From Candidatus Zixiibacteriota bacterium (GTDB taxonomy: Bacteria > RBG-13-66-14 > B26-G2 > WVWN01), in contig JAUWLW010000001.1 of assembly GCA_030613505.1 (NCBI GenBank), forward strand, positions 62,001 to 126,000: a stretch of 64,000 bases of DNA, read 5' to 3'. Of this stretch, positions 1 to 64,000 are shown in pieces. Both the position numbers and the translations under genes were made by a program. Under the pieces are notes generated by a model. That model did no database searches. It was not told where the DNA came from and worked only from the letters and a program-made list of their open reading frames with translations. Position 1 is the stretch's first letter. Every line of letters begins with the position of its first letter.

Positions 1-147
1 CGGCGGATACACCAACCTGACGCCGGCGAGCTCCAACCGCGCCAGGCCTTCCTCGAGAGCCGCGCGCCCTCCCGTTAAATCGAGCAGCGCGGCGAGCAAC
101 ATGTCGCCGCTCGCGCCGGCGTTCCCGTCTATGAAGAGAATTTTCAT
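1..147 (-). CDS. larC: Nickel-pincer cofactor biosynthesis protein LarC, N-terminal fragment cut by window edge
   Basis: Only about the first 49 residues are present; the gene runs off the left edge. The N-terminus has the family signature MKILFIDGNAGASGDMLLAA, close to the LarC opening with its conserved GxSGDM stretch. LarC is the CTP-dependent nickel insertase (cyclometallase) that completes the nickel-pincer nucleotide cofactor of lactate racemase and related enzymes. The ATG at 145-147 overlaps the larB stop codon as ATGA, so the two genes are translationally coupled. The larB-larC order matches known lar operons. The identification is strong for the fragment, but the rest of the protein cannot be checked. 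Confidence 0.85.
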   Translation of the reverse strand, partial: MKILFIDGNAGASGDMLLAALLDLTGGRAALEEGLARLELAGVRLVYPP

Positions 148-905
148 TTTTCGACCGCCCCGCGGCGGGCGACCAAGGCCGCGGCGTAGCCGGCGCCGAA
201 GCCGTTGTCGATGTTGACGACGACCACGCCGCCGGCGCAGGAGTTCAACATCGTCAGAAGAGGCGCGATGCCGCCGAAGCTCGCGCCGTAGCCGACGCTT
301 GTCGGGACCGCGACCACCGGGCCGCCCCCCAGCCCCGCGACTACGCTCGCCAGCGCCCCCTCCATCCCTGCCACGACGATTATGCAATCCGCTTTATAGA
401 TGGCGTCGAGCTTGTCCAGCAGGCGGTGGAGGCCGGCGACGCCGACGTCGTAGACGCGCTCGACGTGGCACCCTATCGTCTCCGCCACCACCGCGGCCTC
501 CTCCGCCACCGGTATGTCCGCCGTCCCCGCCGAGAGGACGAGCACCCGGCCGCGCGGCTCCGACGCGGTTTCGCCCGGCACGACGACGACGCGGGCTTCC
601 TCGTGGTAGCGAGCGCCGGGGCACTCCTCGCGTATGGCCTCGCAGATCTCGCGCGTCGCCCTCGTGGCCAGGACGGCGGCACCCGTTTCGGCGATGCGGG
701 CGGCGATGGCCGCGGCCTGCGCCGGCTTCTTCCCCTGGCAGAAGATGACTTCCGGGAAGCCGGCGCGAAGCGCCCGGTGGGTGTCGACGCGGGCGAAGCC
801 CAGGTTGGCGTAAGGCAGGTGCTTCAAGCGCTCGACGGCGTCGTCTACGCTCAGCTCGCCGGCCGCGACGGCGCGCAGCAGCTCCTCTATCTTATTACGG
901 TCCAT
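144..905 (-). CDS. larB: Nickel-pincer cofactor biosynthesis protein LarB
   Basis: This 253-residue protein has the LarB architecture: a short helical N-terminus (about 1-45) followed by a PurE/AIRC-like domain. LarB carboxylates and hydrolyses nicotinic acid adenine dinucleotide, the first step of nickel-pincer nucleotide synthesis. Recognisable blocks are the VLSAGTADIPVAEEA segment, the VYDVGVAGLHRLL segment, the VVAGMEGALASVVAG segment and the C-terminal VPTSVGYGASFGGIAPLL block. Length matches the family. The start overlaps the 3' end of the upstream dus gene by 11 bases and the stop overlaps larC, indicating one operon. LarE is encoded about 25 kb away at 25268-26101; LarA, the usual client, is not in the window. 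Confidence 0.93.
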   Translation of the reverse strand: MDRNKIEELLRAVAAGELSVDDAVERLKHLPYANLGFARVDTHRALRAGFPEVIFCQGKKPAQAAAIAARIAETGAAVLATRATREICEAIREECPGARYHEEARVVVVPGETASEPRGRVLVLSAGTADIPVAEEAAVVAETIGCHVERVYDVGVAGLHRLLDKLDAIYKADCIIVVAGMEGALASVVAGLGGGPVVAVPTSVGYGASFGGIAPLLTMLNSCAGGVVVVNIDNGFGAGYAAALVARRGAVEK

Positions 906-1896
906 ACTCGGGCAACCTTTTAAACTCGTCCAGCACGCCGACGACGTCGTCGCAGCACGCTACGACGGCCGCGCGGGAGCACAGCGCTTTCCCGCCCGGC
1001 GCGCTCTTCAAGTATGCGAGCAGGTGCTTACGGAATTGCCGCGCCGCGCGCTCCTCGCCGTCCACCGACGCGGCCTTGTCGAAATGGAACAGGAACGCCT
1101 CCGCCAGCGCCGCCCGGGACGGCGGCGCCGGGGCCTCGCCTTCGGCCAAGTATTTTTCCACCTGGTCAATTAAATAAGGTTTCCCCACCGCGGCGCGGCC
1201 CACCATCACGCCGGCGGCGCCCGTATCCTCGAGCAGCTGCTCGGCGTCCTGCGGCGTCTCTACGCCGCCGTTGGCCCACAACGGCACGGCCGCCGCCGCG
1301 GCGATCTCTTTCACGGCGGCGCAATCCACGGGCCCGCGCAACCCTTGCTCGAGGGTCCGGCCGTGCACCGTCAAAGCCGCCACCCCTTCCTCGCACAGGA
1401 GCTTCGCCGCGGCCAGGGTGCTTTTACCCGCGTCGTCTCCCAACCTCATCTTGGCCGTGACCGGCACGGGAGAAGCGGCGACGACGGCTCGAGCTACCTT
1501 CCGGAGGTTGACGGCGTCGCCGAGTAGGGCCGCGCCGGCCTGTTGCTTGCGGATCTTGGGGGCGGGGCAGCCCAGGTTGACGTCGACGATGGGAAAGCCG
1601 GCACCCGCGGCGATCTTGGCGGCCTCGGCCATAGCGGCGGGGCGCGAGCCGAATATCTGCGCCGCGACCACCGACGCGTCGTCGTCGCCGGTGGCCAGGA
1701 GGCGCGTCGTCTTCTCGTTGCGGCGGATAAGGCCCTCGGCCGAGATGAGCGGCGTTACCGCGAACGCGCAACCGAAGCGCGCAACGGCGGCGCGGAACGG
1801 GTACTCGGTATAGCCGGCCAGCGGCGCCAACGCCGCCCGCCCGGGCACCTCGACGGTCCCCACCTTTATCGTCGCCGGTCCTAAAGGTTCCGTCAT
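895..1896 (-). CDS. dus: tRNA-dihydrouridine synthase (DusB-like)
   Basis: The predicted 333-residue flavoenzyme reduces specific uridines in tRNA to dihydrouridine with NADPH. Visible family features are the N-terminal LAPLAGYTEYPFR block that binds FMN, the VDVNLGCPAPKI motif with the catalytic cysteine, the TAKMRLG strand, the LTVHGRTLEQG motif and the WANGGVETPQDA and GVMVGRAAVGKPYL phosphate-binding motifs near the C-terminus. I chose the ATG at 1894-1896 because the longer open frame upstream is arginine-rich, antisense-like sequence overlapping the HEPN gene. It lies between the HEPN gene (2 bases away) and larB (11-base overlap) and is probably co-transcribed with both. The exact Dus subfamily cannot be fixed by eye. 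Confidence 0.93.
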   Translation of the reverse strand: MTEPLGPATIKVGTVEVPGRAALAPLAGYTEYPFRAAVARFGCAFAVTPLISAEGLIRRNEKTTRLLATGDDDASVVAAQIFGSRPAAMAEAAKIAAGAGFPIVDVNLGCPAPKIRKQQAGAALLGDAVNLRKVARAVVAASPVPVTAKMRLGDDAGKSTLAAAKLLCEEGVAALTVHGRTLEQGLRGPVDCAAVKEIAAAAAVPLWANGGVETPQDAEQLLEDTGAAGVMVGRAAVGKPYLIDQVEKYLAEGEAPAPPSRAALAEAFLFHFDKAASVDGEERAARQFRKHLLAYLKSAPGGKALCSRAAVVACCDDVVGVLDEFKRLPEYGP

Positions 1897-1898
1897 CG

Positions 1899-2309
1899 CT
1901 AACCTTCGCCGGGCGCGAGCTTGTTCACCAACTCCACGGCGTTGCGCGCCAGCTTCACCGCGACCTCCGCCTGCTCGGGCGTTACGGCGTACGCCGGGAC
2001 ATCCTCCGAGAAGCTGTCGGGGAAGCGCGGCGCTTTGTAGAAGTCGTCGAGTTTGCCGGCGCCGGAGACCGCCTCGAAGGCGTCGTCGCGAGCGCTGCAC
2101 TTGAGCACCAGCGACCGTATGGAGTGGCCTATTAACGAGGTCTCGTCGTGGTAGTAGAGGTACGCCTTGAGGACCCGCTCCGCGGCCTGGTGCGCCAGAA
2201 ACGTCGCCCACTCGTAGACGTCGTTTTGCCGCAGGACCTCGGCGGCGCTGAGGTCGCGCTGCCCTTGCTGCAGCCACCGGCGGAATATGTGCAATTTCTC
2301 GCTGTCCAT
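1899..2309 (-). CDS. HEPN domain protein
   Basis: This 136-residue all-helical protein looks like a HEPN domain. It has the typical opening RRWLQQGQRDLSAAEVL, then a central ATFLAHQAAERVLKAYL helix in which the lysine-rich end is typical, and a late helix EVAVKLARNAVELVNKL. HEPN proteins are often RNases or the toxin partner of a minimal nucleotidyltransferase (MNT) in toxin-antitoxin pairs. No MNT gene is adjacent; downstream is dus (2 bases) and upstream a radical SAM gene (13 bases). The arrangement suggests incorporation in a housekeeping operon rather than a free-standing module. A clear RX4-6H catalytic motif is not obvious, so nuclease activity is uncertain. Confidence 0.8.
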   Translation of the reverse strand: MDSEKLHIFRRWLQQGQRDLSAAEVLRQNDVYEWATFLAHQAAERVLKAYLYYHDETSLIGHSIRSLVLKCSARDDAFEAVSGAGKLDDFYKAPRFPDSFSEDVPAYAVTPEQAEVAVKLARNAVELVNKLAPGEG

Positions 2310-2322
2310 AGAACCTCGGCCT

Positions 2323-3819
2323 TCAGGCGCGACGAACGCGCCAGTCGCGTAATTTGACGTAAAACTTCGGCAGCCGCCGCCGCACGAAGAGCTTCGTCCC
2401 GTCGTAGAGCGAACGGCCCAACTTAGCGACAGCCACTAAAACCTTATGCGGCAGGAGACGCGATTTGTAGAACGCGTCGCTGGCGCGTGCGAGGCCCCGG
2501 CCGAGAGCGCCCAGCCGGCCCAATATCTGATAATACCGTATCGCCGGCACGAAGTACGCCTGGCAGAAGCGCACGTGCGCCACCGGGAACGCCGGCTGCT
2601 CGAGGTACGACTCGCTCTCGTAGTCGAACACCGGCGCCAGCAGCTCCTCCCGCTCGCACAGCTCGTGCAGCGCGGTGTGGGGATAGGGGTAGAAGACGGA
2701 GAGCACGATGCGGTTGGGCCGGACGCGCGCGTTCAACTTCACGGTGTCCAAAAAAAGCGCCTTGTCCTCGTGGGGCAGGCCGACCATGTTATAGGTGAGC
2801 GTCGCCAGGCCGACGTCCCGGCAGAGACGGTGCGCCTCCTCCGTATCCTCGTTGCTTATCTGGCGGTTGAGGACCCGGCGCCGCAGCTCGTCGCTGCCGG
2901 ACTCCAGGCCGAAGTGGACGAGGTAGCAGCCGGCGTCGGCGAGCGCCTCCAAGACGTCCCTCGCGACCAGGTTATAGCGGTAGCGGCAGGTGAAGGGCAG
3001 GCCGACGCGCTCCTTATATAGCTCGATAAACTCAAAGAACCACTCGCGCTCGAGCGGGAGGATGTTGTCGGTTATGTTCAAATATTTGACGTTAGGGAAG
3101 GTGGCGCGGAGGTTCTCTATATATTCAATCGAGCGGGCCGGCGAGCGGAAGCGCGCGTAGTGCTTGCGGTCGGGGTACGCCTGCTTGAGCTGGTGGTTGC
3201 AGCAGTACGTGCACATATACGGGCAGCCGCGCGAGAGCATAACGGGGCCGGTGTCGATGGCGACGTCGTAGAGGATATCCTTGTCGTAGATGTCGTACGC
3301 CGGCAGCGGCAGCGCGTCGAGGTCCGCGATGAGGGGGCGCGTCGGGTTGCGGCGAACGTCGCCGTTCTCGCGGAACCAGAGGTTGTCGACGGCGCGCCAG
3401 TCGCGGCCCGCCTCCAGCGCCTCGCACAGCTCGAGCAGCGGGTACTCGCCCTCGCCGACGACGGCGACGTCGATTTCGGGCGACGCGGCCACCTCCTCCG
3501 GCGCGAGCGTGGCGTGGACGCCGCCGGCCACTACCGGCGCGTCGGCCGCCTCCTGCGCTATACCGGCCAGCCTCCTTATCTCGGGCCAGATGGTGGTGCG
3601 GCTCGAGAAGCCGACGACATCGGGCGCGGCCTCGCGTACCTTGGCCTCGAACTCGTCGCGGCCCGGGCGGGCGATAAGGTGGATTAGGTTGACGTCGTGG
3701 CCCGCCTCCTCCAGGGCCGCGGCCACGGCCGAGACCCCCTCGGCGTAGAAGCCGTAGTCGGCGGGCGCCGCGAGCGCCTTGGACGGCGCGTAGTCGGGAT
3801 ATACGAGCGCGACCTTCAC
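2323..3819 (-). CDS. Cobalamin-binding radical SAM protein
   Basis: This 498-residue protein has an N-terminal B12-binding Rossmann-like domain (about 1-135, opening MKVALVYPDYAPSK) followed by a radical SAM domain. The cluster motif CxxxCxxC is at residues 199-206, with cysteines at 199, 203 and 206. The later GLESGSDELRRRVLNRQIS block is typical of the BchE/P-methylase class. Such enzymes catalyse radical methylations or ring-forming reactions on diverse substrates; the substrate here is unknown. The C-terminal 80 residues are basic and fit no domain I recognise. It is the first gene of the apparent radical SAM-HEPN-dus-larB-larC run, with 13 bases to the HEPN gene. Confidence 0.9.
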   Translation of the reverse strand: MKVALVYPDYAPSKALAAPADYGFYAEGVSAVAAALEEAGHDVNLIHLIARPGRDEFEAKVREAAPDVVGFSSRTTIWPEIRRLAGIAQEAADAPVVAGGVHATLAPEEVAASPEIDVAVVGEGEYPLLELCEALEAGRDWRAVDNLWFRENGDVRRNPTRPLIADLDALPLPAYDIYDKDILYDVAIDTGPVMLSRGCPYMCTYCCNHQLKQAYPDRKHYARFRSPARSIEYIENLRATFPNVKYLNITDNILPLEREWFFEFIELYKERVGLPFTCRYRYNLVARDVLEALADAGCYLVHFGLESGSDELRRRVLNRQISNEDTEEAHRLCRDVGLATLTYNMVGLPHEDKALFLDTVKLNARVRPNRIVLSVFYPYPHTALHELCEREELLAPVFDYESESYLEQPAFPVAHVRFCQAYFVPAIRYYQILGRLGALGRGLARASDAFYKSRLLPHKVLVAVAKLGRSLYDGTKLFVRRRLPKFYVKLRDWRVRRA

Positions 3820-3852
3820 GCCGTAAAATTAACATAGACAGGGGATTTTGGC

Positions 3853-3879
3853 AAAAAGAAAAGCCGCCCGGGGAGCGGC
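3853..3879 (-). terminator. Rho-independent terminator of the 3928-4899 propeller gene
   Basis: On the minus strand the sequence forms a GCCGC/GCGGC stem around a TCCCCGG loop and is followed by TTTTCTTTTT. It lies about 50 bases after the propeller stop codon. Confidence 0.75.
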
Positions 3880-3893
3880 CTATGTGCGGGCGT

Positions 3894-3921
3894 GTAGGGG
3901 CGTAACGCCTTACGCCCCTAC
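3894..3921. repeat. Perfect 12-bp inverted repeat
   Basis: GTAGGGGCGTAA at 3894-3905 and TTACGCCCCTAC at 3910-3921 are exact reverse complements separated by four bases. A partial extra copy (GCGCCCCTAC) follows directly. It resembles a REP-type dispersed element, but no second full copy was noticed in the window. It sits between the propeller stop codon and its terminator. Confidence 0.7.
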
Positions 3922-3927
3922 GCGCCC

Positions 3928-4899
3928 CTACCGGAACAACGCCTTGATCCGCCCCACCGACGAGGGTACGACCGCGGCTGGCGACCACCGGAAGTACTGG
4001 ATGCGGTGGTTATAAGAATCGGCAACGTGGACGCGGGTACCGTTCGCCAAAGGCGCTACGCCGAGCGGCCTGTTGAATTGCCCGTTGCCGCTGCCGGATG
4101 ACCCCCACTTGCCGAGGAAAGAGCCGCTCGAGGTAAAGTATTGGATGCGGGAATTACCGCTATCCGTTATAAAAATTATACCATCAGTCGTAACGCCCAC
4201 GCCCCCGGAGTTCCGGAATTGGCCGTCGCCTGTCCCGTACGAGCCCCAAACGCCGAGAAAACTACCGCTCGAGGTGAAATATTGGACGCGGTCGTTGTTC
4301 CGGTCGGCGACGTATACTCGCGAGTTAGTCGATAGAAAAGCGACGCCTCTGGGTTCGTCGAATTGGCCGTTGCCGGTACCGTACGACCCCCACTTGCCGA
4401 GGAACGAGCCGCTCGAGGTGAAGTACTGGACGCGGTTATTGTACCATTCGGTGACGTAAACGTTGCCGTTGGGGGTAAAGGCGATACTGGTAGGTTGGTT
4501 GAACTCGCCGTTGCCCGTCCCGAGCTTACCCCATTTGCCGAGAAACGACCCCGTCGCCGTGAAGTACTGGACGCGGTCGTTTTGGGTATCCGCGACGTAC
4601 ACGTTGCCGTTGGGAGCTACTACTACGCCCTCGGGATGGCTGAAATTTCCGTTACCGGTACCGTACGACCCCCAACTCCCCCGAAAATGACCGTTCCACG
4701 TGAAGTACTGGACGCGATGGTTATATTTATCGGCGACATAGAGGTTACCATTCGCCGCTAAGGCAATTCCAATAGGCCAATTGAATTGGCCCAACTGGGA
4801 CCCGCGCGAGCCCCACTTCCCCTCGTAGACGTAGTCAGCCAACGCCGGAATCGCCGCGATGGCCAGTACGACGACCCCTAAAAACACGTTCCGTTTCAT
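3928..4899 (-). CDS. Secreted NHL-repeat six-bladed beta-propeller protein
   Basis: This 323-residue protein has a signal peptide (MKRNVFLGVVVLAIAAIPALA) followed by six NHL-type repeats of about 47 residues. Each carries a core such as NGNLYVADKYNHRVQYF, then a GSFLGKWGSYGTGNGQF linker. NHL propellers bind proteins, RNA or glycans; the ligand here is unknown. The last residues, VVPSSVGRIKALFR, form a C-terminal tag shared with the neighbour at 4964-5701, suggesting a sorting or anchoring signal rather than part of the propeller. The repeats are highly alike at DNA level, implying recent blade amplification. It is followed by a minus-strand terminator at 3853-3879. Confidence 0.9.
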   Translation of the reverse strand: MKRNVFLGVVVLAIAAIPALADYVYEGKWGSRGSQLGQFNWPIGIALAANGNLYVADKYNHRVQYFTWNGHFRGSWGSYGTGNGNFSHPEGVVVAPNGNVYVADTQNDRVQYFTATGSFLGKWGKLGTGNGEFNQPTSIAFTPNGNVYVTEWYNNRVQYFTSSGSFLGKWGSYGTGNGQFDEPRGVAFLSTNSRVYVADRNNDRVQYFTSSGSFLGVWGSYGTGDGQFRNSGGVGVTTDGIIFITDSGNSRIQYFTSSGSFLGKWGSSGSGNGQFNRPLGVAPLANGTRVHVADSYNHRIQYFRWSPAAVVPSSVGRIKALFR

Positions 4900-4922
4900 C
4901 TCGGCTCCTCTACATTCAATAC

Positions 4923-4947
4923 GAAACCGCCCTCGCGGGCGGCTTCG
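4923..4947 (-). terminator. Intergenic hairpin between two propeller genes
   Basis: Read on the minus strand, GAAGCCGCC and GGCGGTTTC pair around a short loop downstream of the gene ending at 4964. The T tract is poor, so this may be a weak terminator or an RNA-processing or stabilising hairpin. Confidence 0.45.
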
Positions 4948-4963
4948 TTACAGTTATCCGGCT

Positions 4964-5701
4964 TTACTCAAACAACGCTTTCACCCGGCCCAACGACGCC
5001 GGCACGACCGCTACCGTTTTGTTGTATAAGTAAATACGGTCCGTCGCGTCGTCTACGACGTAAAGCGTAACGACGTAATCGTTATCCGTCGTCGACTCCT
5101 CGTCGGCCCCCACGGGCGTTTCTATTCCCGTAATAACGGGGACGCCGTTCTCGTATATGGTGTGCGTCGCCGCGTCCGCGATCAACGTCGTCTGGTAACC
5201 GCAACAGGCCGTGGGCCGCGAGCCGGGGGCCTTAAACGTGCTTACCAACGACCCTGTTGTTTCGTCGACGACGGCTATTATGTTACGGTCCGGAATTGCT
5301 ATATAAAGGTCGGAAGGGAACCACCTCAAGTTCATATCGGCCGGGCCGTCTATCGGGCACCGAAAAGAGCTAACTACCGAACCGTACGTGGTAACCTCGT
5401 AAATCCACGACGTCCAGTTATTGGAAATGTATGAGTTACCCACAAACCCGGCGATACCCCACGTCCCGGCGCCCCCGGGCGCTGGGAAACTGGATACGAT
5501 AGAGCCCGTTCTTAGGCGGAAGTGGTATATATATGGTATGCTACCCGCGTCAACGATATACCCGGAGAATGGGCTGGAAACGCGGTACCCGCGCGGATTG
5601 GGTACCGGCACCGGGTACGAGCCAACCAAATGCCACGTATACGCCATAGCGGCGTTGACGATAAAACCTACGCAACACGCCGCGGTTATGACCCTCTTCA
5701 T
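4964..5701 (-). CDS. Secreted beta-propeller-like protein with C-terminal tag
   Basis: This 245-residue protein starts with a signal peptide (MKRVITAACCVGFIVNAAMA) and continues as repeated beta-rich units of the form ...GSIVSSFPAPGGAG... and ...TTGSLVSTFKAPGSRP..., which resemble imperfect propeller blades. It ends in VVPASLGRVKALFE, matching the tag of the protein at 3928-4899. Its nearest relative in the window is the broken gene at 6854-7580, which shares the SYPxPxxNxRG start and the TTGSVVSSF repeats. A GGAGAG Shine-Dalgarno sequence lies inside the end of the preceding gene, five bases upstream. Function is unknown; a cell-surface role is inferred from signal peptide and tag. Confidence 0.8.
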   Translation of the reverse strand: MKRVITAACCVGFIVNAAMAYTWHLVGSYPVPVPNPRGYRVSSPFSGYIVDAGSIPYIYHFRLRTGSIVSSFPAPGGAGTWGIAGFVGNSYISNNWTSWIYEVTTYGSVVSSFRCPIDGPADMNLRWFPSDLYIAIPDRNIIAVVDETTGSLVSTFKAPGSRPTACCGYQTTLIADAATHTIYENGVPVITGIETPVGADEESTTDNDYVVTLYVVDDATDRIYLYNKTVAVVPASLGRVKALFE

Positions 5702-5706
5702 CGTAT

Positions 5707-6000
5707 CTACTGCTCTCCTACTACGACGTCGTCTTCGAGGGCCGGCTTGTAGTTGTGCTTAGTCGCCGTGAGCTTCCCGTCGTCGAAACCGATCCATATG
5801 TCTTTGAAGGTACACCTTCCGCCGTTGCCGGTCGTAGTCGTCAGATAGAACTTGGACTCCCACAGGCACACCTTCGCGCCTTCCACGTCGTTGTTCGCGG
5901 AATCCGTTACGTGGACTTCGACCTCCAACCCTATTGGCTCTACTTCCTCCCAGCCGTACGTCAACGACAACGAACCGGGGTCGTCGCTCCAAACCTCCAT
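5707..6000 (-). CDS. Ig-like/carboxypeptidase-regulatory-like domain protein, probably frameshifted from its signal peptide
   Basis: The 97-residue frame contains a compact beta-sandwich pattern: LEVEVHVTDSANNDVEGAKVCL, a GNGGRCTFKD turn and a TATKHNYKP strand. This resembles the Ig-like modules that follow C25 (gingipain-type) peptidases and carboxypeptidase-regulatory domains. The frame as annotated lacks a signal peptide. A perfect signal peptide with a strong Shine-Dalgarno starts at 6080 in a different frame and runs into this gene (5961-6080). A one-base change would join them, so this is probably the mature part of a frameshifted secreted protein, or a sequencing error. It is followed after five bases by the propeller gene ending at 4964. 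Confidence 0.65.
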   Translation of the reverse strand: MEVWSDDPGSLSLTYGWEEVEPIGLEVEVHVTDSANNDVEGAKVCLWESKFYLTTTTGNGGRCTFKDIWIGFDDGKLTATKHNYKPALEDDVVVGEQ

Positions 6001-6080
6001 CGTCGGGTCGCCGCCTCCCCCACGAAAAACGCGGCCCCGGCGAGCGCCAGTAGGCCGCAGTATAAAGCGAATTTATTCAT
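5961..6080 (-). pseudogene. Signal-peptide reading frame detached from the 5707-6000 protein
   Basis: The ATG at 6078-6080 follows AAGGAG with an eight-base spacing and encodes MNKFALYCGLLALAGAAFFV then GEAAT, a convincing signal peptide. The frame then runs out of phase with the Ig-like domain and stops at 5961. The signal-peptide DNA is nearly identical to 7500-7570 in the broken propeller gene, so these two secreted genes share a recently copied leader. Confidence 0.7.
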
Positions 6081-6128
6081 AACCCCATCTCCTTCTTATC
6101 ACATTATACCACCCCCGAAACTATTTTG

Positions 6129-6923
6129 CTATATCAAAATAACCCCTACCACCAACAACGCTATAAAAGGCGCCACCCCCGCGCCCACGGTCCCCGGATG
6201 GAAGTCCGGGCCGAAGCCGGAGGCGAAGAGGCCCTGGCCCTCCACCCCCAGCGAGATGAAGTTCCCGGCGACCATGCCGCCCACGCACGCGACGATTATT
6301 AATATGAGGCCGAGGGCGAAGGTCCACGGCCTACGCCCGGGCGCAACGTCCAGAACGTCCGGGTAGAGGAGGCCGAGCGCCCGCACGCGCTTGTCGAGCG
6401 CCTTCAGGAGCAGCGGCCCGAGGATCGCCGGATAAATAATGTTGTTGGCGACGATGACGTTGCCCAACGCCGCGAAGGGCGCGAGGCCGAGGAGGTCGCC
6501 GCCCCAGCCGATGAAGAGGCCGCAGGCCGCCGCGGCCAGGACCACCGTCGCCTCGACGAGCACCAGGCCCCGCCACGACGCGAGGTACTCCTTATCCGAG
6601 GCGCGGATGAGCCGATACGGGATGTACGCCAATAGGAAGTTGCCGCCCAGGCCGAAGATGCTGCCCCACCCCAGCGTGCCGAAGAAGTCGCCCAGCAGGT
6701 TGCCCAGCGCCGCGCCGACGGCCCCCGCCGGCCCGAACAAGAGCCCCGCGACGAGCGGTATGGCCGCGGCGGGCCGCATCTCCGTCAGGCCCGGGATGAG
6801 GACCAGCGGCTTGAAGGGGATGAGCAGCGCGGCGTAGAGGGCCGCGGTGGCCGCGGGAGGCGGGGGCGACGGCCTCGTGACCAAACCACTCGATGTAATA
6901 GATACAATTCGTCGCGGCGTCAA
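6129..6923 (-). CDS. QueT-like/ECF-type membrane transporter subunit, copy A with replaced N-terminus
   Basis: From about residue 25 onwards the protein matches the copy at 8654-9427 almost residue for residue, with roughly a dozen differences. The hydrophobic segments, GLTEMRPAAAIPLVAGLLFG and the GNLLGDFFGTLGWGSIFGLGGNF block are typical of QueT-like substrate-specific (S) components of energy-coupling-factor transporters, which bind small molecules such as vitamins or queuosine precursors. DNA similarity between copies stops abruptly at 6853. Upstream of that the frame reads antisense-unrelated residues (MTPRRIVSITSSGLVTRPSP), so the native start and first membrane residues are lost. It may be non-functional or use an internal start. 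Confidence 0.7.
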   Translation of the reverse strand: MTPRRIVSITSSGLVTRPSPPPPAATAALYAALLIPFKPLVLIPGLTEMRPAAAIPLVAGLLFGPAGAVGAALGNLLGDFFGTLGWGSIFGLGGNFLLAYIPYRLIRASDKEYLASWRGLVLVEATVVLAAAACGLFIGWGGDLLGLAPFAALGNVIVANNIIYPAILGPLLLKALDKRVRALGLLYPDVLDVAPGRRPWTFALGLILIIVACVGGMVAGNFISLGVEGQGLFASGFGPDFHPGTVGAGVAPFIALLVVGVILI

Positions 6924-7580
6924 CGACCATCACCCGTGCAAACGGCGGCGGCCCACCGGTTCGAATGCTTGCTTCAACCGCTACCGGCGAAGTTAAGTTC
7001 GCTGAGCCCCACTTTGAAAAATATACCTTGTGGGTCGACGGGTCGCCCAAAACCGCTTTACCTGGGCCACTAGCTTGGATTCCGGTTAAACGGTTTCCGG
7101 GCCCTTGGAAAGAACTTACCACGGAACCGGTCGTAGTAATTTCCAAGGCCAGGTTCTTTTCGGGGATAGCGACGTATTTATCGTAAATCCCCCCACTCAA
7201 GTCCGCCGGGTGGTCCCAGGGGCACCGGAAAGAGGCGATAACGGAACCCGTAGTCGTTAACCGGTAGATGTAGCTCGTATTGAAGTTGGAAACGACGAGG
7301 TCACCGCCCCCTTCCCGCCACTTCGTTAAACCCCAAGCGCCGGTCGGGACGGCCAAGGAGATATATTCCGAGGGCTTAGTCACGCTATATACGCGGGGGG
7401 GCGTGCCGTCGCAGAGTACCGAAAGGCCGTAAGGCGCGTTGAAAACCACGCCGCGGGCGTTCGACGCCGGCGCGGGATAAGAGCTTATGATTGACCACCC
7501 GGTTGCCGCCGCCTCCCCGACAAAAAACGCGGCCCCGGCGAGCGCCAGAAGGCCGCAAAATATGGCTAATTTTTTCCCGG
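6854..7580 (-). pseudogene. Doubly truncated secreted propeller gene
   Basis: An open frame from about 7611 to 6592 contains a propeller protein related to the gene at 4964-5701 (GWSIISSYPAPASNARG opening, TTGSVIASF and TTGSVVSSF units). Its upstream end has the signal peptide core AIFCGLLALAGAAFFVGEAA but no ATG, GTG or TTG start; similarity to the intact leader at 6080 ends near 7580. At the other end the C-terminal tag begins (EAVAPAS) and is cut at 6853, where the sequence switches to out-of-phase transporter copy A. The gene has therefore lost both ends, one at each neighbouring rearrangement. A GTG at 7447-7449 could give a 285-residue chimaera, but this is probably not functional. Confidence 0.7.
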
Positions 7581-7638
7581 GCCGACGTTTTTTTCGAAAG
7601 CGCCGTTTAATGCGTTAGTTATAGGATGGTGAATACGG

Positions 7639-8295
7639 TCAGTTAGGTTTAGGAATGACCCGTTTCTTTTCCGCAATTCTCCCGGCCGCGTAGACTAATT
7701 CTTCAAACGGCGGTTCCCCGCAGTGTTCTTCTCTTAATTTAGGTATTAAAGCTTTAAGGTCTTCGAATACCTTGAGTACTTTTTTTGGCGTTGGAAACTT
7801 AAAACCTTCTGTTAACGGTTTGAACCACTCCACGACTATTTTTATTATCGCCGCCGGCTTATTACTATGTATTCTCGGGTCATGCCCCGCTAAGTCCGAT
7901 AACGTTTTACTAAGTCTATGTAGTTTGCTTTCTAACAAAAACCATTGATATTTACCGCGTTTAGTATATTCCATTGCATAAACAATCCCTAATTCGAAGG
8001 CCATATTCATACGGGGTAGTTTTTCTTTTCCCCCGGGCATCCTAGATAAGTCGTTAATCGAATAACCGCAACCGATAATTAGATCCATTATCTTTTCCAT
8101 TCGCCCAATGCCTGTTTCCCGGACTTCCAACGCCGATCTGGGTTGCTTACCTATACACACAATAGAACATACTAAAGCTAAGAGTAAGTCGCGATATTCG
8201 TCATCGAAAGGTACGTTAAGAAATACCTGTGTCGGTTCCGGTCGCGGTTTTTTCGGCGTTTTTCTTAATGGCTTCGGTTGCGTTTTTCGTCCCAT
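7639..8295 (-). CDS. TIR-like/deoxyribosyltransferase-fold protein of unknown function
   Basis: This 218-residue protein begins with a basic tail and then the family core: QVFLNVPFDDEYRDLLLALV, a LEVRETGIGRMEKIMDLI helix, YSINDLSR, and PRMNMAFELGIVYAM, followed by a WFLLESKLHRLSKTLSDLAGHDP segment. I recall this pattern from a widespread uncharacterised family whose N-terminal half resembles TIR or nucleoside deoxyribosyltransferase folds, with the FELG glutamate as a plausible catalytic residue; that function is inference. It is markedly more AT-rich than its neighbours. It has a strong GGGAGGT ribosome-binding site and lies 61 bases after the small gene at 8357-8536, suggesting a two-gene horizontally acquired cassette. 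Confidence 0.75.
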   Translation of the reverse strand: MGRKTQPKPLRKTPKKPRPEPTQVFLNVPFDDEYRDLLLALVCSIVCIGKQPRSALEVRETGIGRMEKIMDLIIGCGYSINDLSRMPGGKEKLPRMNMAFELGIVYAMEYTKRGKYQWFLLESKLHRLSKTLSDLAGHDPRIHSNKPAAIIKIVVEWFKPLTEGFKFPTPKKVLKVFEDLKALIPKLREEHCGEPPFEELVYAAGRIAEKKRVIPKPN

Positions 8296-8356
8296 AGACC
8301 TCCCGTTAATGCAATAATTCCTTGCGTTTTAAATGCCCCAAAGCCTTTTTGGTAAC

Positions 8357-8536
8357 TCACGCTTTTTTCGCGCGCTTTAAGCCTTTTGCGGTTTCGTCAC
8401 GCAAATCGCCCTGGTTCTCCGAAATCATCCGGTCTATACGTTCTTTATCATTTTTCGCTATTTTTAATAGTCGTAATAGCTCATCGATGTCTATAATACG
8501 GTCGGTTGTTAAGCCGGCCCTTTTCTTGTTTGCCAT
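8357..8536 (-). CDS. Small charged helical protein (59 residues) paired with the TIR-like gene
   Basis: Found by translating the gap by hand. The ATG at 8534-8536 is preceded by AAAGGA at eight-base spacing. The product opens MANKKRAGLTTDRIIDIDEL and is rich in Lys, Arg, Asp and Glu with heptad-like Leu and Ile spacing, so it is probably alpha-helical. It ends in a basic KGLKRAKKA tail. Base composition is AT-rich like the TIR-like gene just downstream, and the two are probably co-transcribed. I recognise no family; a regulator, antitoxin or adaptor are possibilities. Confidence 0.6.
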   Translation of the reverse strand: MANKKRAGLTTDRIIDIDELLRLLKIAKNDKERIDRMISENQGDLRDETAKGLKRAKKA

Positions 8537-8605
8537 ATCACGATTCCTTTATATGGTTCGCGTCATTAAGCCGACGTTTCTATCTTTAACCGTGCTCGTT
8601 CTAAC

Positions 8606-8623
8606 ACAAGTCTTGCTACTTGT
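8606..8623. promoter_or_regulatory. Inverted repeat upstream of the AT-rich cassette
   Basis: ACAAGT and ACTTGT are perfect inverted 6-mers separated by six bases, about 70 bases upstream of the small gene's start and 31 bases after the transporter stop codon. It could be an operator for the cassette; no clear promoter hexamers were found beside it. Confidence 0.3.
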
Positions 8624-8653
8624 CTATGATATTAGACTGCTAAACGTTAAGAT

Positions 8654-9427
8654 TTATATCAATAAAACCCCAATAACGAGCAATACAATAAACGGCGCGA
8701 CGCCGGCGCCCACCGTCCCGGGGTGGAAGTCCGGGCCGAAGCCGGAGGCGAAGAGGCCCTGGCCCTCCACGCCCAGCGAGATGAAGTTCCCGGCGACCAT
8801 GCCGCCCACGCACGCGATTACGATTAATATCAGGCCGAGGGCGAAGGTGCGGGGGCGCCGCGGCGTAACGTCCAGCACGTCCGGGTAGAGGAGGCCGAGC
8901 GCCCGCACGCGCTTGTCGAGCGCCTTCAGGAGCAGCGGCCCGAGTATCGCCGGATAGATTATGTCGTTGGCGACGATGACGTTGCCCAGCGCCGCGAAGG
9001 GCGCGATGCCCAGGAGGTCGCCGCCCCAGCCGATGAAGAGGCCGCAGGCCGCCGCGGCCAGGACCACCGTCGCCTCGACGAGCACCAGGCCCCGCCACGA
9101 CGCGAGGTACTCCTTCTCGGAGGCGCGAATGAGCCGGTAGGGGATATACGCCAAAAGGAAGTTGCCGCCCAGGCCGAAGATGCTGCCCCACCCCAGCGTG
9201 CCGAAGAAGTCGCCCAGCAGGTTGCCCAGTGCCGCGCCCACGGCGCCCGCCGGCCCGAACAAGAGCCCCGCGACGAGCGGTATGGCCGCGGCGGGCCGCA
9301 TCTCCGTCAGGCCCGGGATGAGGACCAGCGGCTTGAAGGGGATGAGCAGCGCGGCGTAGAGGGCCGCGGTGGCCGAGGCCAGCACGACCATCCGCGTGTT
9401 CCCCCACATATTGAGGAGCTCGCGCAC
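8654..9427 (-). CDS. QueT-like/ECF-type membrane transporter subunit, copy B (intact)
   Basis: This 257-residue integral membrane protein has about six hydrophobic segments and an ATAALYAALLIPF start that fits QueT-like S components of ECF transporters. It retains a natural N-terminus (MRELLNMWGNTRMVVLASAT) missing from copy A at 6129-6923. The ECF energising module (EcfA, EcfT) is not in the window; S components commonly share a module encoded elsewhere. The ligand cannot be predicted with certainty. It follows the peptidoglycan-binding protein gene with a four-base gap, so the two are likely co-transcribed. Its copy forms a direct repeat enclosing the AT-rich cassette. Confidence 0.85.
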   Translation of the reverse strand: MRELLNMWGNTRMVVLASATAALYAALLIPFKPLVLIPGLTEMRPAAAIPLVAGLLFGPAGAVGAALGNLLGDFFGTLGWGSIFGLGGNFLLAYIPYRLIRASEKEYLASWRGLVLVEATVVLAAAACGLFIGWGGDLLGIAPFAALGNVIVANDIIYPAILGPLLLKALDKRVRALGLLYPDVLDVTPRRPRTFALGLILIVIACVGGMVAGNFISLGVEGQGLFASGFGPDFHPGTVGAGVAPFIVLLVIGVLLI

Positions 9428-9431
9428 GTCG

Positions 9432-10118
9432 CTACCTCGTCAGCTCGTAGATGCGGATTAATACGGAGGTATCCTTCAGGTCGTTGAGCGGCTCGATCTC
9501 CACGAAATATTTCCCGGCGAAGGGTACGTCGTCGAAGATCACGGCCTTGCCGTCGTCGCCCAGTTCCTCGAGCGCGTATCGGACGTCCGCCGGCGGCGTC
9601 ACTACCCGGGCGTACGCGTCGTACGGGTTTACGACGTTGGCCTCCAGGCAGTCACCCCCGCACGATATGACGTACGTCGTCCCCTGCGCGGGCTTGATAT
9701 CGTACCTGCCCTTCTCCCCCGCCTTTATCGTGATCTGCGCGGACTCGAGGAGAGTGAGTTTGGGCGGCGGCTCGGTGGATTCGGGCCTCCCGCCCGCCAC
9801 CGCGCGCTCGAGCGCGGCCGTCGTCTCCGCGCCGACGACGCCCGTTACCGGCAGGCCCCAGTCCCGCTGGAACGCCTTGACCGCGGCCCCCGTCGCCGGC
9901 CCGAACGCGCTCTCCAGCTTGCCCGACTTGAGAAGGTAGTCGTCATAGCCCAGCTTCGAGAGGTCGGTCTGCAGCATCGTGACGTAGTCGGCGGCGAAGT
10001 CGCTGTCGCGCGTGCCGAACTCGAGCGTGTGGCCGCCGTAGCGGCCGCCCTGGCCTAAAACGACGGCCGGTAACGCCAACGCGACGAGAAGTATCCCCGT
10101 TAAATATTTGCCAGCCAT
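9432..10118 (-). CDS. Secreted peptidoglycan-binding-domain protein
   Basis: This 228-residue protein has a signal peptide (MAGKYLTGILLVALALPAVV) and then a PG_binding_1 domain (about residues 45-110). Within it, DLSKLGYDDYLL, SGKLESAFGPATGAAVKAFQ and GLPVTGVVGAETTAAL are the classic features of the three-helix cell-wall binding fold. The C-terminal part (about 120-228) is beta-rich with two cysteines close together (SCGGDC) and may be a bacterial pre-peptidase-like or lectin-like sandwich. No catalytic domain is present. A GAAAGGAG ribosome-binding site precedes the ATG. It is the first gene before transporter copy B. Confidence 0.85.
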   Translation of the reverse strand: MAGKYLTGILLVALALPAVVLGQGGRYGGHTLEFGTRDSDFAADYVTMLQTDLSKLGYDDYLLKSGKLESAFGPATGAAVKAFQRDWGLPVTGVVGAETTAALERAVAGGRPESTEPPPKLTLLESAQITIKAGEKGRYDIKPAQGTTYVISCGGDCLEANVVNPYDAYARVVTPPADVRYALEELGDDGKAVIFDDVPFAGKYFVEIEPLNDLKDTSVLIRIYELTR

Positions 10119-10259
10119 AGCCGCGGCGCTCCTTTCCCGGGCGCTTTAAGTATTGGGCTTAATAATGCAGAGGCTCGAAGTATAAAATATTTTAGGTTGA
10201 AACGCCACAAAATCGGTGTTAGCTTTCGGCGCAGGCGCGGTGCGGCCGGAGAAGGAGCT

Positions 10260-11099
10260 ATGCTGCGAACGGCTTTCATGGGTAACTGCAACGCGTTCAA
10301 CCTGCTGCTGGTCGACTGGCTGGCGCAGCGGACGGACCTCCGCGTAATAATATGGGGGTCGGCGGATTACTGGTCCCGCACCTGGCGGGGACGGATCCGG
10401 TTCTTCCGCCGGCGCCTGAAGAGGTTTTCGCTATTCAAGGTCGTCGACGAGGTTCTCTTCTATTCTTATTACCGCTTATTTCTGAAAAAGCGCGAGGCCG
10501 TCTACAGCGACCGGATGATCGAAACCTACCGCCGCGAGCACGGCGTAACTCCCGGCGGCAAACCGGTGAAGGTGTTCAACGTCGCCGACGTCAACGCCCC
10601 CGAGATCCGCGAGGCGCTGCTCGCCGAAGAAGTCGACGCCATGTTCGCCGACTGCCTCAACGCTTACGTTAAACCCGCGACGTTCGAGGCGCCGCGTCTC
10701 GGCACCTTCCTCTGGCACGAGGGCTTCACGCCCGAGTATCGCGGCTTCCACAGCCCCCTCTACACCATAATGAATATGGAGTTGGAAAAGCTGGGCAGCA
10801 CGCTCTTGAAGATGGACCGCGGTTTCGATACCGGCCCCATAATCCTCCAGGTGCCCGTGCGCGACGTCGACCCGCTCACGGAGCCGCACCCGTACATCGC
10901 CCACAAGGCCATACTCGACAGCCTGCCGGAGGTGGAGAAGGTTCTCGCGGACCTCGAGGCCGGCCGGCCCCTCCCGACCGTGAACAAGGAGGGCGCGCCC
11001 AGCCGCCTCTATACCCGGCCCGGCATTACGGACCTGATAAAGTACCGGCGCGCGATAAGCCAACTCCGCGCCAGGGCCCGCGGCGGGAAAACGCGATAA
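10260..11099 (+). CDS. Formyltransferase-family protein (Fmt-like fold)
   Basis: The ATG at 10260 is chosen over an upstream one because GAGAAGGAG sits just before it. The 279-residue product resembles the formyl_trans_N fold of methionyl-tRNA formyltransferase, ArnA and sugar N-formyltransferases. The core AMFADCLNAYVKPATFEAPRLG corresponds to the strand before the active site. GTFLWHEGFTPEYRGFHSP carries an unusual HEG in place of the usual N-x-HPS-pLP loop, and the LLKMDRGFDTGPIILQ motif has the family's conserved D. It lacks a C-terminal Fmt tRNA-binding domain. With the methyltransferase that follows, a role in modifying a sugar or lipid is plausible; substrate unknown. Confidence 0.75.
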   Translation: MLRTAFMGNCNAFNLLLVDWLAQRTDLRVIIWGSADYWSRTWRGRIRFFRRRLKRFSLFKVVDEVLFYSYYRLFLKKREAVYSDRMIETYRREHGVTPGGKPVKVFNVADVNAPEIREALLAEEVDAMFADCLNAYVKPATFEAPRLGTFLWHEGFTPEYRGFHSPLYTIMNMELEKLGSTLLKMDRGFDTGPIILQVPVRDVDPLTEPHPYIAHKAILDSLPEVEKVLADLEAGRPLPTVNKEGAPSRLYTRPGITDLIKYRRAISQLRARARGGKTR

Positions 11100-11134
11100 A
11101 CCGTTGGCCGGGCGGCGGCGGATAAGGGGGAACG

Positions 11135-11833
11135 TTGTCCAGGGAATCGCTCGATTACTATCTGGAATGGAAACCGCGTTTCTGGGAGGCGCCTTTTTTA
11201 TTCGGCCTGTCGCGGGTGGGCCCCGCCTTCGAGGGAAAGAAGGTCTTGGAAATCGGGTGCGGGCGGGGGCGCATGTGTTCGTGGTTCGCCCAACGGGGCG
11301 CCTGGGTCGTCGGCGGCGACCTTTCTTTTCGTCCTCAGGCCGGCGCGGCCGCGGAGGCGAAGAATAGGGTCCGGCCCACTTTTTACCCGGTCCGGTTTCG
11401 CGCCGAAAAGCTGCCGTTCCGAGACGCGAGCTTCGACGTCGTATTCACGAAATCGGTTTTCGTCTTACTTCCCAAAAAGAGAATAACGCTGGCGGAGATG
11501 TTGCGCGTACTGACCCCGGAGGGACACGTATGGCTGTTGGAGAATATGAAACGTAATCCTTTCGCCGCCGTCGTCAGATACCTGCGCTATTCGCACGGCG
11601 GGGAGCGGGTCAGGCCCGTCGGCTACTTGACGTACCACGAGCTCGAGTCGTACGCGCCCGCGTTTTCGCGATACGAGCACGGCGAGTTCCACCTGTTGAC
11701 GCCTTTATGTTACCTCTTCCCGGTGCCCCGGCCCTGGCTGCGGCGCATCGTGGAATGGGAAAGCCGGGTTATAAGGCGCTTCCGCCTCCTGGCCCGGCTG
11801 GCGTGGCTGACGTGCGTCGTCGGCGAGAAATAA
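11135..11833 (+). CDS. Class I SAM-dependent methyltransferase
   Basis: The 232-residue product has the SAM-binding motif I VLEIGCGRGRMCSWFA (about residues 37-52), the acidic residue after strand 2 (VVGGDLS), and a motif corresponding to FRDASFDVVFTKSVF, followed by the EMLRVLTPEGHVWLLENM strand typical of Methyltransf_11. I chose the TTG at 11135 because GGGGGAAC precedes it and the protein aligns from there; the upstream frame is a shadow. It is 35 bases downstream of the formyltransferase gene and likely in the same transcript. The substrate is unknown. It converges with the MFS gene, 40 bases apart. Confidence 0.85.
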   Translation: MSRESLDYYLEWKPRFWEAPFLFGLSRVGPAFEGKKVLEIGCGRGRMCSWFAQRGAWVVGGDLSFRPQAGAAAEAKNRVRPTFYPVRFRAEKLPFRDASFDVVFTKSVFVLLPKKRITLAEMLRVLTPEGHVWLLENMKRNPFAAVVRYLRYSHGGERVRPVGYLTYHELESYAPAFSRYEHGEFHLLTPLCYLFPVPRPWLRRIVEWESRVIRRFRLLARLAWLTCVVGEK

Positions 11834-11873
11834 ATCCCCCGCCTCCAAATTTTATCTAGAAAACTTTTAAGGG

Positions 11874-13046
11874 TTATCCCCCCGGGATTTCCCTGAAGGC
11901 GTCGCGTATCGGCGGCCCCATGGCCGCGCGCCGGCGCAGGTACCACAGCACGAACGAGAGTGGCACCACCGCCAGGCCGACGAGGCCGAGGAGGCCGAAC
12001 GCCTGGCCCAGCCCGAACTTCTCGCCGACATACCCCGCGACGCCGGTGCCGAAAGAGCCCAGGCCGAAAGCCAGGAAGAAGTTGACGCCGAATGCGATAC
12101 CCTGGCGCCGACTCGACGTCAGCCGCGATACCAGCGTGTTCGTCACCGGCTGCGTCGAGAAGTGGGCGAAGCCGTACGCCAGCGCCGGCGCGAACAGGAA
12201 GGCTCCCTGGAACGTCCCCAACAACACCAGCGCCGCGCCCGAGAAGAGGAACGAGCCCGCGAGGACGAGTTCGTAGCGCCAGCGCGAGGCCAACAGGCCG
12301 CCGACGTATTGGCCCGCTACCCCCAACAGCAGCGTCGCCGTAGTCATCACGTTGCCGACGAAGAGGTTCTTGACGGTCGCCAGCCGCGTCGGCAGGAACG
12401 TCGTCGCGCCGTGGAAGATGAAGCCGTTCATCACGGCGATGACGTAGAAGAGGAGAAGGCCGCCCAGCAGCGTCTTCTGCGGAAGGAGGGGCGAAGCGGC
12501 CGGGCGGCCGGCCCGGCTCGAGCCGCGGCGGCCCGCCAACCCCGCGAAGGCCGCGCCCATACCGGCTAACGCGACGGCACAGACCACGTACGGCCAGCGC
12601 CACCCTGCGCCGGCCGTTATGGCGCCCGCGACCACCGGCCCGAGCGCAAGGCCCAGCGTCCCCAATATGCCGTGGTACGACATCGCCTTCTCGACCGAGC
12701 CCACGCGGCGCGCGATGAGCGAGAGCCCCGCCGGATGGTACAGCGCCGCCGCCAGCCCGAGCAGGCCCAGGGCCGCGCCCAGCGTATAGATGTTTCGGGA
12801 CAGCGCGACGCCGACGCAGGCCGCGGCCATGCCGAAGCAGCACATCGTCAATACGCGCCGCGACCCTATCCGGTCCGCCAGGAAACCGCTCACGGGCGCC
12901 AAGAGGCCGAAGGCGAAGTACGAGACGTTGCCGACTACCGAGATGGCGAACAACCCCGCACCCACGCTCTCGCGCATGGGCGTGAGGACCGCGGCGAACG
13001 TCACCATCGTCATGTGGACGAGGCCGTGGGCCGCGCCGGTCCCCAG
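11874..13046 (-). CDS. Major facilitator superfamily transporter
   Basis: This is a 12-helix MFS permease of about 390 residues. The conserved cytoplasmic loop 2-3 motif appears as FLADRIGSRRVL, and GLFAISVVGNVSYFAFGLLAPVSGFLA precedes it. The nearest ATG (13011-13013) falls inside the first membrane helix, and the in-frame sequence continues upstream as LGTGAAHGLVHM. I therefore place the start at a CTG at 13044-13046 behind an AG-rich stretch; ATC or ATT codons further up are alternatives. Substrate is unknown; drug or sugar efflux families are possible. It is divergent from no gene and convergent with the methyltransferase. Confidence 0.85.
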   Translation of the reverse strand: MGTGAAHGLVHMTMVTFAAVLTPMRESVGAGLFAISVVGNVSYFAFGLLAPVSGFLADRIGSRRVLTMCCFGMAAACVGVALSRNIYTLGAALGLLGLAAALYHPAGLSLIARRVGSVEKAMSYHGILGTLGLALGPVVAGAITAGAGWRWPYVVCAVALAGMGAAFAGLAGRRGSSRAGRPAASPLLPQKTLLGGLLLFYVIAVMNGFIFHGATTFLPTRLATVKNLFVGNVMTTATLLLGVAGQYVGGLLASRWRYELVLAGSFLFSGAALVLLGTFQGAFLFAPALAYGFAHFSTQPVTNTLVSRLTSSRRQGIAFGVNFFLAFGLGSFGTGVAGYVGEKFGLGQAFGLLGLVGLAVVPLSFVLWYLRRRAAMGPPIRDAFREIPGG

Positions 13047-13098
13047 GATTATTCTCTTCTCTTCGCCGGTGATAATTGCCCCTTAATAAATTTAACCG

Positions 13099-15102
13099 CT
13101 ACGGGTAGTTGCGGTCGTAGTCTTCTTCCGTATAGTCGGGCGGCTCGCCTTCGTACGAGAGTACCGCGATGCCCGAGGCGGTGCCGAAGGCCAGGCGCTT
13201 GCGGCCCTCGCGCGGCGGGAGGACCGCGATCGACTTGCAGTACTCATCCCCCAGGCCGTAGCGCGCGTAATATCGCCGGACCTCGCCCGTTTCCAGGTGG
13301 TACGCGTTCACGCCGACGCCGCGGATGGCGAGCCAGAGCCAGGGCGGGTCGGCCGCCGCAGCCCAGATGTCGGTATGGCTCAGGCCGTCGCCCCAACTTA
13401 TGTTCTTTTCGAAATTCAACGCCGCGCCCAGCACGTCGACGCCTTTGTCGTACGTACCGACGTAAATGTGCTCGTCGTCAGCGGCGAGCGAGAACAGCGC
13501 ATCCGAAGATATACCGTCGCCGCTCGTTATCACGCTAACGTCGCCCGCGTCGAGGTCAATAGAGGCCAGGCCGCCGCTCTGCGTAGCGCACAGCAGCGCG
13601 CGCCCGAAAGGCAGCAGCGCCCGAACCGGATGCGCCGGGAAACCCGCCGCGACGCCGTACGTCTCGACCAACCCGAAATCTTCATTCAGCTCGATGACGC
13701 CCTCCGTCGTCCCGAGGAAATATCGCGCGTCGACCTTGACGGCGCACAATCCCTCGGCGTCGAAGCCCGCGTCGCGAAGGTCGAACGTCTTCCGGCCGCC
13801 GCTACGGTCGGCCGCGGCCGCGCCGGCCCGCGACGTCATTAGCAACTCGTCGTCGAAGAACGCTACGTCGCGGACGTCGTTCCACGGACCCGGTAGCTCG
13901 AATTTTTCGACGGCGAAATCCGCCTCGTCCACGGCGACCGGGCCGTTCGGCGTAGCGGCCCATATCCTGCCGTCGCCGTACGCTACGGCGTAGACGCCGC
14001 CCGGCGGCAAACCCTTCGCGAGCGGCAAAGGACGGACCTGGCCCGACGTCGGTTCCAATACGCAAGCGCCGTTCTCGGTCCCTATTATTATCGACTCCCC
14101 CCAACTCGCGAGGGCCGTGCACCGCGGCGACGGTAAGCCGTCGGCCGCGCCGAGCCGCCAGGCGGGCGATTTTTTACGGGCGGCGTCCTTCAACTTCTTC
14201 CAGCTCGAGCCAGCGCCGGCGGCGAACTTGAACGGCCGACCGTCCGCCCTCCTCACGAACAACCCCTCCGCGGTGGCGTAGTACTCCAGGCCGGCGAAGG
14301 CGAACGCGTCGCGCGCGTCGACGCGGCCCGGCGGCCCGGGCGCCCGCGTCGTTCTCGAGCCGTCGTATTCGAAGATACCCTCGTCCGTCGCGACGACCAA
14401 CGTCGCGCCGCGGGTGAGGACGCGCCGCACGGCGGCCATAACGGGCAGCTCTACGGCGACCTCGCGCCAACTCTCGGCCCCCCGCGCGGAGGCGAACAGC
14501 CGCCCCCGGCCTCCCCAATACAGGCCCTCCTCCGCCGGCGTCACCGAGTAGAGGTCGTCGAGCACGACGCCGTCGGCCGTGACGAAGACCTTCCACCCGT
14601 CCTCCACCTGTGGGCTGAGTCGCGACGCCGGCCCGACCTCCGGCGGAATCGGCTCGAACTCCTTCCCCGGCCACGTCTTGTCGTAGCGGCGCGCCCCCTC
14701 CAGCGTCGACACGTAGACGTACCTCTCGTCCGCGGCCACGCCGGTGCAGTCGTTGTGGGCAAACCCCCACATCCGTACGGTGCGTTCGACCGCGCCGCCC
14801 GCCCGCGAGAGCGCCGCCAGGCCGTTGCGGCTCGCGAAGTATAATTCATTCTTATCGGCGGCCGCCGCGGTCACGTAGTTGTGTATAAGGCCGTCGGCCG
14901 CCGTATAATACGTCGCTTTGCCGGTGCGCGGCTCGTAGCGCGCGACGCCGCCGCCGAGGTAGCTCAGCCAGACGGCGTCGCCGTCCACCAGGACGTCGGA
15001 TACGTACGTTCTGTTTACGGCGTTGCGCCACTCGGCCGCGCCGAACGCCGCGGCCGCGCCGACGGCGAACCACAGCAGCAGCGATAGGGTCCGTCGCCTC
15101 AT
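13099..15102 (-). CDS. Secreted sensor-like beta-propeller protein
   Basis: This 667-residue protein opens with a signal peptide (MRRRTLSLLLWFAVGAAAAF) and contains many WLSYLGGGVARYEPRTGK-like and IYVGTYDKGVDVL-like blades. These match two-component-regulator propeller (Reg_prop) repeats, usually found outside the membrane in hybrid sensor kinases. Here no transmembrane or kinase domain follows, so it is a free periplasmic propeller of perhaps two stacked seven-bladed units. The longer frame reaching 15537 is antisense noise over the M23 gene. The ATG at 15100-15102 overlaps the stop of the M23 peptidase gene by four bases, indicating coupling. Ligand unknown. Confidence 0.85.
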   Translation of the reverse strand: MRRRTLSLLLWFAVGAAAAFGAAEWRNAVNRTYVSDVLVDGDAVWLSYLGGGVARYEPRTGKATYYTAADGLIHNYVTAAAADKNELYFASRNGLAALSRAGGAVERTVRMWGFAHNDCTGVAADERYVYVSTLEGARRYDKTWPGKEFEPIPPEVGPASRLSPQVEDGWKVFVTADGVVLDDLYSVTPAEEGLYWGGRGRLFASARGAESWREVAVELPVMAAVRRVLTRGATLVVATDEGIFEYDGSRTTRAPGPPGRVDARDAFAFAGLEYYATAEGLFVRRADGRPFKFAAGAGSSWKKLKDAARKKSPAWRLGAADGLPSPRCTALASWGESIIIGTENGACVLEPTSGQVRPLPLAKGLPPGGVYAVAYGDGRIWAATPNGPVAVDEADFAVEKFELPGPWNDVRDVAFFDDELLMTSRAGAAAADRSGGRKTFDLRDAGFDAEGLCAVKVDARYFLGTTEGVIELNEDFGLVETYGVAAGFPAHPVRALLPFGRALLCATQSGGLASIDLDAGDVSVITSGDGISSDALFSLAADDEHIYVGTYDKGVDVLGAALNFEKNISWGDGLSHTDIWAAAADPPWLWLAIRGVGVNAYHLETGEVRRYYARYGLGDEYCKSIAVLPPREGRKRLAFGTASGIAVLSYEGEPPDYTEEDYDRNYP

Positions 15103-15827
15103 AACCGGGCGAGAGGCCGCGGGTCGCGCAGACGGGGGGCGTGTTTGCACACGTACGCCAACGGTTCCACGCTGCGCAGCGACGATACGCCGGCTCGAGG
15201 TTCGTTGACGTATTCCACGAACCAGGCCGGCTTGTCCTGTGTCTCGACGGCGACGTCTATCTCGAAGTGGAGGTGGGGCGGCGTGCCGCGGGCGTTGCCG
15301 GTGGCGCCCACCGCCGCTATGACGTCTCCGGCGCGGACTTGTTGCCCCTCGGCGCATTCGACCGCGGACATGTGGAGGTAGTACGTGTAGACGCCGCGGC
15401 CGTGATATATAGCCACCTTGGCGCCCGGGCCGCTCTTGGGCGTGAACGTCGCCACGACGACGCCGCCGTCGGCCGCGGCCAGCACCGGCCTCCCCTCGGG
15501 CGCGAAGATGTCGGTCCCCATGTGGTTGCGGCGCCACCGGTTGCGGAAATCGGTAAGGCCCGTTCGCTCGGTGTACTCGATGGATTGGAAGCGGCCCTCC
15601 GCAACCGGGAAGATGAACGATATCCCCCGAAACTCGCCGCGGGTGGGGAGGCGCCGGCCGGCGGGCGTATCGGGCAGGACCAGCTTGCCGTCGGCCGGGT
15701 CGACGTAACCGGTAATCCAGTCGCCCGCCGCGGCGTCGCCCTCGGTCGCGACCGCCGCCGAGCCGAAAGTCAACAAGAGCGCGGCGACACAGGCCGCGCC
15801 GTAACGTTTGGCGATAATTTTCTGCAA
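15099..15827 (-). CDS. M23-family (LytM-type) metallopeptidase
   Basis: The 242-residue protein has a signal peptide (LQKIIAKRYGAACVAALLLT) and a C-terminal LytM domain. Zinc-ligand motifs are HMGTD (HxxxD type) and the PHLHFEI HxH motif. Such enzymes cut peptide cross-links in peptidoglycan or act as degenerate amidase activators; both metal motifs are intact here, so catalysis is plausible. I place the start at TTG 15825-15827, two bases after the preceding stop codon, because upstream sequence overlaps the lipoprotein gene. ATT codons nearby are alternatives. It is coupled with the propeller gene downstream. Confidence 0.88.
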   Translation of the reverse strand: MQKIIAKRYGAACVAALLLTFGSAAVATEGDAAAGDWITGYVDPADGKLVLPDTPAGRRLPTRGEFRGISFIFPVAEGRFQSIEYTERTGLTDFRNRWRRNHMGTDIFAPEGRPVLAAADGGVVVATFTPKSGPGAKVAIYHGRGVYTYYLHMSAVECAEGQQVRAGDVIAAVGATGNARGTPPHLHFEIDVAVETQDKPAWFVEYVNEPRAGVSSLRSVEPLAYVCKHAPRLRDPRPLARL

Positions 15828-15829
15828 TT

Positions 15830-16234
15830 TCAGCGGGTCAGGCTGGTGGCTAACTTCCACTCGCCTTCCTGGTTGACGAGGGCGTGGGTATGCTTGACGC
15901 CGCCCAGCTCGTACGTGACCTCGGCCGTCAGCAGCCGGCTCTCCAGGTTCGTTACCTCGTCTTTGGCGTACGGCTCCCGGCTGGCCTCCAGGCTCTTGAG
16001 GAAGAGGTTGCGTATTTCGTGTTCCGAGAGGCCCTCGACGCCGACGGCCTCGCTCGACAACGCCGCGTCGTCGTAGCAGTCCAGCGCCGCAGCGAAGTCG
16101 CCTTCTTTCATGGCCTTGGCAAAAACCTGTACCGTGGCCTCGGGCGTGGCGTACGGATTCTCCGCTTCCTCTTTCGCGCAGCCGACGGCCAACAGAACGA
16201 GCGCGAGGCCCGCTACGGTGAGACATTTGCGCAT
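15830..16234 (-). CDS. Small lipoprotein (DUF4878-like fold)
   Basis: This 134-residue protein has a lipoprotein signal peptide, MRKCLTVAGLALVLLAVGC, with lipobox LAVGC. The mature part, TPEATVQVFAKAMKEGDFAAALDCYDD followed by a VTNLESRLLTAEVTYELGG strand, has the pattern of NTF2-like lumazine-type cone domains grouped as DUF4878. The function is unknown; it probably faces the periplasm. It is first in the lipoprotein-M23-propeller run and lies 19 bases after folE2. Confidence 0.75.
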   Translation of the reverse strand: MRKCLTVAGLALVLLAVGCAKEEAENPYATPEATVQVFAKAMKEGDFAAALDCYDDAALSSEAVGVEGLSEHEIRNLFLKSLEASREPYAKDEVTNLESRLLTAEVTYELGGVKHTHALVNQEGEWKLATSLTR

Positions 16235-16253
16235 ATCGTTAACCTCCGAAAGG

Positions 16254-17060
16254 TTACTTCTTGTCTCGTTCGCGTTTATCGCGGGCGATGGCCGCGTACG
16301 CGTCGTGCTGGTGGATGGATTCGTAGTTGGTGCACTCTACGCGGTACGAGCGAACGCGCTTGTCGCGCTCGAGCTTTTCGGCGACGTTGCGGACGACGTC
16401 CTCGACGAAGCGCGGCCGCCCGTACGCCAGCTCCGTTACGGCCTTCTCGTCCTCGCGCTTGAGCAGCGCGAACAGCGGCGCCGACGCGGCCTCCTCCGCC
16501 CACGCCACCACTTCCTCGATCCAGACGATGTGCCGCGACTCGAGCTCGACGTAGACGTCGCCGCGTTGGCTGTGGGCGCCGGCGTCCGATATGTCTTTGG
16601 AACAGGGACAGAGGTTGGCCACCGGCACCGTCACGCCCAGCGAGAAACTGTACCGGTCGACGAAGTCGCCGATGAAGCGCGCGCGGACCTCCAGGAAAGA
16701 CTTCTCCGCGGAGGCCGGCGCGGCCTTGTATATGAAATATGGAAAGCCGATGACGAGGTGGGCCCGGGCGGCGTCGAAGCGCCCTACCATCTCGCGCAGG
16801 ATGTACGCCATCGTCCGGTAGTTGACGTTGTCGCGGTAGCCGTAGAGGACCTCGACGAAGCGGCTCATATGGGTGCCGCGGAACCGGGCCGGGAGGTCGA
16901 CGGACATGTCGACGGTGGCGATGGTGTCCTGGTGTTCGCGTTCGCGGTCCAGGACGCGCACCGGCAGCCGCACGCCCTTGACGCCGACGCGGTCTATCGG
17001 TATCTCCGCGGCGGGGCGCTCGTTCGCGACGTCGCTCTGCGGTTTGCCTTTAGCGGCCAT
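16254..17060 (-). CDS. folE2: GTP cyclohydrolase FolE2 (type IB)
   Basis: This 268-residue enzyme converts GTP to 7,8-dihydroneopterin triphosphate, feeding folate or queuosine synthesis. The type IB family is recognised by VDMSVDLPARFRGTHMSRFVE, the metal-binding cysteine in NLCPCSKDIS (C151) and the AHSQRG motif, with ECTNYESIHQHDAYA at the C-terminus. FolE2 can work with metals other than zinc, so it often replaces FolE under zinc limitation, although no Zur-like site was seen here. It overlaps the upstream nucleotidyltransferase gene by 11 bases. FolC is encoded at 31740-33038, so folate synthesis is partly represented. Confidence 0.95.
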   Translation of the reverse strand: MAAKGKPQSDVANERPAAEIPIDRVGVKGVRLPVRVLDREREHQDTIATVDMSVDLPARFRGTHMSRFVEVLYGYRDNVNYRTMAYILREMVGRFDAARAHLVIGFPYFIYKAAPASAEKSFLEVRARFIGDFVDRYSFSLGVTVPVANLCPCSKDISDAGAHSQRGDVYVELESRHIVWIEEVVAWAEEAASAPLFALLKREDEKAVTELAYGRPRFVEDVVRNVAEKLERDKRVRSYRVECTNYESIHQHDAYAAIARDKRERDKK

Positions 17061-17628
17061 TATCTATAGACCTATCCTGCGTTTTAATAACGGCGAGCAA
17101 GTCCGACACCGACAACCGCTCGGCCCATTTCCGCAAGTAACTTTCGTCCAACGTCGTCCCCTGTACTTCGTATACGCCGCGGGCGTCGCGCACGTGCCTC
17201 TCGCCGTCGCCGGTAACGCGCGCCCACCGCAGCTTCGAGAGGATCGCGTCCTCGGCCGAGGGGAACCATACGTCGACGCCGCCGTAAAGGACCTTTCGCC
17301 GTCGGTCAAAGAACGAACGCTCGAACGGTTCGGCTTTGAGAGGATGGAAATCCACTTTCTTCGCTATGTCGGTATCGATCAGGTTACAAATTAAACCCTT
17401 ACTTAAGGATTCGTTTACATCTTGCGCGTCGACGTAATAGCGCGGCGGCTCGAAAGCGCGCGCTAAAACCTCGCCCAATCGGGGGTCGGCGGCCACGACT
17501 ACGTCCGCGTCCTGCGTATAGCGCGGCTCGCCGTACACGCTGGTCACGACGGACCCCGTTACGACGTAATCGATTCCCGCGTCGTTCAGAACAGCGGCGA
17601 CTTGCGCAAGGAGTTTTTCTTGAAGCAT
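17050..17628 (-). CDS. Nucleotidyltransferase (DUF6036/AbiEii-like)
   Basis: This 192-residue protein has the nucleotidyltransferase-fold signature YVVTGSVVTSVYGEPRYTQDADVVV, that is GS followed by D-x-D, at about residues 20-45. A downstream VWFPSAEDAILSKLRWAR block is typical of DUF6036/AbiEii-like proteins. Such proteins often act as toxins or modifiers in two-gene systems. It overlaps the preceding small gene at 17586-17855 by 43 bases, a typical toxin-antitoxin spacing. It also overlaps folE2 downstream. Substrate is unknown. Confidence 0.82.
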   Translation of the reverse strand: MLQEKLLAQVAAVLNDAGIDYVVTGSVVTSVYGEPRYTQDADVVVAADPRLGEVLARAFEPPRYYVDAQDVNESLSKGLICNLIDTDIAKKVDFHPLKAEPFERSFFDRRRKVLYGGVDVWFPSAEDAILSKLRWARVTGDGERHVRDARGVYEVQGTTLDESYLRKWAERLSVSDLLAVIKTQDRSIDNGR

Positions 17629-17855
17629 GCTATGGCTTCTTCTTTCGCACGCCGGACCGCCTCGGCCGCGGTCATTTCCGGAAAACGAAGTTGGACGCCC
17701 AGGACGCGGAGCTCGAAGCCCTCGTCCATAAGGTCCATCACTATTTCCAGCTTCCGCTCAAGCGAAAGCCGCCGCAGCGTCTCGAGCCAGACCGCGTCGG
17801 CCTTCCGGGCCGCGGGGCGCTCGCTCCCACCGTCGGTTTGGGATTGAGGGAGCAT
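17586..17855 (-). CDS. Small antitoxin-like protein (Rv0078B-like pattern) upstream of the nucleotidyltransferase
   Basis: This 89-residue protein carries LETLRRLSLERKLEIVMDLMDEGFELRVLGVQLRFPEMTAAEAVRRA. I recognise this as the helical pattern of small proteins (LSPxxKLEIVxDL...GVxxRxPxxSxxE) encoded just before nucleotidyltransferase-type genes, grouped with Rv0078B-like antitoxins. Overlap with the nucleotidyltransferase gene fits a toxin-antitoxin pair, but activity is inferred only. It starts one base after the stop of the restriction-modification gene at 17857. Confidence 0.65.
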   Translation of the reverse strand: MLPQSQTDGGSERPAARKADAVWLETLRRLSLERKLEIVMDLMDEGFELRVLGVQLRFPEMTAAEAVRRAKEEAIACFKKNSLRKSPLF

Positions 17856-17856
17856 A

Positions 17857-20800
17857 TTACCCTATCCTTACCCTTTCCCAAAGGGCGGCTACGATCCGCG
17901 CGCGTAGCCTTTGGTCTATGATGCCGCGAGTATAATCGTCTATTACGGCCGCGATACGTTCTTTTAACTTAATAAAATTAGGTAAAATACTTTCGAGGTA
18001 GTACAAATCCTCCGGCACGAGCGCGGCCTCCGCGCCGGTCTCGGCCCACGTGGCAAGGTAACGGGCTTCGGCCTCGGACCCGCATTCTATGCGGCCTTTA
18101 ACCATATCTTTGCCGACGACGACGAACCAACCGTATAGGTCTTTATCTATGGAAACAGCCTCCGCCGGTTTCCACCCGTGCCCCGTGAGGTGGTCGCGGC
18201 CGCTAAGCTTATCGCGCACGAACGAAGCCAACGTATCTCCCCCCAACGCCGCAAGGACGTTCTTGGCGAGTTGCTCGGTGTCAATGCCGCCGGGTTTCTT
18301 TTTCTTAAGTTTAACGCTGGCCGATTTATTTATTCGGGTGTTTACTAAATCTATTATAGCCCGGTAAACTTCTATTTGTTCCGCTTCTGATAAATTTAAG
18401 ACCTCTCCCATAATAAAAGTATCTAATTCTCTAAGGTCTCTTTTTATACTTTTTAACGTAACATCGTTAACGTTTTTAGCGCCCAGCTCTTCAAATATCG
18501 AAACTATAGGCCTTGCCCCTATCTTTTCGACCAATTTTTCGCAACGTCGTTTATTACGTACTCTATTCGGGTTTAGCACGGTTAATTTCTTAGCCAGTTT
18601 CGCATTAAGTTCTACAACCGTATAAGAGCCTGTTAATTCGTACCCCGAAGTTTCGTAAAAAAACCTTCCCAGGGAAGAGTTTAAATAACATACCAAAGGA
18701 GCTTCGTATAAAGGGTTAATGAAATTAATCCCATGGAAATTCTGGGAAGCGTAATAACCCCCTTCATTCAAATATACTATATATTTCTCGCCTATTCTTT
18801 TCGGGATTAATACGCGGTATATCTCGGCTCTTTTATTTTTATACCAAAAACTCCCGCGAGGTTCCCCTTTTTCTTTTTTATTAAAGCCCTTTAATTCGCC
18901 CGCTTTTATGTAACCCCGCAAATTAGGGCTTTTCATCGCTTTCTTTTCTTCTTCGATAAACAAGACTACCGGTAAACCGCTCAAATCTTTAAGAACGATT
19001 GAATCTACCCCTTTATGCGTTGTTAATATCCTATTGGGGGTTAATTTACCGCTGTCATCCTTATGTTTCCAATACGCCCTTTCGATACCAGCCTTTTTAA
19101 TATCTTCGGGATTTTGAATAAAAAAATCATCTATCCCGGTACGTATCCCGCTCTTTACTTCGCCAATAGCTGGCGACAGCGGCACAAAGAAATCCGAGCA
19201 TTTGCTTAATATCTTAAAATATACCGCAGGAGCCCTTAAGTACTTACCCCACTTCGCGCCCGTATATACGCCCCTTTCCTCGTTATATCCCTCCCGCCAT
19301 AGTTCTCTTTGCTTAATAGGGTTTACCCGGAGTTCCTCGTTCTCGTATGGTTCGTCGTGACCGAGGACCGTTTCCACTATCGCCGTTACGGCCCGGCGCC
19401 TCGCGATTTGGCCTTCCCACGCGTCGGCGGCCGGCGGGATCAACGCGCTTAGCGGCATTTTAAGGTAGACGAACCGGGTTGCGTTGTCGTCACGCATCTC
19501 CTCGACGGAGCATTTCTCCAATACTACGAGGCACGTGTTAACGTCGGCACCCTCGAACCACCGCTCGACCTTAGATTCAACGATAGCGAGTATTTTGTAG
19601 TTTTTAAGGAAGAACTCCTGCAAGCCCGCCCCGTAGTCTTTGTCGTCCAACCATGCGTTAAAAACTACGAACCCAAAACGCCCTTTTTCTTTTAAGAATT
19701 TATAACCATGTATGAAAAAATAAGCGTAAATACCCGCCTTTTCAGATATATTAGCTATTTTGATACTGTCTTCGTATAAAGCCGATTTTAAAACCGCCTT
19801 TTTATATTCCGGGTCGCCGGTTATGCGGGCCATTTCCTCCTGGCGTGTGTAGGGCGGGTTGCCGACTACGGCATCCACTAGGCCGGGCTTGGGAATGTGG
19901 ACCGGGCCGGCTTCTAATGCCGCCGCCGCGGCTTTATCTCCCGCCGCCGGCTTTTCCTTGAAGAAGTCGGTATGGAAAACCCGCGGGTAATTCTCGGTTA
20001 CGCCCAGATTGCGAATGGCTAAATTGATCGTGGAAAGATGTGCGGGGAACTTGGCGATATCGAAACCGTACAACGTATCTAAAATACGCTCGTGCTCCTC
20101 GCGCAACATAGGGTTCATGAGCGTTTTCTGCCGATAAGCTCGTACGAGGAACGTTCCGGCGCCGCATCCGGGGTCGAGTACGTCGTCGTTTTCGTCGCGA
20201 AGGCAAAAGCCAAGGATCAAATCGACGACGTTAGCGGGCGTAAAGTACTGGCCGAGTTCATGCCGGCGTTCGGGGGGAATTAGGTTTTCAAATATCCTCC
20301 CTAAAATTTCAAAGTCGACTTTCGAGAAGTCGTATCCCCGTAGGTAATCGACAAGATCGACTATTTCGCCGATTACCGTGGTATCGTCGGGGAACGCGGC
20401 TTCGTCTATGAAGTCCGTCGTATAAATCGTTTCGTAGTCGATCCCCAATACCTCGTCGAAGTAATTCTGGAGGTTTTTACGTAGCGTTTCTCCGCGTACA
20501 ATTCCTTTACTTAGCTCTAGTTGGCTGATCCGCTGTTTGGTTTGAAGAACGTTATAAAATAATATTTTATTTACTAGGAGGTGCCCCGCCTGACGCCCCG
20601 CTTTCGCGAAGTCGTCGTCGCTGGCGGTGAAGTTCCAACTTTGGTCCGCAAACCAATACCGTAACCGCTCTTCGAATTTTTTATCTTCGCCGAAACGCTT
20701 TTGGATTATCGTCTTATAGAACGCGCTAAGGCGGTCGATTTTTTCGTCGAGCCGCCAGACGAGAACGTCGTCTATAGGGTGTTTCGGTTCGGCGCGTTTT

Positions 20801-21312
20801 CCCGCGGCGACCTCGTACAACGCCGTTAGAAAACGGCCTAGCGCGTTTTTTATAACGATCTGGTTAACCGGCTCTCTAATTTCCTCGAGGTCGTTTATCG
20901 CCGAGAGGTCGAATTGGTCGATAACCTGTTCTTCCTCTCGCATGTCCGCGGCGGTACGTTCGGTGCTATACCAAATCAGTTTCCGGAAGTTGCACGTCGC
21001 ATAGTATGGGGCCCGCCGCTTTCCAGCTTTTTCGTACGCGGGTTTTTTAAGTTCGTCGTAGTTGTATACGTCGAACTCCGGCCTTTTACATTCGATTAAC
21101 ATTAATACTGTTTCACTGCGCGGCTTTTCGTAGATCAGTATGTCCGGTTGTTTTACGTCGTCCGCCGTCGTTTCTACGAAAGCCTCGCCTAAGTCGAGCT
21201 GCTTCTCGCTCGTTACTTCGTTAATCCACTCGCATAACTTAGCCGCGGCCGAACGCTCAGTTAGACGCGTTAACCCCGTAGGCATCCGTTTCCTTTTTCG
21301 CGCGGGGGACAT
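17857..21312 (-). CDS. Single-chain restriction-modification enzyme (Type IIG-like, N6-adenine methyltransferase)
   Basis: This 1151-residue protein fuses a nuclease and methyltransferase. Residues about 20-120 have a PD-(D/E)xK-type nuclease pattern resembling HsdR_N (D57 in PDILIY and E74-C-K76). A helical linker follows, then the adenine-methyltransferase core with RHELGQYFTP at 350-359, motif I LDPGCGAGTFL near 380-390 and the catalytic NPPY at 485-488. The C-terminal 500 residues contain a TaqI-like specificity region and a long helical tail. Such enzymes both methylate and cut DNA as phage defence. The middle of the gene is AT-rich compared with its surroundings, which suggests horizontal origin. 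It is flanked by the RadC remnant and the antitoxin-like gene. Confidence 0.88.
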   Translation of the reverse strand: MSPARKRKRMPTGLTRLTERSAAAKLCEWINEVTSEKQLDLGEAFVETTADDVKQPDILIYEKPRSETVLMLIECKRPEFDVYNYDELKKPAYEKAGKRRAPYYATCNFRKLIWYSTERTAADMREEEQVIDQFDLSAINDLEEIREPVNQIVIKNALGRFLTALYEVAAGKRAEPKHPIDDVLVWRLDEKIDRLSAFYKTIIQKRFGEDKKFEERLRYWFADQSWNFTASDDDFAKAGRQAGHLLVNKILFYNVLQTKQRISQLELSKGIVRGETLRKNLQNYFDEVLGIDYETIYTTDFIDEAAFPDDTTVIGEIVDLVDYLRGYDFSKVDFEILGRIFENLIPPERRHELGQYFTPANVVDLILGFCLRDENDDVLDPGCGAGTFLVRAYRQKTLMNPMLREEHERILDTLYGFDIAKFPAHLSTINLAIRNLGVTENYPRVFHTDFFKEKPAAGDKAAAAALEAGPVHIPKPGLVDAVVGNPPYTRQEEMARITGDPEYKKAVLKSALYEDSIKIANISEKAGIYAYFFIHGYKFLKEKGRFGFVVFNAWLDDKDYGAGLQEFFLKNYKILAIVESKVERWFEGADVNTCLVVLEKCSVEEMRDDNATRFVYLKMPLSALIPPAADAWEGQIARRRAVTAIVETVLGHDEPYENEELRVNPIKQRELWREGYNEERGVYTGAKWGKYLRAPAVYFKILSKCSDFFVPLSPAIGEVKSGIRTGIDDFFIQNPEDIKKAGIERAYWKHKDDSGKLTPNRILTTHKGVDSIVLKDLSGLPVVLFIEEEKKAMKSPNLRGYIKAGELKGFNKKEKGEPRGSFWYKNKRAEIYRVLIPKRIGEKYIVYLNEGGYYASQNFHGINFINPLYEAPLVCYLNSSLGRFFYETSGYELTGSYTVVELNAKLAKKLTVLNPNRVRNKRRCEKLVEKIGARPIVSIFEELGAKNVNDVTLKSIKRDLRELDTFIMGEVLNLSEAEQIEVYRAIIDLVNTRINKSASVKLKKKKPGGIDTEQLAKNVLAALGGDTLASFVRDKLSGRDHLTGHGWKPAEAVSIDKDLYGWFVVVGKDMVKGRIECGSEAEARYLATWAETGAEAALVPEDLYYLESILPNFIKLKERIAAVIDDYTRGIIDQRLRARIVAALWERVRIG

Positions 21313-21315
21313 AAT

Positions 21316-21627
21316 TTATTCGACAGCTCTTAAAACGCGTCGGGCGATCTCAAGCGTGGCCGCGATGCGGTGTATCTTTACGTCACCCAAACCTTTGATA
21401 GTTTCGAATTCTTCGAATCGGCGGCCTGCCATACCGAGGAACGAACCGAATTTGGCTAGTATCTCCTCGGCTATTTTTATAGCGGGTCTCTCCGCTGTTC
21501 CCGTCCCGATAATTATCGCCAGGAGCTCGGCATCCGAGAGCTCTTCGGCGCCCAGCTCGCGTAACTTCCCGCCGGGATGGGAGTAACCACCGATTTCTTC
21601 TTCGTTTAAGTTCAATTCTTCTTGCAT
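21316..21627 (-). CDS. RadC-family N-terminal (UPF0758) domain protein, lacking the MPN/JAB domain
   Basis: The 103-residue product matches only the N-terminal helix-hairpin-helix part of RadC (KLRELGAEELSDAELLAIIIGTG, then FGSFLGMAGR and TIKGLGDVKIHRIAATLEIARR). Normal RadC continues about 120 residues into a metal-binding JAB/MPN domain, which is absent: a stop codon follows VLRAVE directly at the domain boundary. The ATG at 21625-21627 has an AAGGGTG ribosome-binding site. The restriction-modification gene starts three bases downstream, so this truncation may date from that gene's insertion. It could also act alone as a DNA-binding HhH domain. Confidence 0.8.
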   Translation of the reverse strand: MQEELNLNEEEIGGYSHPGGKLRELGAEELSDAELLAIIIGTGTAERPAIKIAEEILAKFGSFLGMAGRRFEEFETIKGLGDVKIHRIAATLEIARRVLRAVE

Positions 21628-21650
21628 AAAATCACCCTTAAGCAGCCTTA

Positions 21651-23189
21651 TTACTCCCACTCCACCGTGGCGGGCGGCTTGGAGGTTACGTCGTAGACGA
21701 CGCGGTTGACGCCGGCCACCTCGTTCGTGATGCGGCTCGAGATCTTGGCCATAAGTTTGTGGCACATGCGGTACCAGTCCGCGGTCATGAAGTCCGCCGT
21801 CGTCACGCAGCGCAGCGCGCACACGTGCTCGTACGTCCGCTCGTCGCCCATCACGCCCACCGACTTCACCGACAACAGCACCGCCAGCGCCTGGGCGATC
21901 TCGTCGTAGACGCCGGCCTCGCTTATCTCCTCCCGCAATACGGCGTCCGCCCGCCGGAGCATGGCGAGCTTCTCGGGGGTCACCTCGCCTATGCACCTTA
22001 CCGCGAGGCCCGGCCCCGGGAACGGGTGGCGCCCCACGATCTTCTCGGGCAGGCCGAGCTCGCGGCCCACCGCGCGGACCTCGTCCTTGAAGAGCTCCGC
22101 CAGCGGCTCCAGCAGCTCGAAGGGCAGCTCCTCCGGCAGGCCGCCGACGTTGTGGTGCGTCTTGATGGTGTCCGACGGCCCCTTCACGGAGCGCGACTCG
22201 ATGCGGTCCGGGTAGAGCGTTCCCTGCGCCAGGAATTTTACCCGGCCGCCGACCTTCTCCGCCTCGGCGACGAATACGTCGATGAAGGTGTGGCCTATGA
22301 CGCGGCGCTTCTCCTCCGGGTCCGCCACGCCCTCGAGTTTATTTAAAAACAGCTCGCCGGCGCGGGCGACGGCGAGCGGTATCCCGAGCTCGCCCTGGAA
22401 GACGCGCTCGATCTCGTCGACCTCGCCCTCGCGCATCAGGCCGTTGTCGACGAAGATGGCGTGGACGCGGTCGCCGACGGCGCGGTGCAAGAGCGACACC
22501 AGCACGCTCGAGTCCACCCCGCCCGAGAGCCCAAGCACGACGTGCTCGTCGCCGACGCGCTCCTCTATTTCGGCCGCCTTCTCGGTTATGAAAGACGCCG
22601 GCGTCCAGGTGGACTCGAGGCCGGCGACGCCGAAGAGGAAGTTGGCCAGGATGCTCGAGCCGTGCTCGGTATGGGTAACCTCGGGGTGAAACTGAAGGCC
22701 GTAGATGCGCCGCGCGTCGTCCCCCACCGCGGCGTAGGGCGAATTGTCGGAGGTGGCGAGGGCGCGGAAGGCCGGCGGCAGTTTCTCGAGGCGGTCGCCG
22801 TGGCTCATCCAGACGGCGAAACTCTCCGGGACGCCGTCGAAGAGGGCGTGCGGCGACGGGACGTGCAATGTGGCCGGGCCGTACTCGCGCGCCGCGGCCC
22901 GCGCCACCTCGCCCCCCAGCGTGGCGGCCAGGTATTGCAGGCCGTAGCAAATGCCGAGGACCGGGACGCCCAGCTCGAGCACCCGCGCGTCGGCGCGGGG
23001 CGCCCCCTCGGCGTATATCGAGGCCGGCCCGCCGGATAAGATGAGGGCCCCGACGCCCCGCTCCGCCAGCGCCTCCGGGTCGACGTCGTAGGGCTCGATC
23101 GTGGCGTAGACGCGCTGCTCGCGCACCTTGCGCGCGATGAGCTGCGTGTACTGGCTGCCTAAGTCGAGGACTACTACTTGAGGTCGCAC
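21651..23189 (-). CDS. guaA: GMP synthase (glutamine-hydrolysing)
   Basis: This 512-residue enzyme converts XMP to GMP with ATP and glutamine. The glutamine amidotransferase domain (about 1-190) has the nucleophile motif GICYGLQYLA and the HPEVTHTEHG catalytic His-Glu. The ATP pyrophosphatase domain begins with the P-loop GLSGGVDSSVL. The C-terminal dimerisation domain ends in the conserved YDVTSKPPATVEWE. Length is typical. It ends one base before the DUF4139 gene starts (23190), so the two are probably an operon with 24832-25254. Purine synthesis is otherwise not represented nearby. Confidence 0.97.
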   Translation of the reverse strand: MRPQVVVLDLGSQYTQLIARKVREQRVYATIEPYDVDPEALAERGVGALILSGGPASIYAEGAPRADARVLELGVPVLGICYGLQYLAATLGGEVARAAAREYGPATLHVPSPHALFDGVPESFAVWMSHGDRLEKLPPAFRALATSDNSPYAAVGDDARRIYGLQFHPEVTHTEHGSSILANFLFGVAGLESTWTPASFITEKAAEIEERVGDEHVVLGLSGGVDSSVLVSLLHRAVGDRVHAIFVDNGLMREGEVDEIERVFQGELGIPLAVARAGELFLNKLEGVADPEEKRRVIGHTFIDVFVAEAEKVGGRVKFLAQGTLYPDRIESRSVKGPSDTIKTHHNVGGLPEELPFELLEPLAELFKDEVRAVGRELGLPEKIVGRHPFPGPGLAVRCIGEVTPEKLAMLRRADAVLREEISEAGVYDEIAQALAVLLSVKSVGVMGDERTYEHVCALRCVTTADFMTADWYRMCHKLMAKISSRITNEVAGVNRVVYDVTSKPPATVEWE

Positions 23190-24830
23190 TTACACTCCCG
23201 CGACGTCCCGGCCCTTGGGGAACTCGACGTCGTAGTTGAAGGTTATCTTTTTCTTCTCGCCCTCTTTGAGGGTGAGGTGCCACTCCAGCAGGCCGTCGTC
23301 GTCCTTTTCCGCGGGCTTGGGCTTGGCCTCAGTCATCTTGACCTTGATGTCCTTGTTCAGCGGCACCGGGAGGCGCTGCTTGACGACGACGTCGGCGGCG
23401 CCGCCGGTGTGGTTCTCGAGCTCGGTCTCGGCCTTGAACGTTATCTTCCGGTTGGAGCCGGTTAGGCCCGACGACTCGTCCGTAATCCGCTGGCAGTCGT
23501 GCTCCACTTTAAGGCGGTCGTCGGCGCCGAGGTAATACTCGAGCTCCGCGCCCGGGACGGTGAGCTCGAGCTCGGCGCGACCCACGTACTCGTCGCCGCG
23601 GAAGACGTTCGCTACGCCGGCCAGGAACGTGAGCTCGGTCCCGTTGGTCACCTTCGCACGTAAATACGCGACGTCGCCGTGCTCGGGTACGACTACGTGG
23701 GCGAGCTCGCCGCGGAAGCGGTGGTTGCTGACGGCGACGACGTGCGGCTCGCCGTCGGCGGGTACGGAGGGCAGGCCGGGCACGACGTACGTCACCGCGG
23801 GCCCCCGCGTCTCGACCGCGGCCTCGGCCTCGCCGGCTTCGTAATAGGCCGCCGGCTCGAGGTCAACCTCGTCCTCCAACAGCTCTTGTGGTTCCTCTTC
23901 GGCGGCAGCTTCGGCGCGCATAACGGCCTTGGCCTGGGCGGGCGCGGGCGCCGCGACGTAGGGCTGGTAGAAGTCGACGTACTTGGGTTCGAGCTCGGGG
24001 GGCGCCGCGCCGGCCTGAGGCCGCGCCGTCGACAATTTGAGGTTAACGTCGACCCAGCCCTCGCCCGTGCTCTGGTAAACGGCGGCGCGGTATTGGACCT
24101 CGGTTTCGTTTAGAGCTTCGTTGAAGCGGAGGTCGTACATCGGCTCCCAGTGGGCGCTGGGCATTACGTAACTCAGCGCCAGGTCGAACTCGCCGCCCAC
24201 GGAGCACTCGTACGCTACGGCGGCGGTTTTCTCCTCGCGCGGCCGCGGCGCCTTGTGCTTCTCGTACTCGAACCTGAGCTTCTCGAGCTCGCGCTCCTTA
24301 TCGCGCAGCGCCTTGTCGAGTTTCAGCATTTGCGCGTTGGACTTGCCGAGGTCGTCGTAGAAAAACGAGACCACGCCCTCGGCTTCGGCCAGGTCTATGC
24401 GCCGGCGGGCGATGGTCTTCGCCAGGTCGCCGGTGGCGGCCTCGCTCAGAGCCTGTACGCCCCGCCGCCGCTCGGCGGCCACTTCCCGCTTATCGGCCAG
24501 CGCGCGGCGCTCGTCTTCGGCCCTCTCCAGCGCCAGGCGGAGCTTCTCGGCCTGGGCGGCCGAGGAGCGGCCGGGGAATTCGCGGCCTATCTTCACGCCC
24601 ATTATCCGCACCTTGGCCGGGCCGGAGCCGGCGACGCGCAGCGAGTACTCGTCCAGCGCCGCGGGCAAACCCCGCACGACTATCGCACCTTCGCCGACGT
24701 CGAGCGCCAGGTGGGCGGTTCGCGTAATCATGGCGCAGTCGGCGTACGCGGTGACGGCCGATATCGCGGAGTCGGCGCGGTGGGTGCGCGGCCCTTCCCG
24801 CCCCGCCTTCTTGCGTCTTTTCGTCGCCAT
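23190..24830 (-). CDS. DUF4139 (mucoidy inhibitor MuiA-like) protein
   Basis: The 546-residue protein fits the DUF4140/DUF4139 family. The N-terminal part has AISAVTAYADCAMITRTAHL and RVAGSGPAKVRIMGVKI. A coiled coil of about 100-200 residues (EKLRLALERAEDERRALADKREVAAERR) follows, and the C-terminal DUF4139 beta-sandwich starts near VDVNLKLSTARPQAG. A low-complexity Ala/Pro/Glu linker lies between. MuiA-type proteins affect exopolysaccharide production in some bacteria, but the biochemical function is unknown. There is no obvious signal peptide, only a basic N-terminus. It abuts guaA (no gap) and the small membrane protein upstream (one base). Confidence 0.85.
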   Translation of the reverse strand: MATKRRKKAGREGPRTHRADSAISAVTAYADCAMITRTAHLALDVGEGAIVVRGLPAALDEYSLRVAGSGPAKVRIMGVKIGREFPGRSSAAQAEKLRLALERAEDERRALADKREVAAERRRGVQALSEAATGDLAKTIARRRIDLAEAEGVVSFFYDDLGKSNAQMLKLDKALRDKERELEKLRFEYEKHKAPRPREEKTAAVAYECSVGGEFDLALSYVMPSAHWEPMYDLRFNEALNETEVQYRAAVYQSTGEGWVDVNLKLSTARPQAGAAPPELEPKYVDFYQPYVAAPAPAQAKAVMRAEAAAEEEPQELLEDEVDLEPAAYYEAGEAEAAVETRGPAVTYVVPGLPSVPADGEPHVVAVSNHRFRGELAHVVVPEHGDVAYLRAKVTNGTELTFLAGVANVFRGDEYVGRAELELTVPGAELEYYLGADDRLKVEHDCQRITDESSGLTGSNRKITFKAETELENHTGGAADVVVKQRLPVPLNKDIKVKMTEAKPKPAEKDDDGLLEWHLTLKEGEKKKITFNYDVEFPKGRDVAGV

Positions 24831-24831
24831 A

Positions 24832-25254
24832 TTACCTCGCTTCGACTTTGCCCAGAATAAGGCCGACCAGCGTCCCGGCGAGCGGACACCATACCAACGA
24901 ATCGAGTATCCAGGCCCAGACCGTGGCCGCGGGCATATTCACCCAGAGGACGACCGACAGCGTCGAGGCCAGCACCACGCCGAACCAAACGAGGGCGCCG
25001 AAGATAAACCCGCGCAGAGCGGCCGCGCCGGGCAACGCGCGACTCAGCGTCCAATACAGCAGCGCGAAGAGCAGCCCCGCGGCCACCGAGAGCAACGCCA
25101 TGTGGGTCATCATCGCCGGGTAATGCCGCCAAACGCCGAGGTGCCCGGGGTCCGCGTACGACGCGCCGAATATGGCGTCGTGGAAGAGGAAGCCCGTCCC
25201 TATTTTAAGTATTCCCGCGACGACGCCGGCGACGATCCATCTTAAAAACCTCAC
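24832..25254 (-). CDS. Small four-helix membrane protein
   Basis: This 140-residue protein has four hydrophobic stretches (about 5-25, 45-70, 80-105 and 115-135). It contains HDAIFGASYADPGHLGVWRHYPAMM between helices 1 and 2. I do not recognise the family with confidence; it resembles small DUF1761-like membrane proteins. It lies between the DUF4139 gene and larE, 13 bases after larE's stop codon. Confidence 0.75.
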   Translation of the reverse strand: MRFLRWIVAGVVAGILKIGTGFLFHDAIFGASYADPGHLGVWRHYPAMMTHMALLSVAAGLLFALLYWTLSRALPGAAALRGFIFGALVWFGVVLASTLSVVLWVNMPAATVWAWILDSLVWCPLAGTLVGLILGKVEAR

Positions 25255-25267
25255 GCCGATACCCCCT

Positions 25268-26101
25268 TCAACTTCCGTTTGTATTTACGATGCCGGCCGC
25301 TTCGTCCATGCTGCCGGTACGGTAACCGTCGAGGTCGAGCGTTACGAACTTGAAGCCCAACGCGCGCAACCCGGCCGCAATGCGTTGCCGGATTTCCCGC
25401 CTGGTAGCGCGCGGCAATTCCTTGGCGTCGAGCTCTATCCGCACCGTAGGGCCGTAGTAACGGCAACGCATCTGCTGGAACCCCAGGTCCGCCAGAACTT
25501 CCTCCGCGTCCTCTATGAGTTTCAACTTTTCGAGCGTTATCTCTTCGCCGTACGGGAAACGCGAAGCCAGGCACGCCGACCGCGGCCGTTCGAAGTTGGG
25601 AACGCCGTTCTCGCGCGCCAGCCACTTCACTTCCTCCTTGGTCAAACCGACCTCGGCCAGGGGCGAGATTATTCCCAGCTCGCGCGCGGCCCGCGCGCCC
25701 GGGCGGTGACCCTCGAGCTCGTCGGCCGTGGTGCCGTCGGCCACGGCTTCGAGGCCGTTCTCGGCGGCGAACTTCTTCAATTCCCCGAAGAGCGAGTGCT
25801 TGCAATAATAACACCGATCCGGCGGGTTGGCGCGGAAAGTGGGGTCCTCGGCCTCGTGCGAATCCACCAACGCGTGTTCGGCGTCGAGGATGCGAACCGT
25901 CGCCTGGGCGTGTTCGAGTTCGCGGGAGGGATACGCGGGCGAGCGGGCGGTCACCGCCAACACGCGGCCGCGGACGGCCTTCTGCGCCGTGGCGAGGAGG
26001 AACGTCGAGTCGGCGCCCCCCGAGAAGGCGACGAGCAACGACGGCAACTCCCCGAGTCGCGCCAGGAGCCGATTATATTTTTTCTCGGCCGCGGTCGGCA
26101 T
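25268..26101 (-). CDS. larE: ATP-dependent sacrificial sulfur transferase LarE
   Basis: This 277-residue PP-loop enzyme sulfurates pyridinium-3,5-biscarboxylic acid mononucleotide during nickel-pincer cofactor synthesis. The PP-loop is SGGADSTFLL (27-36). Cysteines at 97 and 100 (PDRCYYCKHS) and 177 (RSACLASRFP) match the three-cysteine LarE type known to use a [4Fe-4S] cluster, rather than the single-cysteine sacrificial type. The ATG at 26099-26101 shares one base with the mnmA stop (TAATG), indicating tight coupling. Upstream residues in the longer open frame are antisense to mnmA. larB and larC are at the left edge of the window. Confidence 0.93.
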   Translation of the reverse strand: MPTAAEKKYNRLLARLGELPSLLVAFSGGADSTFLLATAQKAVRGRVLAVTARSPAYPSRELEHAQATVRILDAEHALVDSHEAEDPTFRANPPDRCYYCKHSLFGELKKFAAENGLEAVADGTTADELEGHRPGARAARELGIISPLAEVGLTKEEVKWLARENGVPNFERPRSACLASRFPYGEEITLEKLKLIEDAEEVLADLGFQQMRCRYYGPTVRIELDAKELPRATRREIRQRIAAGLRALGFKFVTLDLDGYRTGSMDEAAGIVNTNGS

Positions 26102-27174
26102 TACGGAGAAACCTCGTCGATAACGCCGCCGCCGAGCAGGGCGTCGCCGTCGTAGAAGGCCGCGGATTGGCCGGGCGCTATAGCGCGCCGCGGCTCGTCG
26201 AACGTCACGGCCCAGGTCGCTTCGGCCAGCCGGCGCAAGGTCGCGGCCGCGCCCGGGTCCCGGTAGCGCACCATAACGGTGGCGCGTATTTCGTCCCCGT
26301 CGGGGGGGAGCAGCCAATTCACGTCCCCGACGCGGAACCGGCTCGAGACGAGCGCCGGCCCCTCGGCCAGCACGACGGTGTTCGCGGCGGCGTCGATTTC
26401 TTTCACGTATAAACGCGTTCCGCCGGCGACGCCCAGCCCCCGCCGCTGGCCCACGGTATAGCGGGCGATGCCGGCGTGCTCACCCAAGACGTTGCCTCTT
26501 TCGTCCACGATGGGGCCGGTTTCGCCGCCAACGTCGCTCGCTCCCGCGACGAGGTCGGCGTACGAGCCGTCCTCGACGAAGCAGATGTCCTGGCTTTCGG
26601 GTTTATCGGCCGCGGCCTCCGTCACTTCCGCCAGAAGGGCGCGGACTTCGGCCTTCGTAAGCCCCCCTACGGGGAATAGAATTGCCGGCAAGCACTCGCG
26701 CGGCGTGCCCCATAGGAAGTACGACTGGTCCTTGGCGGCGTCCGCGGCGCGACGGAGAAAGTACCGGGGCGCCGTCTCGTCGTACTCGCGGCGGACGTAG
26801 TGGCCGGTCGCGACGGCGTCGAATCCCATCGCCCGCGCGCGGCCCAGCAAGTAATCGAACTTTACGACGCTGTTGCAGCGGACGCACGGGTTGGGGGTGC
26901 GGCCCCGGCCGTACTCCCGGACGAAGTCGTCCACTACGGCCCGCCGGAACTCCTCGCGAAAGTCGAAGACGTAGTGGGGAATGCCTATATCCTTCGCCAG
27001 GGCCGCGGCCTCCCTGACGGCCGCGGGCGAGCAACACGAGCGGCCGGAACGCGCCCGGGCGTCGTAAAGGCGCAACGTCACGCCGACGACGTCGTAACCC
27101 TGGCGCTTGAGCGTCAACGCCGCCGCGCCGCTGTCTACGCCGCCGGACATCGCAACCAGTACTTTTTCAACCAT
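26101..27174 (-). CDS. mnmA: tRNA-specific 2-thiouridylase MnmA
   Basis: This 357-residue enzyme thiolates U34 of tRNAs for Lys, Glu and Gln. The ATP-binding SGGVDS P-loop is at 10-15. The catalytic cysteine pair C97 (TPNPCVRCN) and C198 (ESQDICFV) is present, with the conserved GxxKDQSYFLW block at about 148-155. The C-terminal beta-barrel includes HAGIARYTVGQRRGLGV. Length matches the family. A good minus-strand promoter sits at 27197-27225. Coupling to larE is notable, because both proteins use PP-loop chemistry and sulfur delivery. Confidence 0.96.
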   Translation of the reverse strand: MVEKVLVAMSGGVDSGAAALTLKRQGYDVVGVTLRLYDARARSGRSCCSPAAVREAAALAKDIGIPHYVFDFREEFRRAVVDDFVREYGRGRTPNPCVRCNSVVKFDYLLGRARAMGFDAVATGHYVRREYDETAPRYFLRRAADAAKDQSYFLWGTPRECLPAILFPVGGLTKAEVRALLAEVTEAAADKPESQDICFVEDGSYADLVAGASDVGGETGPIVDERGNVLGEHAGIARYTVGQRRGLGVAGGTRLYVKEIDAAANTVVLAEGPALVSSRFRVGDVNWLLPPDGDEIRATVMVRYRDPGAAATLRRLAEATWAVTFDEPRRAIAPGQSAAFYDGDALLGGGVIDEVSP

Positions 27175-27196
27175 CGCGGAATATCCTCGAACTTAA

Positions 27197-27225
27197 AAAA
27201 TACCACACCGCGAACGCGAAGTCAA
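27197..27225 (-). promoter_or_regulatory. Sigma70-like promoter for mnmA-larE
   Basis: On the minus strand TTGACT (27220-27225) and TATTTT (27197-27202) are separated by 17 bases, just upstream of the mnmA ATG. The leader is short, about 15-20 bases. Confidence 0.65.
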
Positions 27226-27282
27226 CGCCGGCCATTTTGATAGATATTACCACGCGGCCGCCGCCCCTCGCGCCGCAAACCG

Positions 27283-27306
27283 AAAAATCCCCGCGTTGCC
27301 CGGGGA
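27283..27306 (-). terminator. Terminator after the TPR operon
   Basis: On the minus strand TCCCCG and CGGGGA pair around GGCAACG and are followed by TTTTT, about 30 bases after the last TPR gene's stop codon. Confidence 0.75.
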
Positions 27307-27335
27307 CCCGGCGGCTTTCGGACTTCTGGTCGACG

Positions 27336-28220
27336 TTATTTGAAACGGCGTCGGTACTCTTCCAACTTCTGGGCGGCGACCAGCGGGTCGACGTACTCGT
27401 ACGCCTTGGCGAGAAGGTAAAACGCGCGCTCTTCGCCGGGGTCGAGGCCGACGACGTCGCCATAGCGGCGTATGGCTTCGCCGTAGTCGCCCCTCGCCGC
27501 CGCGACGGTCGCCATGTCGAAGAGGGCACGTTTGTTGCGGCGGTCGAGCGCCAGGACTTCGGCTAGTTCCTCCGCGGCGCGCTCGTTTTCGCCGCGGCGG
27601 AGGTAGATCTCGGCTCGAGCGCATCTGGCCTGGGCAACGTACGGGAATACGTCGAGGAATTCGTCCAGATAGAGCTCGGCTTCGTCGTAGTGGCCCGTTT
27701 CGATTAGGGCCTCGGCCAGGTAGTAAGGCGCCGCGGCGTCGCCGGCGGCCCTCGCTTTCTTGAATCCCTTTATCGCCCCCGGCAGTTCGCCCCGGGCGAG
27801 ATTTATTCGACCCCGCACGAGGTAGTAACGGCCGGTTCCTTCTTGGGCCTCCGACGCCAACAACTTTTGGGCTTTCTCGGTCGCCCCCCGCCTAGCCCAG
27901 CCGTCGGCGAGGACGGTCAAAGCCGGGACCGGTAGAGCGGTCTCGGGTTCGCCCAAGGCCTCCGCGAGTACCGCCAGCGCCCACGCCTCGTCGAGCGCCT
28001 CGAGCGAGGCCGCGGCGCCGGCCCAGGCCGCCGGCGACGCCGGGTCCTCCGCCAGGACTTGCTCGTAATACGCGAGCGCTTCCTCGTGCGCGCCCCGCAA
28101 CCTGAGCTCGTCGGCTCGCGATAAGAGGTCACCGCCGGGGCGGTCCGCGGCGGCCAGTGCTACCGAAATAACGAGCGGGATTAGGAGGATGCCCGTCTTC
28201 TTAAGGTTTTTTACCGGCAC
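27336..28220 (-). CDS. TPR repeat protein (last gene of the TPR operon)
   Basis: This 294-residue protein starts with a signal-like segment (KKTGILLIPLVISVALA) and has about seven TPR units such as LRGAHEEALAYYEQVLAEDPASPAAW and LDRRNKRALFDMATVAAARGDYGEAIRRY. TPR arrays scaffold protein complexes, commonly in the envelope. No enzymatic domain is seen. The N-terminal bases overlap the preceding gene by 20 bases. I cannot assign a partner. Confidence 0.85.
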   Translation of the reverse strand: MPVKNLKKTGILLIPLVISVALAAADRPGGDLLSRADELRLRGAHEEALAYYEQVLAEDPASPAAWAGAAASLEALDEAWALAVLAEALGEPETALPVPALTVLADGWARRGATEKAQKLLASEAQEGTGRYYLVRGRINLARGELPGAIKGFKKARAAGDAAAPYYLAEALIETGHYDEAELYLDEFLDVFPYVAQARCARAEIYLRRGENERAAEELAEVLALDRRNKRALFDMATVAAARGDYGEAIRRYGDVVGLDPGEERAFYLLAKAYEYVDPLVAAQKLEEYRRRFK

Positions 28221-28863
28221 GGAGGGCGGAAATGTGGTCGCGCGCCGATTTCACGTACGGCGCCTCGGCGGCCACGTTGACGGCTTGATTGACGTAATCT
28301 TCCCATATCGAAAGCGCTACGCGTCGGTCCATCTCTTCGTACGCCAACGCGAGCCAATATAGTACCGTTATATCCTCGGGCGCCAGGGCGCAAGCTTCGC
28401 GGTAGAATTTTATGGCCTGCACCGGTTCGTGGGCGTAGTAGTGCGAAAGGCCGCAATTAAAATTGGCGGCGACGAGGCCGGGGTCCAGCAGCAGCGCCTC
28501 CTCGTACGCCCGCGCCGCGGCTTGATACTGGCCCATCTCGTTCAATATCACGCCCAGGTTGTAGTGGATTTCGGGGCGGTCGGGGTCGCGGCGGGCGCAT
28601 ATCTCGTATTCGGCGCGCGCTTCCTCCAGCCTCCCGGCGACGCCGTAGCAGTAAGCCAGATAGAAACGGGGCGCGAGGTCTTCGCCGCGCTCGCAGCACG
28701 CCGCCTCCAATACGGCTATGGCGTCCTCCCCGCGGCCCGCCTCGATCAATATCTTCGCCCGGGCGACGTCGCCGGCGGGCGCGGCGCCGGCCGAGGCCGC
28801 ACAAACGACCGCTGCCCATACTACGGCGCAGGCGGCAAAGCGGGCGATGAGGGGTTTACTCAT
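28201..28863 (-). CDS. Secreted TPR repeat protein
   Basis: A 220-residue protein with an N-terminal signal peptide (FAACAVVWAAVVCAASAGAA) and four or five TPR units, among them DPDRPEIHYNLGVILNEMGQYQAAARAYEEALLLDPG. It lacks other domains. It overlaps its neighbours on both sides (20 bases downstream, 8 upstream), showing one polycistronic unit of four TPR genes. Confidence 0.88.
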   Translation of the reverse strand: MSKPLIARFAACAVVWAAVVCAASAGAAPAGDVARAKILIEAGRGEDAIAVLEAACCERGEDLAPRFYLAYCYGVAGRLEEARAEYEICARRDPDRPEIHYNLGVILNEMGQYQAAARAYEEALLLDPGLVAANFNCGLSHYYAHEPVQAIKFYREACALAPEDITVLYWLALAYEEMDRRVALSIWEDYVNQAVNVAAEAPYVKSARDHISALRAGKKP

Positions 28864-29464
28864 TTTCGTCTTCCGACGTTCCCCCTGAAATGCTCTTGAG
28901 CGTCGCCATGTACTCCTTGGCGCGTTCCACCCATTTGGCCTCTTCCGGGAGCTGGTCGGCTATGGTCAGGTAGCGGTCCCAGGCCTCGACGGCGTCTTCT
29001 ACGCGGCCGCCTTCCATAAGCGCGTGGGCGTAGTTGTACAAGAGGTCGGGGCCGTACGGGTCCCCGGCGAGGGCCTTCTCGTAGTATACGACGGCTTGGA
29101 CGAAGTCCTTGCGGAGGTGGTATATGCGGCCCATATTGAAGTAGGCGTGGTGGTAAAGGGGGTCGACGGCGAGCGTCACGCGGTAAGCCTCGAGGGCTTT
29201 CTCGGGCTCGCCGAGGTCGGTGTAGCAAACGCCGACGTTGAACTGGGCGTCGGCGTTTTCGGGGTCCTTGGCCAAGCACTTTTCGAATTTTTCTATAGCC
29301 GCCTCGAAGTCTTCTTTCTCATACTCAGCCTCGCCCTGCTTAAAAAGCTCGTTGGCCTCTTGCAGGAGCTTCATCTTGTCCTTGGCGCCGTGGGCCGGCG
29401 CCGCCAAAGCGAGGGCGGCCAACGAGAACAACGCGACTTTCGATAGACGACTAAATATCGGCAT
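28856..29464 (-). CDS. Secreted TPR repeat protein
   Basis: This 202-residue protein begins with a signal peptide (SKVALFSLAALALAAPAHGA) and has four TPR units, including EYEKEDFEAAIEKFEKCLAKDPENADAQFNVGVCY. It ends in a short acidic tail. It lies seven bases after the 371-residue TPR gene and overlaps the next by eight bases. Function unknown; probably an envelope scaffold like its neighbours. Confidence 0.88.
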   Translation of the reverse strand: MPIFSRLSKVALFSLAALALAAPAHGAKDKMKLLQEANELFKQGEAEYEKEDFEAAIEKFEKCLAKDPENADAQFNVGVCYTDLGEPEKALEAYRVTLAVDPLYHHAYFNMGRIYHLRKDFVQAVVYYEKALAGDPYGPDLLYNYAHALMEGGRVEDAVEAWDRYLTIADQLPEEAKWVERAKEYMATLKSISGGTSEDENE

Positions 29465-29471
29465 AACGGCT

Positions 29472-30587
29472 TTACAGGCCTTCCAGGAGCTCGAGCCGCT
29501 GCGAGGCTTTGGCGCGACTCTCGGCCAGGTCGTCCCGGCCGGCGGAGTAGCTTAAAAATCCGCGGTAATACGAGGCCGCCGCGTCGGCATCTTCGTCGAC
29601 GTCGGCCAGCGCCGCGAGGTTGTAGTAAGGTTCGGCGAAATCCGGCTTTAAGCGCACGACCTCCATGTACCCCGCCCGCGCCTCCTCCACCCGGCCCACC
29701 TGCTGCTTGACGAAGGAGAGGCCGAAGAGGTAGTGCGCGTTCTCCGGAAACCTGTCCACCAACCGTTGGTATATCTCGAGGGCTTGCTCGAACTCGGCCG
29801 CGGCCGCATAGTCGGCGGCGTACTCCGCCAGTACGTCCGCGCTCGCCGCGCCTTCGACAACGGCCTCGAAGTAGTAATCGACGGCGCTTTGCCGGTCCCC
29901 CGCCGCCTCGTACGTCGCGGCCAACTCGGCCAGCGTCGGGCCGTCGCGGCCGTACTTCAACGCCTCCTCGTAGTAGACGATGGCCTTATCCACGTCACCC
30001 GCCGCCCGCGACCACTCCGCCAGCGCCAGGTAAATTTCCCGCGTGCCCGGTCGCCGCGTCAGGTAGTACTCCAGCGTATCGCGCGCCTCCCCCCCCCGGC
30101 CCAAGTGATCCAGCAGCTTGGCCTTCAAAAGATGGGCGTTGTCTCTATCCAGCCCCCGGGCAAAAGCCTCGTCGAGGTAGTGCAGGCCGTTGCGGTAATC
30201 GCCGCGGCGCTCCCCGATAACGGCCAGATTGTATAGGACCGCGATGTCGTCGGGGTACGCCTCCCGCGCCGCCAGCAAGTCCCTTTCCGCCGCCCCGAAC
30301 TCCCCCCGGGCCATCAGCGCGAGCCCCCGGATGAGGCGGGTGGCCGCGTCGTCGGGCCACGTCGCCAGGATGTCGTCCGCGAGCTCAAACGCCCGCTCGT
30401 AGTCGCCCACGAGCAACGCGGCCTGGGCAAGGTTCCGCCCCGCCGCCAAATCCCCCGCGGCGCCGACAATACCCGCCAGCGCGCCAGCCAACAACGCAAC
30501 TTTGGTAAGCGAAAACCTCACTTTTAGCCAAAGTCTAACAGAATACAACGGCATCGTCAAGCTAAATGGCTTTAATTTAAAGGCCAT
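29472..30587 (-). CDS. TPR repeat protein, first gene of the TPR operon
   Basis: This 371-residue protein has an N-terminal hydrophobic segment (LTKVALLAGALAGIVGAAG) that may be a signal peptide or anchor, then about nine TPR units such as PGTREIYLALAEWSRAAGDVDKAIVYYEEALKYG. It is first of four adjacent TPR genes on this strand. The ATG at 30585-30587 lies about ten bases beyond the divergent plus-strand promoter at 30595. A start at the second methionine (MPLYSV) is also possible. Confidence 0.85.
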   Translation of the reverse strand: MAFKLKPFSLTMPLYSVRLWLKVRFSLTKVALLAGALAGIVGAAGDLAAGRNLAQAALLVGDYERAFELADDILATWPDDAATRLIRGLALMARGEFGAAERDLLAAREAYPDDIAVLYNLAVIGERRGDYRNGLHYLDEAFARGLDRDNAHLLKAKLLDHLGRGGEARDTLEYYLTRRPGTREIYLALAEWSRAAGDVDKAIVYYEEALKYGRDGPTLAELAATYEAAGDRQSAVDYYFEAVVEGAASADVLAEYAADYAAAAEFEQALEIYQRLVDRFPENAHYLFGLSFVKQQVGRVEEARAGYMEVVRLKPDFAEPYYNLAALADVDEDADAAASYYRGFLSYSAGRDDLAESRAKASQRLELLEGL

Positions 30588-30594
30588 TTTACCC

Positions 30595-30623
30595 TTGACG
30601 GGATATTTGCTCTATGCTATAAT
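30595..30623 (+). promoter_or_regulatory. Near-consensus sigma70 promoter
   Basis: TTGACG (30595-30600), a 17-base spacer and a perfect TATAAT (30618-30623). It is among the best promoter matches in the window. Transcription would start near 30630, leaving about 70 bases before the gene at 30702. Confidence 0.85.
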
Positions 30624-30650
30624 GAAATATAACTTGGTGCTGGGACAACC

Positions 30651-30685
30651 GGGCCCCCCGAACGCGTTTCGGCGGGGCCTTTTTA
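30651..30685 (+). terminator. Intrinsic terminator inside the leader: attenuator or small-RNA end
   Basis: GGCCCCCCGAA and TTCGGCGGGGCC pair around a CGCG loop, followed by TTTTT. It lies only about 22 bases after the predicted transcription start and before the ribosome-binding site AAGGAGGG of the gene at 30702. Either transcription is attenuated before the gene, or a short RNA of about 55 bases is made. Confidence 0.7.
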
Positions 30686-30701
30686 TTTAAGGAGGGCTTT
30701 T

Positions 30702-31310
30702 ATGGATCGCCTCGAGGTCTTATGGTCCGAACTCTTCGGAGACGAGGACGTCGACGCCGAGTACGACCACACTCAACGCGGCGAGCCGCCGTGGTTCGGC
30801 TTCGTGCCGAGGGTCCTGGCGGTGGACGCGACTTGTCCCGCCAAGCCGGCTTTCGCGCTGTGGCGAAGCGGCGAGGTAGCGGAGGCCGGCGTTTTCAACG
30901 TCGACCGAAAGGAGGCGCCCGGAAAGCTCCGGGCGCTGCTTATGTTGGCGGAGACGTTCGCCGACTTCTGCCGGGAGCGCAACCTCTTCGGCGCGTACCT
31001 GGCGACGTTCGACCTGTTGGAGGATGCGGCGCGCGCCGCGGCCACCGCGGCCCTGGCCCGGGAGGCGGATTGGTGCGGGATGTTGATACTCGAGCCGCTG
31101 CCGTACCCGCCGGACCCGGCGCTCGAGGCCGCGGCCTGGCTGGCGGAAGTCGCCGCCGTCAGGCTGGACGCCGGCATCCTCAAACCGCCTCAGCTGGTGG
31201 CGCGCCGCCTGCGCCCGGATAAGCCGCGAGGTTTAAACCTCACCCTGGAAGGCGCCGGCGTACCCGTCGGCCAAAGGCGCGGGGAGCTTGAGGAAGACGA
31301 GCTGGATTAG
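30702..31310 (+). CDS. Hypothetical protein with RNase H-like N-terminal pattern
   Basis: This 202-residue protein has VPRVLAVDATCPAKPAFALW at about residues 36-55, which resembles the first strands of RuvC/RNase H-like folds (hydrophobic strand, D, then a small-residue turn and second strand). Further acidic residues are not clearly placed, so a nuclease call is tentative. The C-terminus is acidic (GELEEDELD). It has a strong Shine-Dalgarno sequence (AAGGAGGG) and lies behind a leader terminator. Its last 78 bases overlap the convergent dUTPase-like gene. Confidence 0.6.
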   Translation: MDRLEVLWSELFGDEDVDAEYDHTQRGEPPWFGFVPRVLAVDATCPAKPAFALWRSGEVAEAGVFNVDRKEAPGKLRALLMLAETFADFCRERNLFGAYLATFDLLEDAARAAATAALAREADWCGMLILEPLPYPPDPALEAAAWLAEVAAVRLDAGILKPPQLVARRLRPDKPRGLNLTLEGAGVPVGQRRGELEEDELD

Positions 31311-31739
31311 GCGGGCGCCGCGCCGCAACCGCACCCCCGCCGGCGACGCCACCAAAAGGAGCGCGCGGCTGCGCCCCCGATACCCGGTATCCCAAAGGGC
31401 GGTCGCGACCGTGGCGCCCATCCGCAACAGGCTCGAGCGCGGCCGGGCGAAGGCGCACAAGTCGTCGTGGATGTTGACCGTCTCGCGGAACGTTACGGCG
31501 TAGCCGCCAGCATCGAGGGTAATCCATCCGTCGTCGTCGAACGCCAGGGCCTCGGCCTCGGGTATGACACGGTCGTCGTTGTCGAAGCCGAGGCGGCCCG
31601 CGCCGCGCCACACGCCCACCTCCGCCAGCGTGAGCTCGACGCCGTTGGGTTGGAGCTGCTCTTCGGCGCAGGGCGCGACCAACGGCGGCGTCCACTTCAA
31701 GACGCGCCGGCGCAACTCTTCGCCCGCGAGTATCGCCAT
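31233..31739 (-). CDS. dUTPase/dCTP deaminase-family protein
   Basis: This 168-residue protein has the Dcd/dUTPase core: LQPNGVELTLAEV at the N-terminus, then FARPRSSLLRMGATVATALWDTGYRGRSRALLLV, the central substrate-binding motif, and ARLIQLVFLKL. The family removes dUTP or deaminates dCTP. The archaeal-type bifunctional enzymes are of similar length. The ATG is immediately next to the folC stop codon, so it is the third gene of a tatC-folC-dut run. It overlaps the convergent plus-strand gene by 78 bases at its 3' end. Confidence 0.82.
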   Translation of the reverse strand: MAILAGEELRRRVLKWTPPLVAPCAEEQLQPNGVELTLAEVGVWRGAGRLGFDNDDRVIPEAEALAFDDDGWITLDAGGYAVTFRETVNIHDDLCAFARPRSSLLRMGATVATALWDTGYRGRSRALLLVASPAGVRLRRGARLIQLVFLKLPAPLADGYAGAFQGEV

Positions 31740-33038
31740 TTAATCCAGCGGCCCTTCCAGGAGAGTGAGTATCTCGCCCGCGAGGTAGAACGAGCCGGCG
31801 ACGGCCACCAGGCCGCCCTCGCCCGCGACGGCGAGGCCGCGCGCGAAGGCCGCGCCGGCCGGCGTCACGGCTTCGACGCCCCGGAATGTCCCCCGCGTCT
31901 CGTCGGCCAGCTCCGCGGCGTCGTATGCCCGCGGCGTGGCCGCGGCGGTCGCGATCGCGTGGCCCACGTGCGGCGCCAGCTCGCCCGCGAAGGCGGCGGC
32001 GTCCTTCTCCGCCGACATCCCCCACACGAGGACCTTCTTGTCGGCCGGTATGCCGTTTACGACCGCGGCCAGCTCGCGCGCCGAGGCCGCGGTGTGGGCG
32101 ACGTCCAGCACGACGGCGGGAGAACCGGGAAGGACCTCGAGCCGCGCCCGCGCCCTTCCGCCTTCCACCCCCCGCCGCGCCGCTGCCGCGGCGACGTCGA
32201 ACGGGCCGAAGTTCTCCAGCGCCGCGAGCGCGACGGCGGCGTTCGTCCGCTGCGCCGCGCCCCCCATCGCGGCCTTTACCCCCCGGAGCTCGTACCGCGG
32301 GCCGCGGTAGTCGAAGGTCCCGTCGCCGTTCACGGAGAAATGGACGTCATCGCCCACGAACGCGACGGGCGCGCCGACGCCGCGGCCGGCCTCGCGGAGT
32401 ATCCCGGCCGCGGCCTCCTCCTGCGGCGCGCTGACGGCCGGGACCGCGGCCTTGAAGACGCCCGCCTTCTGGGCCGCTATTTTCTCGAGGGAGTCGCCCA
32501 GGATTTGCGTGTGGTCCAGGTCCAGCGTCGTCACCGCTACCACCGCCGGCCGCACGCCGTTGGTGGCGTCGAGGCGGCCGCCCAGGCCGGCCTCCAGTAT
32601 CGCGACGTCTACGCGCCGCTCGCGGAAGTGCAGCAGCGCCGCGGCGAGCAGCGTCTCGAAGTACGTCCGGTAGTTAGCCGCTTCCTCCCCCGTCATCGCC
32701 GCCTTCACCTCGGCGACGAACCGGCCAAAGTCCTCCTTGGATATCATCTCGTCGGCGACAGTAATCCGTTCGCGCGCCGCGCGCAGGTGGGGAGACGTAA
32801 ACGTTCCCGCGCGCCGGCCCGCGGCCGCGAACGCCGCGGCCAGCATCGCGACCACCGAACCCTTGCCCTTGGTCCCGACGACGTGAATAACGGGAAAGGC
32901 ATCTTGAGGAGTGCCCAGGCGCGCGAGCAACTCGGCGAAGTTCTCAAGGTCGAAGACGCGCGTGTCGTAGCGGCGCGGCACGTCGCGCTCGTAGTTGACG
33001 AGCGAGTCCAGGAAGGCTTTGGCGTCGTCGTAGTTCAT
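31740..33038 (-). CDS. folC: Bifunctional dihydrofolate/folylpolyglutamate synthase
   Basis: This 432-residue Mur-ligase family enzyme adds glutamate to dihydropteroate and folates. The P-loop is HVVGTKGKGSVVAMLAAAF (about 50-70). GTFTSPHLRAARERI follows, and the VTTLDLDHTQILGDSLEKIAAQKAG motif is characteristic. Length is normal. It follows tatC by six bases and precedes the dUTPase-like gene without a gap. FolE2 elsewhere in the window supports folate metabolism. Confidence 0.95.
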   Translation of the reverse strand: MNYDDAKAFLDSLVNYERDVPRRYDTRVFDLENFAELLARLGTPQDAFPVIHVVGTKGKGSVVAMLAAAFAAAGRRAGTFTSPHLRAARERITVADEMISKEDFGRFVAEVKAAMTGEEAANYRTYFETLLAAALLHFRERRVDVAILEAGLGGRLDATNGVRPAVVAVTTLDLDHTQILGDSLEKIAAQKAGVFKAAVPAVSAPQEEAAAGILREAGRGVGAPVAFVGDDVHFSVNGDGTFDYRGPRYELRGVKAAMGGAAQRTNAAVALAALENFGPFDVAAAAARRGVEGGRARARLEVLPGSPAVVLDVAHTAASARELAAVVNGIPADKKVLVWGMSAEKDAAAFAGELAPHVGHAIATAAATPRAYDAAELADETRGTFRGVEAVTPAGAAFARGLAVAGEGGLVAVAGSFYLAGEILTLLEGPLD

Positions 33039-33044
33039 ATATGA

Positions 33045-33836
33045 CTAGCCGGCGTGGGGCGACGGCTCCCGGGGCTCCTCCTCCCCCTCCTCCTCCTCCT
33101 CGGCCGGCGGCTCTTCTTCCTCCGGCTCGCGTTTGGGGTACGCGAGCCACGCCACGCCGATGGAAATAACGTACAGCAGGAGAAGCGGGACGGCGAGAAT
33201 GGATTGCGTGAAGACGTCCGGCCCGGGCGTGAGCGCCGCGGCCAGGATGAAGACGAAGAGGATTACGTACTTCCATTTAGCCGTCAATAATTTGGCCGAG
33301 ACGATGCGTAGGCGGGCGAGGAAGAAGATGACAACCGGCGCCTCGAAGACAAGGCCGGTCGCGAGCATGAGCCGCAGCGCGAGCGACGCGTAACTTCCCA
33401 GCGTCCAGTCGGCGGTCAGGGTTTCGGTCTCGAAGGAGCGGAAGAACCGCATCGCCGGGAACAGCATATAGTAGCCGAAGACGACGCCCCCGACGAAGCA
33501 GGCCGACGTGGCGACGACGAAGGGGAAGGCGTAGCGCTTCTCCTTCCGCAGGAGGCCCGGCGCGACGAAGCGCCATATCTGGTAGAAGATGAAGGGGGAC
33601 GTGACGACGAGGCCGGCGATGAACGCGACGGCGATGTGGACGATGAAGGCCTCCGCGGGCTTGATGTACTGGAACTTGCCGGCGCCGGGCGCGAGCAACA
33701 GGTCCACCAGCCGGGGCGAGAAGTAGAACGCCGCGGCGGTCCCGGCGGCGGCGGCGCCCAGGATCCAGAGGATGCGCCCGCGCAGCTCCTCCAGGTGCTC
33801 CAGGAAGTTCATCTCGTCCGGCTTTTTTCGCGGCAT
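33045..33836 (-). CDS. tatC: Twin-arginine translocase subunit TatC
   Basis: This 263-residue membrane protein is the substrate-receptor component of the twin-arginine protein export pathway. The start MNFLEHLEELRGRILWILGA with conserved F-L-x-H-L-x-E-L-R, and the FIFYQIWRFVAPGLLRKEKRYAFPFV block are diagnostic. Six membrane segments are visible and the C-terminus is a long acidic, Glu-rich tail. I chose the ATG at 33834-33836. It lies immediately after a minus-strand terminator (33846-33876). A second, truncated copy of its first 19 codons occurs at 34870-34926. Confidence 0.95.
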   Translation of the reverse strand: MPRKKPDEMNFLEHLEELRGRILWILGAAAAGTAAAFYFSPRLVDLLLAPGAGKFQYIKPAEAFIVHIAVAFIAGLVVTSPFIFYQIWRFVAPGLLRKEKRYAFPFVVATSACFVGGVVFGYYMLFPAMRFFRSFETETLTADWTLGSYASLALRLMLATGLVFEAPVVIFFLARLRIVSAKLLTAKWKYVILFVFILAAALTPGPDVFTQSILAVPLLLLYVISIGVAWLAYPKREPEEEEPPAEEEEEGEEEPREPSPHAG

Positions 33837-33845
33837 AATGACGGG

Positions 33846-33876
33846 TAAAAAACTCCGGCCTTTCGGTAGCCGGAGT
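33846..33876 (-). terminator. Terminator after DUF gene copy 1, upstream of tatC
   Basis: On the minus strand ACTCCGGC and GCCGGAGT pair around TACCGAAAG, followed by TTTTTT. It lies about 40 bases past the 33915-34754 stop codon and only 10 bases before the tatC start. Confidence 0.85.
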
Positions 33877-33914
33877 ATAACTTTATCGAAAACTATCTGC
33901 AAGGGTTTACGGTT

Positions 33915-34754
33915 TCAGAACGGAGGCGTAAAGTCGGGGTGCTCTTTGAGCCATTTGTTTTGGGCGCGGCGGGCGCCCCAGTCGGTATCGATAACATTAC
34001 CGCCCAGGTAACCTAATGCGAATACGGGGATCGGTACAAACCATCTTAGATTAACTATGAATTCACTCGTCTTGATATGAACGTCAATATCCCCCAGACT
34101 CGCGAAGAACACGAATACTAGAGATAAAAAGGCCGCAGAGGGCGCGATGATCCACCGCGAGTAGCCGCGGTTGGCCTTGATTACCTCTTTCGGGATGAGC
34201 GTCCCGTCGGCGTAGAAGTACGTACCCTTACCCGTTCCGTCGCGACCCCGGTACGGGAGGTACGCGGAGGCCGATTTACGCGTGTCGACGACTGTGTAAA
34301 CGTCTTCCGATAAAGCGGCGGCCGACGGTAAAGGCCAACGCGCGCCGACTAACCAGGCCCCGTTGGCTTCAAGCGAGCCGCCCTTTTTCAATTCGAATCC
34401 GGACCACGTCTCGTCTGGCGAGCCGTCCGACTCGGGGATAAATATTACCGGCGCTTCCCGAGCGCCGCTTATCTTGAGGGCGCCCGCTACGACGACCTCG
34501 ACGTCGTAGTTCGCCCCGTGCTTCACGAACGTTCGGGACAACGCGTCCTCTCTGCTAACCGTAACGCGCGTCCCGGCCTCGACGGTCAGCGTCGCCCCGG
34601 GCGCTATTAGTAGGTCGCCGGCGAGGTACACGTCGCCGGCCCACGTGGTATCCTCTGCTATGGTTCCGGCCACGCCCGGGCCGTCGTAGTCGGCGGCCCC
34701 GGCGGCCCCCCACGCGCAAACGCAAACTGTAACCGCGTACTTAAATATTTTCAT
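33915..34754 (-). CDS. Secreted/membrane beta-helix-like protein, copy 1
   Basis: This 279-residue protein begins with a signal peptide (MKIFKYAVTVCVCAWGAAGA) and has a beta-rich N-terminal half (LAGDLLIAPGATLTVEAGTRVTV) resembling right-handed beta-helix or pilus-like domains. A C-terminal pair of hydrophobic helices and a terminal WGARRAQNKWLKEHPDFTPPF motif follow. It is paralogous to 35001-35846 in tandem. The two agree nearly throughout, except in the membrane region (about residues 205-255), where they differ strongly. Function unknown. It is downstream of tRNA-Val copy 1. Confidence 0.8.
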   Translation of the reverse strand: MKIFKYAVTVCVCAWGAAGAADYDGPGVAGTIAEDTTWAGDVYLAGDLLIAPGATLTVEAGTRVTVSREDALSRTFVKHGANYDVEVVVAGALKISGAREAPVIFIPESDGSPDETWSGFELKKGGSLEANGAWLVGARWPLPSAAALSEDVYTVVDTRKSASAYLPYRGRDGTGKGTYFYADGTLIPKEVIKANRGYSRWIIAPSAAFLSLVFVFFASLGDIDVHIKTSEFIVNLRWFVPIPVFALGYLGGNVIDTDWGARRAQNKWLKEHPDFTPPF

Positions 34755-34796
34755 AAAAAACCCAGCCCCACCCCGCTGGAGCGAGTCGCGGCGTTT

Positions 34797-34869
34797 TGGG
34801 CGCTACAGGACTCGAACCTGTGACTTCTGCTCTGTGAAAGCAGCGCTCTGCCAACTGAGCTAAGCGCCC
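34797..34869 (-). tRNA. tRNA-Val (anticodon CAC), copy 1
   Basis: The cloverleaf folds with acceptor GGGCGCT/AGCGCCC, D stem GCTC/GAGC, anticodon stem CTGCT/AGCAG with loop TTCACAG, and T stem ACAGG/CCTGT with TTCGAGT loop. The discriminator is A. CCA is not encoded. The anticodon CAC reads GTG, the valine codon. Confidence 0.93.
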
Positions 34870-34926
34870 GCGCAGCTCCTCCAGGTGCTCCAGGAAGTTC
34901 ATCTCATCCGGCTTTTTTCGGGGCAT
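34870..34926 (-). pseudogene. Duplicated 5' fragment of tatC
   Basis: The first 19 codons of tatC (MPRKKPDEMNFLEHLEELRG, almost identical) are repeated next to tRNA-Val copy 1 and run straight into the tRNA. It is the left end of a tandem duplication with a unit of about 1090 bases. Confidence 0.9.
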
Positions 34927-34935
34927 AGTTAAGGG

Positions 34936-34962
34936 TAAAAAACTCCGGCCTTTCGCCGGAGT
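34936..34962 (-). terminator. Terminator after DUF gene copy 2
   Basis: The same ACTCCGGC/GCCGGAGT stem as at 33846-33876, here with a CTTTC loop on the plus strand, followed by a T tract on the minus strand. It is the copy created by the tandem duplication. Confidence 0.82.
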
Positions 34963-35000
34963 ATAACTTTATCGAAAGCGGCCCGCAAGGATTTACGGGT

Positions 35001-35846
35001 TCAGAACGGCGGCGTGAAGTCGGCGCGCTCTTTGAGCCACTTATCCTGGGCGCGGCGGGCGCCCCAGCGGGTGTCGATACCGAAGCCCGCGAGGTATCCA
35101 ATCCCAAAGCACAAGGGCGGTATGAGTAACGGCCAGTACGCTTCGGCCGCTGACGGCGAAGGTCCGTGTTCTTGGAAGGCAATACTCATACCTATAAAAA
35201 ACGCCGCTACGCTACCGGCCGCCGTAAGACAAGGCGCGATTATCCACCGAGAGTAGCCGCGGTTGGCCTTTATTACCTCTTTAGGAACGAGCGTGCCGTC
35301 GGGGTAGAAGTACGCGCCCTTACCGGTTCCGTCGCGACCCCGGTACGGAAGGTACGCCGAGCCCGATTTACGCGTTTCGTCCACCGTGTAAACATCGTCC
35401 GACAAAGCTGCCGCGGACGGTAAAGGCCAGCGCGCGCCGACGAACCAAGCGTCGCCCGCGGTGAGCGTACCGCCTTTTTTCAATTCGAATCCCGACCACG
35501 TTTTGTCCGGCGAGCCGTCGGCCTCGGGGACAAATATCACCGGCGCGTCGCGCGCGCCGCGTATTTTAAGGCCGCCGGCGACGACGACCTCGACGTCGTA
35601 GTCCGTTCCGTGCTTTACGAACGTTCGGGACAGCGCGTCTTCGCGGGCTACCGTTACCCGCGTCCCGGCCTCGACGGTCAGCGTCGCCCCGTCCGCTATT
35701 AGTAGGTCGCCGGCGAGATAAACCTCCCCCGCCCACGTCGTATCCTCGGCGATTACGCGGGCGACGCCCGGGCCGTCATAGTCGGCGGCGCCGGCGGCCC
35801 CCCACGCGCAAACGCAAACTGTAACCGCGTACTTAAATATTTTCAT
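35001..35846 (-). CDS. Secreted/membrane beta-helix-like protein, copy 2
   Basis: This 281-residue paralogue of 33915-34754 shares the signal peptide, the beta-rich region and the TPPF C-terminus. The transmembrane segment (about 205-255: CLTAAGSVAAFFIGMSIAF...) is essentially different from copy 1. It lies 42 bases downstream of tRNA-Val copy 2 and is expected to be co-transcribed with it from the consensus promoter at 35991-36019. Function is unknown. Confidence 0.8.
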   Translation of the reverse strand: MKIFKYAVTVCVCAWGAAGAADYDGPGVARVIAEDTTWAGEVYLAGDLLIADGATLTVEAGTRVTVAREDALSRTFVKHGTDYDVEVVVAGGLKIRGARDAPVIFVPEADGSPDKTWSGFELKKGGTLTAGDAWFVGARWPLPSAAALSDDVYTVDETRKSGSAYLPYRGRDGTGKGAYFYPDGTLVPKEVIKANRGYSRWIIAPCLTAAGSVAAFFIGMSIAFQEHGPSPSAAEAYWPLLIPPLCFGIGYLAGFGIDTRWGARRAQDKWLKERADFTPPF

Positions 35847-35888
35847 AAAAAACCCAGCCCCAACCCGCTGGAGCGAGTCGCGGCTTTT

Positions 35889-35961
35889 TGGGCGCTACAG
35901 GACTCGAACCTGTGACTTCTGCTCTGTGAAAGCAGCGCTCTGCCAACTGAGCTAAGCGCCC
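35889..35961 (-). tRNA. tRNA-Val (anticodon CAC), copy 2
   Basis: Sequence and fold are identical to copy 1 at 34797-34869. It stands directly downstream of a consensus minus-strand promoter at 35991-36019, so it is probably the ancestral copy. Confidence 0.93.
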
Positions 35962-35990
35962 GCGCCAGCGTCTTTCCTCCTTCACCTTTC

Positions 35991-36019
35991 ATTATACTCC
36001 CCGCCGATGCGTATGTCAA
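35991..36019 (-). promoter_or_regulatory. Consensus sigma70 promoter for tRNA-Val
   Basis: On the minus strand TTGACA (36014-36019) and TATAAT (35991-35996) with a 17-base spacer. Transcription would begin about 20 bases upstream of tRNA-Val copy 2. Confidence 0.88.
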
Positions 36020-36039
36020 CCGCGTTCGCCGACTCGGCG

Positions 36040-36405
36040 TTAAGGGAGCTCGCCGGCGTCGAGCGTGTAGGCCCCGACCGGCTCGTCGCGGCCTACGTGG
36101 GAGGCGACGACCTCCCGCGCGCGTTCGGGCGTCATGTCGGCGTAGACCAGCTCCTCGCCGTCGGCGGCGGTCACGGCTACCAGCGGCTCGCGCTCGCACA
36201 GGCCGCGGCAGCCGCACTGCGTTACGATGACGTCCGTTATGCCGAGCCCTTCGAGCTCGTCGATTATCGCGGCCAGGACCTCCCGCGCGCCGGCGGCGAT
36301 GCCGCACGTCCCCATGCCGACGACGACGGTGTAACGCGCGCCGCCCTCCGGCAACTCCTCGCCGGGCATCTTCTCGACCATCTTGCGTAAGTCTTCGAGT
36401 TTCAT
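36040..36405 (-). CDS. [2Fe-2S] ferredoxin-domain protein (HndA/B-like)
   Basis: The 121-residue protein has the thioredoxin-like [2Fe-2S] domain seen in NuoE and HndB-type subunits. Cluster-ligand positions are visible as VVGMGTCGIAAGA and VTQCGCRGLCEREP. These proteins pass electrons to or from hydrogenases and NADH-linked complexes. It is last in the minus-strand hydrogenase run, 28 bases after the histidine-kinase-like ATPase gene. A NuoF/HndC partner is not in the window. Confidence 0.9.
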   Translation of the reverse strand: MKLEDLRKMVEKMPGEELPEGGARYTVVVGMGTCGIAAGAREVLAAIIDELEGLGITDVIVTQCGCRGLCEREPLVAVTAADGEELVYADMTPERAREVVASHVGRDEPVGAYTLDAGELP

Positions 36406-36432
36406 CGCGCTGCCTTCCCCTCGCGGGCCCGG

Positions 36433-36990
36433 CTACGAAGCGTCGCGGCCTTCCGCCAGCCTTCGCTCGCGTTCCCGGAGGTATTTTAGAAGCGCTCCCG
36501 CCACGCGGGGCTTCCCCAGGGACCTCGTGGCCAACGTCTGTTTGAGCTCGGCGGTACCCACCTCAAAGCACGCGCCGTCTATCGTATGCCGGTATTCGAA
36601 TTCCACGTCGGCGTTAGTCACCACCAGCGTCCACACCGTCGCCGCTATGTCGCCGAGCGGCGGTCGGTCGACGTGGTCGAGCTCGAAGCGCGCCTCGACC
36701 GCCGTCCCCTGCCCGGGCGACGACGTTACGGCTAAGCCGCCGCCGGCCTGTTCCGCCGTTTGCTTGAGCAGCGGGATGCCGAGCCCCACCCGGCGCGTGT
36801 CGCGGGTGGTGAAGAACGGGTCGTGGATTTGGGCGAGCTGTTCCTCGGTCATGCCGCAGCCGTTGTCGCGCACGGCGAACGCCAGCAGGTTCCGGGCGCG
36901 GTCCTCGGTAACCTCGACCGCGATTTCCGTCGCGCCCGCCCGGATGGAGTTCATGGCGATGTCGAGGATATGTAGGGATAGTTCTTCCAC
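36433..36990 (-). CDS. Histidine-kinase-like ATPase (HATPase_c) protein
   Basis: This 185-residue protein contains only a GHKL ATPase domain: N-box HILDIAMNSIRAGATEI, G1 box VRDNGCGM, F/G2 region HDPFFTTRDTRRVGLGIPLLKQTAEQAGGGL. There is no dimerisation or phosphoacceptor domain. Such stand-alone ATPases are typical companions of group C/D [FeFe] hydrogenases, probably acting in signal relay. It lies between the PHP gene and the [2Fe-2S] gene in the cluster. Confidence 0.9.
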   Translation of the reverse strand: MEELSLHILDIAMNSIRAGATEIAVEVTEDRARNLLAFAVRDNGCGMTEEQLAQIHDPFFTTRDTRRVGLGIPLLKQTAEQAGGGLAVTSSPGQGTAVEARFELDHVDRPPLGDIAATVWTLVVTNADVEFEYRHTIDGACFEVGTAELKQTLATRSLGKPRVAGALLKYLRERERRLAEGRDAS

Positions 36991-37001
36991 GTCCGATGAA
37001 T

Positions 37002-37736
37002 TCAGTTGTAGCCGGCGATACGCCGGCCTCCTTCGCCGCGGAGAGCCATTTTTATTTCTTGAAGCGTCGGCGCGGCGAGCTCGAAGACGGTGTACCCCTT
37101 CCCTATATCCGCAGACTGGTGCGCGTCGGAGGAACGGATAATGGGGTAGCCCGAGCCGGCGAAATCCTCCTCCTTGCCGAAGGGCGAGAGCTCGAGGGCG
37201 TCGAAGAGGTCGGGGGGGATAAAGCCGAGCTGGCTCGTCATGCTGAAAGCCGGCCGGTCGACGTGGCAGGCGACGGCCAGGCCGGCGTATCGATGAATGT
37301 AGTCCACGGTCGTGGCGACGTCCATATCCGTCGCGCCCAATAGCATCCGCCGGTTTATGCCGAGGACGTTTTCGTCTTCGTCCACGATGACCTGGTAGCC
37401 GAAGCGTTTCGGGTCGTTCTCGCCCGCTTGGAGCCGTTGATATACTTTGCCCTGCATCTCGCCGACGTCGGCCGGCGTCGCGAAGAGCGCGAGGACGTGG
37501 ACTTCCTCCGCGGTGGTAACTTCTATCCCGGGGATTACGGCGACGCCGGCTTTTTCGCCCAGCCGAATCGTCGGCAGCGCGTTTTCGGAGGCGTTGTGGT
37601 CGGTGAGGCCGATTATGGCGAGGCCGCGCCTTCGAGCGGTTTGGACGATGCGTCGCGGCGATTGCTCGAGGTCGGCGCAGGGGGAGAGAACGGAATGGAC
37701 GTGCAGGTCGGCGCGGAAGGTACGCAGACTGCTCAG
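37002..37736 (-). CDS. PHP-domain phosphoesterase (TrpH-like)
   Basis: The 244-residue product has the PHP metal-binding motif FRADLHVHSVLSPCADL, then IIGLTDHNASENA and VIPGIEVTTAEEVHVLALF, and a late SSDAHQS. PHP proteins are phosphoesterases with a trinuclear metal site. No ATG, GTG or TTG starts the domain: the only plausible start is CTG at 37734-37736, overlapping the DRTGG stop codon as CTGA and preceded by GGGGGAT at six bases. The gene belongs to the hydrogenase cluster. Confidence 0.85.
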   Translation of the reverse strand: MSSLRTFRADLHVHSVLSPCADLEQSPRRIVQTARRRGLAIIGLTDHNASENALPTIRLGEKAGVAVIPGIEVTTAEEVHVLALFATPADVGEMQGKVYQRLQAGENDPKRFGYQVIVDEDENVLGINRRMLLGATDMDVATTVDYIHRYAGLAVACHVDRPAFSMTSQLGFIPPDLFDALELSPFGKEEDFAGSGYPIIRSSDAHQSADIGKGYTVFELAAPTLQEIKMALRGEGGRRIAGYN

Positions 37737-38092
37737 CGTTCTATCCCCCTGACGCCCATTTTGTAGAGTCGGCCTGCGAGGTCGAAGCTGCTTTCGTCGG
37801 AGAGTAGGACGTTTACGCCTTCCTCTCCCGCCTTGGCGAGCGTATCTTCCGAGGGCTTTCTCCCGTTGGCGATGACTACGCCCGCGAGGTCGTTGAGCGA
37901 GCATACGGCGGCGATGTTGGCGTGGGTCTGGATCGTGATCCAGAGCGCGCCGGCGCCGGCGTTCGCCATCACGTCGGACAACAGGTCCGACACGTAGCTG
38001 CCTTTGACGTCACGGTCGAGCGCCCCGGCTTCGACCGCTACCTCGAGGCCCAGCTTATCGACTATCTTCTTCAGTTCCATGTTTACCTGCAT
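37733..38092 (-). CDS. DRTGG-domain protein
   Basis: This 119-residue protein matches the DRTGG domain (GALDRDVKGSYVSDLLSDVMANA..., ending near DLAGRLYKMGVRG). Such domains accompany CBS domains or kinases and are common beside [FeFe]-hydrogenase genes, where they may sense ligands. It overlaps the hydrogenase gene by 38 bases at its 5' end and the PHP gene by four at its 3' end. Confidence 0.9.
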   Translation of the reverse strand: MQVNMELKKIVDKLGLEVAVEAGALDRDVKGSYVSDLLSDVMANAGAGALWITIQTHANIAAVCSLNDLAGVVIANGRKPSEDTLAKAGEEGVNVLLSDESSFDLAGRLYKMGVRGIER

Positions 38093-39461
38093 TTCCCCTC
38101 GTCTTGAGGGTTGGCGGTAATAGTTCGGCCAGGCTGCTCATCTCCTTGGCCAATCTTTGGAGTTGTTCCCCCAACTTAAAGGTGCAATCGGTGACGTGCG
38201 CTTTATTCAAAACGACGTCCTCCGCGAAGGCTCGGCAGGTGGGTGCGCCGCACGAGCCGCAATCAATACCCGGCAGCGTAGTTATTATCTTCTCAAGCTC
38301 CTTCATGCGCGCGATGGTCTCGGCGATGTCGGTTCCCAGGCCGAGGGTGGGGCGGGGTTGGACCGGCGCCTTGAGGTTGAACTCCCGCCGCTCCACCATC
38401 CCCAGGATCTCGTCGTAGGAGAGGTCCGGCGACCGGCTCTCCGCGATGCCGAATTCCTCGCCTTTGGCTTCCCGCAGGAGGTCGATGCGGTGCTTCGCCA
38501 CGAAGGGCTCCTGGGTCGTCAAGGGCCCGCCGACGCATCCCCCGGTACACGCCCGGAGCTCGAGGTAGTCGTAGCCGTGGTGATACTCGTCGCTCTCGAT
38601 GAGCTCCAGAACCCGGACGACGTTGTCGATGCCGTCCACCGCCAAGCGACGTCCCTGGCCCAGGAGTCTATTCTCGCCGCCGGCGGCGCCCCACCCTATG
38701 CCTAAGCCCGAGGCACGCGCGATGCCGGGGACTACCTCGATTTTTTCCAGGTTGCTCATTATGCGGTTGTATACGTCGGAGATGGCGAGGGCGCCGTCCA
38801 GAAAGTTGTCGCGGGCCGCTACCGGCTGCTTGACGGCGGTTACTTTAGCCGGGCACGGCGTGATGAAGAAAGTACCTATCTCCTCCGGCGCGACGCCGAG
38901 GTGGCGGCTCCGGCTCATTTTGACCACGCGGGCGGCGGCGTCCATCGGCGCTTCGATCGGGACTATGTGGCCCACCAGCGACGGAAAGCGAACCTGGATC
39001 AGACGGACGACGGCCGGACACAGCGACGAGATCGTGGGCTTTACGCGGTTTTCGTCCTTGAGGTATTCGCGGAGCGCGAGGGTGATTATTTCGCCCCCCA
39101 GCGCCCCCTCGTATACCTCGTCGAAACCCAAGTGGATCAGGCCTGAGAATACCTTTTCCGGCGGGATGGACGTTTTAAATTGGCCCAGGAACGCGGACGA
39201 GGGAATCGCGACGTTGTACCGAAAGCGCTTTAACTCGTCGAGCGTATCGGTCAGCGCGTACCTGGCGTCGGTAGGGCAAACCCGGATGCACTCGCCGCAG
39301 TCGACGCACCGCAGCGGGTTTATCCGGGCCTTGCCGTAGTGTACCCGTATCGCCTCGGTCGGGCATTCGCGGACGCAGTGGGTGCATCCTATGCACCGGT
39401 CCGCGGCCAAAAGTACCGAGTGATAGTAACTCCGCGTCTCCGCTCTGCGTTTTTCGGCCAT
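38055..39461 (-). CDS. [FeFe]-hydrogenase catalytic-domain protein (group C/D, sensory type)
   Basis: This 468-residue protein has two 4Fe-4S motifs at the N-terminus (C23-I-G-C26-x2-C29-x3-C33 and the second around 52-62). The H-cluster domain follows with motifs ISSLCPAV (C148), TPCPAK (C203) and RACTGGCVGG (C305, C309). These correspond to the L1, P2 and L3 motifs of [FeFe] hydrogenases. A C-terminal Fe-S domain has DCGSCGAPTC. The domain order and the DRTGG/PHP/HATPase neighbours match putative sensory hydrogenases (HydS-like). Evolution of H2 sensing is inferred. A promoter lies at 39523-39551. Confidence 0.9.
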   Translation of the reverse strand: MAEKRRAETRSYYHSVLLAADRCIGCTHCVRECPTEAIRVHYGKARINPLRCVDCGECIRVCPTDARYALTDTLDELKRFRYNVAIPSSAFLGQFKTSIPPEKVFSGLIHLGFDEVYEGALGGEIITLALREYLKDENRVKPTISSLCPAVVRLIQVRFPSLVGHIVPIEAPMDAAARVVKMSRSRHLGVAPEEIGTFFITPCPAKVTAVKQPVAARDNFLDGALAISDVYNRIMSNLEKIEVVPGIARASGLGIGWGAAGGENRLLGQGRRLAVDGIDNVVRVLELIESDEYHHGYDYLELRACTGGCVGGPLTTQEPFVAKHRIDLLREAKGEEFGIAESRSPDLSYDEILGMVERREFNLKAPVQPRPTLGLGTDIAETIARMKELEKIITTLPGIDCGSCGAPTCRAFAEDVVLNKAHVTDCTFKLGEQLQRLAKEMSSLAELLPPTLKTRGNAGKHGTEEDSR

Positions 39462-39522
39462 ATCGAAGCCTTGGGACGACCCGCCGCCGTTCTCACCGCG
39501 ATTGTAGAATTAATTTTTTGCG

Positions 39523-39551
39523 ATTATATTACGGCTCCTCCGCAAGGGCAA
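39523..39551 (-). promoter_or_regulatory. Promoter for the hydrogenase cluster
   Basis: On the minus strand TTGCCC (39546-39551) and TATAAT (39523-39528) with a 17-base spacer, about 60 bases before the hydrogenase gene start. Confidence 0.75.
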
Positions 39552-39596
39552 GATATTTCTGACGCTCCGAGGATCGAAGGGCGAGCTATTTTTTTA

Positions 39597-40628
39597 CTAC
39601 TCCCTCTTGTTTGACGGGAGGCCGAATATTTTTCGCGCGTACGCCCCCATAGCCCAACACCCGACTCGCAGCGGGTGGTCCAGAATAGCCGTCCGGGCGG
39701 TACATACCATCCAGCATTGTACCGGGCACGCCCGGCCGGTCGTCGGCAGAAGCGCCCGACGCGCGCCGCCCTCCCAGATTTCGTCGAAGCTCTCGCGGCC
39801 GAGATTGCCCACCTTCTCGGCGCGCATGTTACACAGGTATACGTCCGCCGCCGGGTCGAGGTAGAAGAACTTGTCGCCGGCGCGGCACGGTATGGGGCGC
39901 CGACCGCGTATTACGATGTCCCGCAGGCCCGCGGCGAAGTAGGCGCGCGCCGCGCCGCCCGGCGTGAACCGGCGGAGGTAATACCGCGTCGCGGCGTCCA
40001 CGGCGCGCAACGCAGCTTCCCGCCCCGGGACGGCCCCCTCTCGGGGCTTGAAATAATGCTCGGAGATATGCGTGAGGGCGAGGCTCAGCGGTAAGCGGTA
40101 TTCCGCGGCCAGCCTGGCCACGCCGTCGAACTCGTCCGCGTTGGCGGCCGATATGGTGAACGCGAGGTGGAGGTCGGGACCCAACAACGGCGCGAGGCGG
40201 CCGACGGTCTCCAGGGCTTTTTTGAACGAGCCGGGCGCCTGGCGGACGTGGTCGTGCGTGGCCTCGAGGCCGTCGACCGAGACGGCCACGTGTAGGCCGG
40301 GGACGTCGCGCCGTAGTTCGCGCACGACCTCCTCGGCCCGCTCGGGCAACGCACCGTTGGTGGATATGGTTATTTGGGCGCCGGTCGCGTCGTGGACGGC
40401 GCGCACCCACGGCACGAGGTCCGCCAGCAGAAGCGGCTCGCCGCCGGTGAGGTTGACGAATTTAAGCGACGGCGGCAATTTCCGTAACGTCTCGGCCGTC
40501 AACAGCTCGTCGGTCTCGCGGTCGGCGAGATCGCACGTCAGGCAGCGGAGGTTGCAGCGGTAGGTCAACGCGACCACCGCGTCGACCGGCCCTTTATCGG
40601 TCGTCGGCGACATCGGCTTTATTTTCAC
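39597..40628 (-). CDS. Radical SAM protein with SPASM-like C-terminus
   Basis: The 343-residue enzyme has the cluster motif CNLRCLTC near residue 30 and FVNLTGGEPLL. A cysteine-rich C-terminal part (PIPCRAG, VYLCNM, GRACPVQCWMVC) suggests SPASM auxiliary clusters. Such proteins modify peptides or anaerobic cofactors; the substrate is unknown. It overlaps the glycosyltransferase gene upstream by 35 bases, so it may act on the same glycan or peptide. No peptide substrate gene was seen. Confidence 0.9.
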   Translation of the reverse strand: MKIKPMSPTTDKGPVDAVVALTYRCNLRCLTCDLADRETDELLTAETLRKLPPSLKFVNLTGGEPLLLADLVPWVRAVHDATGAQITISTNGALPERAEEVVRELRRDVPGLHVAVSVDGLEATHDHVRQAPGSFKKALETVGRLAPLLGPDLHLAFTISAANADEFDGVARLAAEYRLPLSLALTHISEHYFKPREGAVPGREAALRAVDAATRYYLRRFTPGGAARAYFAAGLRDIVIRGRRPIPCRAGDKFFYLDPAADVYLCNMRAEKVGNLGRESFDEIWEGGARRALLPTTGRACPVQCWMVCTARTAILDHPLRVGCWAMGAYARKIFGLPSNKRE

Positions 40629-41691
40629 CTAATAGCTCGGCAAAAAGCGCGTCGTATTCGTCGAGCATGCGGCCTACGTCGTACCGTCGCGCCACCGCGG
40701 CCCGCGCGGCCGCGCCCATCTCCAGCCTTTTCGCCGGTTCGGCGGCCAACTCGATTATGGCGCGCCCCAGCTCTTCGCTCGAGCCCGGCGCAAAGGTGAC
40801 GCCGGCGCCCCCCGACAACATCGCCGGGACGTCGCCGACGGCGGCCGCGACGGCGGCCAAGCCGTGGGCCATAGCCTCGAGCAGCGCCAGCGGCGCCGAC
40901 TCCCGCCGCGACGGCAGCACGAAAAGGTCCGCCGCCCGGTAGACGGGCGAGACGTCGTCGAGCTCGCCCAGGAAAGCGAACCGGCCGCCGAGTTTGGCGC
41001 GCGCGAACCGTTCCAGGCGGGGCCGCTCCGGGCCGGCGCCCGCGACCGCCAGGAACGGCCGGCGGCCTTCAGCCGCCGAGGCCAGCGCTTCCAAAAGGAC
41101 GTCGACGCCTTTTTCGGGCGAAAGGCGGGAGACGGCCGCGGCCACGACGGCATCCGCCGGAAGGCCGAGGCCCTCGCGGGCAAGGCGACGGTCCGCGGGC
41201 GTCGCGGCCGGCGGAACGGCGACGCCGTTGGCGACGACTCGAGCCGAGCCTACGCCCGCCTCCCGAAGCAGTGCGAGCTGCGATTCCGCGACCGCTACTA
41301 CCGCGGCGGCGCCCCCCAGCGCCCGGAGCCAACCGCCGGGAGGTTTGCCCTGAAGGTGGTAGAGGACGACGTACGGCGGCAGCCACCGGCTGAAGGCCGG
41401 CAAGAGCCTCAGCACGTTGTTGTGGTCCAGCGCGACTACCATGTGATAGTCGCGCAGTTCGCCGACGACGCCCAGCCACCGCGCCGGCCGGTTCATAATT
41501 TTAACGTCGACGTCGAAGCCGTCGCCGCGGAGCTCCTTCCCCACGGCCCCCGCGCCGCGCAACAGGAAGAACGAAAACCGGTAACCGCGGTTCCGCAGGC
41601 CGCGCGCCAGCGCCGCGAGTTGGCGCTCCGCGCCGCCCAGCGCCAGCGTCGACGCCAGCGCGGCGACCTTAATCTCTCGCGAGCTCCTCAT
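40594..41691 (-). CDS. Glycosyltransferase family 4
   Basis: This 365-residue GT-B enzyme opens with STLALGGAERQLAALARGL. It has the C-terminal nucleotide-sugar motif AAAVSRLSPEKGVDVLLEAL, FLGELDDVSPVYRAADLFVLPSRRESAPLALLEAM, in which the E-x7-E pair is clear. It probably builds a cell-surface polysaccharide. It overlaps the next glycosyltransferase gene by 23 bases and the radical SAM gene by 35. Confidence 0.92.
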   Translation of the reverse strand: MRSSREIKVAALASTLALGGAERQLAALARGLRNRGYRFSFFLLRGAGAVGKELRGDGFDVDVKIMNRPARWLGVVGELRDYHMVVALDHNNVLRLLPAFSRWLPPYVVLYHLQGKPPGGWLRALGGAAAVVAVAESQLALLREAGVGSARVVANGVAVPPAATPADRRLAREGLGLPADAVVAAAVSRLSPEKGVDVLLEALASAAEGRRPFLAVAGAGPERPRLERFARAKLGGRFAFLGELDDVSPVYRAADLFVLPSRRESAPLALLEAMAHGLAAVAAAVGDVPAMLSGGAGVTFAPGSSEELGRAIIELAAEPAKRLEMGAAARAAVARRYDVGRMLDEYDALFAELLGENKADVADDR

Positions 41692-42877
41692 AGAGTTCGG
41701 CTATCTCGGCGTCGCGCGCCGCGGGGGACAACTCGCGTTCGGCGAAGCGCCGGCCCCCCGCCGACAGCTCGCGCCACCGCTCGCCGTCGGTGAGAAGTTG
41801 CACTACGGCGTCGGCGAAGCTCTCGGCCTTCTCGGCGACGATAACTTCGGCGCCGTCTCGAGCCGGGATCCCCTCGGCCCCCACCGGCGTCGTAACCACC
41901 GGGAGGCCGTACGCGAGCGCGGTCAAGATTTTTATCTTGATGCCGGAGCCCACCCACAACGGCACGACTGCTACCGAGGCCCGGGTCAACTCGGCGCCCA
42001 GGTCGGGCGAGGCGGGCTCGAGCGTTATCGACGGGTCCCGCGCCGCAAGGCGCCGCAGGCCGCGCGGCGGCGGCTCGCCGCGAACGGTGAACGTCGCGTC
42101 CGGGACGGCTTCCTTCACGCGGGGGTAAATGTCCTTCAGGAAAACCTCCAGCCCCTGTCGGTTCGCGGGCCGCCTCGTCCCGCCGAAGTATATCAACGCG
42201 GCGTTACCTTGACCCTTGCACAACTCGTCCGCCGGCGGGAGGTCGACCACCGGGAAGACGACGCGCGGCGGCCTTCGCGCGTACGGCGCGACGAGCTCGG
42301 CGTCGGCCGGGCTCAAGCAGAGAACGTCGTCGAACTTGCGGCACGCGGCCTGCTCGTACCCCCGCCGCCGGAGATATCGTAAAAAGAGCGGAAATTTTTT
42401 CAGCGGGTTCCTGACGGTCGCGAGCAGGCGGCGGTTGGCGTTGAACTCGGCGTCGTGTTTGAGCAGGACCTTCCTAACGCCTCGAGCCGCGCCCGCCGTC
42501 GGGTAGAGGAACCAGTATTCGCACTGCAGGAGGTCCGCGCCGGCGGCGGCCTCTCTGACGGCGCGGCGGAAAGCCGGCGGGTTGTAATACCACAGGTCGC
42601 GCGGAGACGCGCTGAGCCAGGAGGCGCCGGCGTAAATCAATTTATAGAAGGCTCGAGCGAACAAGCTCTTCTTGTTGGGCATCATTACCGGGACCAGGCG
42701 AACGCCGACGCGCTCGAAAGCGGCGGCATACGCGCGCTGTTTTTCGGATACGACGAGCGAGACGAGCGTCACGTCGTGGCGCGACGCCAACGCGCGCAGC
42801 AAGTTGAACGTCACGACGTCGGTGCCGGTGACGGCGGGATACGGCAAACGATGTTTAGCTACGACCAGGCGCGCCAT
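41669..42877 (-). CDS. Glycosyltransferase (GT-B, family 4-like)
   Basis: A 402-residue GT-B protein: N-terminal HRLPYPAVTGTDVVTFNLLRAL, a C-terminal GGTRRPANRQGLEVFLKDIYP segment and the motif SVAVVPLWVGSGIKIKILTALAYGLPVVTTPVGAEGI that binds the nucleotide sugar. It probably transfers a sugar to an envelope glycan; donor unknown. It starts six bases after the small TPR-like gene. Confidence 0.9.
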   Translation of the reverse strand: MARLVVAKHRLPYPAVTGTDVVTFNLLRALASRHDVTLVSLVVSEKQRAYAAAFERVGVRLVPVMMPNKKSLFARAFYKLIYAGASWLSASPRDLWYYNPPAFRRAVREAAAGADLLQCEYWFLYPTAGAARGVRKVLLKHDAEFNANRRLLATVRNPLKKFPLFLRYLRRRGYEQAACRKFDDVLCLSPADAELVAPYARRPPRVVFPVVDLPPADELCKGQGNAALIYFGGTRRPANRQGLEVFLKDIYPRVKEAVPDATFTVRGEPPPRGLRRLAARDPSITLEPASPDLGAELTRASVAVVPLWVGSGIKIKILTALAYGLPVVTTPVGAEGIPARDGAEVIVAEKAESFADAVVQLLTDGERWRELSAGGRRFAERELSPAARDAEIAELYEELARD

Positions 42878-42883
42878 TAAGCG

Positions 42884-43468
42884 TCATCCCGTAAAGAGCT
42901 CGAGAAACGCCGCGGCCTCTTTGCCGTAAGGACCTACGGGGTCGGCGGCGAAGGCCTCGGCCCAGAGCCTGAGGGCCGTCTCGAGGTCCCCCTCGTTCTT
43001 CGCCATAAGGCCGAGGATTAGTTTACAACGGGACTTTTGGTCCGGCAAGGAGGGATCGTCGCGGCAAAGCTCACACGCGAGGCGGATGTCCTCGCGCGCG
43101 CTCGCGACGCTCCACAATACGAAGTCCGTCTCGAAGGCCGAGGCTCCTCGCCAAACGTGCGGTAAGGGGTCGCCGCGGTGGCCCTTTACGTACGCATTGA
43201 GGGCGGCAAAGCCCTTTTCCATCTCGAGGAATCTAAGGCCGGAGAACGCTATCCGGTGGCTCTTGAGGACGCGGAGGCGGCCCAGCGCGGCCCCGGCCAA
43301 CGGCGCACCCGGCGCGGCGGAAACGAGCGCGAACGCCTCGTCCGCCGTCATCTCCCCCGCCTCCGCCAGCGCCACGATTGCCGCGACTTCGGCGTACGTC
43401 GACGGCGGCTCGGCCGCCGAAGCAACGAGCGGGAGCGCCAACGACGCGATTGTGAATACCGTACGCAT
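42884..43468 (-). CDS. Secreted hypothetical protein, TPR-like
   Basis: A 194-residue protein with a signal peptide (MRTVFTIASLALPLVASAA). Helical repeats include LILGLMAKNEGDLETALRLWAEAFAADPVGPYG, like a late TPR unit. Four cysteines occur. The first half does not match a family I know. It lies directly before the Omp85 gene's stop codon (0 bases), so the two are translationally close. Confidence 0.65.
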   Translation of the reverse strand: MRTVFTIASLALPLVASAAEPPSTYAEVAAIVALAEAGEMTADEAFALVSAAPGAPLAGAALGRLRVLKSHRIAFSGLRFLEMEKGFAALNAYVKGHRGDPLPHVWRGASAFETDFVLWSVASAREDIRLACELCRDDPSLPDQKSRCKLILGLMAKNEGDLETALRLWAEAFAADPVGPYGKEAAAFLELFTG

Positions 43469-44794
43469 TTAGAAGGCCCGACGCGCCGTCGCGTAGAACG
43501 CGGGTTTATCGTAAAGGTTGAGCTCCGCCCGCCAGTCGAAGAAAAACGGCTTGCGCATGTGGACGCGTATCCCCGGGCCGAAGGCGTAGGAGAAATCCCC
43601 GAACGCGAAATCGACCGGGTCCCAGGCGCGGCCGACGTCGACGAACGCCACGCCCTCGAACCACGCGTCGAATATGGGCGAGCGGAAGAGCCGCCGGCGG
43701 ATCTCGGCCGTGAAGAGCAAAGCCCGCGTCCCGATAGCGCGATTCGACTCCGGGTTGCGTAGGCCGTCGGAGCCCCGAATAGAGATGCGGCGGATGTACG
43801 GCGTCGTATCAGACATCGCCCCCGCCTTGACGCGCGCCGCCAATACGAACTCACGCCACGGCGATACGTACCCTCGCACGTCGCTCTCCGCGCCCGCATA
43901 GTCGTAGTCGCCGACGGCGGGCGACGATAATTCGCCTACGATTTTGGCGTAGACCCCCTCAGTCGGGTAGACGTCGTCGTCGCGGCCGTCCCACTCGGCG
44001 TAAGGGCGCGCCGCAAAGAGGTCGGCCGCCGACATAACGCCGAACCTTCGCCACGGGTCCTCCTTGAACCGACCGTCGTAATAATTTATATACTCTCCCA
44101 GGAAAGCCGAGCCCACCTGAAACCGTTGCTTGATTACGTAACCCAACAGACCCTCGACCCCGGCCGCCTCGTGGGAAAACCACTCGCCGGTATACCCGAC
44201 GTCGCTCTCGATCTGGGTCTCACGGCCGCTCTCGTAAAAACCCGCGGCGCCCACGGCGAACCGCGAGCCGAAGACCCAGGGTTGTTCGTAAAACAAGCGC
44301 TGCCGATCGAAGCCGAACTCAACTCCCAACGTAACGGCCACGCCGCCGACGTTCTCTTTGCTCAGCCGCACCTGCCAGGTGGAGGCCGAGAGGTGCCAGT
44401 CCGAACCCTCCGCGACGTCGAGCATGATCACCGCCTCGCCCGGGTTGCTCCGGGGCAAGTCGAAGACGTTCACGCGCTCGAAATACTGAGTCTTGAGTAG
44501 ATTGCGCTTCGTCCTTTTTATTTTGCGGGCCAGCTCGGCCTGGGTTAGCTCGTCCCCCACCTCGAATTCGCAATAGTGAAGCAAAACTCCCCGCGCGGTC
44601 TTTTGGTTGCCGTACGTCCGGATTTCTTTGATAACTACTCGCCCTTCGCCGGCGGCGGCCATCGCGTACGATGGGTTCGTAGCCGAGAGCAGGGCCGCGG
44701 CGCACAACGCCGCGGAAAAGCCGCGCCCGGGCGCCGCGCTTCTCGCAAAACGGCCACGGCGCGGGCCGTGGCGGGGGCGGGGGCGGGAGCGCAC
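43469..44794 (-). CDS. Omp85-family outer-membrane barrel protein with one POTRA domain
   Basis: This 441-residue protein has a signal sequence after a basic N-terminus, a POTRA domain (VIKEIRTYGNQKTARGVLLHYCEF... to VINVFDLP) and a C-terminal 16-strand-type barrel. The L6 loop has IRGSDGLRNPES, equivalent to the (V/I)RGF/Y motif. The last residue is Phe, as in many outer-membrane proteins. Canonical BamA has five POTRA domains, so this is a shorter member such as TamA-like or lipid-linked Omp85. It is direct evidence for an outer membrane. Confidence 0.9.
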   Translation of the reverse strand: MRSRPRPRHGPRRGRFARSAAPGRGFSAALCAAALLSATNPSYAMAAAGEGRVVIKEIRTYGNQKTARGVLLHYCEFEVGDELTQAELARKIKRTKRNLLKTQYFERVNVFDLPRSNPGEAVIMLDVAEGSDWHLSASTWQVRLSKENVGGVAVTLGVEFGFDRQRLFYEQPWVFGSRFAVGAAGFYESGRETQIESDVGYTGEWFSHEAAGVEGLLGYVIKQRFQVGSAFLGEYINYYDGRFKEDPWRRFGVMSAADLFAARPYAEWDGRDDDVYPTEGVYAKIVGELSSPAVGDYDYAGAESDVRGYVSPWREFVLAARVKAGAMSDTTPYIRRISIRGSDGLRNPESNRAIGTRALLFTAEIRRRLFRSPIFDAWFEGVAFVDVGRAWDPVDFAFGDFSYAFGPGIRVHMRKPFFFDWRAELNLYDKPAFYATARRAF

Positions 44795-44795
44795 G

Positions 44796-46058
44796 TTACA
44801 GGTTCACGACGTCTTCCGCGTTAGGTCCGATGGCTACTATCGCGGGTTTACGGGTAAAGAGTTCGCCGGCCAGGCGGAGGACGTCGTCGACGGTGACGGC
44901 GTCCACGCCGGCCAACGTCTCCTCCAGCGAGACGTGCCTTCCCATGTAAACCTCGTGGCGGACGTTGCGGCCCATACGCGCGGCCGTAGACTCCAGCGAC
45001 AGCATCAACGTACCCTTCAGGTACTCGCGAGTCCGGCTCAACTCTTCGGCGTCTATGCCGCACGTCGCCAACTCGTCGTATTGCTTTAATATAATATCAC
45101 GCGTCTCGACGGCCGCGGCGGGATTTGTCCCGGCGTAAGCGACCAGCGCGCCCGTCTCGTGGAAGCCCCGGCTGTACGCGTACACCGAGTACGCCAGGCC
45201 GCGCTCCTCGCGCACTTTCTGAAACAACCGGCTCGAGGCGTTCCCGCCGAAGACGGCGGTCAGCGTCGCCAACGCGTACCGATCGGGGTGGCCGTACGGG
45301 AGCCCGGGGACGCCCAGGCAGAAGTGGGTCTGTTCGGTATCCTTGACGTAGGCGGCTGGAGGCGCCGGCGGGAAGCTCGGTGCGCGGTCGGCGGGTCGGC
45401 GCGACCCCGGCACGGCGCCGAAGTACTTCTCTACCTCGGCGATGAATTCTTCCGGCTCGACGAAGCCCGCGGCCGCCACCACGATGCGGTCGGCGGTGAA
45501 CGTCTCGTCCCGATACGCCACCCCGTCTTCCCGGTCGACGGCCGCCAGCGTATCGAAGGAGCCGAGGATGGGCATGCCGATGGCTTGCCCGGGCAGAACG
45601 AGCCCTATGATGAGGTCGTGGATCTTCTCGTCCGGCGAGTCCTCGTACAACCGAATCTCTTCGGCTACGACGTTCTTTTCCTTGGCGAATTCTTCCGGCG
45701 GGAAGGTCGAGTTAAGCAAGATGTCGGACAGAAGGTCGAGCGCGAGCGGCAGGTGTTCGTACAGGACGTGGGCGAAGAAGGAGATGTTCTCCTTTTCGGT
45801 GAAGGCGTCGAGCGCGCCGCCCACGCCGTCGATTTCGGCGGCGATCTGGGCCGCGGTTCGCCGCGTCGTGCCCTTGAAGAACATGTGTTCGATGAGGTGG
45901 GAGATGCCGTTGAGGCCCGGAGGCTCGTCCGCGACGCCGGCGCGGCACCAAACGCCGGCGGCGACGGAGCGAACCGTCGGGATTCGTTCGCAGATTACGC
46001 GTAGGCCGTTAGCGGCCGTCTTTTTTGTGACCGCGGTCGCCGGAGGGGCGTCGGTCAT
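44796..46058 (-). CDS. M16-family zinc metallopeptidase
   Basis: This 420-residue peptidase has the inverted zinc motif HLIEH at 54-58 and the downstream glutamate in ENISFFAHVLYEHLPLALDLLSDIL. A second domain with YSVYAYSRGFHETGALVAYAGT follows. The family degrades small peptides or signal peptides. The N-terminal 50 bases overlap the pnp gene, so a start at the next in-frame codons is also possible. Confidence 0.92.
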   Translation of the reverse strand: MTDAPPATAVTKKTAANGLRVICERIPTVRSVAAGVWCRAGVADEPPGLNGISHLIEHMFFKGTTRRTAAQIAAEIDGVGGALDAFTEKENISFFAHVLYEHLPLALDLLSDILLNSTFPPEEFAKEKNVVAEEIRLYEDSPDEKIHDLIIGLVLPGQAIGMPILGSFDTLAAVDREDGVAYRDETFTADRIVVAAAGFVEPEEFIAEVEKYFGAVPGSRRPADRAPSFPPAPPAAYVKDTEQTHFCLGVPGLPYGHPDRYALATLTAVFGGNASSRLFQKVREERGLAYSVYAYSRGFHETGALVAYAGTNPAAAVETRDIILKQYDELATCGIDAEELSRTREYLKGTLMLSLESTAARMGRNVRHEVYMGRHVSLEETLAGVDAVTVDDVLRLAGELFTRKPAIVAIGPNAEDVVNL

Positions 46059-48186
46059 CTCGCCTCCGCGGAGGTCGGCCTTCGCGGGACGGACGGTCCC
46101 CGCCCGGAAGGCAGGCTTTCCTGCTCAGGTTTACGCGGCCCATTTCGTCTATTTGGATTACCTTGACCTCGACCTCGTCGCCGACGTGCACGGCGTCCTC
46201 CACCCGGTTCACGCGTTTGTTATCCAGGTCCGAGATATGGATCATACCCTCCACGCCGGGGAGTAATTCGACGAAAGCGCCGAACTTCATCAGGCGCGTA
46301 ACTTTGCCCTTAAACACGGCGCCAATCTCGGGGTCGGTGGCGAGGCTTTTCACCGTCTCCATAGCTTTGCGGGCCGCCTCTTCGTCGGGCGAGGCGATGG
46401 TCACTTTGCCGTCGTCCTCGATGTCGATCTTGACGCCGGTATCCGCGATGATGCGGCGCACCATCTTACCGCCCGGGCCTATCACGGTACCGATCTTCTC
46501 GATGTCGATGTAGGTTATCAGTATCCGCGGCGCGTACGGCGAGAGCTCGGGCCGCCGCTCGGCCAGGACGCCGTTCATCTGCTCGAGGATGGCGTAGCGG
46601 GCGTCGCGGGCGCGGGCCAGGCCGTCCCGGACGACTTCCAAGGGCAGGCCGCGGACCTTCATGTCGAGCTGCACCGCCGTCACGCCGTCCGCCGTCCCGG
46701 CTACCTTGAAGTCCATGTCGCCGTAATGGTCTTCCAACCCCTGGATATCGGTGAGCAAGACGTAGCGGTCGTCGCCCGCGATAAGGCCCACGGAAATACC
46801 GGCCACCGCCTTCTTCAGCGGGACGCCGGCGTCCATCAGCGAGAGGCTGGCGCCGCACACCGACGCCATGGAGGAAGAGCCGTTGGACTCGAGTATATCG
46901 GCGACGACGCGGATGGTGTAGGGAAACTCGTCTTCCGACGGTAGGAGGCCGTGGATGGCGCTCTCGGCCAGCTGGCCGTGGCCTATCTCCCGTCGGCCCG
47001 TGCCGCGGATGGGGCGGACCTCGCCCACCGAGAACGGCGGGAAATTATAGTGGAGCATGAAGGCCTTGGTGCGCTCCCCCAACAGGTCTTCGATGCGCTG
47101 TTCGTCGGACACGGTTCCCAGCGTCGTGACCGCGAGGGCCTGCGTCTGGCCGCGCGTAAAGATGGCGGAGCCGTGGGCCCGGGGGAGAACGGACACCTCG
47201 GCGTCTATGGAGCGGAGCTCGTCGAAGGCGCGGCCGTCCTGGCGGACGCCGTCTTCGAGGGCCATGCGCCGGACCTCCGCTCCCTCCAGCTCCTGAAGAA
47301 GTTTCCCGATGAAGACTCGCCGTGCGGCCTCTTCCTCGCCGCCGTTCGCGCCGGCGAACTTGGCGTAAGCCTGCTCCAGAAGCGCGTTGCGGGCCAGGTG
47401 CCGAGCGCCCTTCTCCTGCGTCTCGATCAAAGGCTTCAATTGCCCCGCGAAGAAGTCTTTGACCTCTCGCTCGAGGGCCTCGTCGCGCTCCGGCGGGGGG
47501 ATGGATATCTTCGGCACGTGCGCCGTAAAGTCGCGGATTGCGTCCGCCACCTTACGCGCTCCGGCGAACCCCACGTCCACCGCCGCCAACAGCTCGTCCT
47601 CGGTGACCTCGGCCCCGGAGCCGGCCAGCATTATTATATTGTCGGGAGTGGCGACCACGACCAGGTCCAAAAGGCTTGCCTCGGTTTCGGCGATGGTGGG
47701 GTGGATAACGTAACGGCCGTCGACCTGGGCCACGCGCACGGCGCCGATGGGGCCGTGCCAGGGCATGGCGGAGAGCGCCGTGGCCAGCGAGGCGCCGTTG
47801 AGGGCGAGGAGGTCGGTGTCGTTCTCCTGGTCGGCGGAGAGCACGGTGGCGATAATTTGGAGGTCGTGGCGGATGTAGTCGTCGAACAGCGGCCTGATGG
47901 GGCGGTCGATAAGCCGCGCGGTTACGACCTCCTTCTCGTACGGCCGGCCCTCCCGTTTGAAGAAGCCGCCCGGGATTTTGCCCGCGGCGTACGTCTTCTC
48001 GCGGTACTCGACCATGAGGGGAAGGTAGTCCATCCCCGGCCGCGGTTCTTCGGTGTGGCAGAAAGTCGCGAGGACGACGGAGCCGCCGCAAGTTACGGTG
48101 CACGCGCCGTCCGCCAATTTGGCTACTTTGCCGGTCTCGAACTGTAGGTTTTTGCCGCCTACTTCGAGCTCGAATCCTGATGTCAT
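46009..48186 (-). CDS. pnp: Polyribonucleotide nucleotidyltransferase (PNPase)
   Basis: This 725-residue enzyme degrades RNA 3'-5' with phosphate. Two RNase PH domains are present: the first with [28 protein letters not shown], and the second with [33 protein letters not shown] ([15 protein letters not shown]) and S1 ([22 protein letters not shown]) domains follow. The C-terminal tail is basic and disordered. Length is usual. The common rpsO neighbour is absent; mlaD lies 33 bases upstream. Confidence 0.97.
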
Positions 48187-48219
48187 ATCTCTGTTTACCT
48201 CAACTTACTTTAATAAGGA

Positions 48220-49077
48220 TTAAAAAATCGAAATGTGGATGTATCGGCCCGGGCGTTCGCGGACGTCCCTGATGAGGTTTTTGGCCTCGGCGGTGGTGTC
48301 CACCAGGTCGTTGTAAAGTTGGTCGTCTTTGAGGAGCTTGCCGACCGAGCCCTCGCCCTGCTCCAGCCCTTCGGCTACGCCGCGCAGCGACGTCGCGGTA
48401 TAGCGTAGGTCCCCCGACATCAACGAAAGGTTGTCCATCGTGACGTCGAAGTTGCCTTCGTTGCGGGCGACCATGCCGTCCAGGCGGTAACTCATGGACC
48501 GTAGGTTGTCGAGCGTGACGTTGATGTCGTCGCGGCTCTCGTTTAGGATGAACGCCAGGTCGGAGGACATCACCTCGACGTTGGCGACGGTGTGTTTGAA
48601 CGATTTCACCGTGGGCTCGTCCAGCATCTCGGTTATGGAGCCCAGGCCGTCCTGGACCATCTTGAACATTTCGTCGAAGCCGACGACGTCGGCGCCTTCC
48701 ACCGTAGATCCCGGTTTAATAACCGCCGCCTTGGAGGGCCCCGGGTCGATCTCGACGTAGTTTTCGCCCAAGAAGCCTATCATGGTTATCTTGAACCGGT
48801 CCTTCTCGTGCAGGACGAGGTCCTGCCGGACGAGCACCGTGACCATGACGCGGCGCTTCCCCTTGTAGTCGACGAAATCTACGTTGCTGACCGAGCCGAC
48901 TTTGACGCCGCCCATCCGGACGTGGGCCCCCTTGTTGAGGCCCGCGGACGTGTCGAAGATCACGTCGTAGCGATGGCCGCGTTCGAACAGGCGGATCTCG
49001 CCGACGCCGAAGATGAGGATGGACAACAGCACCAGCGAGGTGAAGACCGTAATGCCTACTTTTATCTCGTTGGACAT
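48220..49077 (-). CDS. MCE-domain protein (MlaD-like)
   Basis: The 285-residue protein has an N-terminal membrane helix (VGITVFTSLVLLSILIFGV) and an MCE domain: RYDVIFDTSAGLNKGAHVRMGGVKVGSVSNVDF, then RFKITMIGFLGENYVEIDPG. It is followed by a helical tail. MCE proteins bind and carry lipids between membranes. It lies nine bases after the ATPase gene. The permease MlaE is not found in this window. Confidence 0.88.
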   Translation of the reverse strand: MSNEIKVGITVFTSLVLLSILIFGVGEIRLFERGHRYDVIFDTSAGLNKGAHVRMGGVKVGSVSNVDFVDYKGKRRVMVTVLVRQDLVLHEKDRFKITMIGFLGENYVEIDPGPSKAAVIKPGSTVEGADVVGFDEMFKMVQDGLGSITEMLDEPTVKSFKHTVANVEVMSSDLAFILNESRDDINVTLDNLRSMSYRLDGMVARNEGNFDVTMDNLSLMSGDLRYTATSLRGVAEGLEQGEGSVGKLLKDDQLYNDLVDTTAEAKNLIRDVRERPGRYIHISIF

Positions 49078-49086
49078 CTTCTCCCT

Positions 49087-49872
49087 TTACGCACCGCCTA
49101 TGACGTCTATGGGCCCTTGCGCACTGCCGTTTATAAATTGCTGCACGTACTCGTCGGGGGATTCCTTTATCTCGTCCGGCGCCCCGAGGGCGATTATCTT
49201 GCCGCCGTACATCATGGCTATGCGGTCGGCGATCTTGTACGCGCTCGCCAAATCGTGCGTGACGACTATACTCGTGACGTCCAATTCCTCGTCCATCTTG
49301 ATTATGAGATCGTTTATGACGTCCGCCATTATGGGGTCGAGGCCCGTAGTGGGCTCGTCGTACAGCACGATCTTTGGGTCGTGGGCCAGCGCCCGAGCGA
49401 GGCTCACCCGCTTCTTCATCCCGCCGGAAAGCTCGGCCGGGTTCATCGCGGATATATTTTCCAGGCCCACGAGGCGGAGCTTCTGCTCAACCACGTCGGC
49501 GATCTCCTCCGGCGAAAGATCGGAGTACTCGTAGAGAAAGAAGCCCACGTTCTCCCCCACCGTCAACGAGTCGAACAACGCCGCGCTCTGGAATACCATC
49601 CCGAACTTCCGGCGGATATCGTTGAGCTCCCGCCTTTTCATCTCGGTGATGTCGCGGCCGTCGACGACTATCGTCCCGGAATCGGGCTTCATAAGGCCGA
49701 TTATATGCTTCAAGAAGACCGACTTCCCGCAGCCGGACCGCCCTATGACGACGATCGTCTCGGCCTCGTGCACCGCAAGGTTGATGCCGTTCAGAACGAC
49801 GTTTTCCCCGAACGACTTGTGGATGTCTTCGGCTACTATGGCCTCTTTACTATTCTGCGTTTCGTCGGTCAT
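49087..49872 (-). CDS. ABC transporter ATPase (MlaF-like)
   Basis: The 261-residue ATPase has Walker A GRSGCGKS, signature LSGGMKKRVSLARAL, Walker B KIVLYDEPTTGLDP and the H-loop VTHDLAS. These match MlaF-type lipid-transport ATPases. It is coupled with the MCE gene (10 bases) and is 13 bases after murE. The usual order murE-mlaFED lacks mlaE, so the permease may be elsewhere. Confidence 0.9.
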   Translation of the reverse strand: MTDETQNSKEAIVAEDIHKSFGENVVLNGINLAVHEAETIVVIGRSGCGKSVFLKHIIGLMKPDSGTIVVDGRDITEMKRRELNDIRRKFGMVFQSAALFDSLTVGENVGFFLYEYSDLSPEEIADVVEQKLRLVGLENISAMNPAELSGGMKKRVSLARALAHDPKIVLYDEPTTGLDPIMADVINDLIIKMDEELDVTSIVVTHDLASAYKIADRIAMMYGGKIIALGAPDEIKESPDEYVQQFINGSAQGPIDVIGGA

Positions 49873-49885
49873 GGCGAACGGTTCA

Positions 49886-51412
49886 CTACCGGCTCCGGCC
49901 CCGGGGGGCGGCCGGCGCCGCCGCGGCCGCGAGGCCGAGCTCCGATACTATCTCCTCTACCGTTTGACGGTCGCTGTAGGGTATTTCGCTCCCCTTTACC
50001 TTTTGGACCTCTTCGTGGCCTTTGCCCAGTACGGCGATTACGGTCGCCTCTTCGGCCCGGGCGGACGAGAGGGCGAAGCGGATCGCCTGGGCGCGGTCCA
50101 GGATTACGCGGTAGTCGTCCGGTTCGGCGCCGCCCTCCCCGATTATGCCCGCGGCCACGTCGCGCGCTATGGCCGCCGGCTCCTCGTAGTACGGGTCGTC
50201 GGTGGTGACGACGGCGTAGTCCGCGTACCGCCGCGCCAGCGCGCCCATCGTCGGCCTCTTCTCGACGTCGCGGTCGCCGGTGCAGCCAAAGACGGCGACG
50301 ACGCGGTCGGCGCCCAGGCCGCGGATTTCGGCCAGCGCTTTCTCCACGCTGTCGGGCGAGTGGGCGTAATCTATTACCACCCGCAGCTTGTCGTTTACGT
50401 TTACCAGCTCCAGGCGCCCGGGGACCGGCGGCGTCTCGGCTATACCCTTTCGGGCGACGTCGGCGGCCACGCCCAGCTCGCGCGCGACGGCGAAAGCGGC
50501 CGCGCAGTTCAACACGTCGAAAGACCCCGGAAGCGGCGAGGCGATCTCGACCGCGGCGCCGTCCGGGCACGCGAGGGTGAAGCTCAGCCCGCCCCAGCCG
50601 GACGACGCGTTAACGACGCGATAATCGCTTTCCGTTTCGCGTACGCCGTACGTGACGACGCGCCCCGACAGCGACGCCGCAAGCTTCCGGCCGTACGCGT
50701 CGTCGACGTTCACCACCGCCGGCGCGCTCTCCGCCAATTGCTCGAGCAGCGACGCCTTGACGGCGAAGTACGAATCCATGTCGCCGTGGAAGTCGAGGTG
50801 GTCGTGGCTGAGGTTGGTGAACGCCGCCGCGGCGAACGGCGTCCCGGCCACCCGCGACAGCGCCAGCGCGTGGGAGGAGACCTCGACTACCGCGACGCCG
50901 CAGCCGGCATCGGCCGCTTCCCGCAACAGCGCCTGCAGCTCCGGCGCCTCGGCCGTCGTAAGGCGGGCCGGCCGCTCCTCGCCGGCGACGACGTTCTTCA
51001 CGGTCGACGCCAGCGCGGTCTTATAACCCGCGGCGCGAAATATGCCGTCCAGCACGAAGGCGACGGTCGTTTTGCCGTTGGTCCCGGTAACGCCGACAAC
51101 GGCCAACTCCCGACCCGGGTGGCGGTAAAACGCCGCGGCCGCGGCCGCCAGCGCCCGGCGAGCGTCGTCGACGATTACCTGGGAAACGGCGGCCGCGTCG
51201 GCGGATACCCTCTCTACGACGACGGCCGCGGCCCCCCGGCCGACGGCGTCGGCAAGGAAATCGTGGCCGTCATGCCGTTTCCCCTTAACGGCTACGAACA
51301 AAGCGCCGGGGATAACCCGCCGGGAGTCGTACGTAACGGCTGTGATATCGGGATTAGCGGCGCCCTTTACCTCCCGGTAAGGGAGCTCTTCCAGTATTTC
51401 CTTTAGTTTCAA
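49886..51412 (-). CDS. murE: UDP-N-acetylmuramyl-tripeptide synthetase MurE
   Basis: This 508-residue Mur ligase adds the diamino acid to UDP-MurNAc-L-Ala-D-Glu. The ATP motif GVTGTNGKTTVAFVLDGIF, VVEVSSHALALSRVAGTPF and DYAHSPDSVEKAL are present. The substrate-specificity motif reads DDPYYEEP instead of the diaminopimelate-type DNPR, so the amino acid could be mDAP, lysine or ornithine. The start codon is TTG at 51410-51412. It is the first gene of the long minus-strand run and divergent from the XRE-STAND-TPR gene. Confidence 0.92.
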   Translation of the reverse strand: MKLKEILEELPYREVKGAANPDITAVTYDSRRVIPGALFVAVKGKRHDGHDFLADAVGRGAAAVVVERVSADAAAVSQVIVDDARRALAAAAAAFYRHPGRELAVVGVTGTNGKTTVAFVLDGIFRAAGYKTALASTVKNVVAGEERPARLTTAEAPELQALLREAADAGCGVAVVEVSSHALALSRVAGTPFAAAAFTNLSHDHLDFHGDMDSYFAVKASLLEQLAESAPAVVNVDDAYGRKLAASLSGRVVTYGVRETESDYRVVNASSGWGGLSFTLACPDGAAVEIASPLPGSFDVLNCAAAFAVARELGVAADVARKGIAETPPVPGRLELVNVNDKLRVVIDYAHSPDSVEKALAEIRGLGADRVVAVFGCTGDRDVEKRPTMGALARRYADYAVVTTDDPYYEEPAAIARDVAAGIIGEGGAEPDDYRVILDRAQAIRFALSSARAEEATVIAVLGKGHEEVQKVKGSEIPYSDRQTVEEIVSELGLAAAAAPAAPRGRSR

Positions 51413-51423
51413 AGGTTTACAGA

Positions 51424-51438
51424 GCCTAAAATTTAGGC
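51424..51438. promoter_or_regulatory. Inverted repeat next to the -35 element
   Basis: GCCTAAA and TTTAGGC are perfect inverted arms of 7 bases separated by one A, abutting the -35 hexamer at 51439. A likely operator between murE and the XRE-STAND-TPR gene. Confidence 0.55.
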
Positions 51439-51467
51439 TTGACTTACAGTAAATATTATGCTATCTT
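51439..51467 (+). promoter_or_regulatory. Sigma70-like promoter of the XRE-STAND-TPR/glmS unit
   Basis: TTGACT (51439-51444), 17-base spacer, TATCTT (51462-51467). Transcription would start near 51474, leaving a leader of about 130 bases before the ATG at 51606. Confidence 0.7.
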
Positions 51468-51479
51468 ACTAATAGTAAG
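51465..51479. promoter_or_regulatory. Inverted repeat overlapping the -10 element
   Basis: CTTACT and AGTAAG are perfect inverted 6-mers with three bases between, covering the -10 hexamer and start site. The TTACAGTAA and CTCA/TGAG repeats nearby (51443-51452 and 51491-51505) are similar, suggesting several operator half-sites. Confidence 0.5.
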
Positions 51480-51605
51480 AACGTTGCTTCCTCAGTAAGG
51501 TTGAGCGTTTACATAAAACATTAACGCAAATACTATCACAACCGGCTTTTATAATCAACCGTTAATTAGACTCGCAAGTTTAACCACCCTCTGTAGCGCC
51601 TCCGG

Positions 51606-53816
51606 ATGAACGGTAGAAACATAACGTTCGGCAAGGTCCTCCGCGAGAAGCGGATAGGCCGCGGCCTGACCCAACGGGAGCTGGCCGAGCGGGCCAACGT
51701 CGACGATTCGTACATATCCCAGCTCGAGCGCGATTACAAGTTTCCCTCCGCCCGCACGATTGAGGGCCTGGCGGGCGGCCTCGGCGTCGAGGTGGCGGAG
51801 TTGCTGGCGATGTACTTTCCGCCGGCGGAGGTGAAGGAGCAGACGGCGTTCGTGGGCCGCGGCGACGAGGCCGGGGCGTTCGAACGGTGTTTGGCGGGGC
51901 CCGAGGGCCTGTTGGTGGTCGCGGGTAAGGCGGGGTCCGGGAAGACGGCGCTGGTCAACGAGCGTTTTATCCCGGCGTGCCGGCGCGAGAGGACGCCCTA
52001 CATATATATCGAGAGCCGGCGCCTTACGTCGTACCGCGGCTTTTTGAAGGACCTGCGCGACACGTTCGCCTCGCGCAAGGGCGCGTACCGCGCCTTCGAC
52101 GAGATATTCGACCAGTGTGAATCGGTGGAGAGGCGACTGCGAGGCCGGTTCAAAGACCCGTTCAGCGTCCAGGTCACGGGGGGCGTCGCCGAGGCTGCGC
52201 CGGAAGGGGACGAAGAGCTGACGTACGCCGAAAAGTACATGTACCGGGAGGCCGAGAGGCTCCTTACGGAGGAGTTCCTGGCCGGGTGGCGGGCGTCGTC
52301 GTCGAAGGACGCCGGCAAAGCGGCCATTTTTTTGGACGACTTCCACGACGTCGGCGCGACGGTGGGCTATTGGATATGGCGATTCGTCGAGCGGCTGAGC
52401 GAAGTCGGCGTTTTAGGGCGGAAGTTGCTGGTCGTCATGACGGCCGCGCCGCCGCGGATGCCGGCGGTACCGGAGGGCATACGGAGCGTCAGGACGCTCG
52501 AGCTGAAGCCGTTCTCGCCCGCCGAGGTGGAGGAATACGTCCACGCCCGCGGCCTGAAGCCGACCGACGACGAGTGGGCGTTGATTACGTCGCTCGGGGG
52601 CGACGTCCGCTCGTTGAAGTTCTGGGGAGACTACCTCGAGGCGGCCGCGGACTACGCCGAAAACCGTCTGGGCGTGGCGGAGGAAGCGCTGCGCCGGTTG
52701 GACGAGGGTTTGTCGCCGCACCTGGCGGACGAGTCCTTGCATAAGGCGCCGCTGCTCCTGGTAAAAACGCGCCGCCTTTTGGGCCACCTGACGAGGTTGC
52801 AGGGCCGGTTGGCGGAAGCGGCCGATTATTACGGCTCGGCCGCGGCCTTGGTGGAGAGCTCGACCGAGGGCCGGCCCGCGGACATGGGTCACCTGTATCT
52901 GGACCTGGGCCACGTGAGTCGTCACCGCGGCCGGTGGGACGAAGCGATAGCGTTCTATACCCGCGCCTGCGACGAATTCGCCGCCGCGGCCGAGGCCATA
53001 GGCGAGGGCATAGCGCATTCCAGCCTGGGCACGGCATTCAGGCTCAAGCGTAAATACTCGCGAGCCAAGCAGGAGTATCGCCAGGCGTCGACGATACTGG
53101 CCGGCTTAAAGGACCGGGCCGACGCGGGCCCGGAGGCGCGCCGTTGGCTGGCGAGCACGTTATCCAACAACGCGATAGCGCTTCGCCTCGAGGCGGAGGA
53201 GCTGATGCGCTCGGGCGAGGAAGCGGCGGCGTGGAAGGCGCTCGAGCGCGCCAAGGCGACGTGCCAGGAGGCCGTAACGGTCAGCGACGACGCCGCGGAG
53301 ACCGCGGTCGCCGAAAACCGCTACGGGTTGTGCCTCTTTACGGAGAGCCGTTGGCCTCGCGCCGCCGGCGCCGCGGCGGAGGCGGCGGAACTGCTGGCCG
53401 AGGCGACGACGCGCCACAGGCGGGCGTTGGCCGTCTTCGAGGACCTGGGCGACCAATATCGGGTGGGGCAGGTCCTGGCGGACCTGGGCGTCGCCGCCGC
53501 GCAACAGGGCCTGGTTCACGACGCGATTATAAATTTGAAAAACAGCGTGGCCGTATTCCAGCAGATGGGGAGCCGGTACCACCGGGCGAAGGTCCTCGTC
53601 GAGCTGGGTTTGTTGTCCGAGGCAGGCGAGCAATTGTCTTATTTTGCCGAGGCGCTGGCGGCGGCCCGCGACCACAACGACGAATCGCTGGCCGAGATCG
53701 CCGCGGCGGTGAAGGGCACGCTGGAGGCCGGCGACAGCCGGCGAGCCCGGCAATTCATCGACGCGCAAACGGCGGCCGACGCCAAGCTCGGGCCGTTTTT
53801 CGAGGATGCGGTTTAG
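51606..53816 (+). CDS. XRE-STAND-TPR regulator
   Basis: This 736-residue protein joins three parts. An XRE-type helix-turn-helix (8-65, RGLTQRELAERANVDDSYISQLE) is followed by an STAND ATPase with Walker A GKAGSGKT (107-114) and Walker B FLDDF (242-246). From about residue 390 to 720 it has TPR-like repeats. Such proteins sense ligands or damage and switch on genes after ATP-driven oligomerisation. It lies 35 bases upstream of glmS and opposite murE, so a role in cell-wall or amino-sugar control is inferred. No Shine-Dalgarno is seen before the ATG. Confidence 0.87.
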   Translation: MNGRNITFGKVLREKRIGRGLTQRELAERANVDDSYISQLERDYKFPSARTIEGLAGGLGVEVAELLAMYFPPAEVKEQTAFVGRGDEAGAFERCLAGPEGLLVVAGKAGSGKTALVNERFIPACRRERTPYIYIESRRLTSYRGFLKDLRDTFASRKGAYRAFDEIFDQCESVERRLRGRFKDPFSVQVTGGVAEAAPEGDEELTYAEKYMYREAERLLTEEFLAGWRASSSKDAGKAAIFLDDFHDVGATVGYWIWRFVERLSEVGVLGRKLLVVMTAAPPRMPAVPEGIRSVRTLELKPFSPAEVEEYVHARGLKPTDDEWALITSLGGDVRSLKFWGDYLEAAADYAENRLGVAEEALRRLDEGLSPHLADESLHKAPLLLVKTRRLLGHLTRLQGRLAEAADYYGSAAALVESSTEGRPADMGHLYLDLGHVSRHRGRWDEAIAFYTRACDEFAAAAEAIGEGIAHSSLGTAFRLKRKYSRAKQEYRQASTILAGLKDRADAGPEARRWLASTLSNNAIALRLEAEELMRSGEEAAAWKALERAKATCQEAVTVSDDAAETAVAENRYGLCLFTESRWPRAAGAAAEAAELLAEATTRHRRALAVFEDLGDQYRVGQVLADLGVAAAQQGLVHDAIINLKNSVAVFQQMGSRYHRAKVLVELGLLSEAGEQLSYFAEALAAARDHNDESLAEIAAAVKGTLEAGDSRRARQFIDAQTAADAKLGPFFEDAV

Positions 53817-53851
53817 AGCGTAAGGGCGCGTAGAGAGAGAGCGAGGAAGGT

Positions 53852-55687
53852 ATGTGCGGCATAGTGGGATACGTGGGCAAGCGAGCGGCGGCGCCTATTC
53901 TGGTGGACCGCCTAGACGACCTCTCCTACCGCGGATACGATTCGGCGGGCATAGCGGTCGCGAACGACGGCGTGGTCGTCGTCGAGAAGTTGCCCGGTAA
54001 GATAGAAAACTTGAGGAAGGCGCTGACCGGCAACGAGCCCCCCGGCACCATCGGCGTGGGGCACACCCGCTGGGCCACCCACGGCGCGCCCACCCAGGTC
54101 AACGCCCACCCCCACGCCGATTGCGCCGGCAAGTTGTTCGTGGTCCAGAACGGCATAATCGAGAACTTCCCGGCGCTGAAGCGGGAGCTTCTGGCGCGTG
54201 GGCACGAGTTCCGCTCCCAGACCGACACCGAGGTCGTTATCCATTTATTGGAGGAGTACTACGACGGCGACTTGATGGATGCCGCCAAAAAGACCGCGGC
54301 CCGGCTCGAGGGCTCGTTCGCGCTGGTATTCCTGGCGGCGGACGAAAGACGGCTGGTCGCCGTCCGCTACCACGCGCCGCTCATCGTGGGCGTGGGGGGC
54401 GGCGAGAACTTCGTGGCCTCGGACATCACCGCGGTCCTCCAGGACACCAACAAAGTATACGTCCTCGAGAACGGCGACGTGGTATCGGTGGAGGCCCACC
54501 GAGTCGACGTCGACACCTTCCTGCCCCAGCGTGCCAAGGCGCCCACCGAGCGCCGGCTCACCATCGTCGACTGGCGCGCCGAGGACGTCTCCAAGAACGA
54601 TTACCCGCATTATATGTTGAAGGAGATATACGAGCAACCGCGCGCGGTGGAGCGGACGCTGCAGGGCCGCATCAAGGACGGCGAAATCGTCCTGCGCGAG
54701 ATGGACCTCTCGCCCGAGCGCATCAGGCGCGTCGACTCCTTCCACATCGTCGCCTGCGGGACCGCGTACCACGCCGCCCTCTTCGGCAAGTACCTGCTGG
54801 AGCGCGTGCTGCGCGTCCCGGTATCCGCAGACATCGCCTCCGAGTTCCGCTACCGCGCCCCCATCCTGGGCCCGAAGTCTCTCGTGATACTGATAAGCCA
54901 GTCGGGCGAGACCGCGGACACCATCGCGTCGATGGAGGAGGCCCAAAGCCGCGGCGCGAAGACGCTGGCCGTCGTCAACGTTCGGGGGAGCACGCTGGCC
55001 CGCGAGGCCGACGCCGTGGTATATACGCGCGCCGGCCCGGAAATAGCCGTCGCCTCCACCAAGGCCTTCACGGCCCAACTCACGGCGCTGATGCTGCTGG
55101 CGTGCTACGTCGCGGACCAGCGCAAGGTGGAGTTGCCGTACGGCCGCGAGGAGCTGTTGCGCCACTTGCTCGAGCTCCCCGCCCACCTCGAGCGGACGCT
55201 GGAGGTCGCGGCGCCCACCGCCAAGGCGTGGGGCGAGATTATCGCCGGCGAACGCGACTGCTACTTCCTGGGGCGCAACGTCGACGAGCCGCTGGCGCGC
55301 GAGGCCGCGCTCAAGCTCAAAGAGATATCGTACGTCCACGCCGAGGCGTACGCCGCGGGGGAGCTGAAGCACGGCACCATCGCGCTCATAACGGAGGGGA
55401 CGCCGGTCGTATCGTTCATGACGCAAAAGGACGTGTGGGACAAAATGATATCGAACATCCACGAGGTCCGGGCGCGCGGCGCGCGCACGTTCGCCGTGGT
55501 GTGCGAGGGCGGCTACGGCCTGGAGGACCTGGTGGAAGACGTACTTACGCTGCCGGCGGTACCGGAGCTGTTCACGCCGGTGCTGGCGGCTATCCCGGCG
55601 CAACTCATCGCGTACGAGGCCGCCGCGGCGCTCGGCCGCGACGTGGACCAGCCGCGCAACCTCGCCAAGAGCGTTACGGTGGAATAA
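53852..55687 (+). CDS. glmS: Glutamine-fructose-6-phosphate aminotransferase
   Basis: This 611-residue enzyme forms glucosamine-6-phosphate from fructose-6-phosphate and glutamine, the first step to UDP-GlcNAc. The N-terminal nucleophile C2 follows the start Met (MCGIVGYVGKR). The glutaminase motif VGHTRWATHGAPT and two SIS domains (VACGTAYHAALFGKYLLE, and ISQSGETADTIASM) are present. An AGGAAGG ribosome-binding site precedes the ATG. No glmS ribozyme was recognised in the short leader. Confidence 0.97.
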   Translation: MCGIVGYVGKRAAAPILVDRLDDLSYRGYDSAGIAVANDGVVVVEKLPGKIENLRKALTGNEPPGTIGVGHTRWATHGAPTQVNAHPHADCAGKLFVVQNGIIENFPALKRELLARGHEFRSQTDTEVVIHLLEEYYDGDLMDAAKKTAARLEGSFALVFLAADERRLVAVRYHAPLIVGVGGGENFVASDITAVLQDTNKVYVLENGDVVSVEAHRVDVDTFLPQRAKAPTERRLTIVDWRAEDVSKNDYPHYMLKEIYEQPRAVERTLQGRIKDGEIVLREMDLSPERIRRVDSFHIVACGTAYHAALFGKYLLERVLRVPVSADIASEFRYRAPILGPKSLVILISQSGETADTIASMEEAQSRGAKTLAVVNVRGSTLAREADAVVYTRAGPEIAVASTKAFTAQLTALMLLACYVADQRKVELPYGREELLRHLLELPAHLERTLEVAAPTAKAWGEIIAGERDCYFLGRNVDEPLAREAALKLKEISYVHAEAYAAGELKHGTIALITEGTPVVSFMTQKDVWDKMISNIHEVRARGARTFAVVCEGGYGLEDLVEDVLTLPAVPELFTPVLAAIPAQLIAYEAAAALGRDVDQPRNLAKSVTVE

Positions 55688-55712
55688 GCGGCGGCGACAG
55701 AGGTGAAGGCAA

Positions 55713-56852
55713 ATGGCGCTATCTCTGAATAAACTTCGGCTCGTGGCCGTCGGCGGCGGCACGGGCCTGGCCACACTGTTGCGGGGCATCAAAGGCTACG
55801 TACGGCGGCACGACGAAGACGAGGAGGCCCCGCTCGACCTCTCGAGCCTCACGGCCGTCGTCACCGTCTCCGACGACGCCGGCGCCGCCGGCAAGTTGAT
55901 AGACGAGTTCGGCATCCTCCCGCCGGGCGACATCCGCGCCTGCCTGGCGGCCCTCGCCGACGAGGAGGAGCTGCTGTCGAAGTTGTTCCTGCACCGCTTC
56001 GTGGGGGGCGGCGCCTTCGGCGGCCAGGCCTTCGGCAACCTCTTCCTCACCGCGCTCGTCCAGATGAACGAGGGCGACTACCTGAACGCCATCAAGGACG
56101 CGAGCCGCGTCCTCCGCGCGGACGGGACCATCCTGCCGGCCACGCTGGAACACGTGCGGCTGTGCGCCGAAGTCGAGGGCGGCCGCGTCCTGGTGGGCGA
56201 GGACGAGCTGAACCGCAACGGCGGCCGCATAAGCCGCGTCTACCTCGCCCGACGCGAGAACGGCGACGGCGACGGCCCGCCCGAAGAGATCGCCTGCGAG
56301 CCCATGCCCGACGCGGTCGAGGCCATACTCGACGCGGACGTAGTAATCCTGGGCCCGGGCGGCCTGTACACCTCCATCATCCCCAACCTGCTAGTCGGCG
56401 GTATATCGGACAGCATCAAGCAGGCCAACTGCCGGACGATATACATCGCCAACGTCATGACGCAACGGGGGAAGACCGACGGCTTCTCCCTCTCCGACCA
56501 CATCCGCGAGATAAAGAAGTACGGCGACTTTCCCGTCGACTACGTCCTCGTCAACGACCGCGAGGTATCGCCGGCGGTGCTCGCGACGTACGCCCAGGAA
56601 GGCGCGACCCAGATATTGTTCGACCCGGACGAGTCGGACGAGGTGTCGGCGGTGTCGTTCGGCGGCGGCCGCGAGCTGTTGGTGGTCGAGGGAAGCATCA
56701 TCCATACCGCCGACGTCATCGCCGAGGTCGAGGAGCAATCTATCCGCCAGGAGGCCGGCGCGGGCGACGTCGAGACCAAGACGGTCCTGCGCCACGACCC
56801 GGCCAAATTGACGGCGGCGTTGATAGAGGTTCTGAAAGCAACCCAGAGTTAA
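55713..56852 (+). CDS. yvcK: YvcK-family gluconeogenesis factor (CofD-like)
   Basis: This 379-residue protein has the YvcK core: LRLVAVGGGTGLATLLRGIKG, then LTAVVTVSDDAGAAGKLIDEFGILPPGDIRACL, and DAVEAILDADVVILGPGGLYTSIIPNLLVGGI. YvcK binds UDP-GlcNAc and controls carbon flux and cell-wall synthesis. Lying between glmS and a beta-helix protein matches that role. The spacing (25 bases after glmS, 19 before the next gene) indicates one transcript. Confidence 0.93.
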   Translation: MALSLNKLRLVAVGGGTGLATLLRGIKGYVRRHDEDEEAPLDLSSLTAVVTVSDDAGAAGKLIDEFGILPPGDIRACLAALADEEELLSKLFLHRFVGGGAFGGQAFGNLFLTALVQMNEGDYLNAIKDASRVLRADGTILPATLEHVRLCAEVEGGRVLVGEDELNRNGGRISRVYLARRENGDGDGPPEEIACEPMPDAVEAILDADVVILGPGGLYTSIIPNLLVGGISDSIKQANCRTIYIANVMTQRGKTDGFSLSDHIREIKKYGDFPVDYVLVNDREVSPAVLATYAQEGATQILFDPDESDEVSAVSFGGGRELLVVEGSIIHTADVIAEVEEQSIRQEAGAGDVETKTVLRHDPAKLTAALIEVLKATQS

Positions 56853-56871
56853 ATAGCCGAGGCGGTTCCCG

Positions 56872-57960
56872 ATGAGCGAAGAGATTAAGACGGCGGCGCT
56901 TTTCGACCTCAAGGCCACGGCCTACGGCGACTTCCTCGCCTCGCTCGAGTGGCCGTGGGACGCCCTCAAAGAGATCGCGGCGCTGGTCCGCGAACGCTTG
57001 CGCGGCGTCCGCGAGGGCGAGATTATGCCCGGCGCTCATATACTGGGGGACGACGTGGATATAGGCCCGGGCACGGTGGTGGAGCCGGGCGCCGTCGTCA
57101 AGGGCCCCACGGTAATCGGCGCCGACTGCGAGATCCGCGCCGGAGCGTACATCCGCGGCAACGCCGTCGTCGCGGACCGCTGCGTCGTCGGCAACTCCAC
57201 CGAGCTCAAGAACGCGCTCATGCTCGAGGGCGCCCACGCGCCCCACTTCAACTACGTCGGCGACAGCGTCCTGGGCCTGCGCGCCAATCTGGGCGCCGGC
57301 GTCAAGCTCTCCAACTGGAAGGTGGCCGCCGACAAGAAAATTAAAATCGCCGTCGGCGGCCGCGTCATCGACACCGGCCTCGATAAGTTCGGCGCCATCC
57401 TCGGCGACGACGTCGAGATAGGCTGCAACGCGGTGACGAACCCGGGGACCGTCGTCGGGCCGCGCACCATAATATACGCCAACAGCAACGTGCGCGGTTT
57501 CGTCTCCCCCGACTCGGTGTTAAAATTACGCCAACCCCAGGACATCGTGCCGCGGCGCGATATAACGGCTTATCGCCAATGGGATCGTGAACAAATAATT
57601 TCAGCTATCCGAAGAATGAACCTAAATACTGACTTGTTCGGTAAAATAACGGAGGAAAAATTAAGCATCTATTCGAAGGCATACAAGGTTTTCGGAAATT
57701 GGCAAAATGCTTTAGTAGCGGCAGGTATACCCGATGCGGAAATAGAAGCTTTTAATAAAAAACGAAAATGGACGCCCGATGCTATCATTGAAGAAATAAT
57801 TAAGAGAAATCGAAAAGGAGAAAACCTTACGCAACGCGTAATTCGAAAAAGTTACCCCGAATTGTTTAGAGCCGCAAATCGTTATTTCGAGTCGTGGATG
57901 TCAGCGGTATACGCCGCTGGTTTAGAGCTTGACGAAAACCGTCCTCGTAAACGGCATTAA
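56872..57960 (+). CDS. Left-handed beta-helix acyltransferase-like protein fused to HNH-associated repeats
   Basis: This 362-residue protein contains a left-handed beta-helix (about 50-215) with hexapeptides such as IGPGTVVEPGAVVKGPTVIG, resembling the acetyltransferase domain of GlmU. It then continues in a tail (about 230-362) with two units of a helical motif: WDREQIISAIRRMN...NWQNALVAAGI and WTPDAIIEEIIKRN...SWMSAVYAAGL. The latter pattern matches homing-endonuclease-associated HNH repeats. Base composition shifts to AT-rich from 57560. Similar proteins normally end near residue 229. The fusion is unusual; the tail may bind DNA. Confidence 0.8.
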   Translation: MSEEIKTAALFDLKATAYGDFLASLEWPWDALKEIAALVRERLRGVREGEIMPGAHILGDDVDIGPGTVVEPGAVVKGPTVIGADCEIRAGAYIRGNAVVADRCVVGNSTELKNALMLEGAHAPHFNYVGDSVLGLRANLGAGVKLSNWKVAADKKIKIAVGGRVIDTGLDKFGAILGDDVEIGCNAVTNPGTVVGPRTIIYANSNVRGFVSPDSVLKLRQPQDIVPRRDITAYRQWDREQIISAIRRMNLNTDLFGKITEEKLSIYSKAYKVFGNWQNALVAAGIPDAEIEAFNKKRKWTPDAIIEEIIKRNRKGENLTQRVIRKSYPELFRAANRYFESWMSAVYAAGLELDENRPRKRH

Positions 57961-58042
57961 TAACCTTGTTTAAGATTAACCCCCTTTGTTAACGAAACGC
58001 CGCAATTTTTCGGTGATCCGTTTCGGATATCAATAATAAATA

Positions 58043-59998
58043 ATGGACAGGATACAGGGGACCGACGGCATCCGGCGCGACGTTCGGCGGCAGGACGACC
58101 CGTCGCTCGCCGGCCTCTCGCCGTGGGAGGCCTTCGTCGAACGCGGCGTAATTACGGACGCCTTCCTGGAGGGGTACGCGTACGCCTTCGCGCGGCTTCG
58201 CCTCGAGGAGTCCCCCGCTTCGGCCGAGGTTGTCGTCGGCTGGGACCCGCGCGACCCGTCGGGCGATTTTACCGGCGCCGTCGTGCGCGGCCTGCGGAAG
58301 GCGTACGCGGCGGCGGCCGTAATGGGCGTGGCGCCCACGCCGGCGGTGCCTATGTATATGGCCTACCGCGGCGCCGCCGCGGGCCTGATGGTCACCGCCT
58401 CCCACAACCCCGCGGGCCAGAACGGCGTTAAAATATTCCTCGCGCCGGCGGGTCTAAAGTTATTGCCGGCCGACGACCGGCGTTTGACGGCGGCGGTGGC
58501 GGCGCTGGACTGGGAGGAAGTCGCCGCGGCCGAGCCGCGCGGCGAAGAAGTCGACGTCTCGCGCGAGTGGCGGGAAGTATTCGCCGTCTCTCACCTCGCC
58601 GAGTGCAACTCGTGGCTCAGGGCCGGGGAAAGGCCGCTGGCCGACTTCGTCCTGGTGGTGGACCCGGCGCGCGGGTCATATTCCGGTGCAGCGGCGGAGA
58701 TTCTGCGCGCCTACGGCGCCGACGTCGTCGAGGTCAACGCCGACGAGGGCGACGGCCGCGTCAACTGGCGCTCCGGCGTAGCGGACCTGGAGGGCGTCGC
58801 GTCGATATCGTTCGAAGACGTCTCGCCCGGCGGCCGGTTCGGCGAATATCCGGCGCTCGTGGCGCTGGACAAACTCGCCGGCGAGTACGACGCCGCGTTG
58901 GCGACGGGCGAATCGTTCCTGGCCGGCGCCATCTTCGACGCCGACGGCGACCGCCTCTTCCTCGTCGTCTACGACCCTACCGCCGGCGAATTCGTCGTGT
59001 TGAGCGGCGACGAGGTCGCGATATTGCAAGCGGCGGAGCTGGCCCGGCGCCTCGGCGGCGCCGGCGGCGGCCGGGCTTTCGTAAACACCGTGGAGAGCGA
59101 CCTGGCGGTGGCGGGCGCCGCGACGTCGCTCGGCTTCGACGCCATATTGAAACCCGTCGGCGACAAGTGGATATTGACGGAGGCGTGGCGGCTGGCCGCC
59201 ACCGCGGGAGAAGCGCGCGAGGACGCGGTTTCGTTCTCGGCGGAGCTCGAGCCGCTTCTCGCGGCCGGCGCCGCGCCGCTCGCCCGGGAAATCCCTTACG
59301 GCGTCGGCTGCGAGGAGACGGGCCACGCCATTACCTTCGGCGAGCTGACGCGGGCCGACGGCGCCCTCATGCCGTTCGCCGCCGGCAACGGCCTGAAGTC
59401 GGCGTTAAACACCCTCGCCGCCATAGCGACGCTGCGGGGAAAACTCGGCCCGGACGGGTTATACCGCGAGCTGAAAGCGCCGTTCGAGCGGGGCCACAAG
59501 AGCAACAACTACGTCTTCTTCACGCACAAGGAACAGCTCCTCCGGGGCGGCGCGGCGTACGAGTTTATGGACGAGGAGCTAGAGGCCGCGCTCGCGAAGC
59601 ACGCGCCGTCGCTTGCGTTGGAACGGCTCGACTTTCCCGAGGAGCCGGATTTGTTGCACTGGGCCGGCTACGACGGCGGCCGGCAAGTCGTCGGCGTCTT
59701 CTGCCGCAACTCCGGCACCGAGGACAAGAGCGCGCTGTACGTGCGGGCGGCGAAGCCGTGGGCGGAGGCCGCGGCGGCGCTCGAGCGAGAACTCTTCCCC
59801 AAGTTCTACGCCGCGGTCAAAGACGTTAGCGACCGGCGCAGCGTAGCGGAGCTCGCCTGGTTGGCGGGGGGCGCGCGACCCGAAGAAGCGGAACTGCGGT
59901 GGGTGGCGGAGGGGCTTGAGCGCGTTATGGGCCCCGCGGGCTCCACGGCGCGCGGCGACGCGGTTTTGGCCGAATTGCACCGGGCGAAAAAGTTGTGA
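58043..59998 (+). CDS. Phosphohexomutase (PGM/PMM family)
   Basis: This 651-residue enzyme interconverts hexose-1- and -6-phosphates. The phosphoserine motif VTASHNPAGQNGVK has S120. Metal-binding DADGDRLFLV, sugar-binding GCEETGHAITF and phosphate-binding CRNSGTEDKSALYVR are present. It is longer than typical (about 450-580), with a C-terminal extension of about 60 residues. Whether it acts on glucose, mannose or glucosamine phosphate is unclear; the cluster context suggests GlmM-like or PgcA-like roles. Confidence 0.9.
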   Translation: MDRIQGTDGIRRDVRRQDDPSLAGLSPWEAFVERGVITDAFLEGYAYAFARLRLEESPASAEVVVGWDPRDPSGDFTGAVVRGLRKAYAAAAVMGVAPTPAVPMYMAYRGAAAGLMVTASHNPAGQNGVKIFLAPAGLKLLPADDRRLTAAVAALDWEEVAAAEPRGEEVDVSREWREVFAVSHLAECNSWLRAGERPLADFVLVVDPARGSYSGAAAEILRAYGADVVEVNADEGDGRVNWRSGVADLEGVASISFEDVSPGGRFGEYPALVALDKLAGEYDAALATGESFLAGAIFDADGDRLFLVVYDPTAGEFVVLSGDEVAILQAAELARRLGGAGGGRAFVNTVESDLAVAGAATSLGFDAILKPVGDKWILTEAWRLAATAGEAREDAVSFSAELEPLLAAGAAPLAREIPYGVGCEETGHAITFGELTRADGALMPFAAGNGLKSALNTLAAIATLRGKLGPDGLYRELKAPFERGHKSNNYVFFTHKEQLLRGGAAYEFMDEELEAALAKHAPSLALERLDFPEEPDLLHWAGYDGGRQVVGVFCRNSGTEDKSALYVRAAKPWAEAAAALERELFPKFYAAVKDVSDRRSVAELAWLAGGARPEEAELRWVAEGLERVMGPAGSTARGDAVLAELHRAKKL

Positions 59999-60022
59999 CG
60001 CCGGCGCCGAATGTGGTATAAA
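59993..60022 (+). promoter_or_regulatory. Possible promoter for the HAD/TPR genes
   Basis: TTGTGA (59993-59998) and TATAAA (60017-60022) with an 18-base spacer, overlapping the end of the phosphohexomutase gene and about 20 bases before the HAD gene. Confidence 0.5.
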
Positions 60023-60042
60023 ATCTACCTTGAGGTGGTAAT

Positions 60043-60771
60043 TTGCCTATAGCGTTCGTATATTTCGACCTGGACGACACGTTGATAGACACGACGAACG
60101 CGGTCGTCGACGCGTACGTTGCGGCGTTGGCCGAGATCAGGCCGGTCGTCGTCGACGCCGGTTACGAGGTTCCTTCCAAGGCCGTCGAGGAAGAGTTACT
60201 CGGGACCTTCGGCTCGACGATGCCGGACGAGTACCTGGGCGCATGGCTGTACGAGGCGGGCGTGGACGCGGACCTGAGACGGGAGCTGGCCGCGCGGGGA
60301 ACGGCGATATTCACGCGATTGACCAGCGAAATAGCGCCTTTTCCGGACGCCAAGCCGGTTTTAGAGTGGCTCGCCGGGGAGGGCATAGGCCGCGGCGTCA
60401 TATCGGACGGCCGGCTCGAGGAGCAACACGCGAAGCTCGAGCAAGCCGGCCTGGCGCAACTCATCGGCCCCGCGTTCATATCCGAGGATTACCCGGTATT
60501 CAAAGGTAAGCCCAGCCTGGCAATGTTCGAGGACGCGCTCGTCGCGGCGAAGGCGCCGGCGGCGGCGGTAATGTACGTCGGCGACCGGGCCAAGGACGTT
60601 ATCGGCGCCAACCTCGCCGGCATGGTGTCGGCGCGGATACTACAGGGTTGGGCCAACCGGCGGCCCGGCGGGGTTAAGCATTTCGCCGCGGCGCAGCCGG
60701 ATTACGTTATACGAAACCTGGGCGAGCTCCCGGACGTAGTACGCGGCCACGACGGCCCGGAGGTAGCGTAG
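60043..60771 (+). CDS. HAD-family hydrolase
   Basis: This 242-residue phosphatase has the HAD nucleophile motif FVYFDLDDTLIDT, motif II GVISDGR and a GKPSLAMFEDAL/VMYVGDRAKDVIGANLAGM C-terminal part with K and DxxxD. A TTG start at 60043 is chosen because GAGGTGG precedes it and the conserved strand begins there. It lies directly before a TPR gene (no gap). Substrate unknown. Confidence 0.9.
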   Translation: MPIAFVYFDLDDTLIDTTNAVVDAYVAALAEIRPVVVDAGYEVPSKAVEEELLGTFGSTMPDEYLGAWLYEAGVDADLRRELAARGTAIFTRLTSEIAPFPDAKPVLEWLAGEGIGRGVISDGRLEEQHAKLEQAGLAQLIGPAFISEDYPVFKGKPSLAMFEDALVAAKAPAAAVMYVGDRAKDVIGANLAGMVSARILQGWANRRPGGVKHFAAAQPDYVIRNLGELPDVVRGHDGPEVA

Positions 60772-61521
60772 ATGGGCCTCGAGATCGCGTTCGGCAAAGG
60801 CCGCTGGATGTACTGGTCGATATTGCTCGCGGCCCTCGTCGCGGCCGGTATAATTGTCGGGCGACGCAAGTCGCCGGAGGAGTTTGCGCGCACGAGGCTT
60901 GTATGGGGCGACGCGGCGTTGGCCTCGGGGAAATACGACCAGGCGATCGTGTTCTACAAGACCGCTGTCGACAAGGACCCCACCCTGTGGAGCGCGTACT
61001 TCAACCTGGCGCTGGCGTACGAGTACGAGGACGAGGAGAAGGCGCTCGCGACGTGGGAGAAATATCTCGAGGCGGCGGAAGGGGAACCCTCCCAGGAGGA
61101 GTGGCTGGTTCAGGCGCGCGACCACCGCGCCCGGCTCCTCGCGGCGCCCCACTTCGCCCGGGCGCTGGAGTTGACCGAGGCGGCCGACTACGAGCGCGCC
61201 CGGCGGGAGTACGAGGCGGCGTTGGGGGCGAGGCCGGAAGACCTGGACGTCTTGAAGGGCGCGGCCGCCAACGAGGAGGCGGCGCGCGACTACGCCGCCG
61301 CGGCCCGGTACTACGAACAGGCGCTCGAGGTGGCGCCCTATTCCATGAATATCCGGTACGACCTGGCCCTGGTCTACGAAAACTTCGACAAGGGCAAAGC
61401 GGCGACGTTGTACCGAGAACTATTGGAGATGTCCAAGACAAACACCGGCATAACGATGGAAAAATTAAAAGATGCGCAGCGGCGACACGCCGCGTTGGCG
61501 CGGGAGGGTTACCGCGGTTAG
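60772..61521 (+). CDS. Membrane-anchored TPR protein
   Basis: A 249-residue protein with an N-terminal membrane segment (MYWSILLAALVAAGIIVG), then TPR units such as LASGKYDQAIVFYKTAVDKDPTLWSAYFNLALAYEYEDEEKAL. It is first of three TPR genes on this strand and probably orients its repeats into the periplasm or cytoplasm depending on topology. Function unknown. Confidence 0.85.
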   Translation: MGLEIAFGKGRWMYWSILLAALVAAGIIVGRRKSPEEFARTRLVWGDAALASGKYDQAIVFYKTAVDKDPTLWSAYFNLALAYEYEDEEKALATWEKYLEAAEGEPSQEEWLVQARDHRARLLAAPHFARALELTEAADYERARREYEAALGARPEDLDVLKGAAANEEAARDYAAAARYYEQALEVAPYSMNIRYDLALVYENFDKGKAATLYRELLEMSKTNTGITMEKLKDAQRRHAALAREGYRG

Positions 61522-62803
61522 GCGGCTGAGCTGGGCGTTTACCGCTATTTGCGCGGCCGCGGCTTGCGCCGGCGCCGCGCCGCCGGTCGGCGACGAAAGC
61601 GCCGTGGAAGCGAGACTGCTCGCGGGCGAAGTCGCGTTCTGGGCGGGCGACTACGTAGCGGCGGAGCTGGCCTTTTTCGAAACGCTGATAGCCCGGCCCG
61701 ACGACGGCCGGGCTCATTACTACCTGGGAAGGATTTATCAATCGCGAACCTCGAGGGGCAAAGCGGCCGAGCATTACGAGGCGGCGGCGGGGCCGGCGTA
61801 CCCCGAGACCTATTTCTTTTTGGGTTTACTCTACCACGGCGAGAAGCGGTTCGACGACGCCGCGGCGCGGTACCGCCGGTATTTGGAATTTTACCCGGAC
61901 GACGCCGCGGCCTGGTTCAACCTCGGCGTCACCTTCGCCGCCGCGGGACGACCGGCGGAGGCCGAGGAGGCGTACCTGAAAGTACTGACCGAGGCCCCCC
62001 GCAGCGTCGCCGCGCTCCACAACCTCGCCGTTCTGTACCACCGGCGCGGCGACTTCCGCCGAGCGGCGTTCTTTTGGCAGCGCCTGTTGGAGGTGGCGCC
62101 GGCCGACGCCGACGCTTATTACGGCCTCGGCCTGGCGAACTACTACGCCGGCGATTACGCGGAGGCGGCCGCGGCCTTCAACCAGGGAACCCGCCTGGCG
62201 CCGCTGGAGAGCCGGTTTTTCTACCAATCGGGGCGGGTCTATTTCGAGTTGAAGAAGTACGACCTGGCGGTGGGGCTTTACAAGCGGGCGTTCGAGCTCG
62301 GTTACGACGAGGGAGAAGTCGCGGAGGGTATGGGCCTGGCGTACGAGGGTTGGCGCCGATACGACCAGTCGACGCCGCTTTTGCGGAAGGCCGCGGAGCT
62401 AAAGGGCGACGAGGCGGGCCGAGTTTACGCGGCGTTGGGTCGGATAGAGCGCGAGACGGGGCGGCCCGGCGCGGCGCTGGCGGATTTTTACGAAGCTGCC
62501 GCCAGGCTGGAGGACGCCCCCGAGGTGCACAATCAAATCGGCGAGCTTTACCTGGAGGCGGACCTGGCGTCGTGGGCGGCGGAGGCTTTCGAGCGGGCGT
62601 TGGCGCTGGAGCCGTCCAACCTGGATTTCAACTACAACCTGGCCGTAGCGCGCGAGCGCTCCGAACCGTCCCGGGCGCCGGAGCAGTGGCGCCGGTACTT
62701 AGGGTTAGCCGAGGGCGTCCCGGGCGAGAAGCGTCGCGCCGCGGAGGCGCGCGAGCGACTCGAGCGCTTGCTCGAGGAAAAAAACCGAAAGGCGACGCCG
62801 TGA
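61472..62803 (+). CDS. Secreted TPR protein
   Basis: This 443-residue protein has a signal peptide after a basic start (LSWAFTAICAAAACAGAAP) and about ten TPR units, e.g. AAHYYLGRIYQ... and DPETYFFLGLLYHGEKRFDDAAARYRRYLEFYPDDAAAWFNLGV. It overlaps its neighbour upstream by 50 bases and downstream by four (GTGA), so the three TPR genes are coupled. Function unknown. Confidence 0.85.
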   Translation: MRSGDTPRWRGRVTAVRRLSWAFTAICAAAACAGAAPPVGDESAVEARLLAGEVAFWAGDYVAAELAFFETLIARPDDGRAHYYLGRIYQSRTSRGKAAEHYEAAAGPAYPETYFFLGLLYHGEKRFDDAAARYRRYLEFYPDDAAAWFNLGVTFAAAGRPAEAEEAYLKVLTEAPRSVAALHNLAVLYHRRGDFRRAAFFWQRLLEVAPADADAYYGLGLANYYAGDYAEAAAAFNQGTRLAPLESRFFYQSGRVYFELKKYDLAVGLYKRAFELGYDEGEVAEGMGLAYEGWRRYDQSTPLLRKAAELKGDEAGRVYAALGRIERETGRPGAALADFYEAAARLEDAPEVHNQIGELYLEADLASWAAEAFERALALEPSNLDFNYNLAVARERSEPSRAPEQWRRYLGLAEGVPGEKRRAAEARERLERLLEEKNRKATP

Positions 62804-63471
62804 ATTTAAAACTGTTGGCTACAAAAATATTGGCGTGCGGCGCCGTCGCGGCCGCCGGCGGTTGTTACTGGCTCATCGGCGGCGAGGAGCACCGCCGCAA
62901 GCAGAGCATAGCCAAGTACACGAACATGGCCGAAATACACGAAACGGCCGGAAACTACGCCGGCGCGGCCGACGAGTACCGCGCCATAATCGAGCTCGCG
63001 CCGCAGCTGGCGGAGGCGTACCTCGGCCTGGGCAACAACCTAAACAAGTTGGGCCGGTTCGCAGAAGCCGCGGAAGCGTACCGCAAGGCGGCCGCGCTCG
63101 AGCCCGAAAACTACAACTTCAGGTTTAACCTCGGCGTAACGTTGGCCCGGGCGAAGAAGTACGAGGAGGCCGCGGCCGAGCTGGAGGTCGCGGCGTCGCT
63201 GGAGCCCGACAAAGCGGAGCCGTACATATATTGGGGTTCCGCCTTGCGCGAGGCCGGCGATTACGAGAACGCCGCGGCGGCGCTGGCCCGGGCCCTCGTC
63301 ATCGACCCGGCGAATACGCTCGCCCACCTGAACCTGGCGTTGACCCTGGACGAAGTCGACCCGGCCCGGGCCGCGGACGAGTGGCGGAAGGTGCGCGCCG
63401 CCCCCGACGCCCTTCCCGAGTGGCGCGCTATGGCCGAAGAACGGCTTTCCCCCGGCGGCGAGGGGGATTGA
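62800..63471 (+). CDS. TPR protein with possible lipobox
   Basis: A 223-residue protein that starts with GTG at 62800-62802, overlapping the preceding stop codon as GTGA. The N-terminus (LLATKILACGAVAAAGGCYWL) may be a lipoprotein signal, but the lipobox AGGC is weak. TPR units follow (AGNYAGAADEYRAIIELAPQLAEAYLGLGNNL). The longer ORF upstream is frame-shadow of the preceding gene. Confidence 0.8.
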   Translation: MNLKLLATKILACGAVAAAGGCYWLIGGEEHRRKQSIAKYTNMAEIHETAGNYAGAADEYRAIIELAPQLAEAYLGLGNNLNKLGRFAEAAEAYRKAAALEPENYNFRFNLGVTLARAKKYEEAAAELEVAASLEPDKAEPYIYWGSALREAGDYENAAAALARALVIDPANTLAHLNLALTLDEVDPARAADEWRKVRAAPDALPEWRAMAEERLSPGGEGD

Positions 63472-63519
63472 CCGAAAAAATAGTTGTAAAAAAACCTATA
63501 TGTGGTATGCATATTTTGA

Positions 63520-63548
63520 TTGACACGGCGGGCGCGGTGTGTTAGCGT
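63520..63548 (+). promoter_or_regulatory. Possible promoter for the HU gene
   Basis: A perfect TTGACA (63520-63525) is followed after 16-17 bases by the weak -10 TTAGCG. The HU gene starts about 35 bases further on, after a strong AAGGAGGT. Confidence 0.5.
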
Positions 63549-63581
63549 CGATCAGAGACTTTTAAGAAAGGAGGTCGTGAA

Positions 63582-63860
63582 ATGGCGGTAAGCAAATCGG
63601 ATATCGCCCAAGTGGTGGCGCAGAAGGCCGGCATGCCCAAGAGCCGAGCGGACGACGTCGTATCCATGGTTTTCGACACTATCCAGGGCAGCCTCCAAAA
63701 GGGCGAGCGGGTTTCGATAGTTTCGTTCGGGACGTTCGAAGTACGCACCAACAAAGGTCGCATGGGTCGGAACCCGAAGACGGGCGAAACGATATACATC
63801 CCGGAGAAGCGTTCGGTAAAGTTTAAGGCCGGGAAAGGATTGAAGGAAACGGTTCGATAG
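63582..63860 (+). CDS. hup: HU-family DNA-binding protein
   Basis: This 92-residue protein fits HU/IHF: helical N-terminus SKSDIAQVVAQKAGMPKSRADDVVSMVFDTI, then VSIVSFGTFEVRTNKGRMGRNPKTGETIYIPEKRSVKFKAGKGLKE. The nucleoid-associated arm residues RxGRNPxTGE are present. Length is typical. An AAGGAGGT ribosome-binding site lies seven bases before the ATG. Confidence 0.96.
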   Translation: MAVSKSDIAQVVAQKAGMPKSRADDVVSMVFDTIQGSLQKGERVSIVSFGTFEVRTNKGRMGRNPKTGETIYIPEKRSVKFKAGKGLKETVR

Positions 63861-63889
63861 CGGTTTTATTCGTAATATGGGAAAAAACG

Positions 63890-63912
63890 GGCCCCCATGC
63901 GGGGCCTTTTTT
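63890..63912 (+). terminator. Terminator after the HU gene
   Basis: GGCCCC and GGGGCC pair around CATGC and are followed by TTTTTT, 30 bases after the HU stop codon. Confidence 0.9.
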
Positions 63913-63989
63913 CATAGGCCGACGGGGATACCGGAACGGCCGGGAAATCGAGGCCGCCCGCCCGCGCGAAAAATAGGTTTTCCGGGTGC

Positions 63990-63995
63990 TTGACA
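63990..63995 (+). promoter_or_regulatory. -35 element of a promoter at the window edge
   Basis: TTGACA at 63990-63995; the -10 hexamer would lie beyond the window. Confidence 0.3.
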
Positions 63996-64000
63996 TATCT

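Follow-up and report, generated by a model that had tools for sequence, protein, structure and literature searches.

How did an enzyme of an amino-sugar operon come to end in repeats that are named after homing endonucleases, and what might the repeats do there? The question is raised by a 362-aa open reading frame at positions 56872-57960 (forward strand) of the window, the 64,000-nucleotide stretch of DNA analysed here, which lies inside a 132-kb contig of a metagenome-type assembly of a Candidatus Coatesbacteria genome (2.86 Mb, 93% complete). The frame joins a beta-helix enzyme part to a 133-residue tail (Table 1). Its neighbours, called glmS and yvcK in an earlier note on this DNA, are glmS-like and yvcK/CofD-like by their Pfam matches.

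Table 1. Coordinates of the fused gene, the insert and related features (positions in the window unless a locus is named)
Feature	Position	Strand	Basis
glmS-like neighbour (SIS + glutamine amidotransferase)	53852-55687	+	Pfam PF01380, PF13522
yvcK/CofD-like gene next upstream, in synteny with same-genus genomes	55713-56852	+	Pfam PF01933
Native part, GlmU-acetyltransferase-like left-handed beta-helix (residues 1-228)	56872-57555	+	PF00132, TIGR03992, orthologue identity, dN/dS
C-terminal tail (two PF18780 HNH_repeat units, basic terminus, stop codon), open in the reading frame of the host gene	57556-57960	+	PF18780 match; absent from all sisters
Inferred foreign segment, about 490 bp	57560-58056	.	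Maximum-likelihood GC change-points
AT-rich (35% GC) spacer at the 3' end of the insert, reaching the start codon of the next gene	57961-58042	+	GC, change-point, no counterpart in the shorter sister intergenic sequence
Phosphoglucomutase/phosphomannomutase (glmM-like), syntenic downstream gene	58043-59998	+	Pfam PF02878, PF02880; start conserved in sister DNA alignment
Stand-alone four-repeat HNH_repeat protein, this genome (G000:C88)	L002 1468-2277	-	

The native part belongs to the hexapeptide-repeat proteins, with a Pfam Hexapep (PF00132) score of 61.7 bits against a cut-off of 27. Its top NCBIfam match is TIGR03992, through the acetyltransferase half only and at 164.4 bits against a cut-off of 292.1; full bifunctional GlmU, which is defined by nucleotidylyltransferase and acetyltransferase domains above the curated cut-off, is therefore not encoded here. 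The beta-helix ends at about residue 229-230 of the frame. Since divergence from its nearest sister, the host enzyme has acquired 13 lineage-specific residue changes, compared with 8 in the sister, and there is no clear sign of decay. Most likely it still works as a sugar-1-phosphate acetyltransferase, presumably as a trimer.

At the end of the beta-helix the DNA changes abruptly. GC content falls from 66% in the native part (residues 1-229) to 41% in the tail, and GC3 falls from 89% to 35%; GC at codon positions 1 to 3 of the tail is 0.485, 0.396 and 0.351. An AT-rich join had been described from the letters alone, and the left change-point at 57560 (support interval 57518-57594) places the join where it had been put. 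The right change-point, at 58056, has a support interval of 58042-58065. The AT-rich segment thus covers the tail with its stop codon and all of the spacer, reaching the start of the next gene, an extension past the stop that the earlier note had missed. A palindrome at 57544-57561, across the join, was considered as a target site and rejected, because it consists largely of native codons that are also present in the sisters.

Other parts of the window are also low in GC. A gene at 17857-21312 (reverse strand; 48% GC) encodes a 1151-aa type IIG restriction-methyltransferase-like protein (N6_Mtase, Eco57I; PADLOC REase_MTase_IIG) and is probably another acquired gene. A 218-aa open reading frame at 7639-8295 (reverse strand; 42% GC), inside an AT-rich island at about 7550-8700, has no match in Pfam or PADLOC. 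Short AT-rich stretches, mostly between GC-rich genes, were also seen at 51301-51650 and 30451-30700.

The comparison with relatives shows that the addition is specific to this lineage. Orthologues without the tail are found in three genomes of the same genus (81-90% identity to the host gene) and in one genome of the same order (68%). These genes end at about 231 residues, within a few residues of a shared double arginine, and in all four relatives the phosphomannomutase-like gene begins shortly afterwards. In DNA alignments with the sisters, sequence is shared on both flanks and the insert has no counterpart. Therefore, the tail and the AT-rich spacer (about 57560-58056) were inserted in this lineage only, and the fusion was found in a single genome. 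The earlier suggestion that extra residues follow residue 229 or so and that the natural stop codon was lost is borne out by the same-genus proteins, which stop at 231; the same tail at normal base composition, which would have spoken against an acquisition, was not seen in the related genomes.

The tail consists of two tandem HNH-repeat units, as had been read from its helical pattern. Searched on its own, it could have failed to match the family model; it matches PF18780 (HNH_repeat) in two stretches with an E-value of 1.2e-9 and 38.8 bits against a curated cut-off of 26, and it is a repeated-unit member of that family. An HNH nuclease domain was matched by Pfam neither in the fusion nor in the nearest stand-alone relative. 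No ATG, GTG or TTG lies in the inserted frame ahead of the first repeat's tryptophan, and the part equivalent to repeats 1 and 2 of its relatives is missing from the insert; thus, both repeats can be made only if translation runs on from the host gene. The scan for promoters and terminators stayed at chance level. The fusion frame is free of stops; the other five frames of the insert carry 4-12 stops each, and the frame stays open in only 2 of 20,000 base shuffles of the insert, so that its openness is not due to chance. The tail keeps 27 of the 35 positions conserved family-wide, compared with 11 of the 30 conserved only in Coatesbacteria proteins. Constraint has therefore acted on it, at least up to recent times, and the tail could still be functional. 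Such a pattern is what purifying selection on the fold would leave, whether this selection took place in the donor, the present host or both.

What such a tail could do is suggested by its chemistry and by the company that the repeats keep elsewhere. The tail is basic (pI 9.8), in contrast to the acidic host domain (pI 5.7), and AlphaFold models it alone as all-helical with moderate confidence (pLDDT 77); the full-length fusion is poorly modelled (pLDDT 54). A Foldseek search of the tail model against the PDB returned nothing significant, and no DNA-binding fold was matched. In other bacteria, HNH repeats occur beside HTH_3 (above the cut-off) and beside a ROS/MUCR match just below it. Indirectly, the basic charge and these co-occurrences make nucleic-acid binding by the tail plausible. 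One of the proteins concerned (L051 763-1953) carries, at the N-terminus of an HNH_repeat array, a ROS/MUCR-like zinc-finger region that scores just under the Pfam cut-off, a hint of DNA binding by the repeats. One plasmid match to the repeats is annotated as an HNH endonuclease. One paper on the repeat lists a model and assigns no function to it.

The closest relatives of the tail are found in its own class. A stand-alone protein of about 270 residues (269 aa) with four HNH repeats is encoded by six of the class's seven genomes, this one included. The present genome's copy shows four PF18780 stretches and lacks a nuclease domain; the other loci are L036-L039, including L036 3785-4594 and L039 3590-4411. 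In the genus, the gene adjoins ftsZ-like and histidine-kinase-like genes (judged by eye), and it has other surroundings in L039. A profile built from six stand-alone proteins, with the tail left out, aligns with the tail over its positions 137-259 at 115 bits and with no gap. Within the genus, the four stand-alone proteins closely resemble one another, and the tail is about 45% identical to the one from its own genome and 45-50% identical to any of the four. In a tree that also includes unrelated arrays from other bacteria, the tail clusters with those from Coatesbacteria (support 92/86) on a long branch, its place inside the group not being settled. Two overlapping sets of 386 genomes across the domain, together several hundred out of some 98,000 species, contained nothing closer than the Coatesbacteria proteins. 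Viral contigs, queried with the tail and with the alignment, and phage records yielded no relative, and no further DNA copy of the insert was found in the genome or phylum, where all matches were at chance or homology level. Two plasmid matches were considered as donors and rejected as weak (about 31% identity), namely a Brevibacillus HTH protein and a Halomontanus HNH endonuclease. The class does include an AT-rich member (G006, locus L023, 39% GC), which has no match to the repeats. The donor sequence itself was not found in the genomes, plasmids, phage or viral collections searched.

The age of the fusion helps to decide between sources. The host gene differs from that of the nearest tail-less sister by dN 0.058 and dS 0.336, and the insertion is younger than this split if absence of the tail is ancestral, as all four relatives indicate. 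It is conceivable that the 3' half of the genome's own stand-alone repeat gene was copied, diverged quickly and drifted towards AT, and the tail is indeed co-linear with repeats 3 and 4 of that protein. However, the tail and this presumed parent are only 45% identical and differ by dN 0.58, saturated dS and a GC3 of 35% against 74%; yet the split at dS 0.34 predates the fusion. Over the same split, the stand-alone gene has diverged by only dN 0.035 between this genome and the sister, so that a duplication after the split would need extreme acceleration, and we consider such an origin improbable. An in-genome duplicate with accelerated evolution may nonetheless be the source. The distances and the composition are most simply and best explained if the segment was transferred from a diverged, AT-rich lineage.

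A selected moonlighting fusion, in which the repeats would anchor the trimer on DNA or RNA and link the synthesis of amino sugars with gene regulation or the nucleoid, would agree with the intact frame, the conserved repeat core, the basic tail and the occurrence of such repeats beside HTH_3 and the near-threshold ROS/MUCR match. It is nevertheless unlikely, to about the same degree as the duplication: the fusion is confined to one genome, no sister carries it, the PDB search matched no DNA-binding fold, and the composition of the tail has not adjusted to that of the host, a sign of recent arrival. A regulatory role of the fusion is possible but unsupported. Even less likely is the specific design in which a cell-wall amino-sugar acetyltransferase trimer, with two horizontally acquired nucleic-acid-binding repeats on each chain and six in all, regulates metabolism while tethered to DNA or RNA; if true, this would be a new enzyme-regulator architecture caught soon after arising. 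The mobile intron or homing endonuclease that the earlier note had proposed as a source is not supported. A remnant of this kind at the gene end would account for the family name of PF18780 and the insertion-like boundaries, but it is very improbable in view of the missing nuclease domain in both the fusion and its nearest relative, the short and imperfect repeats that are all the region holds, the lack of phage or viral-contig relatives and of further copies in the genome or phylum, and the stand-alone Coatesbacteria repeat proteins as closest kin. An HNH homing endonuclease would be expected in an intron or intein, inserted at a conserved site and present in further copies; the insert lies at a gene end, has no DNA copies in the genome or phylum and does not qualify as one. 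An assembly chimera, with unrelated DNA placed in the operon, might be suspected from the abrupt change of composition in a single draft genome. Because both flanks derive from the same locus as in the sisters and the source family comes from the same class, this is just as remote; moreover, the insert falls exactly between genes, the frame is kept and the join lies inside the 132-kb contig.

On balance, the tail is probably the product of a recent, accidental fusion, in which a foreign insert added a tolerated two-repeat tail to an enzyme predicted to be still functional. About 490 bp of AT-rich DNA from a diverged, AT-rich relative would have entered between the last codons of the GlmU-acetyltransferase-like gene and the glmM-like gene, carrying the 3' half of a Coatesbacteria-type HNH_repeat gene, i.e., repeats 3 and 4, the stop codon and some 3' sequence. 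The native stop codon would have been removed and the insert would by chance have been in frame, as a result of which the enzyme would bear a tail of two helical repeats, folded and basic, that binds nucleic acids weakly at most. The restriction to one lineage, the boundaries, homology and composition of the insert and the argument on its age are shown here; beyond these, we infer a foreign donor, translation of the fusion in vivo, DNA binding, the activity and trimeric state of the enzyme, and that the tail has no selected function. Against this reading stand the missing donor sequence, the conserved positions of the tail and the restriction of the fusion to one metagenome-type assembly of 93% completeness. 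A recent, tolerated accident is favoured by the evidence on tail function together with a host enzyme that shows no clear decay.

The locus offers a clean, datable case in which horizontal transfer has apparently fused a domain to an enzyme at its stop codon, within an amino-sugar operon and with tail-less sister genomes for comparison. It also illustrates that homing-endonuclease-associated repeats exist as nuclease-free arrays, which unrelated genes can capture. The bacterial PF18780 members scanned were arrays of this kind, and the name of the family should not be taken to indicate an endonuclease.

Among known systems, the structures nearest to the native part are PDB 5z09 and 2ggo, dual sugar-1-phosphate nucleotidylyltransferases of Sulfolobus tokodaii. 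The left-handed beta-helix of their acetyltransferase half matches the native part over about 166 residues; their nucleotidylyltransferase half is missing here, and a repeat tail is added. The 2ggo chain stops 12 residues past the matched stretch, whereas the fused frame goes on into the repeats. The tail-less orthologues (L018, L019 and L020) have the same gene and downstream neighbour but end at about residue 231. With respect to PF18780, the homing endonuclease associated repeat of Pfam, the tail has two units above the cut-off and lacks the nuclease domain. The stand-alone Coatesbacteria protein is the closest counterpart: it is basic like the tail, and its residues 137-259 (repeats 3 and 4) can be aligned with the tail without a gap. 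It differs in having four repeats, its own start codon and a GC3 of 74%, whereas the tail has two repeats, a GC3 of 35% and a host enzyme to which it is fused.
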